A model generated the notes under the pieces. That model was not told where the DNA came from. It saw nothing but the letters and a program-made list of their open reading frames with translations, and made no database searches. A program made the translations under genes and the position numbers. From NCBI GenBank assembly GCA_945885545.1, contig CAMCYZ010000018.1, positions 1 through 32,196 of the forward strand: a stretch of 32,196 nucleotides of DNA, in the 5' to 3' direction. Shown here one piece after another: positions 1 through 32,196 of this stretch (position 1 is the stretch's first letter; the number at the start of each line of letters is the position of its first letter). The DNA comes from Spirosoma fluviale. Its GTDB lineage: Bacteria > Bacteroidota > Bacteroidia > Cytophagales > Spirosomataceae.

Positions 1-626
1 GAATGACTCAAATCCCATAGTACTAGCGAGCCCTTTTGATGAGCCAAGTGGTTAATTTTGTGCATATCATACATGTAGGCACTTTTGAAAACCACATGAG
101 ATAGCGTTAATAAAGCCGTGTTGTGATCTAAGGCATTTTCTATTTCTTCATCTGTAATTCTTTTTTCGTCCTTGCTCTTAATTATAGTGAGCGAATGATT
201 TTTAAATTGTTGTTCAATCAATCCTTGCAAAACATAAATATCCGTTGGGAAATTGAGTGAATCGGTAATGATTCTGGTTTTTGATTCTTGAGTTTTAAGT
301 GCCGCAAAAGCCAATTTGTAAAAATTAATAGAAGTGCTATCACCCACGAATATTTCATCGGGTTGGGCCCCAACCACCTGGGCAATTTTGGCGGCAACCT
401 TGCTGGGTAGCTCCATCCAATGCTCATTCCAACTTCTGATTAAACGCTTCCCCCATTGGTTTTGAGTTAGTTCCGTTATGAGGCCAATGGTTTTTTTTGG
501 TAATCTTCCGAGAGAATTGCCGTCTAAATATATTTCTTCTCCAATCTCGAATTGAGTCCTAAAGGGAGCGAGCTTATCGTTTTTGTCTAGTTCAACAGCT
601 TTTTTCTGCAATTCGTCTTGGTTCAT
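1..626 (-). CDS. kynU: kynureninase, N-terminal part (cut by window edge)
   Basis: PLP enzyme that hydrolyses L-kynurenine (and 3-hydroxykynurenine) to anthranilate (or 3-hydroxyanthranilate) plus alanine, in cytosolic tryptophan catabolism. The frame reads without stops from ATG at 626 to the window edge, about 208 of an expected ~420 residues. It shows the family's opening motif YLDGNSLGRLP near residue 33, the segment VGDSTSINFYKLAFAAL, and LVLWDLSHS at the edge, all typical of KynU. The PLP lysine lies beyond the window. Its start codon overlaps the stop of the upstream SGNH-hydrolase gene by 4 bp (ATGA), so the two are probably translated together. The family assignment is strong; the function of the missing half cannot be checked. 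Confidence 0.9.
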   Translation of the reverse strand, partial: MNQDELQKKAVELDKNDKLAPFRTQFEIGEEIYLDGNSLGRLPKKTIGLITELTQNQWGKRLIRSWNEHWMELPSKVAAKIAQVVGAQPDEIFVGDSTSINFYKLAFAALKTQESKTRIITDSLNFPTDIYVLQGLIEQQFKNHSLTIIKSKDEKRITDEEIENALDHNTALLTLSHVVFKSAYMYDMHKINHLAHQKGSLVLWDLSH

Positions 627-1318
627 GGCTTTAATTTCTTCAAGAGTTCGGGTATTATTTTCTCTGTCCAAAGCTGATACATTTTTCCCGATGGATGCAA
701 GCCATCTTCCGCAATGAGCGATGGGTCTTTGATGGCCTGTCGGGAAATAGGAGTGATGTCTAAAAACAGAATTCCCCTTTTCTCAGTTTCTTCCTTTTTT
801 ACGGCATTGAATAAATCTATTTGTTCGGATATCGACTTTTTAGGACTATTACTTCCAAAAGGCGTAACACCCCAGTCAGGTATAGAAACAACAAAAACAC
901 GGTCTGGTTTATTTCCTGAAAATTCAATGGCAGTTTCTAATAAATCAATGTATTCTTTTCTGAATTCTTTTACACTTCGGCCTCTATATTGGTTATTTAC
1001 ACCAATCAATAAAGAAACCAAGTCATACTTTTTGGTGATGTTTTCTGAAATAATTTTTGCTTTTAGTTCATCGGTGGTCCAACCCGTTTTGGCGATTATT
1101 TGCGGAGGTGAAACCGCAATACCGTTTGAAGTTAAACTTTTGGCCAACTGCATCGGCCATCTTTGGTCCTCATTGACACTTTCGCCAATGGTGTAGCTAT
1201 CGCCCAATGCTAAGTAAGACAAGCCGTTTGTCATGTTGTTTTTTTGATTATCTATTACTTGCGAGGAGCTCTCGCAAGAAAAAAAGAATGAAATTATGAT
1301 TAAAAAGATAGTCCTCAT
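623..1318 (-). CDS. SGNH/GDSL-family hydrolase lipoprotein
   Basis: Predicted envelope esterase or lipase-like hydrolase of 231 residues. A short hydrophobic leader ends in FFFSC, so Cys15 is a likely lipidation site. The SGNH blocks are visible: GDSYT with nucleophile Ser41 (block I), GVNN at 106-109 (block III, oxyanion Asn), and DGLHPSG with Asp205 and His208 (block V). The Gly of block II lies near TGWTTDEL, around residue 79. The substrate is unknown; related proteins deacylate lipids, sugars or thioesters. It overlaps kynU by ATGA, an odd partnership for a surface hydrolase. About 360 bp separates it from the permease start upstream on the same strand, with only a short gap between the two coding regions. 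Confidence 0.85.
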   Translation of the reverse strand: MRTIFLIIISFFFSCESSSQVIDNQKNNMTNGLSYLALGDSYTIGESVNEDQRWPMQLAKSLTSNGIAVSPPQIIAKTGWTTDELKAKIISENITKKYDLVSLLIGVNNQYRGRSVKEFRKEYIDLLETAIEFSGNKPDRVFVVSIPDWGVTPFGSNSPKKSISEQIDLFNAVKKEETEKRGILFLDITPISRQAIKDPSLIAEDGLHPSGKMYQLWTEKIIPELLKKLKP

Positions 1319-1367
1319 TTACGTTGATTTTGTTTTTGAAACAAGTGAATATACTTATCAACATGGT

Positions 1368-2678
1368 TCAAAGGGTATTGTTATTTCTTTTGTTATAAAA
1401 TTCAATTAGGATATAAAGTACAGACAAAACCCCAAGAAAAACGACTAAGCTGGTGATTTCTTTCATGGCCAAATTTGATAAAAACCAAATAATGGAAATA
1501 GCTGCCAAGACAGGAATACCCACTCCGAAAGGTAATCTAAAGCCTTTTGACTTGTCGGTTTCCTTCAATCGGAGTTTGATTGTTGCTGCCACGACACCGA
1601 AATATACCACAAGAAGCGAGGCACTAGCTATGATAGCTAATTGCTTGAAGCCACCAGAAATTGAAAAGACCAAATCTAAGACGGAATAAGTAATAATGGC
1701 AACATAAGGGGTTGCAAATTTTGGGTGAACTTTGGCCATTATTTTTGGCATCCAGCCTTTGTTTGCTCCTGCAAAAATCACCCTAGGATAAGATAAAACC
1801 GAACCACTTAAAGCAGCAAACATAGAGAAAACTGCACCGGCAATCATCAAAGTTGAGCCGAAAGAGCCAATCACTTTGTTGGCCACGGCTGCTAATGGTG
1901 CCTCTTTAAATTTAACCAAATCTGCTCCAAGTACACCCTGAGAAACTGTCTGTATTAAAACATAAAACAAGACCACAGCACCCATGCCCGAAAGAATGCC
2001 CAATGGAACAACTTTTTGCGAATTTTTAAGCTCGCCGCTCACGTTTAATGAGGCCTCGCCTCCTGCAAATGCAAAAAATAGTAATATTGAGGCCTCGCCC
2101 AATTTTGAGATTGTAGGTAGCGAATGCCACTGTAAATTGTCGATTGAAGTGCCCATAAAACCTGCGATAATAAGAATAGTCAGTGGTACTAACTTGATAA
2201 GGGTGTTGATTTTTACCATATTATCGCCATGTTTTACTCCTAAAATATTGACAAAGGTAAAAGAGCCAAAAACTAACAAAAAGAAGATGGCTCTGAAAAA
2301 TATTTCAGATAAAAGAGGTAAATAAATACTCAGCATATCGGCCATGGCGTTGGCTATGGCAGCGTCAGCTAAGATTCCTACAAACCAAAACATGGTATTG
2401 GCCAAAAAACCGGCATAGGGCCCAAAAGCGGCATGGATATAGGCATAGGCTCCTCCGGTAGCGGTTATTTTACTGCCAATTTCTGAAAAACAGAGCATGA
2501 TGAGCATCATTAAGAAGCCGCAAAATAGGTATGCTAAAATACTGGTTTCGCCCAGAAAACTGGCCACAAAGGCTGGTAATACGAAAATTCCTGCACCGAT
2601 GGTACGGTTGAGCGTATTGGCGGCCAAACCAACTACCCCAATTTCTCTGCGAAGGCCTTCATTGTTTGTTGATGACAT
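1368..2678 (-). CDS. APC-superfamily amino acid permease
   Basis: Integral inner-membrane transporter of 436 residues, made almost entirely of hydrophobic segments, about 12 expected. The first helix carries the APC signature TIGAGIFVLP, the broken-helix substrate site, and FFAFAGGEASLNVSGEL resembles the sixth-helix region of the family. The frame is open to a TTG at 2711, but ATG at 2678 (MSSTNNEG) gives a normal short cytoplasmic N-terminus and is preferred. Substrate cannot be read from sequence; amino acid or polyamine uptake or exchange is the family role. The neighbouring kynureninase makes an aromatic amino acid substrate possible, but that is only a guess. Confidence 0.85.
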   Translation of the reverse strand: MSSTNNEGLRREIGVVGLAANTLNRTIGAGIFVLPAFVASFLGETSILAYLFCGFLMMLIMLCFSEIGSKITATGGAYAYIHAAFGPYAGFLANTMFWFVGILADAAIANAMADMLSIYLPLLSEIFFRAIFFLLVFGSFTFVNILGVKHGDNMVKINTLIKLVPLTILIIAGFMGTSIDNLQWHSLPTISKLGEASILLFFAFAGGEASLNVSGELKNSQKVVPLGILSGMGAVVLFYVLIQTVSQGVLGADLVKFKEAPLAAVANKVIGSFGSTLMIAGAVFSMFAALSGSVLSYPRVIFAGANKGWMPKIMAKVHPKFATPYVAIITYSVLDLVFSISGGFKQLAIIASASLLVVYFGVVAATIKLRLKETDKSKGFRLPFGVGIPVLAAISIIWFLSNLAMKEITSLVVFLGVLSVLYILIEFYNKRNNNTL

Positions 2679-2903
2679 TTTTTCTATCCGAAGTTTAGGT
2701 ATGAAAGCCAAAGTACTTCCATATTCAAAGCTAAGCGTTTTCTGGAGAAGAAAAAAGTAATCTATTGCGATTTCGAGATTTCTTTCGCATTAAAATAGTC
2801 TAAGGGTTTTATCTGATTTTTTGAAAGGGAACCAAAAGAATTCTCGGCTTCTTCACAGTAACGCAAAAAATATTTATGTTTTAAACTTCAATTAATCAAA
2901 GTT

Positions 2904-3028
2904 TCAGGCCAATTTTTGTAATGACTCTTCTATTGCTCTAAGTGTGTTTTTAATTAATGGCAATTTAGATTTTTTGGAGTTGAAAAATCAATTTCATCGA
3001 AATATTTGCCTTCCTTAAAATCAATATT
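2904..3028 (-). pseudogene. coding remnant downstream of the HEPN relic
   Basis: Directly after the HEPN stop at 3029-3031 the same frame continues as NIDFKEGKYFDEIDFSTPKN, then a frame change gives KLPLIKNTLRAIEESLQKLA ending at a TGA (2904-2906). Composition looks protein-like in both pieces, so this may be a third decayed gene or domain joined by a frameshift. No family was recognised. It may equally be chance reading of AT-rich DNA. Confidence 0.3.
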
Positions 3029-3418
3029 TCAAGTCAATTTTGCCAAATATTCTTTTGTTATCAAATAAAATTCTTTAGCATTCTCGACAAGAATTTGTGC
3101 TTCCTCTTCTGTGATTATTGCCTCGAAATCATAGTCTGCCTCCTGCCTTAGGTTAAATGCATCTCTTTCCCAATTTGATGTTTTTTTTGGCATAATTCCG
3201 CTCTTAACAAATAATTCTTCATACTTTACAAGAGTTCATTTTTGGCTTTTGGCATGCACATTTTGAGTAAAAAGTAGTGCATTCATGCAATAAAACATAG
3301 AATAGAAAGCTCGGTTGATTGTACCTAAGGTAAAACCTCCAAGTAAATTATATTCTGAATTTTCTAAAGTAAATTCGGCGTATTCAAGGGCCTTCTGCGA
3401 TTCTGGGTAATGCGTCAT
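3029..3418 (-). pseudogene. HEPN-domain protein (toxin half of MNT-HEPN), nonsense-broken
   Basis: A 129-codon frame with one internal TGA at 3236-3238 (codon 61). The first part reads ALEYAEFTLENSEYN and later NRAFYSMFYCMNALLF, the helical core typical of HEPN proteins. After the stop the same frame continues with LVKYEELFVKSGIMPKK and ends normally at 3029, giving the usual HEPN length of about 130. Families often have a His-Lys-Gly-like segment where this copy reads SQK-stop, so Gly (GGA) to TGA is the simplest explanation. The start overlaps the upstream nucleotidyltransferase stop by ATGA, the classic MNT-HEPN operon arrangement. In intact systems HEPN acts as an RNase toxin and MNT as its AMPylating antitoxin. 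This copy should be inactive unless read through. Confidence 0.75.
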
Positions 3419-3738
3419 ATTTGAATTCCTTCTTTTCGAATTTCTTGAAATACTGGCAATTTCGACGATTTAAATCTCTTTTTAGAAATAGGAAATACGG
3501 ATATAAGCTCACTATATTTTAAGCCTAATTCAGAACTAACTGAAGAAATTTTAAATATTTCTGCAGAACCTCTTGTATTAGGATTTTTCAAAACTACCGC
3601 AAAATCAATATCAGATTATTCCTTGAAGTCTCCTTTAGCATGGGAACCAAATAAAACCAAGGCAGACAATTCCTCACCATAAAGCTTTTGTAGTTCAGCT
3701 TTAAATTCAGCGGCAATTTGTTGAACTATTGGTGACAT
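3415..3738 (-). pseudogene. MNT-type nucleotidyltransferase (antitoxin half), nonsense-broken
   Basis: A 107-codon frame from ATG at 3738 to TGA at 3415-3417, interrupted by one TAA at 3616-3618 (codon 41). Before the stop is LVLFGSHAKGDFKE and after it SDIDFAVVLKN, together the GSxxxG...DxD signature of minimal nucleotidyltransferases; the stop sits immediately before the catalytic SDID. A single G to T change (GAA to TAA) would explain it. The rest of the frame is clean and ends in the ATGA overlap with the HEPN relic. In intact pairs this protein transfers AMP onto the HEPN toxin and neutralises it. No good in-frame restart is visible after the stop. Confidence 0.75.
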
Positions 3739-3852
3739 TTTATTCCCTTTTTCGATATTATGAACAATTATTTCGAAGAAATATCATTTTAATTCATTAA
3801 ATATCAAATGTATAATATTTTAAGATTAAATTTTGTCATATCATAAAAAACA

Positions 3853-6525
3853 TCATCCCAATTTTACCAAAGCCTCCTCAATTGCTTTAATCTTAGCATC
3901 TGCATCAACGAGTTTATCTCTTTCTCTTTGAACCAAGTCAGGTGCTGCGTTGGCTACAAATCGCTCGTTAGCGAGTTTTGCTTCTACTGATTTTTTGAAG
4001 CCTTGGGTGTATTCCAGCTCTTTTTTAAGATTTTCAATTTCGGCAGCTACATCCAAGTTTTCGCCCAAATCAATGCCAAATTCATCACCTTTTATCACCA
4101 AACTCATACCTTTTACAGAAGTACTCACAAAAGTGATTTCTGATAGGTTGGCCATTTTTTTTGCTAAATCTACGAGATGAGCATATTTGGCCGCGTCTTG
4201 GGTATTGATGCTCAATGGCAAGGCCTCTTTTGGCGACATTTGTTTTGATTGGCGGGTATTTCTTACCCACGAAACGAACTCAAACAAGATTTCGAAATCG
4301 GCCAATATTTTGCTATCTACTTCCCCACCTTTCGGGAATTCTTGAATACAAATGGAGTCATTCTCGGTTCTTTGTTGAATATTTTGCCAGATTTCTTCTG
4401 AAATAAACGGTGTCCACGGATGCACCAAACGCATCAATTCCTCGAAGAATTCGAGAGTAGCATCGTATGTTTCTTGTTCTATTGGCAAGCTTTGGCCGTC
4501 CACATAAGCCGGCTTTATCATTTCGAGATATTGCGAGCAGAAGTCGTTCCATATTAAGTTGTAAGTCACCAAAAGGGCATCTGACATACGGAATTTGTCG
4601 TAGTGGTCGAGTGCCTCGGCGATGGCGGCGTTGAGTTTTGCTCTAAACCAGTCAACTGCAACTTTATTTCCTTGACTTTCAAGCGGTGTTCCCTGAGCGG
4701 AGCCGAAGGGAGAAGCCACGTTCCAACCTTTCACCAATCTGAATGCATTCCACATTTTGTTGGAGAAATTTCGGCCTTGTTCTACCAGTTTTTCGTCGTA
4801 AGGGAGGTCGTTGCCTGCTGGCGAACTGAAAAGCATTCCTGTACGCACTCCATCGGCTCCAAATTTATCAATCAAATCCAAAGGGTCTGGCGAATTACCC
4901 AAAGATTTTGACATTTTTCGACCTTGTTTATCTCTTACGATCCCGGTTAAGTAAACGTTTTTGAACGGAAATGTGCCTTTGTATTCGTATCCAGCAATAA
5001 CCATTCTTGCCACCCAGAAAAATAAAATTTCGGGTGCAGTTACTAAGTCGTTGGTTGGGTAATAATAGTTGATATCTTCGTTTTCAGGATTTTTAAAACC
5101 ATCAAAAACCGAAATTGGCCACAACCAAGAGCTAAACCAAGTGTCCAACACGTCTTCGTCTTGGGTAAAGTCAGCGGAGGTAACATTTTTGCCTTGTTGG
5201 GTATTGGCTATTTCAACAGCAGCTTCTATTGATTTGGCAACGATACAAGTACCATCGGCCAAATAGTAGGCCGGAATACGATGTCCCCACCACAATTGAC
5301 GGCTGATGCACCAGTCGCGAACGTTTTCCATCCAGTGGTTGTATGTATTCTTGAATTTTGGCGGAATGAGCTGAATAGTGTCATTCATCACGTTTTCGTG
5401 AGCTGGCTTACTCAAACGCTCCATTTTCAAAAACCACTGTAAAGAGATTTTTGGCTCAATAACGGCTCCGGTTCTTTCAGAAGTGCCTACGTTTGATTTA
5501 TATTCTTCTACTTTCACCAAATTGCCAGATTCCTCCAGCATTTTAATGATTTTTTTACGGGCAATAAATCTATCTTCACCAACTAAAATCTGTGCTTTTT
5601 CATTAAGTTTTCCGTCATCAGTAAGGATGTCAATTACTTCCAACTTGTGTTTTTCGCCAAGAGCAAAGTCGTTTTGGTCATGGGCAGGAGTTACTTTCAA
5701 ACAGCCCGTTCCAAATTCCATCTCCACATATTCGTCGGCAATGATGCTGATTTCTCTGTCGATTAACGGAATTCTTACTTTTTTGCCTATTAGGTTTTTA
5801 TATCTTTCATCATCAGGATGCACACAAATGGCTGAGTCTGCCATAATGGTTTCTGGACGTGTGGTTGCGATAATAATGCCTCTCGACTCCGCTCGAGGTG
5901 ATATTTCGACAAAGTTATATTTGATGTGCACCAATTTTGAAGGCATTTCTTTGGTGATAACCTCTTCGTCAGAAACCGTTGTTTTGGCTTGGGGATCCCA
6001 GTTTACCATTCGGTAACCTCTGTAAATATCACCTTTTTGGTGTAAATCCACGAAGACGTCGATTACGGCATCATAAAGGCTATCTTCCATCGTGAATCGG
6101 GTTCTATCCCAGTCGCACGAAGCACCAATTTTACGCAATTGTTTCAGGATAATTCCACCGTATTTTTCGGTCCATTCCCAGCAATATTTCAGGAATTCGT
6201 CTCTAGTCAAATCTGCTTTGTTGATGCCTTGCTCTTTGAGCATAGCCACCACTTTTGCTTCCGTTGCTATCGAAGCGTGGTCTGTTCCAGGAACCCAACA
6301 AGCTTCTTTTCCTTCCATTCGAGCCTTGCGGATCAGTACATCTTGTATGGTATTGTTGAGCATGTGTCCCATGTGCAACACGCCTGTTACGTTGGGCGGC
6401 GGAATGACGATGGTGTAAGGTTCTTTGTCTTTGTTGGGCGTGGATTTGAAGAATTTATTTTTTTCCCAATAAGCATACCACTTATCTTCTATTTCTTTCG
6501 GACTATATGTTTTTGAAATTTCCAT
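3853..6525 (-). CDS. valS: valyl-tRNA synthetase
   Basis: Class I aminoacyl-tRNA synthetase charging tRNA-Val with valine, cytosolic and essential. The 890-residue frame is normal in length. Visible: PPPNVTGVLHMGH with the HIGH-type motif HMGH at 51-54, the editing (CP1) domain with ATTRPET, GRKMSKS with KMSKS at 537-541, an anticodon-binding domain, and a C-terminal charged coiled coil. Two segments look foreign: SPRAESRG near residue 210 in the editing domain and SPFGSAQGTPLESQG near residue 605, just before the anticodon-binding domain. Both are encoded by REP-like palindromes listed separately. The frame stays open, so the protein is probably functional with two small extra loops. A TATTTTTG box (6561-6568, minus) about 36 bp upstream may be its -7 element. 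Confidence 0.97.
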   Translation of the reverse strand: MEISKTYSPKEIEDKWYAYWEKNKFFKSTPNKDKEPYTIVIPPPNVTGVLHMGHMLNNTIQDVLIRKARMEGKEACWVPGTDHASIATEAKVVAMLKEQGINKADLTRDEFLKYCWEWTEKYGGIILKQLRKIGASCDWDRTRFTMEDSLYDAVIDVFVDLHQKGDIYRGYRMVNWDPQAKTTVSDEEVITKEMPSKLVHIKYNFVEISPRAESRGIIIATTRPETIMADSAICVHPDDERYKNLIGKKVRIPLIDREISIIADEYVEMEFGTGCLKVTPAHDQNDFALGEKHKLEVIDILTDDGKLNEKAQILVGEDRFIARKKIIKMLEESGNLVKVEEYKSNVGTSERTGAVIEPKISLQWFLKMERLSKPAHENVMNDTIQLIPPKFKNTYNHWMENVRDWCISRQLWWGHRIPAYYLADGTCIVAKSIEAAVEIANTQQGKNVTSADFTQDEDVLDTWFSSWLWPISVFDGFKNPENEDINYYYPTNDLVTAPEILFFWVARMVIAGYEYKGTFPFKNVYLTGIVRDKQGRKMSKSLGNSPDPLDLIDKFGADGVRTGMLFSSPAGNDLPYDEKLVEQGRNFSNKMWNAFRLVKGWNVASPFGSAQGTPLESQGNKVAVDWFRAKLNAAIAEALDHYDKFRMSDALLVTYNLIWNDFCSQYLEMIKPAYVDGQSLPIEQETYDATLEFFEELMRLVHPWTPFISEEIWQNIQQRTENDSICIQEFPKGGEVDSKILADFEILFEFVSWVRNTRQSKQMSPKEALPLSINTQDAAKYAHLVDLAKKMANLSEITFVSTSVKGMSLVIKGDEFGIDLGENLDVAAEIENLKKELEYTQGFKKSVEAKLANERFVANAAPDLVQRERDKLVDADAKIKAIEEALVKLG
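4691..4710 (-). repeat. REP-like palindrome inside valS, copy A
   Basis: On the minus strand this reads CCCTTCGGCTCCGCTCAGGG: outer arms CCCT/AGGG around a core TCGGCTCCGCTC. It is translated in frame as part of SPFGSAQG in ValS. A second small inverted repeat, CTTGA-aag-TCAAG, lies beside it at 4671-4683 and may belong to the same element. The core matches copy B at 5879-5898 except for one G/A. Confidence 0.65.
5879..5898 (+). repeat. REP-like palindrome inside valS, copy B
   Basis: Plus strand reads CCTCTCGACTCCGCTCGAGG: outer arms CCTC/GAGG around core TCGACTCCGCTC. It is the same core as copy A in the opposite orientation, with both outer arms changed so pairing is kept. It is translated on the minus strand as PRAESRG within the ValS editing domain. 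Confidence 0.6.
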
Positions 6526-6721
6526 TTGTTGAATTCGCTGAACCTAAAATTAATAATGTGCAAAAATAAGGAATTAGTGTCAGAAAATTGATGTGGGGGA
6601 ATTGTAAGTTTGTGAGGTTACAAACTTTAGCGGGTTTAGAATCTTTGGCAATCGAGAATATTTTGACAATTAATCAATTTGCTCGTTTTTCTTTTAAACT
6701 TCTATAGAAACAATACTGATT

Positions 6722-6877
6722 TTGGAAAATAAACTAAAAATTTCAAAATATAAAAATTGGGATGAAGTCCCCAAAAACAACCTTGCTTTTTGGTTAGAAA
6801 AAACTCCTAATGAAAGGCTTCTAGCTACAAAAGAGCTCAACCGATTAGCGAAGGATTTGTTTTCATCTAAGCCCTAA
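6722..6877 (+). CDS. small protein paired with a nucleotidyltransferase relic
   Basis: A 51-codon frame from TTG (6722) to TAA (6875), or slightly longer if an upstream ATT or CTG is used; no ATG exists. The peptide contains YKNWDEVPKNNLAFWLEKTP and ERLLATKELNRLAKDLF. The pattern aromatic-W-L-x-x-T/P-x-E-R followed by a helix resembles short partner proteins encoded just before AbiEii/DUF-type nucleotidyltransferases. The following frame, without a shift, runs directly into the nucleotidyltransferase relic. Since the partner is broken and no normal start is visible, this may be a relic too. Family link is inference. Confidence 0.4.
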   Translation: MENKLKISKYKNWDEVPKNNLAFWLEKTPNERLLATKELNRLAKDLFSSKP

Positions 6878-7114
6878 AACCAATCGAAAACCATAAAAGA
6901 CGAAGATCTAAGTTTCGTTCAATTGCTCTACTAACATGAGGTTTAATATACAGTACTTGAAGGTTTTGCAGTGATTATACATGGGTTTGTTAGAACTACA
7001 GTTGATACAGATATATTGATAAATACAACTGAAGAAAATGCAGACAAAATGCTGTTTTATCTTGGCCCTGGTATCAGTGTAGATGGACGAGGATTTGTTT
7101 GCGTGTTTCTTTGA
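6878..7114 (+). pseudogene. nucleotidyltransferase relic (AbiEii/DUF-type, toxin-antitoxin-like)
   Basis: Reading from about 6893, the frame gives DEDLSFVQLLY, then TAA (6932-6934), HEV, TAA (6944-6946), and then YTVLEGFAVIIHGFVRTT followed by VDTDILINTTEENADKML before a TGA at 7112. This matches the opening of nucleotidyltransferases that read roughly KYxVxGGxAVxxHGxxRxTxDxDIxxxxTxEN, including the DxD metal site. The first Gly of the GG pair is Glu here, two stops interrupt the start, and the protein ends after about 70 residues instead of 150-250. A decayed gene is the clear reading. Confidence 0.65.
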
Positions 7115-7126
7115 AGATTTGTCTAT

Positions 7127-7162
7127 AAAAAAAGCAGTCAATGGAAGTTGACTGCTTTTTTT
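7127..7162. terminator. bidirectional rho-independent terminator
   Basis: Perfect 8-bp stem GCAGTCAA / TTGACTGC with a 6-base loop, flanked by seven A on the left and seven T on the right. It can end transcripts from both sides: the relic at 6878-7114 (plus) and the hypothetical gene at 7184-7567 (minus). Confidence 0.85.
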
Positions 7163-7183
7163 AATGTTTCAGAAATTTCTTTT

Positions 7184-7567
7184 CTACATATTTCTACCCA
7201 AAAAGACATTAAATTCTTCTTTGAGTTCAGCAAAAATTTCTATAAAAATTGTCATTTTATCTCTAATACTGGTATCTTCCACCGTTTTGCGGTGGTCTAC
7301 TGCCACTGGGTTTTTCTTAATTTCCTCTTCCATTTCTTTTTCAGAACCATGAATGTAATGCTTTAGATTATCAATTTCATTTTTTTGAATGATGAATTTA
7401 TTCTGAAACTTCTCCACTTCTTTCTTAATTTCGATAGAGCTGTTTTTGGCACTTACTTCGGCCAGTCTGCTTTTAAAAATGACTAACTCGTCGGTATAAA
7501 AATCCAATGCCTTTAGCCATTCAACATGATCCGCGTGTAGGTCAAAAAAATATGTTTTGGTTTCCAT
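7184..7567 (-). CDS. hypothetical coiled-coil protein
   Basis: 127 residues, no signal peptide or membrane segment. The N-terminus METKTYFFDLHADHVEWLKAL is followed by a long charged helix region (about residues 28-95) rich in Lys and Glu with heptad-like spacing, so a coiled coil or helical bundle is likely. No catalytic motif and no family recognised with certainty. The gene ends at a strong terminator and starts 6 bp after a 10-bp perfect inverted repeat (7573-7601), so it appears to be a single-gene unit. Its start ATG at 7567 is the first available. Function unknown. Confidence 0.7.
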   Translation of the reverse strand: METKTYFFDLHADHVEWLKALDFYTDELVIFKSRLAEVSAKNSSIEIKKEVEKFQNKFIIQKNEIDNLKHYIHGSEKEMEEEIKKNPVAVDHRKTVEDTSIRDKMTIFIEIFAELKEEFNVFLGRNM

Positions 7568-7572
7568 TATTG

Positions 7573-7601
7573 TACTTGTTTTTGTTTATTCAAAACAAGT
7601 A
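7573..7601. promoter_or_regulatory. 10-bp inverted repeat next to the start codon
   Basis: TACTTGTTTT and AAAACAAGTA form a perfect 10-bp inverted repeat with a 9-base centre, ending five bases before the ATG of the gene at 7567. It lacks a T-run on the minus strand, so an operator or a leader hairpin is more likely than a terminator of the GH32 gene. Confidence 0.4.
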
Positions 7602-7687
7602 AAAATAAGATTGGAAAATAATGAGAACAGTCATTATAGAGCATAAATAATATCAGTATTCTCTATTTTTAAAAATGAATATTGCCA

Positions 7688-9148
7688 TCAAAAAAAACTA
7701 AAAACTTCACTCGTTGATTGATTATCAGGAAAAGTAAGTTCGGTAAAAACTACTTTACCGCCATTGATATAAACTTCCATTATCGATTTGTCCACCAAAA
7801 TATCAAGCAGCAGCTTGTTGTTTTTAGGAAGTATCTTAGTGGTTTCTACACTTGAAAAACGTTTGTTAAAGTCTACTTTGCCTGACTTTGTTCTGTCCAC
7901 TGAAAATATTTTTGTGGAGACGTCATAACTCAAGAGCAAATATTGGTTTTCATATTTTAACAGCTGTAAATCAAAACCTTTGGAGGAGGTCAGGTCAATG
8001 TCAAGTATTAATCGGTAAGAGTTTTGCGTTTTTTTACCGAGACTCGAGTTCAAAACGTAGTTTTTAGTCAAAGCCAAGGTTTCTGTTTTTACCTTGGAGT
8101 TAATAATAGGCTCTTGTTTAAGCTTAATCACACCATCTGTTGTATATAAGCTCAATTTTCTAGCTACCGAAAAACCACCTCTATAACCTTCACCTGCCGG
8201 AATGTCGTTGGCGTATTCCCAGTCGTTTGTCCAGCCAATTATTATCGGGTTTTTCTGTGTTTTAGGCAAATTATAGAATGGAATGGCGGCGTAAAAATCT
8301 TTGCCTTCGTCCAAATAGAATATTTCGTTTTGCTTCTGAGGTTTAAATGATTTTCCATCAAAATCGCCCACAAAATACTGCATGGCCAAATAAGCAGCTT
8401 GTCGATGCCCGCTTGAAATCATCAATACCCATTTTGAGTCTTTTGAATTTTCGACAGGTACTTTCACGAGCGATGGGCATTCCCAAATCTTAGTTGTATC
8501 GCCCTGTTTACCAAACTCGCTCATGAAGTCCCATTTTTTCAGGTCTTTAGAAGAATAAAATTGGACTATATATTCCAAAGGTTTCACCACCGTCATTATC
8601 CATTTTTTCTCAGACGGCCACCAGATTACATTCGGGTCACGGAAATTGGTGAGTCCAATATCCAAAACTGGATTTTTATTGAAATATTTCCAAGTGCGGC
8701 CTTTGTCTGAGCTGTACGCCAAGCTTTGGTGTTGTGCCAAATCCTGACCAGGTTTAGAAACATGAGAGGTAAAAACCGCCACCAAACCTTTTTTAAATCC
8801 TGCATTAAACAATCCGGAGGTATTAAAACTATCAACCACTACGCAGCCCGAAAATATCATGGTCGTGCTTCCGTCTGGATTTTGAATTTCGGGCAAAGCC
8901 AGCAGCAGAGTTTCCCATTTTGCCAAATCCTTGCTAACGGCATGGCCCCAGCTCATGTGGCCCCATTTGTCGCCAAAGGGATTGTATTGATAAAACAAAT
9001 GATATTCACCGTCGAGATAAACCAGTCCGTTGGGGTCATTTACCCAATTTTTGGGTGGGGTGTAGTGATAATTTGGCCGATAGGTCTGAGCAAAGGCATT
9101 GAGAAATGTTCCCATAAGAACCATAAATACTAAAACAATGAATTTCAT
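7688..9148 (-). CDS. secreted glycoside hydrolase family 32 (invertase/levanase/inulinase type)
   Basis: Hydrolyses beta-fructofuranosyl bonds in sucrose or fructans, acting outside the cytoplasm. The 486-residue protein begins with a signal peptide ending around NAFAQ (residue 21). GH32 landmarks are complete: WVNDPNG with nucleophile Asp38, FSGC at 99-102, FRDPNV with transition-state Asp171, and WECPSL with acid/base Glu223, in a five-bladed propeller, followed by a C-terminal beta-sandwich from about residue 340. It lies 22 bp downstream of a PfkB-type kinase on the same strand, fitting release and then phosphorylation of fructose. Exact substrate (sucrose, inulin or levan) cannot be told from sequence. 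No SusC/SusD pair or sugar transporter is seen nearby. Confidence 0.93.
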   Translation of the reverse strand: MKFIVLVFMVLMGTFLNAFAQTYRPNYHYTPPKNWVNDPNGLVYLDGEYHLFYQYNPFGDKWGHMSWGHAVSKDLAKWETLLLALPEIQNPDGSTTMIFSGCVVVDSFNTSGLFNAGFKKGLVAVFTSHVSKPGQDLAQHQSLAYSSDKGRTWKYFNKNPVLDIGLTNFRDPNVIWWPSEKKWIMTVVKPLEYIVQFYSSKDLKKWDFMSEFGKQGDTTKIWECPSLVKVPVENSKDSKWVLMISSGHRQAAYLAMQYFVGDFDGKSFKPQKQNEIFYLDEGKDFYAAIPFYNLPKTQKNPIIIGWTNDWEYANDIPAGEGYRGGFSVARKLSLYTTDGVIKLKQEPIINSKVKTETLALTKNYVLNSSLGKKTQNSYRLILDIDLTSSKGFDLQLLKYENQYLLLSYDVSTKIFSVDRTKSGKVDFNKRFSSVETTKILPKNNKLLLDILVDKSIMEVYINGGKVVFTELTFPDNQSTSEVFSFF

Positions 9149-9170
9149 GTTCTTCTAAGATTAAGTTAAA

Positions 9171-10088
9171 TCATAATTGTTCGAACAACCGCCGAGCATC
9201 CTCCTTTTTAAAGAGCTGGGTGCCTTCATTCATGGTAGCAGCAGAGCCGCATGCTACACCCCATTTTAAAACGTCTGAGGCAGGCAGATTTTGACTTAAT
9301 GCCCACACCATGCCGCCTACCATACTATCTCCTGCACCTACTGTGCTTTTCTTCTCTACTTCTGGTGCGGCTACAAAGTAATTGTTGTTTTTATCAAAAA
9401 GCATGGCTCCGTCGGGTCCCAGTGAAACTACCACAATCTGACAATTGTATTTTTCTATTATTGTTTTGGCCGCACTTTCCACTTGATTTGGCTCTAATTT
9501 TTCCAATCCTAAGAGTTTTGCTAACTCTTTGTGGTTGGGTTTTATTAAGTATGCTCCATTTTCAAGGGCAAATTTTAATGCGTCACCAGAAGTATCTACC
9601 ACAATTTTAGGTTTCTTTTCGCCAAAAACTTCAGCAATTCTTTTAAAAATTAAGGACGATAGATTTTCGGGCAAACTTCCACTTACCACCAATATTTGAG
9701 GATTTTGTTTTTTGACCTTCTCCAAAATTTGTTCAAACTCCTCCAGTTTCAGTTCAGGGCTTGGCATTCCGAATCGGTATTGGGCATTGGTATTGGTATC
9801 TACCGCTATAAAGTTTTCTCTTGTCCAAGCTTTGGACTCCACTATGTCAAATACAATTCCTTCTTTTTTAACTAAATCTTTCAGTAAATCGCCAATGGGT
9901 CCACCAGCCGGGAAAAACGCTGTGGATTTGCCTCCCAAGCGATGAATGGCTTTAGAAACGTTTATGCCGCCACCTCCAGCATCATAAACAGGCTGCTCAC
10001 ATCTGATTTTGTGTTCCGCTACTAAACCTTCAAACTTTGTGTTTTTGTCAACAGCCGGGTTTATGGTGAGGGTTACTATTTGGGACAT
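9171..10088 (-). CDS. pfkB: PfkB-family phosphofructokinase (1-phosphofructokinase or 6-phosphofructokinase II)
   Basis: Cytosolic ATP-dependent sugar-phosphate kinase of 305 residues, the normal family length. The N-terminal TLTINPAVD and the substrate glycine motif DAGGGGINVSKAIHRLG (37-52) mark the 1-phosphofructokinase/tagatose-6-phosphate kinase/Pfk-2 branch of the ribokinase fold. The second signature STVGAGDSMVGG carries the catalytic base Asp254. The product is therefore fructose 1,6-bisphosphate from fructose-1-phosphate or fructose-6-phosphate; sequence alone does not decide which. It is upstream of, and probably cotranscribed with, the GH32 fructan hydrolase gene. A PTS is not visible here, which slightly favours fructose-6-phosphate as substrate. 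Confidence 0.88.
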   Translation of the reverse strand: MSQIVTLTINPAVDKNTKFEGLVAEHKIRCEQPVYDAGGGGINVSKAIHRLGGKSTAFFPAGGPIGDLLKDLVKKEGIVFDIVESKAWTRENFIAVDTNTNAQYRFGMPSPELKLEEFEQILEKVKKQNPQILVVSGSLPENLSSLIFKRIAEVFGEKKPKIVVDTSGDALKFALENGAYLIKPNHKELAKLLGLEKLEPNQVESAAKTIIEKYNCQIVVVSLGPDGAMLFDKNNNYFVAAPEVEKKSTVGAGDSMVGGMVWALSQNLPASDVLKWGVACGSAATMNEGTQLFKKEDARRLFEQL

Positions 10089-10110
10089 ATTCCTAGATAA
10101 TTTTAAAATA

Positions 10111-10137
10111 AAAAAACACCTGACTGGGCCAGGTGTT
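10111..10137 (-). terminator. rho-independent terminator of fabI
   Basis: Stem ACACCTG / CAGGTGT (10116-10122 and 10130-10136) with a 7-base loop. On the minus strand it is followed by a run of seven T, placing it just after the fabI stop and 23 bp before the pfkB start. Confidence 0.8.
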
Positions 10138-10165
10138 CAAATATAATACTAAATGTTGTTCTTTC

Positions 10166-10984
10166 TTATTCCGCCGGCTTTATCATTTCCAACAATTCAG
10201 CTGAGACTCCAGTCATAGAGTAACCTCCATCGTGGAAAAGGTTCTGCATGGTTACCATTTTCGTGAAATCAGAGAATAGTGTTAATACATAATCTGCACA
10301 TGCATCAGCCGAAGCATTACCAAGTGGAGACATTTTCTCGGCAAATTCATAGAAAGAATCAAATCCGGCTATACCACCACCTGCACGAGTTTTGGTTGGC
10401 GACTGCGAAATGGTGTTAACTCTTACATTTTTCAACTTTCCGTATCTGTATCCATAACTTCTAGCTATAGACTCTAGCATAGCTTTGGCATCTGCCATGT
10501 CACTGTAGAACGAGAAGGTTCTTTGAGCTGCCATGTAAGTCAATGCTACCACAGAACCCCACTCATTGATAGCGTCCATTTTTTCGGCAGTTTGCAAAAA
10601 CTTATGGAATGACATGGCCGAAATATCCACACTTTGTTTGTAAAAATCATAATTTAAATCACCATAAGCCCTTCCTTTACGTACGTTTGGCGACATACCA
10701 ATTGAATGTAAAACGAAATCAACCTTTCCACCCAAAGCGTCCATTGACTTGGCATAAAGGTTCTCGATATCTTCTACACTTGTAGCATCAGCTGGGATTA
10801 TTTCAGCTTCGCAAATCTCAGCCAACTTATTGATTTCACCCATTCTCATGGCTATAGGAGCGTTGGTGAGTGTAAATATTGCCCCTTCTTCTTTTGCTTT
10901 CAATGCCACTTTCCATGCGATAGAGTTCTCGTCTAAAGCACCTGATATGATACCTTTCTTACCTTTTAGTAATCCGTAAGCCAT
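10166..10984 (-). CDS. fabI: enoyl-[acyl-carrier-protein] reductase (NADH)
   Basis: Catalyses the last reduction of each fatty acid elongation cycle, converting trans-2-enoyl-ACP to acyl-ACP with NADH; cytosolic and usually essential. The 272-residue short-chain dehydrogenase fold shows the nucleotide-binding ISGALDENSIAW (13-24), VLHSIGMSPN (91-100), and the FabI active site ALTYMAAQRTFSFYSDMADAK with Tyr150, Tyr160 and Lys167 (the Y-x6-K pair), then TKTRAGGGI. It has its own terminator and is divergent from the SNF2 helicase gene; a TAATTTTG box (11030-11037, minus) about 45 bp upstream could be its -7 element, though no matching -33 is seen. Confidence 0.96.
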   Translation of the reverse strand: MAYGLLKGKKGIISGALDENSIAWKVALKAKEEGAIFTLTNAPIAMRMGEINKLAEICEAEIIPADATSVEDIENLYAKSMDALGGKVDFVLHSIGMSPNVRKGRAYGDLNYDFYKQSVDISAMSFHKFLQTAEKMDAINEWGSVVALTYMAAQRTFSFYSDMADAKAMLESIARSYGYRYGKLKNVRVNTISQSPTKTRAGGGIAGFDSFYEFAEKMSPLGNASADACADYVLTLFSDFTKMVTMQNLFHDGGYSMTGVSAELLEMIKPAE

Positions 10985-11118
10985 AATATTGGTTGGTTTG
11001 TTCGGTTTGTATTTTTAAATAACGAAGTACAAAATTAAGACATTTTTTTGATTTGCTTACTAAAATTACTTCAAACCAGTTCTTCTGTTGTAATGTGGAT
11101 ATGTTTCGAAATATTTTT

Positions 11119-11149
11119 TTTGTCAAGAAAAGTCAAACTAGTACATTTG
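11119..11149 (+). promoter_or_regulatory. Bacteroidota-type promoter for the SNF2 helicase gene
   Basis: TTTG (11119-11122), a 19-base spacer, then TACATTTG (11142-11149) matches the known Bacteroidota primary sigma consensus TTTG-N19-TAnnTTTG exactly. The expected start of transcription is about 11156, which leaves ATG 11174 as the first usable start and excludes the earlier in-frame codons. Confidence 0.7.
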
Positions 11150-11173
11150 ATTCCATTTTTTGAATTCAAACTG

Positions 11174-14104
11174 ATGATTGTATCGCCAACAGAGCCATTT
11201 AAAATAATTTATAGCCTTTACGAACACGAGTATTTCGGTTTTCTGTTAGAATCCTACGTGGTGCAGCTCAATTCACGAGGAGAGGTTACTTTTCAAACAC
11301 AGAACATTTCGTCAAAAAACATATCCGACTTTGCATCAGGCCTCGAAGACGACGACTTTGAGCTTGTAAAACTCACAGACAGTATTCAGCAAGATGTAAT
11401 TTTGAAGAAATTTAATACCAAAAAATTATCTGTAGAGGACTTTTTCAAAAAGAGTTTTCATCCCGAAAAAGGCGATAAATTGCTCCGAGATGTCATTTTT
11501 TCATATCTTGAAAACTACAAAAAAGAAATTTTTGCAAGGATAATTACTAAGCATTTGTTTATAACGGGCAGCGATGGTGTGGCCACTTGGAAAGAGATAG
11601 AAATCATGAAAGAACCCGCCAAGGCATACTTTCATTTTGACAGACAAGAGGACCAAACGGTGTACTATCCTATCATAAAGTGCGGGGAAGAAAAAGTAAA
11701 GTTTCAGTTCAAAAACGCCTACATCATCAACGACTTGCCTGCATGCATGTTGATAGACACCAAGTTGTATGTTTTCGATAATTTTGCGGATGGAAGGAAA
11801 TTAAAACCATTTCTAAATAAACCAAATATTATTATCCCTAAAAAAATAGAAGATACTTACTATAAGAAATTTATAGTGCCTTTGGTGGCGAATTTTAATG
11901 TTTTTGCAAAAGGTTTTGAGATACTGCAAGAAAAAGAGGAAATGCAAGCTCAATTGTTGGTTTCAGAGATGAAATCTCAGGGTATTGCGGCTAGTTTGTT
12001 TGAAAAAAACATAAATGCGAGCAATGAGGAGGAGAGTAAATTTTACTTTGAACTTTCGTTCCAATACGGCAAATACAATTTTAAATACGATAATTTCAGT
12101 GCTCCGGCCTATGTTTTTTTGGAGAAAAAAGAGGAGTCTTGGGTTTTTTACAAAATCAAAAAGAATTTAGAAAAAGAAAAAAAAACCATGCTTTTCATTA
12201 AAAATCTCAATTTAGATTTAAGAAATGGACGCATAACCAAACCTAAAATTGAAGCCATAGAGTGGCTTCAGAATAATGCCTTAAATCTGCAAGAAGCTGA
12301 GATAGAAATAAAGCAAAATACAGAGAATTCTGTGAAGTATTTTCTAGGTTATTCTAAACTCGAAATACTTATCGAAGAAAACCGTGACTGGTTCGATATC
12401 AAAGCCTTGGTGCAGTTTGGTGAATACAAAATACCGTTCGTGAAACTCCGGAATTATATACTCAACAATATCCGCGAGTTTGAGTTACCCAACGGACAAA
12501 TGGCTATGATTCCTGCCGAATGGTTTAGTAAATACTCTGAACTGTTTGAAAATCTGGAGGTTGAAGACGAGGGAAAAGGTCGTTTGAAAAAACACCATGT
12601 TGGCATTATCAATTATTTAGAAGAAGACGGGTTGGCCGTAACGGTAATGAACCGCAAACTTCAGGGGCTTAAAAACTTTGAGGAAATTGAAGAAGTGGAA
12701 CTTCCTAATAACTTCAAGGGTAGTCTAAGGCCTTATCAGAAAGCGGGTTATGATTGGTTACACTTCCTAAAAAAATTCAAATTCGGTGGTTGTTTGGCCG
12801 ACGATATGGGACTTGGAAAAACTGTAACAACGCTAGCGTTTTTGCAAAAACTAAAAGAGGATAAACCGGAAAATCCGAGTATTCTGGTCATGCCAACTTC
12901 GCTGATTTATAACTGGCAAAAAGAAGCGACTAAGTTTACTCCCAAATTGAAAATCTTGATTCATTTTGGTCAAAATAGACACAAAGATGCTAGAGCTTTC
13001 GAGAGTTTTGACCTTATTATCTGTTCTTATGGTGTGCTAAGATTGGATATTGATTTCTTGAAAAATTATAGATTTAACTATGCTATTTTAGACGAATCAC
13101 AGGCGATAAAAAACCCAAGTTCTTTGATTTTTAGGTCGGTGACACAGCTAAATACTGAAAATAGGCTTATTTTGACAGGTACACCACTCGAAAACAGCAC
13201 TATGGATTTGTGGTCACAGATGAGTTTTATCAATCCTGGTTTATTGGGGTCGTTGCAGTACTTCAGAGATAATTTCCAGAATCCTATAGAAAAGCAAAAA
13301 GACGAAGAAACGCTGAAAAAACTTTTTTCACGCATAAAGCCATTTATGCTCAGAAGGCATAAAAAACAAGTAGCTAAAGACTTGCCTGAAAAAATAGAGA
13401 GTATTCAATACTGTCAGATGTCAGAAGAGCAGGAAAAATTGTATGAGGAAACCAAAGCCTTTATACGTAATCAACTCTTGAGCGAGGTGGGAGTTGGGGG
13501 CATTAAAAAATCGAGTATTTTGGTTTTACAAGGTCTGACTAAGCTTCGTCAGTTGGCCAATAATCCTTTAATGGTGGACGAGCATTATAAGGGTGACTCA
13601 GGCAAAGATAGAGATGTAATGCATAAGCTGTTAGATGTGGTGAAGGAAGGGTACAAGACGCTGGTTTTCAGTCAGTTTGTGAAACATCTTTCATTGATTG
13701 CAAAAAAGCTAGACGAACAAAATATCCCTTATTTGTATCTAGACGGTTCCACAAAAAACCGTATGGAATTAGTAGAGCAATTCCAGAATGAAGACCGAGA
13801 AAAGGTCTTTTTGATATCGTTAAAAGCTGGTGGCGTTGGTCTAAACCTTACCGCAGCCGAGTATGTATTTTTGCTGGATCCGTGGTGGAACCCAGCCGTA
13901 GAAGCCCAAGCAGTAGACAGAGTACACCGAATTGGCCAAACCAATACTGTTTTTAGTTATAAATTTATTACAAAAAATACGGTCGAAGAAAAAATATTGG
14001 ATTTGCAAAATACAAAAAAACAGCTTTTTAACGACCTCATAACCGCCGAGGAAGGGTTTATGAAGTCGCTTTCTGAGAAAGATATTTTGTCGCTGCTGGA
14101 GTAA
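11174..14104 (+). CDS. SNF2/Rad54-family DEAD-like ATPase (RapA/HepA-like helicase)
   Basis: Large cytosolic ATP-dependent DNA translocase, 976 residues from the chosen start. The N-terminal ~490 residues are a charged, Lys/Glu-rich region of unknown role. The motor follows: CLADDMGLGKT (Walker A, about residue 540), VMPTSLIYNW, the motif II box as DESQ (nt 13090-13101; DEAQ or DEGH in most relatives), LTGTPLENS, and in the second lobe LVFSQFVKHL, YLYLDGST, LISLKAGGVGLNLT, and DRVHRIGQ (motif VI). This order is diagnostic of SNF2 proteins, which remodel protein-DNA or polymerase complexes. The frame is open upstream to a TTG at 11048, but the promoter at 11119-11149 supports ATG 11174. It is a single gene, not beside methylases or nucleases, so a defence role is not indicated. 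Confidence 0.93.
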   Translation: MIVSPTEPFKIIYSLYEHEYFGFLLESYVVQLNSRGEVTFQTQNISSKNISDFASGLEDDDFELVKLTDSIQQDVILKKFNTKKLSVEDFFKKSFHPEKGDKLLRDVIFSYLENYKKEIFARIITKHLFITGSDGVATWKEIEIMKEPAKAYFHFDRQEDQTVYYPIIKCGEEKVKFQFKNAYIINDLPACMLIDTKLYVFDNFADGRKLKPFLNKPNIIIPKKIEDTYYKKFIVPLVANFNVFAKGFEILQEKEEMQAQLLVSEMKSQGIAASLFEKNINASNEEESKFYFELSFQYGKYNFKYDNFSAPAYVFLEKKEESWVFYKIKKNLEKEKKTMLFIKNLNLDLRNGRITKPKIEAIEWLQNNALNLQEAEIEIKQNTENSVKYFLGYSKLEILIEENRDWFDIKALVQFGEYKIPFVKLRNYILNNIREFELPNGQMAMIPAEWFSKYSELFENLEVEDEGKGRLKKHHVGIINYLEEDGLAVTVMNRKLQGLKNFEEIEEVELPNNFKGSLRPYQKAGYDWLHFLKKFKFGGCLADDMGLGKTVTTLAFLQKLKEDKPENPSILVMPTSLIYNWQKEATKFTPKLKILIHFGQNRHKDARAFESFDLIICSYGVLRLDIDFLKNYRFNYAILDESQAIKNPSSLIFRSVTQLNTENRLILTGTPLENSTMDLWSQMSFINPGLLGSLQYFRDNFQNPIEKQKDEETLKKLFSRIKPFMLRRHKKQVAKDLPEKIESIQYCQMSEEQEKLYEETKAFIRNQLLSEVGVGGIKKSSILVLQGLTKLRQLANNPLMVDEHYKGDSGKDRDVMHKLLDVVKEGYKTLVFSQFVKHLSLIAKKLDEQNIPYLYLDGSTKNRMELVEQFQNEDREKVFLISLKAGGVGLNLTAAEYVFLLDPWWNPAVEAQAVDRVHRIGQTNTVFSYKFITKNTVEEKILDLQNTKKQLFNDLITAEEGFMKSLSEKDILSLLE

Positions 14105-14105
14105 C

Positions 14106-14689
14106 TCAAATCAAGAACTCAAACAAGTCGGGCTTGTCGTTGATGTAGGTAAACTGCACAATATATTGTTCAAGACGCTCGATGAGGGCTGGGAATTTTT
14201 CTTTTTTCCTTGGCCTTCCATCACTTGCAAGTCATCAAACGGATGAACAAATAGTCCGCAGAGCTCTTTTACATATATTTGAGCGGCATTGAAAGAATAA
14301 TTATACATATCGTTTATCAATATTACCTCAACCCATTCTTTTCTAAATATTTTGACTTGCTTTATTTTTTGTGCAGGAGTAGTTGGTATAAAAATATTGC
14401 CTTTTATGCCCTTTTTTCTACAGGCATAAGTCACTCCTTGTGGATGATTTCCGGCACTTGCACACACCACACCTTTTGCTATGTCTTCAGCAGATATAGA
14501 TGCCATTTTGTTATGAGCTCCTCTGATATTGTATGTCCTTACCACCTGCAGCTCCTCTCTTTTCAGATAAATATAGGCCTGGTATCTTTAAGAAAGATTT
14601 TGATTAAACATCAAAGGAGTTTTAAAGGCTATGTTTTTAAGCCTAGTGGCCTCCGCGTAAATGTTTTCAAGTTCTATGCCGTTGTTCAT
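14106..14689 (-). pseudogene. ilvA: threonine dehydratase relic
   Basis: Threonine deaminase makes 2-oxobutanoate for isoleucine synthesis. This copy is broken three ways. Starting at ATG 14689 the frame reads NNGIELENIYAEATRLKN, meets a TAA at 14588-14590, and continues as YLKREELQVVRTYNIRGA. The PLP-binding lysine of the usual SYKIRGA is Asn here (codon 54, nt 14528-14530). The frame is then good through CASAGNHPQGVTYACR and HPFDDLQVMEGQG, where roughly half the gene is missing. Near 14200 the frame shifts into the extreme C-terminus, KFPALIERLEQYIVQF and NDKPDLFEFLI, ending at 14106. It converges on the helicase stop with one base between them. A functional ilvA must lie elsewhere if the strain makes isoleucine. 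Confidence 0.85.
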
Positions 14690-14825
14690 GATTGGACACT
14701 TGTGCTATTGATGAAATATGAAGTAAACCTACAAGATTTATAATTCTTAAAAATCATTTTGCTGAAATTTACCATGCAACCTTTGCCATTAAAATGCATC
14801 TTTCATTTAAAAATAAGTTTTAAAT

Positions 14826-15845
14826 ATGAAAAAGTATCGCATCGTTATTTTCTTGAGCTTGGCCATTAGCTTTTGCATGGCCCAAAACAAAGAACCGTTT
14901 ACCACAAAAAAAATCACAGGGGTAAACATCCAAAATGTCAAAATAAATACTTCTGGTGGTGGCATTAAAGTATTCGGAACATCGGGTAAAGACGCTGAGG
15001 TAAAGGTTTTTGTCAACCCCAACAACTCGAACAAAACCGCTTCGAAGAGTGAAATTGAAGAAGAAATGAAAAATTACATTCTTGAAATTGAGTATAAAGA
15101 CGGCTCAATCACTTGTGTAGCGAAACCAAAGACTTCTGAAATGAAAAGGCATAAACTTTCTATTGCTTTTGAGGTGTATTCACCCTCGAAAGTGGATGTG
15201 AATTTGGCCACAGCGGGTGGTGGAATAACCTTGGATAACCTCGAAGGCGACTTGTACTTCCAAACTAGCGGAGGCGGTATTACGGTATCGAAACTCAAAG
15301 GTAAAGTGAATGGTAAAACCAGCGGTGGAGGCATAAAAATGATCGATTCTGACGGTTTTATAACTATGAAAACCAGTGGCGGAGGAATTTCAGCAAAAAG
15401 CTCAGAGGGAAATATCGACTTGTCAACCTCGGGTGGCGGAATACAACTCAGTCAACTAAAAGGAACCATAAAAGCCCGCACTAGCGGTGGCGGAATTGAT
15501 TCAGAGGACATAAAAGGAAGTCTAGATGTTTCTACATCTGGCGGTAGCATAGACCTGAATCAAATAAGTGGTGATGTGATTGCCAGAACCTCGGGTGGCG
15601 GAATAGATGCCAATATTGTGAAATTGGGTAAAATATTAAAATTAAGCACAAGTGCTGGTAATATTCACGCAAATATACCTTTTTCAGAGGGCATGGATTT
15701 GGACATCAAAGGCAACAGAATAAAAAGTGATAAACTCTCTAAAGTTTCCTCAAACTTAAGTTCGGGTAGAGTAAAAGGAAGAGTAAATGGTGGTGGTGCA
15801 GAAGTAACCATGACTGCCTCGTCAGGTACTATTTTTGTGGAATAA
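14826..15845 (+). CDS. secreted DUF4097-like beta-solenoid protein
   Basis: 339 residues with a signal peptide ending near FCMAQ (residue 20). After a beta-rich N-terminal segment the chain contains eight copies of an 18-residue repeat beginning T-S/A-G-G-G/S (threonines at 129, 147, 165, 183, 201, 219, 237, 255), with a degenerate copy at 275. Every unit has a Gly-rich turn followed by an alternating hydrophobic strand (for example GGGITVSKLKGKV). This is the pattern of DUF4097-type or adhesin-like right-handed beta-solenoids. Likely periplasmic or surface exposed; the ligand is unknown. The gene stands alone, ends at a terminator-like hairpin and is divergent from the ilvA relic. Codons differ between repeats, so they are old rather than recently duplicated. 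Confidence 0.8.
   Translation: MKKYRIVIFLSLAISFCMAQNKEPFTTKKITGVNIQNVKINTSGGGIKVFGTSGKDAEVKVFVNPNNSNKTASKSEIEEEMKNYILEIEYKDGSITCVAKPKTSEMKRHKLSIAFEVYSPSKVDVNLATAGGGITLDNLEGDLYFQTSGGGITVSKLKGKVNGKTSGGGIKMIDSDGFITMKTSGGGISAKSSEGNIDLSTSGGGIQLSQLKGTIKARTSGGGIDSEDIKGSLDVSTSGGSIDLNQISGDVIARTSGGGIDANIVKLGKILKLSTSAGNIHANIPFSEGMDLDIKGNRIKSDKLSKVSSNLSSGRVKGRVNGGGAEVTMTASSGTIFVE
15210..15641 (+). repeat. 54-nt (18-residue) protein-coding tandem repeat
   Basis: Eight consecutive units of exactly 54 nt encode T-S-G-G-G-I-x12. Conservation is at protein level; the Gly and Ser codons vary freely between units. Confidence 0.85.
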
Positions 15846-15860
15846 GTCATTAATAGCATT

Positions 15861-15896
15861 AAAAAGGTAGGGGTTTTGTTTAACTCTTGCCTTTTT
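15861..15896 (+). terminator. probable terminator after the DUF4097-like gene
   Basis: AAAAAGGTAGGGG and CTCTTGCCTTTTT pair with a few G-T wobbles around a 10-base loop, 15 bp after the stop codon. The rest of the stretch to 16137 shows no convincing gene. Confidence 0.55.
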
Positions 15897-16137
15897 ATAA
15901 TGAGTTTTACTACTAGCCTCAAATTGAACAATCTCACGAAATAATGCCGAATGGTCTACTCCATTTGAGAAGCAGCCATGAAAAACATCTAAAAAAACTA
16001 TCGTGATGGGTTTATAGATGTTCTGATTTGGTCATTAATTAAAGAGGTTTTAGTTGAACTATTATTACATTTGATTTTTTAATGAGATATTTGAATTTAA
16101 AGAAGAACACAGTAATTGGTTTGTTTTTTTGTAAATA

Positions 16138-16689
16138 TTACCAACCTATGTATTTTGGTGGAACAATTCCAGATAGCCTGAGGTAAACTACTAACTGTCC
16201 TCTATGATGAGTTTGATGATCGTTCAACAGTAATAATATTTTCCTTTTGGAAGCAACTCCACCCCAAAAGTTAAGAGTTTCGTTTAAATTAGATTCTGTT
16301 TGACTTTCTATGGTTTTTTCTACATAGTCAAATGCTTTACTTACTATCTCAACAATTTCGGTTTTACTCAAAATTCCTAATTTCGCATCTTTTTCCATTT
16401 TGGTTAAATCAATACTTGGTTCAATGTTATTTATCAGCTTTGCGGATAAATAGTGCATATTACCTGCCATATGAACTAACTGATAAGCAAAGGTAGGTTC
16501 ATCCGTAGTCGGTTTGTAATTATATTTTTCCTCAGGCATGGCCGCTGCTACCTCAAGCGTGTAGCTTTTCATACCTTTCCACTTTTCTAAAATGTCACTT
16601 TTAAAGCTACTTTGAGCGTTAGTGAATCCAACCGAAAGTAAATTTAGGAATAGGATTACTTTGTAATTGCAGGCATTTCTTGCTTTCAT
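16138..16689 (-). CDS. exported DinB-like metal-binding protein
   Basis: 183 residues. A hydrophobic leader (about residues 9-24) followed by TNAQ is a likely signal peptide, so the protein works outside the cytoplasm, unlike classic DinB/BstA. The mature part is a four-helix bundle of the DinB superfamily: His73 in FAYQLVHMAGNMHYL, and NDHQTHHRGQ with His158 and His162, forming the usual three-His metal site, and ending in the family-typical VYLRLSGIVPPKY. The superfamily contains thiol-transferases and proteins of unknown role. It is a single gene between the DUF4097-like and barrel-like genes, on the same strand as the latter. The function cannot be specified from sequence. Confidence 0.82.
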   Translation of the reverse strand: MKARNACNYKVILFLNLLSVGFTNAQSSFKSDILEKWKGMKSYTLEVAAAMPEEKYNYKPTTDEPTFAYQLVHMAGNMHYLSAKLINNIEPSIDLTKMEKDAKLGILSKTEIVEIVSKAFDYVEKTIESQTESNLNETLNFWGGVASKRKILLLLNDHQTHHRGQLVVYLRLSGIVPPKYIGW

Positions 16690-16726
16690 TTTTTAAAATA
16701 AATATGGAATTAACATTATAAAAAAC

Positions 16727-18208
16727 TCATCTCATCTTAATTCTCACTCCGTAATTTATCCCAAACGTTTTAGGTTTGAAGCTTAAATCTTGTTTGCTAG
16801 ACACGCCCGAAATAAGAGCTTGTTGGTAGGTTGAGCCCAGATTGGCCTCCCAGCTTTTGTTGATATTATAATTAATTCTTAGGCCTCCCAATCCGCTTAT
16901 ATTCAACAAATTAAAGTTCGAATTAGCTGCAGTGAGGTTACTACTTTGAGAGTTTTGACTATCAAAATTACCAAAAACAAACATGTCACCACTCACTCCA
17001 CCCAGTGCCTCTATATTAAGTCTTTTGATGAGTGGAATACTATAATTTAAAAGAAACGGCACATTAAAATAGTTGTACAACTGTTTGTTGGTGGCATTTA
17101 CAGAGAGGACTGTTTGTGTATTGCTATTTTTAGATTCTAGATAATTCGACCGAAAATAGCTACTTACCTCACCTGTATTTTGATTTATAGCATACACGTT
17201 TGTGCTCATGTAGGCATTTGCTTGCATGTATCTCAGACCACTTTCAATACCCAGCCGATTTTTTATTTTTTTTCCAAAAGAAAAGCCAAAGTTCACGGCT
17301 CTTCCGTTTCTGAAACTGCTCTCTGGCATGCTATTGGGAAGCAAAGGGGAATTGCTGCTAGAAGCTTGATCGGCTGGAGACATGCTGATCTCAGCAGCTT
17401 TATACACAAAAGCTGCATCGTTTCTGGCCGATGCCAAAGCTGCTCCTATAAAGCCGTTATTCTCGAAATTTGGATTGAAAGGTGCAATACCTGTGTTTAA
17501 ACCAAACCACATTTTATCTTTTGAAGTTTTAGTATCTGCCACTTCATTATCAAAGTCAACACTTATGTAAGAACGAAAAGGCTGAAATCTGTTCGCAAAA
17601 TATTTGACTCCTTTTTGTTTCAGTTTATTAATCTCAAATTTTTCTGAATTGTTTGCGGCCAAATAACTTTCAACGGCTTCTGGCTTGGCCGGATTTGATA
17701 GCTCATTAGTTTCCATATTTTTTGGTGAAGGGCCTTCATTTGAAGCATCAGCAGAACCTATTTTTCTATTTCTTCCAAGTAAATTAAATTTCCTTGCAAT
17801 GGTATTCTGTTTTTTGTTTTTTGTAGAAGATATAGTAGCTAGGTCAGTTTTTTCATTTTCTTCAAAAAACTTATTTTCCGATGCAGAAACATCTAGTTTT
17901 TCTAGCTGAATTTGAGGTTTTTTGTTTTGTAAGTCTATTTGTTCACTTGAGTCTTTACTTTCAATGATTTGTGATGTTTTTTTAGTTTGATTGTTATTTA
18001 TAAAAAGCACCGTAAGGCCTAGAACCAAAGCAGCAGCAATTCCGGACAGGAGGGCAGGGTTTCTCCACCAAAAAAATGCCACCCTCTTTTTGTTCTTTTT
18101 ATCAAGTTCTTTTTCGATGTTTGCCCAAACAACATCAGGCGGCGGCACAGAGGCTTCTTTGAAGGCCTCATTCCACTGATTTTCGAAACTTTTAAATTCT
18201 GACTCCAT
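16727..18208 (-). CDS. membrane-anchored protein with C-terminal outer-membrane barrel-like domain (probable sigma-factor partner)
   Basis: 493 residues in three parts: an acidic cytoplasmic head (1-45, with PPPDVVWANIEKEL), one transmembrane helix (about 52-70, after FFWWRNPALL), an Asn/Ser/Lys-rich linker (70-200), and a C-terminal beta-rich region (about 205-493) with strands such as RNGRAVNFGFSFGKKIKN and LGGLRINYNINKSWEANLG resembling outer-membrane beta-barrel domains. It starts 4 bp after the ECF sigma factor gene and must be cotranscribed. The head and single helix look like a minimal anti-sigma element, but no zinc-binding anti-sigma motif is seen. The layout suggests a direct link from the envelope to the sigma factor. 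The function is inferred from layout only. Confidence 0.75.
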   Translation of the reverse strand: MESEFKSFENQWNEAFKEASVPPPDVVWANIEKELDKKNKKRVAFFWWRNPALLSGIAAALVLGLTVLFINNNQTKKTSQIIESKDSSEQIDLQNKKPQIQLEKLDVSASENKFFEENEKTDLATISSTKNKKQNTIARKFNLLGRNRKIGSADASNEGPSPKNMETNELSNPAKPEAVESYLAANNSEKFEINKLKQKGVKYFANRFQPFRSYISVDFDNEVADTKTSKDKMWFGLNTGIAPFNPNFENNGFIGAALASARNDAAFVYKAAEISMSPADQASSSNSPLLPNSMPESSFRNGRAVNFGFSFGKKIKNRLGIESGLRYMQANAYMSTNVYAINQNTGEVSSYFRSNYLESKNSNTQTVLSVNATNKQLYNYFNVPFLLNYSIPLIKRLNIEALGGVSGDMFVFGNFDSQNSQSSNLTAANSNFNLLNISGLGGLRINYNINKSWEANLGSTYQQALISGVSSKQDLSFKPKTFGINYGVRIKMR

Positions 18209-18212
18209 TTAT

Positions 18213-18767
18213 TTAATTGGCTTTTGCCAGTCTAATATTTTCTTTTTCTATTTTTTCAATCAAAAGCATTCTAGCCCTCGAAAACTGCGACTTGGATGTT
18301 CCTTCATTAATATTCAACATTTCGGCTATTTCTTGATGTTTATACCCTTCAATAGCATATAAATTAAAAACCATTCTGCAACCCTCTGGAAGCTCGTTTA
18401 TCAGACCCAATAAAGTTTCCATTTTAAGATTTTCAAGTCCCAGATTTCCCGGATTCTCATCGTATTCTCCATGATAATCTGTAATATCTATTGTGGGCAT
18501 TTGTCCACGTTTTTGAATGGCTTTTAGAGCCGTGTTTATTACTATTCTTTTAAGCCAAGCTTCTAATGGACAGTCGAATCTGAAGGTATGTAGGTTTTTG
18601 AAAATCTTTACAAGAGCGTCTTGTAATACATCTTGTGCTTCGTCTTTGCTTTTCATATATCTTAGCGATACGGCATAGAGCTTTCCAGCGAATTGTTCAT
18701 ACAATTGCCTCTGAGCTAACCGTTCTTCGCGTATGCAGGCCTCAACTACAAGTTTATCGTTTGACAT
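18213..18767 (-). CDS. ECF-type RNA polymerase sigma-70 factor
   Basis: 184 residues with the two-domain ECF layout. Region 2 contains YMKSKDEAQDVLQDALVKIF (about residues 37-56) and FDCPLEAWLKRIVINTALK, the core-binding and -10 recognition part. A short acidic linker follows (DITDYHGEYDENPG), then region 4 with LPEGCRMVFNLYAIEGYKHQ and IAEMLNINEGTSKSQFSRAR, the helix-turn-helix for the -35 element. It is followed by a membrane-anchored barrel-like gene in the same operon, so its activity is probably controlled by envelope state. It directs transcription of an unknown regulon, perhaps including its own operon. Confidence 0.93.
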   Translation of the reverse strand: MSNDKLVVEACIREERLAQRQLYEQFAGKLYAVSLRYMKSKDEAQDVLQDALVKIFKNLHTFRFDCPLEAWLKRIVINTALKAIQKRGQMPTIDITDYHGEYDENPGNLGLENLKMETLLGLINELPEGCRMVFNLYAIEGYKHQEIAEMLNINEGTSKSQFSRARMLLIEKIEKENIRLAKAN

Positions 18768-18846
18768 ATTTTATAAAAGGCAGAATACAAAATGATGTAT
18801 TCAAAAGGGTACAAAAATGATTCCAAAAATGAGAAAAGGGTTGTAA

Positions 18847-19875
18847 TTAAAAAGCAAATATAAAAATCTGGTCGTTTAGAATACTGTATTTTTTGACCAA
18901 TGGAATTCCGCTTGGTACTTTTGGAGCATTGATTCCTTCTTTTAAAACCATATCACTTTTTATAACACGGATTTCATCATAGTATTGCTCTTCAAAAAAA
19001 GATTGTATAAGTTGTGGGCCGCCTTCTACTAGAACACTGTTTATTCCTCTTCTTTTGAGGTTTGAAAGCATGTTTTTTAGAAAATTTGCATCTGAATTTA
19101 ACTGAATAAATTCTAAATTTTCGTCAATTTGATTTTTATGAAGATTATAAATTAAAGTCTTTTGCTTTCGGTCAAAAATATTGAAATCGCCTTTAATTCT
19201 CAGGTTTTTGTCAATAACTATTCGTAATGGGTTATTTGCTTCGGGCCAATTTCGGGCATTGAGTTGGGGATTGTCAGTCAAAACTGTGTTAGTTCCGACT
19301 AAAATACCAGCTTCTTCAGCTCGCCAACGGTGAACAGTTATGTTGGTTGTTGCATTCGAAATTGCCAATGAGTTTCCGTCCTTCTGTGCCACAAAACCAT
19401 CGGAAGTTTCCGCCCACTTAATGACAACATAGGGTAGACCAGTCTGATGTGCTTTAAAGAAACGCTTGTTCAGTTCTTCGCCCGCTTTATCCAAAACGCC
19501 AGTTATTACCTCAATTCCAGCCGCTTGTAATTTTTTGATGCCTGTTCCAGAAACTTGCGGGAAAGGGTCAGTGTTGCAAATTACAACTTTCTTCACTTTA
19601 TGTTTTATCAATAAATCGGCACAAGGCGGTGTTTTTCCGAAATGTGAACAAGGTTCGAGGGTAACATAAACTGTGGACTCTGAAAGCAAATCTTTATTGA
19701 TTACTGTATTAAAAGCATTAACCTCTGCATGGGCGTCGCCATATTTTTGATGAAAACCTTCGCCGATAATCAAGTCGTTATGAACAATTACACACCCGAC
19801 CATGGGATTAGGACTTACCCACTCTCTTCCCAAAGCAGCAAGTTGAAGTGCTCGTTGCATGAAAACTTGATCCAT
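18847..19875 (-). CDS. ribD: bifunctional riboflavin biosynthesis deaminase/reductase
   Basis: Carries out two consecutive steps of riboflavin synthesis in the cytosol: deamination of the pyrimidine from GTP cyclohydrolase II, then NADPH reduction of its ribose. 342 residues from the ATG at 19875. The N-terminal deaminase has the zinc site HAEVNA (His49, Glu51) and LEPCSHFGKTPPC (Cys76, Cys85). The C-terminal reductase domain starts near LPYVVIKWAETSDGFVA and contains GILVGTNTVLTDNPQLN and LVEGGPQLIQSF. The frame is open upstream to a TTG at 19893 that overlaps the YciI-like gene; the ATG is preferred. It follows that small gene on the same strand with about 14 bp between them. Confidence 0.95.
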   Translation of the reverse strand: MDQVFMQRALQLAALGREWVSPNPMVGCVIVHNDLIIGEGFHQKYGDAHAEVNAFNTVINKDLLSESTVYVTLEPCSHFGKTPPCADLLIKHKVKKVVICNTDPFPQVSGTGIKKLQAAGIEVITGVLDKAGEELNKRFFKAHQTGLPYVVIKWAETSDGFVAQKDGNSLAISNATTNITVHRWRAEEAGILVGTNTVLTDNPQLNARNWPEANNPLRIVIDKNLRIKGDFNIFDRKQKTLIYNLHKNQIDENLEFIQLNSDANFLKNMLSNLKRRGINSVLVEGGPQLIQSFFEEQYYDEIRVIKSDMVLKEGINAPKVPSGIPLVKKYSILNDQIFIFAF

Positions 19876-19889
19876 ATTTTCTGAATTGC

Positions 19890-20183
19890 TCAAGATAAAT
19901 CAGCTACTCTAAAGGGCGTAATCGTGTAACTCGCCCAAACGCCCTCTAAAATATAAGGCTCATTTTTGAGATATTCTTGAAGGCCATTTTCGTCTTCAAA
20001 ATTCAGAATAACGGCAGAGCCTTTCATTTTACCCTCATCAGAAAGTTGGGCACCGCCTACGATGATTTTACCTTCGGCCTTCATGCGTCTGGCATATTCA
20101 AAATGACGTGGACGCACTTCCATCCGTTTTTCGAGGGCATTTGGGGCATCGCCGTCGTGGGCGACTAAGAGGTATTGGGGCAT
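19890..20183 (-). CDS. YciI-family protein
   Basis: 97 residues, a compact ferredoxin-like alpha/beta fold of the YciI family. The sequence opens with PQYLLVAHDGDAPNAL, carrying the conserved His-Asp near the start (His9, Asp10), and continues RPRHFEYARRMKAEGKIIVGG (His27), with a hydrophobic C-terminal strand YILEGVWASYTITPF. Family members are small cytosolic proteins thought to act in ring cleavage or detoxification, but most have no known role. It directly precedes ribD on the same strand, and the two are probably cotranscribed, though a functional link is not established. Confidence 0.85.
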   Translation of the reverse strand: MPQYLLVAHDGDAPNALEKRMEVRPRHFEYARRMKAEGKIIVGGAQLSDEGKMKGSAVILNFEDENGLQEYLKNEPYILEGVWASYTITPFRVADLS

Positions 20184-20286
20184 GATCTTTAAAAATATAT
20201 GTAAGAATAAACTAAGAAAGAGTCAATTCAGTTAAACAAAACTATACAGAATGTAAATTTACGAACATTAATATTATAGTTTTAAT

Positions 20287-20294
20287 TATATTTG
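20287..20294 (+). promoter_or_regulatory. candidate -7 box of the toxin-antitoxin pair
   Basis: TATATTTG fits TAnnTTTG, 21 bp before ATG 20316. No -33 TTTG is present at the right distance. Its position argues against the TTG at 20292 being the start codon. Confidence 0.35.
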
Positions 20295-20315
20295 CTTAAA
20301 ATAGATTTAATCAAA

Positions 20316-20540
20316 ATGACAATTCAAGAAATAAAAAATGAGTCTGGTGAAAAAACTGGTGTTTTTATTCCGATTAGAGAATGGGAGTTGATTCAATCGA
20401 AATTTCCAGATATTGAGACACTAGATCAGGATATTCAAAAGTGGGAAAAAGACTTTATTGACACACGTCTTCAATCTATAAGTGCGGAAAGATTGAAACC
20501 AATTGAGCAACTTTTTGAAGAATTAAACAAAAGAATTTAA
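20316..20540 (+). CDS. antitoxin of a ParE/RelE-type toxin-antitoxin pair
   Basis: 74 residues: TIQEIKNESGEKTGVFIPIREWELIQ, then a charged helical C-terminal part ending in PIEQLFEELNKRI. This fits a small antitoxin with a short N-terminal strand-helix DNA-binding or dimer module and a toxin-wrapping helix. The frame is open to a TTG at 20292, but that codon lies inside the probable -7 box, so ATG 20316 is chosen. Its stop TAA overlaps the toxin start by one base (TAATG), a hallmark of coupled translation in such operons. Exact antitoxin family was not recognised. Confidence 0.75.
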   Translation: MTIQEIKNESGEKTGVFIPIREWELIQSKFPDIETLDQDIQKWEKDFIDTRLQSISAERLKPIEQLFEELNKRI

Positions 20541-20839
20541 TGAAATTCTTATTTTTTGATGAAGTCTCAATAGATTTATCCGATGCGAGAAAATGGTATA
20601 AAGACCAAAAAGAGGGATTAGAGGAGGAGTTTTCTGATGAAATAAAAAGAGCACTTTTAAAAATTCGTCGTTATCCTTTCGGCCATTCAATTAGATATCG
20701 GAATATAAGAATTGCACACTTAGAAAGATTTCCATACAATATTCATTTTTATATAGATGAAGTTTTAAGTCAAATTGTTATTACTGCTATAGTTCATCAA
20801 AAAAGACATCTAAGTACATCGATGAAAAGAGGAAGATAA
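20540..20839 (+). CDS. ParE/RelE-superfamily toxin
   Basis: 99 residues with the family layout: FDEVSIDLSDARKWYKDQKEGLEEEF (helical hairpin), IRRYPFGHSIRYRNIRIAHL, then the core strands FPYNIHFYIDEVLSQIVITAIVHQKRH. The C-terminal strand with basic ends (VHQKRHL) is where RelE-like RNases keep their basic residues, while ParE members poison DNA gyrase; sequence alone does not decide which. The frame is intact, and the antitoxin overlaps by one base. This is the only complete toxin-antitoxin pair in the window; two other nucleotidyltransferase pairs and one ParE pair are broken. Confidence 0.88.
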   Translation: MKFLFFDEVSIDLSDARKWYKDQKEGLEEEFSDEIKRALLKIRRYPFGHSIRYRNIRIAHLERFPYNIHFYIDEVLSQIVITAIVHQKRHLSTSMKRGR

Positions 20840-20860
20840 AAGTTTTTGTTCAAAAATGGA

Positions 20861-20890
20861 AAAGCCCCAATGAATCTCATCAGGGCCTTT
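20861..20890. terminator. bidirectional terminator between the toxin gene and typA
   Basis: Imperfect hairpin AAAGCCCCAATGA / TCATCAGGGCCTTT with a 3-base loop, flanked by A and T tracts. It sits 22 bp after the toxin stop and about 50 bp after the typA stop on the other strand, so both transcripts could end here. Confidence 0.7.
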
Positions 20891-20943
20891 CTATATTTTC
20901 AAGTTAGTTAATTTTCAGATTAACCTACCACCACATTTTATTA

Positions 20944-22770
20944 TTACACCAAAGCAGCATTAGTCTCAGACATACGCTCAGAACGTTTACGCTCGTTTTC
21001 GTCTAGGTAAATCTTTCTCATTCTCAACGACTTAGGTGTTACCTCTAAGTACTCATCTTTTTGGATATATTCCATACATTCTTCCAAAGAGAAGTTCAGC
21101 TTAGGAGTAATTTTAACGTTATCATCAGAACCTGATGCACGCATGTTAGTCAATTTTTTTGAGGTCTGTAAGTTCACAACGATGTCGTTCTGACGGTTGT
21201 GCTCACCTACTACCATACCCATGTAGATATCTTCACCTGGATCGATGAAAAACACACCTCTATCTTGTAGTTTATCGATAGCATAAGGAACCGCAGGGCC
21301 ATTGCCCATTGATATCATTGAGCCGTTCGTACGACCAGGTATTACTCCTTTATAAGGCTCGTAAGACTTGAAACGGTGGTTCATGATGGCTTCTCCTTGA
21401 GTTGCAGTTAATACATTTGATCGCAAACCAATCAGTCCTCTTGAAGGAATATTAAACTCAAGGTGCTGTAAGTCACCCTTTGGCTCCATAATCAAAAGTT
21501 CCCCTTTTCTTTGAGTAGCCAATTCGATTACTTTACCAGCAGTTTCTTCAGGTACGTCCACAACTAATGTTTCTATAGGCTCCATTCTTTCTCCATTTGG
21601 CCCATCCATGTATAATACTTGTGGTTGACCTACTTGGAACTCATAACCTTCACGACGCATAGTTTCTATCAAAACCGACAAGTGGAGAATACCACGACCA
21701 AACACAATAAATTTATCTTCAGAATCGCCTTGTTTTACTTTAAGTGCAAGGTTTTTCTCTGTTTCTTTCATCAAACGTTCTCTTACGTGACGCGATGTAA
21801 CGAATTTACCTTCTTTTCCAAAAAATGGTGAGTTGTTGATGGTAAACAACATGTTCATGGTAGGCTCGTCTATCGAAATTCTTGTCAAAGCCTCAGGGTT
21901 TTCTGCATCAGCTACTGTGTCACCAATCTCGAAGTCATCTAACCCAGTGATAGCACAAATCTCACCGCAACCCACAGTGTCTGTTTTTACTCTACCCAAT
22001 CCTTCAAAGACTTGTAGTTCCTTAATTCTCATTTTTTTGATAGAACCGTCAGCCTTACAAAGCGATACTTGCATGCCTTCTTTGAGTGTACCTCTTGCTA
22101 CTCTACCTATGGCTATTCTACCCACAAATGAGTTATAGTCTAATGAGGTAATTTGCATTTGAGGCGTTCCTTCATTTATTGGAGAGGCTGGTATAAATTC
22201 AATGATGGCATCCAAAAGTGGAGTGATTGAATCTGTTTGAACTTTCCAATCTGTACTCATCCATCCTTGTTTTGATGAACCGTAAAGACAAGGGAAGTCC
22301 AGTTGGTCTTCGGTGGCATTCAGGTTGAACATTAAGTCGAAAACGTTCTCGTGTACCTCGTCTGGGCGACAGTTTTCTTTGTCAACCTTATTTACAATAA
22401 CGATTGGCTTTAATCCTAAATCGATGGCTTTGCCTAACACAAAACGTGTCTGTGGCATTGGGCCTTCAAAAGCATCCACCAATAAGATTACTCCATCGGC
22501 CAATTTCAATACACGCTCTACCTCACCACCGAAGTCGGCGTGACCAGGAGTGTCAATGATATTAATTTTGATTCCTTTATATCTAACAGACACGTTTTTT
22601 GATACGATAGTGATACCTCTTTCACGCTCAAGGTCGTTGTTGTCGAGGATTAAATCTACAAACTCTTGGTTTTCTCTAAAAATTTTAGAGGCGTGGATGA
22701 TTTTGTCAACAAGGGTAGTTTTACCGTGGTCAACGTGAGCAATGATGGCGATATTTCTTATTTCTTGCAT
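20944..22770 (-). CDS. typA: ribosome-associated GTPase TypA/BipA
   Basis: Translational GTPase of the EF-G class, 608 residues from ATG 22770. It binds ribosomes and supports 50S assembly and stress or cold adaptation. Motifs: AHVDHGKT (G1, residues 11-18), RGITIVSKN (G2), DTPGHADFGGE (G3), NKVDKE (G4), then domain II, the domain III/V region with RGILHLSVLIETMRREGYEF, and the TypA-specific C-terminal domain with RGLIGLRSNVLTATQGEAIM. The frame is open upstream to TTG 22785, but ATG 22770 gives the standard N-terminus (MQEIRNIAI) and is preceded by GAAGGG, a rare Shine-Dalgarno-like sequence here. Confidence 0.97.
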   Translation of the reverse strand: MQEIRNIAIIAHVDHGKTTLVDKIIHASKIFRENQEFVDLILDNNDLERERGITIVSKNVSVRYKGIKINIIDTPGHADFGGEVERVLKLADGVILLVDAFEGPMPQTRFVLGKAIDLGLKPIVIVNKVDKENCRPDEVHENVFDLMFNLNATEDQLDFPCLYGSSKQGWMSTDWKVQTDSITPLLDAIIEFIPASPINEGTPQMQITSLDYNSFVGRIAIGRVARGTLKEGMQVSLCKADGSIKKMRIKELQVFEGLGRVKTDTVGCGEICAITGLDDFEIGDTVADAENPEALTRISIDEPTMNMLFTINNSPFFGKEGKFVTSRHVRERLMKETEKNLALKVKQGDSEDKFIVFGRGILHLSVLIETMRREGYEFQVGQPQVLYMDGPNGERMEPIETLVVDVPEETAGKVIELATQRKGELLIMEPKGDLQHLEFNIPSRGLIGLRSNVLTATQGEAIMNHRFKSYEPYKGVIPGRTNGSMISMGNGPAVPYAIDKLQDRGVFFIDPGEDIYMGMVVGEHNRQNDIVVNLQTSKKLTNMRASGSDDNVKITPKLNFSLEECMEYIQKDEYLEVTPKSLRMRKIYLDENERKRSERMSETNAALV

Positions 22771-22944
22771 TTTAATTCCCTTCAAAAAAGGATTTTTAGA
22801 TTGAGTTTTTTTAGGAGATTAGCCCTAAAAAGTCCGCAAAGGTACGAATTTAATTTTAATAAACTCATAGCCAATATATTAATTTAAAGTAAACTATTGA
22901 TTGTCAAATAATTAATTGGAGAAGTGCAATTTTGGATTTTAAAC

Positions 22945-23910
22945 TCATTCTTTCTCCAATATCCGCCTTACAATCAATTCAGCATGGACTCGAGAGTTTT
23001 CTATGAACAAACTTCGGGTGTCCATTCCCCCGCATATTACACCAGCGATAAAGACGTTTGGAAGGTTGGTTTCCATTGTGGTTTGGTTATATTCAGGCTT
23101 TCTTTGTTCGTCTTCGGATAGTTTTAGGCCTAATTTTTCTAAAAATGGCAGATTGGGTTTATAGCCTGTCATAGCCAAAACCCAGTCGTTTTCTATTGAA
23201 ATTTCACCTTCTTCAGTACTTATTATTACACCATTTTCGGTTATTTTAGAAATTTCCGAGCCAAAATACGCCTTTATTGAACCTTCTGCTATCCTATTTT
23301 CAATATCGGGCCGAACCCAATATTTCACGCTTTTGCCTATTTCTTGCTCACGAATTACCATAGTTACCTGAGCTCCTTTTCTCCACGTTTCTAGGGCTAC
23401 ATCCACTGCCGAATTATTGGATCCAACTACCAGAATTTTCTGAAAAGCATAAAAATGCGGGTCTTTGTAATAATGCGTGACTTTGGGCAAATTCTCTCCT
23501 TCGATGCCCAAGGTATTGGGGATATCATAAAAACCAGTAGCTAAAATCAAATACTTCGCCTCGTATTTACTTTTGTTTGTAGTAGTTTGGTATGAGTTTT
23601 TCACTTTTTCAACCGACTGCACTTCCTCAAAAAGTCTTACATTTAGTGTTTTATTTTGAGTAACTCTTCTATAATATTCTAGTGCTTCTGACCGTGTAGG
23701 CTTTGCTGAAATAGACACAAAAGGCACTCCGCCAATCTCCAACCTTTCAGAAGTACTGAAAAAAGTCATAGTGGTAGGATAATTATAGAGCGAATTCACC
23801 ACACATCCTTTTTCTAAAACCACATAACTCAAGCCGGCTTGATGACATTCAATTGCACACGCCAAGCCTATTGGGCCGCCTCCGATTATAATTACGTCGT
23901 ATTTTTTCAT
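22945..23910 (-). CDS. ypdA: FAD-dependent YpdA-type bacillithiol disulfide reductase
   Basis: 321-residue thioredoxin-reductase-like flavoprotein without the CxxC redox pair. FAD site IIIGGGPIGLACAIE (8-22) and NADPH site ILVVGSNNSAVDVALE around 155-170 are both present. The YpdA pattern is seen in VVNSLYNYPTTMTFFST and at the C-terminus in GVICGGMDTRSLFIENSR. In Firmicutes the enzyme reduces oxidised bacillithiol with NADPH, and bacillithiol is also made by many Bacteroidota, so a low-molecular-weight thiol redox role is expected in the cytosol. It is a single gene, divergent from the GNAT gene at 24018. No bacillithiol biosynthesis genes are visible in the window. Confidence 0.87.
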   Translation of the reverse strand: MKKYDVIIIGGGPIGLACAIECHQAGLSYVVLEKGCVVNSLYNYPTTMTFFSTSERLEIGGVPFVSISAKPTRSEALEYYRRVTQNKTLNVRLFEEVQSVEKVKNSYQTTTNKSKYEAKYLILATGFYDIPNTLGIEGENLPKVTHYYKDPHFYAFQKILVVGSNNSAVDVALETWRKGAQVTMVIREQEIGKSVKYWVRPDIENRIAEGSIKAYFGSEISKITENGVIISTEEGEISIENDWVLAMTGYKPNLPFLEKLGLKLSEDEQRKPEYNQTTMETNLPNVFIAGVICGGMDTRSLFIENSRVHAELIVRRILEKE

Positions 23911-24017
23911 GAAACAAATTTACAGGAAATGAGCGTTTTTAAGACATGATGTGGAGTTATAAATACTTTGTTTTGAAATAATACTTAATTTTCGCCGACA
24001 AATATTCAATCTTAATA

Positions 24018-24521
24018 ATGCAAATTCTTGAAACCAAACTATTAATTCTCCGCAAATTCACCTTGGCTGATGCTCCATTTATATTGGAATTGGTTAATAC
24101 GCCCACTTGGCTGGAGTTTATTGGCGATAAGGGCGTAAAAAATCTAGAAGATGCTGAAAATTATCTAAAAAACGGATCATTAAAAAGTTATGAAGATAAC
24201 GGCTTCGGATTTTATTTGGTTGCTGAAAAATCGACACAAAAACCAATTGGAATGTGTGGATTTATCAATAGACAAGAATTCGAAAATGTGGATTTAGGTT
24301 TTGCTTTTCTTCCAGACTTTATCGGAAAAGGTTTTGGATTTGAGATAGCCCAAGCAACATTGCACTATGGAAAAGAGGTTTTGAAACTTGGTCGAATAAT
24401 AGCCATTGTGGATTCCAGAAACACGGCTTCCAGTGCCCTTTTACAGAAACTTGGGTTTGTTTTTGAAAAAACCATTTATTTTGGCGAAAAAAAGACTTTG
24501 CTGAATTTGTACGGGATTTGA
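24018..24521 (+). CDS. GNAT-family N-acetyltransferase (RimJ/RimL-like)
   Basis: 167 residues, cytosolic, transfers acetyl from acetyl-CoA to an amine or protein N-terminus. The opening ILETKLLILRKFTLADAPFIL is the RimJ/RimL-type N-terminus. The coenzyme A loop appears as LPDFIGKGFGFEIAQAT, and the C-terminal IVDSRNTASSALLQKLGFV is the standard motif B region, with Asn and the aliphatic-rich helix. Substrate unknown; related proteins acetylate ribosomal proteins, antibiotics or metabolites. It begins at the divergent region shared with the YpdA-like gene. Confidence 0.88.
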   Translation: MQILETKLLILRKFTLADAPFILELVNTPTWLEFIGDKGVKNLEDAENYLKNGSLKSYEDNGFGFYLVAEKSTQKPIGMCGFINRQEFENVDLGFAFLPDFIGKGFGFEIAQATLHYGKEVLKLGRIIAIVDSRNTASSALLQKLGFVFEKTIYFGEKKTLLNLYGI

Positions 24522-24626
24522 AATTTAAACTTTTGGAAAAATAATTGTTGATTTATCTAAAAATGTATTCAAAATCAATAGTTTTGGGAACGAAAATAAG
24601 TTTGGAATTTAAAAAATATTCTTAAA

Positions 24627-24839
24627 ATGAGTACAGACATTCTTGATTCTTTAAAATTACTTTCGCTGGCTGATAAATTGGAAGTTGCTCAAATTTTGTG
24701 GGAGGATATTGTAGAGAAACAGGATATGGTATCAGTGCCAAAAGAACATGAAGTTGTTCTAGATGAAAGACTTATGAAAATTGAGGATGGTAAGACATCT
24801 TTTAACAAATGGAGCTCTATAAGATCCAAATATGAATAG
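24627..24839 (+). CDS. antitoxin, addiction-module component family
   Basis: 70 residues: STDILDSLKLLSLADKLEVA, then QILWEDIVEKQDMVSVPKEH and a C-terminal part with LDERLMKIEDGKTSFNKW. This matches the short addiction-module antitoxin family (PF09720-type), whose N-terminal helix (LLSLADKLEVAQILWEDI) is usually the most conserved part and whose C-terminus binds the ParE-like toxin. It is followed after 3 bp by the toxin gene, which carries a frameshift, so the antitoxin is now an orphan here. It might still neutralise a related toxin elsewhere or simply be decaying more slowly. Confidence 0.82.
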   Translation: MSTDILDSLKLLSLADKLEVAQILWEDIVEKQDMVSVPKEHEVVLDERLMKIEDGKTSFNKWSSIRSKYE

Positions 24840-24842
24840 TCC

Positions 24843-25153
24843 ATGTTTGAAATTCTTGTTTCAGAAGATGCTGAAAACGATTTAGATAATATTTGGAGTT
24901 GGTATGAAGGTCAGAAACTGGGATTGGTAAGGCATTCATTTCTAGTTTTGAAAAGACTTTAGAAATGTTAGTGGCGTTTCCACAGTCAAAAACGAAAATT
25001 AAATTTAATCTTCACCGCTGTTTGCTCCACAAATTTCCTTTTGTTGTGTATTACCTCGTTGATAGAAAGGAAAAAACAGTGAAAATAATTGGCATATTGC
25101 ACTTCAAAAGAGGCAACAGAGCCAAAAAAGTAATTTTAGCAAAGCGTAAGTAA
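24843..25153 (+). pseudogene. ParE-like toxin with one-base frameshift
   Basis: ATG 24843 starts FEILVSEDAENDLDNIWSWY-EGQKLGL, then a premature frame: after TTG (24924-24926) one G appears to be missing, and the frame runs to a TAG near 24960. Adding one base restores GKAFISSFEKTLEMLVAFPQ, then LLHKFPFVVYYLVDRKEK and the typical toxin end, closing at 25153. Both halves fit a RelE/ParE toxin of about 103 residues. The downstream half also exists as a separate open frame from 24965. Sequencing error in the G pair at 24926-24927 is possible and should be excluded before calling it decay. Confidence 0.82.
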
Positions 25154-25284
25154 CATTGCCAACCTCATTTTCTGAAAATCTACCACCCATCCGCTAAATA
25201 ATTCGTTGGTAGAAAATAAATGCCTTGCCCGAAAATAAAATATAACTTTGTTGCTTTCAATAAAAATAAACAAAAACCGATAGT

Positions 25285-26019
25285 ATGGTTATTATCGAAA
25301 CTAAAAACATCGCCAAAAGATACGTGATGGGTTCGGAGGTGATTGATGCCTTAAAAGACGTAACTATCACCATCAAAAAAGGTGAATATGTGGCATTTAT
25401 GGGCCCTTCGGGATCTGGAAAATCGACTTTGATGAATATCATAGGATGTTTAGATTCGCCCACTTCTGGATCTTATGTACTTAATAATAAAGACGTTAGT
25501 GGCATGAGCGAAAATGAATTGGCCGAAGTCAGGAACAAAGAAATAGGCTTCGTTTTTCAGACTTTCAACCTTTTGCCGAGGCAATCCTCTCTTGAAAACG
25601 TTGCCCTTCCGCTGATATATGCAGGCTACGGCAAGGCTGCTCGAACAGAAAAAGCACAAGCTGTTTTGTCAAGTGTTGGTTTAGGTGAGCGTTCATTGCA
25701 CAAACCTAACGAACTTTCTGGTGGTCAGCGTCAGCGTGTGGCTGTGGCTAGGGCATTGGTAAACGACCCGTCAATATTGTTGGCCGACGAACCTACGGGT
25801 AACCTCGACACCAAGACTTCTTATGAAATTATGCAGCTTTTCCATGAAATTTATGAGAAAGGTAACACAATCATTATGGTAACTCACGAGGAAGACATCG
25901 CCAACTACGCCCACAGAATCATCCGTCTGCGTGATGGCTTGATAGAGTCGGACTTGGTAAATTCCAACCCGACGAATCCTTTGGAAATGGCAAAAAAATT
26001 GGCTGAGAAAACTAATTAA
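25285..26019 (+). CDS. ABC transporter ATP-binding protein, LolD/MacB-like
   Basis: 244-residue cytosolic ATPase subunit. Walker [10 protein letters not shown] (40-48), Q-loop [10 protein letters not shown], signature LSGGQ (144-148), Walker B ILLADEP (164-170), and H-loop His201 are all present. The Q-loop and linker pattern places it near LolD, MacB and FtsE-type exporters, which move lipoproteins or drugs from the inner membrane. No permease gene adjoins it, so its membrane partner lies elsewhere. A TAACTTTG box (25243-25250) about 35 bp upstream may be its -7 element. The DUF2911 gene follows by about 60 bp on the same strand and may be cotranscribed. Confidence 0.92.
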
Positions 26020-26078
26020 GACTTTCGGTCGTTTATACCTTAGAAACAATTTTTTTAAACTATAAAATTTCAACAAAA

Positions 26079-26570
26079 ATGAAAAAAAGCATATTTGTTT
26101 TCTTTGCCTTGATCAGCACATTTGCATTTGCACAAAAACCACCTGCTAGTCCATCTGTTACCACAGAAAGTGCTAATGTAAAAGTGGTTTATGGACAACC
26201 TTCCAAAAAAGATCGTGAGATTTTCGGGAAACTTTTGCCATTCGGTGAGGTTTGGAGAACCGGAGCCAATGCTGGTACAGAGGTAACGTTCAAAAAAGAC
26301 GTTAATTTTGGGGGTGCTAAAGTAAAGGCGGGGACCTACACTTTGTTTACAATTCCAACCAAAGACCAGTGGACGGTGATTCTCAACTCTGAATTGAAGC
26401 AGTGGGGCTCTTATGGATACGACAAAATAAAAGACAAGAATGTGGCTTCGGTGAAGGTAAAATCAATGAGTAGCGAAAGCGTTATCGAAAAATTGACTAT
26501 CACAGCGGAAGATACTCAAATAAGCATAGCGTGGGACCAAACAGTGGTAAGAGTTCCTCTTAAGTGGTAA
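26079..26570 (+). CDS. secreted DUF2911 protein
   Basis: 163 residues. A signal peptide (Lys-rich start, hydrophobic core to about residue 18) ends at AFAQKPPASP. The body carries the DUF2911 pattern: VVYGQPSKKDREIFGKLLPF, EVWRTGANAGTEVTF, KAGTYTLFTIP, and the closing TVVRVPLKW. It is likely a periplasmic or surface beta-sandwich protein of unknown activity. It is common in Bacteroidota, often fused or repeated. It ends at the strong bidirectional terminator 26591-26622. Whether it shares a transcript with the preceding ABC ATPase cannot be decided from sequence. Confidence 0.87.
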   Translation: MKKSIFVFFALISTFAFAQKPPASPSVTTESANVKVVYGQPSKKDREIFGKLLPFGEVWRTGANAGTEVTFKKDVNFGGAKVKAGTYTLFTIPTKDQWTVILNSELKQWGSYGYDKIKDKNVASVKVKSMSSESVIEKLTITAEDTQISIAWDQTVVRVPLKW

Positions 26571-26590
26571 TTTCATAAGAAAGTATAAAT

Positions 26591-26622
26591 CATAAAAGCC
26601 TTCCAAACGGAGGGCTTTTATG
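26591..26622. terminator. bidirectional terminator, 14-bp stem
   Basis: CATAAAAGCCTTCC and GGAGGGCTTTTATG form a 14-bp stem with one G-T pair and an AAAC loop. It ends the DUF2911 transcript on one side and overlaps the stop codon (26618-26620) of the dehydrogenase gene on the other. Confidence 0.88.
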
Positions 26623-27565
26623 GTTTTATGACGTTTTGAGATTTTCCTTCCAAGAAATTTTTTAGATTTTCAAAAACAATTTCGATGAGTTTCTTGCGTG
26701 CTTCCACACTTGCCCATGCAATATGAGGGCTGACTTTACAGTTTTTTACATTTGCCAAAATATGGCCTGTTGCGGGCGGTTCAAAAGCTAAAACATCTAA
26801 ATATGCACCGGCTATTTCATTTGAATTTAGAGCGTTTTTTAAATCCTCCTCATTTATCAATCCACCACGTGCAGTGTTTATTAAAATCGCCGTTTTTTTC
26901 ATTTTCGAAAAAGCCGAGCTATTCATAAAGCCTTCATTTTCAGTTGTCAATGGGCAGTGCAAGCTTATGTAATCAGAAGAGTTAAATAGTGTGTCTATAT
27001 CAGCTTCTGTAATTCCAGCTATTAGAGATTCCAAGGGTGTTCTCTTATTGATAAGTACTTTCATTTCAAAAGCAAGTGCAATCTGAGCCACCTTTTGGGC
27101 GATATTACCAAAACCCACCAAGCCGATGGTTTTGCCGGAAAGCTCAGTGAGGGAGTTGTCATAATAACAAAAATCAGGCTGTGAAGCCCATTTCTCAAAA
27201 CTAGCATGTTCGGCCAATCGATTGGCAAAAGAAAGTATCATGGCAAAAACTTGCTGAGCTACTGAATTAGAACTGTAATTTCTGGCGTTGGTGACAGTGA
27301 TGCCCAATTCGTTTGCTGCCTTTATGTCTATGATATTGTATCCTGTGGCCGTAACTCCAATATACTTGAGTTTTGGGAGTTTTTGCATAGTTATTCTGTC
27401 CAAAACTACCTTATTCGTTAAAACTATTTCGGCATCTTTTGCTCTTTCCAAAACCAAGTCTGCGGGAGTTCTGTCATAATGAATAAATTCACCAAAAGAA
27501 TTAAAAACCGAAAGGTCAATCTCTTGTGGATGAATGGTATAAGAATCTAAAAAAACAATTTTCAT
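26618..27565 (-). CDS. D-isomer-specific 2-hydroxyacid dehydrogenase
   Basis: 315-residue NAD-dependent cytosolic dehydrogenase. The Rossmann motif TIGLVGFGNIAQKVA (147-160) and the catalytic triad are visible: Arg233 in NTARGG, Glu262 in DVLAFEPP, and His281 in SPHIAWAS. The substrate may be glycerate, hydroxypyruvate or a related 2-oxoacid; HprA-like glycerate dehydrogenase is the closest general type by eye. Its start overlaps the stop of the AAA ATPase gene by 4 bp (27562-27565), so the two are translationally coupled, though no functional link is known. Confidence 0.88.
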   Translation of the reverse strand: MKIVFLDSYTIHPQEIDLSVFNSFGEFIHYDRTPADLVLERAKDAEIVLTNKVVLDRITMQKLPKLKYIGVTATGYNIIDIKAANELGITVTNARNYSSNSVAQQVFAMILSFANRLAEHASFEKWASQPDFCYYDNSLTELSGKTIGLVGFGNIAQKVAQIALAFEMKVLINKRTPLESLIAGITEADIDTLFNSSDYISLHCPLTTENEGFMNSSAFSKMKKTAILINTARGGLINEEDLKNALNSNEIAGAYLDVLAFEPPATGHILANVKNCKVSPHIAWASVEARKKLIEIVFENLKNFLEGKSQNVIKP

Positions 27566-28977
27566 AAATCTGCATTAAATAAGTTTTCCAGTGTTAAAGT
27601 ATTTTGTACTAATCCCAAAGAATTTTCATTTTCTTTCAATCCAAATGTGGTCAAAATGGTCAGAAAAACAGTTTTTTTGGTTTTGGTTGCTTCAGTAAAA
27701 ATAGCTATTTTTTTTCTTAAATTCATTGCATATTCTTTACTTATCACAAATTCCGAAATACTGAACATTGCTTCACATATATTGATTATTTGATCTTTTC
27801 TGTCTAAGAGTAAATCAATTTGAGCCTTTCCAAGGTCCGTTGCTCCGTGCCAAGTGGCAGTATTAGAAAATACCCCAATTATTCCTAAATTTTGTTTTAT
27901 TTGGTTAATATGCTGAAGCCAAACCAGCTCATAGGCATATCCTGTCCAGTTGGCATCGGACATGAAATTTATCCAATTGTCAGGGTCAATTTTAGAATTC
28001 AGAATATATTTGAGATAGAAAAGCGAGTAAAAATCAGTCAATTGATATACATTTTGGTTTACTTTTTTGTTAAATGATTTATACTTTCTTATAAAACCAC
28101 TTTCTTCCAACTCACTGAGTGTTTTCGAAATTGAGCCGCCGTCTTTTAGTTTAAGTTGATCTATCATTTCTGTTCTTAATAAACCGGCATTTTTAGTTGC
28201 AAGTGCTTTTACTATTTGTTCGTGCTTACTATAATTATTAAAAATAGATTTAAAAAGCACATTAAATTCGTTTCTGAGTGCTCCAGATTCCGAAAAACAT
28301 ATTCTTTCAATGTTTTGAGCTGCACTTTCGCCCTTCACTATTTCATCGAGGTAATAAGGAATTCCGCCAAATGCCATATAAAGCTGCACTATTTGATATC
28401 TTTCCAATATGATTCCTTTGTAACGAAGAAAATCCTCCGTTTCCCTTAAGTTGAAGGGATTTAGTTTTATTCTTTTTGTAAGCCTATTGTGTAATCCGCC
28501 TCTATTATTTATCAATTTGTTTATCATCCAAGAAGCCGCTGAGCCACATACTACAAGCAAAATATCTTTTCTGTCCGATGCCCAATGATTCCAAAAGTGT
28601 TCAAGAACGGAGATGAAATTTGATTTTGGAGTATCAAGCCACGGTAGTTCATCTATAAAAATAATCTTCTTCTCTTCTTTTGACAATTCTATATGTGCCT
28701 TCAATTGTTCGAATGCCTCAAACCAAGTCAGCGGTAGGTCAAATTCTCGTTTTGAAATATTTTTTAAAGTTTGGGAAAAGTTCAATAATTGATTTTTTAA
28801 ACTAGAGTTAGCCATTCCTGTTAAATAGAATGTAAAGGTTTGGCCAAAAGACTGCCTAATTAGATAGGTTTTTCCTACTCTTCTTCTTCCATAAATTGCA
28901 ACAAATTCAGGTTTTTTGCTTTTAAGAGCATCCAATAATTGCTTTTTTTCCTTGGTTCTTCCTATTAACGATTCCAT
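27562..28977 (-). CDS. AAA-type ATP-binding protein (DUF234/archaeal-ATPase-like)
   Basis: 471 residues. Walker A AIYGRRRVGKT (27-37), Walker B IIFIDE (105-110) with LPWLD, and a sensor-type VVCGSAASWM (about 142-151) form the P-loop ATPase core. A winged-helix-like region follows (about 255-300) with LRTEMIDQLKLKDGGSISKT. The C-terminal domain (about 370-430) has KAQIDLLLDR with Asp388 and INICEAMFS with Glu402, the place of a PD-(D/E)xK nuclease-like motif; the lysine expected two residues after Glu is Met404. The family is widespread in archaea and Bacteroidota, often thought mobile or toxin-antitoxin-like, but its function is unknown. Just upstream lies the 52-bp palindromic array, and its start is 6 bp before the array's first element. 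Confidence 0.85.
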   Translation of the reverse strand: MESLIGRTKEKKQLLDALKSKKPEFVAIYGRRRVGKTYLIRQSFGQTFTFYLTGMANSSLKNQLLNFSQTLKNISKREFDLPLTWFEAFEQLKAHIELSKEEKKIIFIDELPWLDTPKSNFISVLEHFWNHWASDRKDILLVVCGSAASWMINKLINNRGGLHNRLTKRIKLNPFNLRETEDFLRYKGIILERYQIVQLYMAFGGIPYYLDEIVKGESAAQNIERICFSESGALRNEFNVLFKSIFNNYSKHEQIVKALATKNAGLLRTEMIDQLKLKDGGSISKTLSELEESGFIRKYKSFNKKVNQNVYQLTDFYSLFYLKYILNSKIDPDNWINFMSDANWTGYAYELVWLQHINQIKQNLGIIGVFSNTATWHGATDLGKAQIDLLLDRKDQIINICEAMFSISEFVISKEYAMNLRKKIAIFTEATKTKKTVFLTILTTFGLKENENSLGLVQNTLTLENLFNADL

Positions 28978-28983
28978 TTTAAA

Positions 28984-29205
28984 ACGCTATAATTAGCGGT
29001 AAAGGTAAATTATATACACAAAACCGCCAAATATAGTTTTATATTAAGCGGAAAATATCAAAAATGTATTTAAAACCGCTAGTTATAATTATATATTTAG
29101 CGGAAAATATAAAATAGGTATATAGAACCGCCGAATATAAATATATATTTGACGGAAATAATTAAATATATGTTGTAAACCGCTAATTATGAAATTATTA
29201 AGAAC
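28984..29205. repeat. 52-bp-period array of alternating CCGC/GCGG palindromes
   Basis: CCGC motifs begin at 29024, 29076, 29128 and 29180, exactly 52 bp apart. GCGG motifs begin at 28996, 29048, 29100, and as ACGG at 29152, also exactly 52 bp apart, 24 bp after each CCGC. Between them is AT-rich TATA-like DNA so that each CCGC-to-GCGG interval is an inverted repeat (for example CCGCTA...TTTAGCGG). Three full units and two partial ones are present. It fills most of the 314-bp gap 28978-29291; the rest holds only a candidate GH95 promoter. Confidence 0.85.
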
Positions 29206-29260
29206 AGTATTCAATCAGTTCTTTTCGAATAAGAAATAGCCAACAAAACAACATTTTTCT

Positions 29261-29268
29261 TATTTTTG
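29261..29268 (+). promoter_or_regulatory. candidate -7 box of the GH95 gene
   Basis: TATTTTTG fits TAnnTTTG, 24 bp before the GTG start at 29292; no good -33 box is visible. Confidence 0.3.
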
Positions 29269-29291
29269 AGAAATATTCAACCAATAAATAA

Positions 29292-31673
29292 GTGAAAATT
29301 AAAATCTTGCTTTTAGTCCTTTTTGCTCAAAGCATTCTTGCTCAAAAAATACCTCTTAAACTTTGGTACAATAAACCCGCAGAATACTTCGAAGAGGCAC
29401 TTGTACTAGGAAACGGCACTCAAGGAGCCACAGTTTTTGGAGGTACTAAAACAGACAAGATTTTCCTTAATGATATCACGCTTTGGTCGGGCGAACCAGT
29501 TAATCCGTACATGAACCGCGAAGCCTTTAAAGCATTTCCAGCAGTGAAAGATGCACTAAAAAATGAAAATTACAGGGCAGCGGATTCTCTGATTAGGCAA
29601 ATGCAAGGAAAGTATTCGGAATCTTACGCTCCTCTGGGAACCATTTATATCGATTTTGGGCATGAAAATGTATCAGATTATTACAGAGAACTATCACTAG
29701 ATGAAGCTATTTCTAAGGTGACTTACAAAACTGGTAATACCGTAATTACAAGAGAATATTTTTATTCTTATCCTGACAAGTCGTTTATTATCAAGCTAAA
29801 AAGCTCGGAAGCTGGCAAATTAAATTTCACTTTGAGGTTTAATTCGCAAATGAAATTCGAGGTAAAAACTACAGGGAATCAGGTACAGTTTGCAGGCAGA
29901 GCACCCATTAAGGCTGAGCCAAACTATGTGAATAATAAAATAGACCCCGTAGTTTTTGACCAAAAAAGAGGTACTCGGTTTTTTGGAAGTATTTTAATTA
30001 AAAGTATTTCTGGTAAAAGCGTAAAAACCGATTCTACACTCGGCATAAAAAATGGCACTGAAGTAATACTCGCTGTTTGTATGGCCACGAGTTTCAATGG
30101 CTTTGACAAAGACCCCGAAACGCAAGGGAAAGATGAAAAAGCAATTGTTAACAGTCAGATTGCTCAATTGATTCATAAAACCTATTCGAACCTCAAAACG
30201 AGGCACTTGAGCGATTATCAGAAATTCTATAATCGAGTATATTTAGACTTAAAACCAGACCTCAGCATAAACCTTCCAACTGACGAAAGGCTGAGAAGAT
30301 ACGCCAAAGGTGCAGAGGACAAATATCTCGAAACCCTTTATTTTCAATATGGAAGGTATTTGCTGATAAGTTCGTCACGAACTGAAGGTGTGCCTGCCAA
30401 CCTGCAAGGTTTGTGGAATCCGCATATAAGGCCACCTTGGAGCAGCAACTATACCATGAATATTAATGCTGAAGAGAATTATTGGCTGGCTGAAAACACC
30501 AATTTGTCGGAATTACACACGCCGTTTTTGAGTTTCGTTGAAAATCTCGAAAAAACTGGGCGAATTACAGCCAAAACCTTCTATAATGCCAATGGTTGGG
30601 TTTGCCACCACAACTCCGACATCTGGGCTATGACCAATCCTGTTGGTGACTTTGGCAAAGGCGACCCCGTTTGGGCCAACTGGGCCATGGGAGCTACTTG
30701 GGCCAGCACGCACCTCTGGGAGCATTATAGCTATACCAAAGACAAGGAATTTCTGAAAACAAAGGCGTATCCGCTCATGCGTGGGGCAGCAGAGTTTTGT
30801 TTAGATATGCTCACCAAAGACAAAAACGGACATTATATCACAGCCGTTGGAACCTCGCCCGAGAATGTTTATATCACTGACAAAGGCTATAAAGGTGCCA
30901 CACTTTATGGTGCTACGGCTGATTTGGCTATGATTCGTGAGCTTTTTATAGACATCATAGAAGCAACAAATGTGCTGGGCGGTGATTATGATTTCAAGAA
31001 CAAATTAGAGGAAGTTTTGGCCAATATGTACCCTTACCAAGTAGGCAAAAAGGGTAATCTACAAGAATGGTATTACGACTGGGAAGATGCCGAACCTCTG
31101 CACAGGCATCAGTCGCATTTGTATGGAATGTACCCCGGTAACCACATCAATATGGCCGAAACTCCTAGTCTCGCCAATGCAGCAAAAACAAGTCTCGAAA
31201 TCAAAGGAGATGAAACTACGGGCTGGTCGAAAGGCTGGAGGATAAACCTTTGGGCCAGACTTTTGGATGGCAACCGCTCTTACAAAATGTACCGCGAACT
31301 ACTCAAATATGTAGAGCCCGACGGTGTAAAAGTAAGCTATCAGCGTGGTGGTGGAACCTACCCTAATCTTTTTGATGCCCATCCGCCATTCCAGATTGAT
31401 GGCAATTTTGGTGGAGCTGCCGCAGTAGCTGAAATGTTACTCCAAAGCACCTCTGATAAGATTTACTTACTTCCTGCTCTTCCTGATGCATGGCAAAGTG
31501 GTTCGGTAAAAGGCCTTCGGGCGAGAGGGGGTTTCGAAATAGACCTAGAATGGGAAAATGGACAGCTGAAATCGGCCAAAATAACCGGAAAGCCAGGTGG
31601 TGAAACGGAGTTGGTTTATAAAGGAAAAACTAAAAAGATAAAAGCTGAAAATGGGGGCATTGTCAATTGGTAG
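29292..31673 (+). CDS. secreted glycoside hydrolase family 95 (alpha-L-fucosidase type)
   Basis: 793 residues. A signal peptide ([15 protein letters not shown]) follows a GTG start; no better ATG lies nearby. The N-terminal GH95 domain opens [21 protein letters not shown] and has [12 protein letters not shown]. The catalytic (alpha/alpha)6 barrel shows NIN (Asn390, Asn392), GTSPENVY with probable acid Glu524, [13 protein letters not shown] and [14 protein letters not shown] with Asp703, the residues corresponding to the Asn/Glu/Asp set of characterised alpha-1,2-L-fucosidases. The family inverts alpha-L-fucosyl or related (alpha-L-galactosyl) bonds in plant or algal glycans and glycoproteins. 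The protein likely acts in the periplasm. No polysaccharide-utilisation transporter genes adjoin it. Confidence 0.93.
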
Positions 31674-31796
31674 AGCGATTTTTCAAATTGCTCAATGTCT
31701 ATATGGTGTCTATGAAACATTTATCACAATTAGAAAAGTCGTAGGACAAATAAACCTTTTGGAAAAAAAATAGTCGAACAGAAAACCCTGATCTCC

Positions 31797-32196
31797 ATGA
31801 AGTCATTTGAACCTATTAGTCATGAAAAATTCACAGAATATTTTGATGAAGAAGCCTTAAAACATCTTTTAAAACGATCTCTTTTAGGAATAAAGGTTGA
31901 GGATTTTAAAGAGTTTTCAGGCCAAAGTCTCGACCAAGTTATAAATGCAATTTTTAAGGAGAGTGCGATTCCTTCACCGCCTGTAAATCATTACGAAAAC
32001 ACCGTAAAAGATACGACCGGCGTTGCTCTGGGTCAAACATGGGTAAACTCGGCCTATGGCGATGGAACGATTAATAACCGTCGTCAACAATCTCTTAAGT
32101 CATGGTGGATTCAGCAAATGCATTTTCAGGAATCCACTATTCATGAAAAAATGATTTTGTTTTGGCACAATCATTTTGCCACAGAAATAAACGTTT
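31797..32196 (+). CDS. DUF1800-family protein, N-terminal part (cut by window edge)
   Basis: Open frame from ATG 31797 to the window edge, 133 codons. The sequence has EEALKHLLKRSLLGIKVEDF and later QQMHFQESTIHEKMILFWHNHFATEINV. The pair HLLxR and FWHNHF is the DUF1800 signature. Family proteins are of unknown function, about 450-600 residues, often in operon with a DUF1501 secreted protein. The following gene lies outside the window. No signal peptide is seen in the part present. Confidence 0.87.
   Translation, partial: MKSFEPISHEKFTEYFDEEALKHLLKRSLLGIKVEDFKEFSGQSLDQVINAIFKESAIPSPPVNHYENTVKDTTGVALGQTWVNSAYGDGTINNRRQQSLKSWWIQQMHFQESTIHEKMILFWHNHFATEINV

Follow-up and report, generated by a model that had tools for sequence, protein, structure and literature searches.

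The window, by which we mean the whole stretch of 32,196 nucleotides of Spirosoma fluviale contig CAMCYZ010000018.1 that was analysed, carries a gene for an ATPase of 471 amino acids on the reverse strand (27562..28977) and, upstream of it, a regular array of mirror-image sites (28984..29193). The protein comprises an ATPase_2/STAND-like ATPase, a winged helix (residues about 245-315) and a PD-(D/E)XK-like C-terminus. One syntenic flank of the ATPase unit is a gene of the 2-hydroxyacid dehydrogenase family (26618..27565, reverse strand). The other is a divergent gene for a glycoside hydrolase of family GH95 (29292..31673, forward strand), a neighbour which stays in place where the ATPase unit is absent. 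Elsewhere in the window, a short ORF at 14111-14545 resembles by eye part of a threonine dehydratase and is possibly a truncated gene, and two small adjacent ORFs at 20292-20839 have what we take, again by eye, to be the look of a toxin-antitoxin pair of the ParE/RelE kind.

Read in the orientation of the gene, on the reverse strand, the array is a putative operator ladder of eight half-sites with a 52-bp period, which form four facing pairs. The pair closest to the start codon (28993..29030) has the cores GCGG at 28996 and CCGC at 29024. The second (29045..29082) has its cores at 29048 and 29076, the third (29097..29134) at 29100 and 29128, and the fourth (29149..29186) at 29152 and 29180, where the core at 29152 is degenerate and reads ACGG. 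Seven of the eight half-sites pass a threshold of at most two mismatches in 10, and in the fourth pair only that at 29180 does so. The core starts are those given in the first-pass annotation, and its spacings of 24 bp from CCGC to the next GCGG and 28 bp from GCGG to the next CCGC are reproduced. The 52-bp period is also free of drift, as had been claimed, with TRF giving a period of 52 at 29020-29158 and 0% indels. Across the 315-bp intergenic region the top lag is 52, with an identity of 71% over 150 positions, and the best identity in 2000 dinucleotide-preserving shuffles (lags 20-120) is 53%. The region is 24% GC, in agreement with the AT-rich setting described. This confirms that an evenly spaced mirror-image array is present. 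A CRISPR array needs constant repeats and variable spacers; here the whole unit is conserved, copies of 104 nt being 69% and 71% identical in register, and the view that the array is unlike CRISPR is upheld. The array reaches almost to the start codon of the ATPase (28977) and so constitutes the upstream region of that gene.

By its profile match, the ATPase gene belongs to PDC-S27, one of the families that PADLOC lists as anti-phage candidates (phage-defence candidate, single gene 27, with ATPases of the ATPase_2/DUF234 type). The PADLOC profile PDLC04984 matches the protein with an E of 8e-191 over residues 1-467 (profile positions 1-473 of 474), and the assignment rests on this profile and not on the PD-(D/E)XK-like pattern, which lies outside the PADLOC definition. 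Pfam recognises ATPase_2 (E 1.4e-16), has a winged-helix match that is weak and below the cut-off, and finds no DUF234 in the protein at E 0.001. A phage homologue is annotated as 'archaeal ATPase, fused to C-terminal DUF234 domain'; with the Pfam assignment to ATPase_2, this makes the earlier label of a DUF234-type ATPase a fair one.

An AlphaFold2 model of the protein, made from a 57-sequence alignment, has a mean pLDDT of 90.9. Its top PDB match in Foldseek is 2qen, the Walker-type ATPase PABY2304 of Pyrococcus abyssi (E 4.2e-13), and the further matches include APAF-1, NRC2, STAND 6mfv and ORC/Cdc6 chains. The ATPase motifs K36 (Walker A), D109/E110 (Walker B) and R165 are intact in all 165 aligned proteins, that of the window included. 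Near the C-terminus a D388...E402-x-K404 pattern can be read from conservation as PD-(D/E)XK-like. The lysine of this pattern is kept in 163 of the 165 proteins, the exceptions being one homologue (L122), which has asparagine, and the window protein, which has methionine (M404, codon at 27766-27768 on the reverse strand). The nuclease of the window copy may therefore be inactive. Despite M404, this copy retains its array and its ATPase motifs.

In the window genome there are ten matches to the gene, some of them broken copies or fragments and two of them parts of a single copy. Where the 5' region of a copy is present, a ladder of other sequence can be seen by eye upstream, less regular in one case (L004). 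The ATPase copies of this genome possibly make up a birth-and-death family. The pattern GCGG-N24-CCGC occurs 18 times in the window genome, three of them in the window array, against 19 for the reversed control, and since there is no excess, no other target with this pattern was found. Broken or partial ATPase copies lie on contigs C5, C8, C236 and C301 (L006-L010), and upstream of some of them ladder-like DNA is still visible.

Arrays upstream of homologous genes

Absence of similar arrays next to homologous ATPase genes had been named in the first-pass annotation as the outcome that would count against its reading. This was checked in 197 loci, which gave 182 upstream regions, or 174 once near-identical proteins and short upstream regions had been dropped, and arrays of the same geometry were found upstream of homologues. 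In the last 250 bp of the 174 non-redundant regions, direct repeats of 10-mers (at most one mismatch) at a lag of 50-55 bp numbered 204, whereas downstream controls had 13 and shuffles about 15. Palindromes scoring at least 9 were present in 157 of the 174 upstream regions and in 55 of 164 downstream regions, which leaves 17 upstream regions in which none reached this score. In a count that uses no frame, 160 pairs of dyads lay 26-28 bp apart upstream, and no spacing reached 4 downstream. From this dyad-spacing analysis onwards, N in upstream DNA was taken as A.

Half-sites were framed with a family weight matrix at a fixed dyad distance, a procedure which biases towards the consensus and makes no use of protein residues. 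This framed 169 loci. In 154 of them 11 or more of 18 arm positions matched, and 146 of these also had a protein of at least 440 amino acids. Framed pairs fit a spacing of 27 or 28 bp by construction, and a larger count of facing pairs (212 of 225) contains them; the figure used is therefore that from pairs which took no part in the framing. Here, with spacings of 10-60 bp allowed, 84 of 99 facing pairs had a spacing of 27 or 28 bp. Back-to-back neighbours were looser, lying 23-27 bp apart in 114 of 142 cases. The facing pair is thus the rigid element, and pairs stack at about 52 bp, or five helical turns. The earlier description of sites that alternate in orientation at steps of nearly 26 bp thus needs adjusting: the alternation holds, and the more rigid spacing is that of 27 or 28 bp between facing half-sites.

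The length of the array varies. Across the 154 loci, each read with its own half-site, arrays had two (47 loci), three (36), four (51), five (10), six (6), seven (3) or nine (1) half-sites, so that 20 loci had at least five. The window array is one of the three with seven in this count.

The pattern is not confined to Bacteroidota, since facing half-sites in the family frame also occur in Butyrivibrio (Bacillota), in a Planctomycetota-labelled locus (L105) and in Verrucomicrobia-labelled loci. For homologues under about 33% identity, including one archaeal locus (L195), some symmetric sites were seen and no common frame or ladder was established. A copy in Wolbachia phage WO (L189, ATPase at 4995) has by eye two repeated units, in which facing CCGCGG-type arms surround a TATAAT-like box, and the family matrix did not frame these repeats. 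Upstream of the sister candidate family PDC-S01 there was a single repeat at a lag of 50-55 bp in 26 upstream regions (25 of PDC-S01 and L274, from 31 loci fetched, with a few uncertain starts). By eye, several PDC-S01 genes (L275-L304; e.g. L278, L280 and L283) show a single palindrome beside a -7-like element, but no 52-bp ladder.

The gene is carried by 15 of 61 genomes of the same family at an E of 1e-20 or better, and searches of the phylum and class at 1e-60 gave 21 of 395 genomes, with no more than three candidates scored per genome, and 36 of 295 genomes. A further 72 loci were added from named genomes. Matches were found in 101 plasmid records, seven of them covering 80% of the query, and in seven phage records, five of them covering 80%. 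The homologue set includes Emticicia, Segatella and Butyrivibrio plasmids as well as Wolbachia phage WO. Among viral contigs, one stretch fitted a pattern and none was confirmed.

The syntenic site was examined in nine other genomes of the same genus. In one (G047), 80 bp replaces gene and array, and in another (G705) the flanking genes are nearly adjacent. In four (G703, G704, G707 and G708) this site is occupied by another gene, of about 220 amino acids, and in the remaining three (G022, G702 and G706) the matches do not show both flanks side by side. G703 also holds a stretch (L215, 1078-1268) with no adjoining ATPase that is about 70% identical to the array. This stretch looks like an orphan array in decay, although both sequences are AT-rich.

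Half-site sequence and the winged helix

While the geometry is constant, the sequence of the half-site varies between loci, and also between paralogues within one genome. The consensus across the family is approximately ATA-T-T/C-T/C-n-G-C-n-A-A-A-A/T-C/G-T, and the differing cores that occupy one frame include GCCAAAA, GCCATAA, GGAGAAAT, GGCGGAAT, CGCTCAAA and TGGAAAAAT. Near-identical cores were found in none of 87 within-genome pairs, whereas identity-matched pairs would predict 2.9 (P 0.055), and the mean similarity of half-sites within genomes gave a P of 0.08. The half-sites of paralogues in one genome thus appear to differ more than expected as a trend only.

Residues of the winged helix vary along with the half-site. 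When half-site similarity in 146 loci is set against each of 471 protein columns, with a correction for overall protein identity, the strongest partial correlation is that of residue 279 (r 0.325), and no other column exceeds the 95% null maximum (0.21). Residues 280, 282, 292, 281 and 285 rank in the top ten as well, with z of 8.6 for 282 and 5.5 for 285. The top ten also holds columns outside the winged helix (6, 355, 353 and 148), all of them below the null maximum. In the model, residues 279-282 lie at the start of helix 281-292, the predicted recognition helix, and residue 307 lies between strands 296-300 and 309-313, in the predicted wing. The corresponding codons in the window are at 28132..28143 (279-282) and 28057..28059 (307), both on the reverse strand.

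At these positions residue and base go together as follows, with bases numbered from the dyad. Residue 279 goes with the base at -13: serine with C in 52 of 53 loci, asparagine with T in 36 of 45, aspartate with G in 16 of 20, threonine with C in 12 of 13 and glutamate with G in 6 of 9. Threonine at 282 goes with A at -16 (24 of 29 loci). Lysine at 307 goes with A at -11 in 71 of 81 loci and arginine with T in 25 of 35, and most of the other loci have unlike arms. The window protein has D279 and G at -13, and S282 with G at -16 in one arm and A in the other. Its N307 falls outside the K/R code at -11, and a paralogue in the same genome (L003) breaks the code at -13, having N279 and A.

Part of this covariation is explained by shared ancestry, because columns 132, 133 and 151 of the ATPase core reach z of 10-11.5 at -14 in a mutual-information scan. 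The top z of that scan belongs to the near-invariant column 107 and is an artefact of tiny variance. The permutation null of both the similarity and the mutual-information scans does not keep relatedness, and independent-pair tests were therefore run on a tree from which the winged helix had been left out. Pairs of 279N with T at -13 changed the same way 7.9 times and the other way 0 times (median p 0.008), 279D/E with G at -13 gave 7.7 to 1.0 (p 0.04), and 282T with A at -16 gave 8.4 to 0.2 (p 0.008). Serine, arginine or asparagine at 282 with G at -16 gave 6.9 to 0.4 (median p 0.03), and 307R with T at -11 gave 8.9 to 0 (p 0.004), the last being a test picked after the table had been seen. 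Two tests fell short of significance: serine or threonine at 279 with C at -13 gave 6.0 to 0.5 (median p 0.125), and 307N with A at -11 gave 3.2 to 0.3 (p 0.25).

The code was then applied to new loci, from the phylum of a Verrucomicrobia-labelled genome. These figures leave out L105, L229, L233 and L238 (one locus entered four times), L228 (the same as L094) and L190, as well as loci with fewer than 11 matching positions; L105, L228 and L190 had already served to derive the code. The code at -11 held in 25 of 26 arms. That at -13 was moderate, holding in 9 of 13 loci against about 4.4 expected from base frequencies, and that at -16 failed, with 10 of 26 arms. The sequence of the half-site therefore appears to be matched to the ATPase's own predicted DNA-reading residues, in part also in new loci.

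Possible roles of the ladder

A further pointer comes from the proximal dyad. TAnnTTT, which we take to be the -7-like promoter element of Bacteroidota, is found in 44 of 84 proximal dyad loops but, one repeat further upstream in the same arrays, in 4 of 31 (p 1e-4). TAnnTTTG beginning six bases past the dyad was found in 37 of 84 proximal loops and 3 of 31 one repeat upstream. The proximal loop of the window contains no exact TAnnTTT. In homologues the sites thus seem to sit over the promoter of the gene that encodes their putative reader, and as the proximal pair often encloses the -7-like element, binding should shut off that gene.

The array is probably the autogenous operator ladder of the PDC-S27 gene, bound by the ATPase itself. 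The first-pass annotation had offered an operator array for the adjacent AAA protein as one of its readings, and this one is strongly supported, both by arrays of the same geometry upstream of homologues and by the covariation of their sequence with the winged helix. Array, conserved geometry, diversification and covariation are all established at the level of sequence, and they point strongly to physical binding of the array by the ATPase. The winged helix of one ATPase subunit would read each half-site, with the start of the recognition helix (279 and 282) and the wing (307) setting the bases at -13, -16 and -11. A facing pair, in its fixed geometry of 27 or 28 bp, would accommodate two subunits, presumably as a dimer, and further pairs would align five turns upstream, so that a ladder of dimers coats the promoter. 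We infer, from the position of the sites, repression rather than activation. The bound ladder would cover the promoter and switch its own gene off, keeping a potentially harmful ATPase-nuclease at low copy, and the promoter would reopen if the protein were lost or diverted to another target. A role of the ladder-ATPase unit in defence, and a trigger for it, may be supposed. The PDC-S01 family may also regulate itself, with another geometry.

An extension of this reading, which we regard as rather unlikely, treats the ladder as a diversifying address tag. Each ATPase-nuclease would read its own ladder only, and the bound, phased polymer would silence the gene, hold the enzyme and act as a sensor. 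Many paralogues could share one cell, kept apart and free of cross-talk by the short code that joins residues 279, 282 and 307 to the bases at -13, -16 and -11, and infection or an incoming rival copy would disturb the bound polymer.

A tentative alternative, to which we give a similarly low weight, is that the ladder is chiefly a platform for assembly and holding. The ATPase-nuclease would polymerise on it through its winged helices in an inactive state, an infection that disturbs the promoter would release it or switch it on, and self-repression would be a by-product. Many arrays do exceed one pair, as the loci with four and with at least five half-sites show, the pairs are phased at about five turns, and PDC-S27 is a candidate defence family. 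The fold also resembles that of STAND/NB-ARC ATPases, some of which oligomerise. However, the 47 loci with only two half-sites have enough for plain repression, and in the window copy methionine replaces the lysine of the PD-(D/E)XK-like pattern, which makes release of a nuclease unlikely to be its role as it stands.

It is highly unlikely that the array serves as operator for another regulator, acting in trans, that by chance neighbours PDC-S27 genes. Binding by the ATPase itself does rest on inference, and two of seven annotated loci have a regulator nearby, a metal-sensing repressor after the gene in L190 and a helix-turn-helix gene before it in L191. However, no regulator is common to the seven, and the half-site follows the winged-helix residues of the ATPase. 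As paralogues of one genome differ in their half-sites, each would also need a regulator of its own.

Very improbable, too, is the proposal that the array serves as an end or a recognition site for a mobile element that went unrecognised, or consists of replicon iterons, both of which had been suggested for the window. Gene and array are missing together at the syntenic site in genomes of the same genus, there are several paralogues per genome, and homologues occur on plasmid and phage records, all as a mobile unit would have it. The array, however, lies on one side only, over the promoter, and although it comes and goes together with the gene, this speaks against a recognition end as such. 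No transposase, recombinase or replication gene was seen by eye among the listed ORFs of the window, and the repeats alternate in orientation and go with the ATPase gene, so that iterons do not fit either.

The least credible reading, in which the palindromes act as RNA stem-loops of the 5' UTR (an attenuator or ligand sensor), would suit inverted repeats immediately 5' of the start codon whose arms change in sequence yet stay complementary, but is rejected because mismatches between gene-strand arms are more often A-C (65) than G-U (42) in the 154 loci, the opposite of what RNA pairing predicts, and because a promoter-like element is enriched within the dyad nearest the gene; in addition, Rfam gives no match between 26000 and 32196, the lowest E being 0.42 at 18.5 bits where the gathering score is 117, and the fixed 26/52-bp phasing and the covariation with a DNA-binding domain would be unexpected for RNA.

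An autogenous operator ladder can be compared with several known systems. In fold, the window ATPase resembles STAND/NB-ARC ATPases, including PABY2304 (2qen), APAF-1, NRC resistosomes and ORC/Cdc6. The winged helix that follows the ATPase in APAF-1-like proteins is not, to our knowledge, known to read DNA; the winged helix of the window family carries a specificity signal and in this is more like ORC/Cdc6. Plasmid partition sites (centromeres) and iteron arrays are phased repeated sites upstream of an ATPase gene, as in the window. They differ in that no separate adaptor or replication gene was seen beside the window array, and that the half-sites here are inverted rather than direct, and diversified between loci.

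Autoregulated defence genes are known, and include toxin-antitoxin operators, restriction-modification C proteins, BrxR/CapW, CapR and RptR, according to the accessible part of the source (PMC12255303). As described there, a DNA-binding protein of the locus acts on the promoter of a defence gene, either its own or one next to it, which is the likeness. In those systems the reader is a dedicated regulator or antitoxin, whereas here it would be the STAND-like ATPase-nuclease itself, and the window has a phased ladder of up to eight half-sites. PDC-S27 is a common candidate, of which 3503 archaeal and 4562 bacterial copies have been counted (PMC12988326), and the family has also been counted in rumen genomes (PMC13356809). 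The accessible text of these two papers deals with counts and spread only, and ladder, geometry and residue-base code are absent from it. A mechanism for PDC-S27 was not found in the literature searched, nor was any account of the ladder, its geometry, the code or a STAND-like ATPase-nuclease as reader, in a coverage that takes in few subscription journals and some sources in part. Within that coverage, autoregulation of defence genes is already known, and the fixed ladder, the diversifying code and the ATPase-nuclease as reader are apparently new.

The ladder shows how the PDC-S27 protein may handle DNA, in terms of the domain that reads, the bases that are read and the spacing between them. 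The proposed recognition code allows the cognate site of a family member to be predicted from sequence, and the ladder may mark intact as opposed to decayed copies. We know of no earlier case of a STAND-like ATPase with a winged helix that reads a phased, self-specific DNA ladder. If true, such a ladder would be a new use of the STAND-like architecture.
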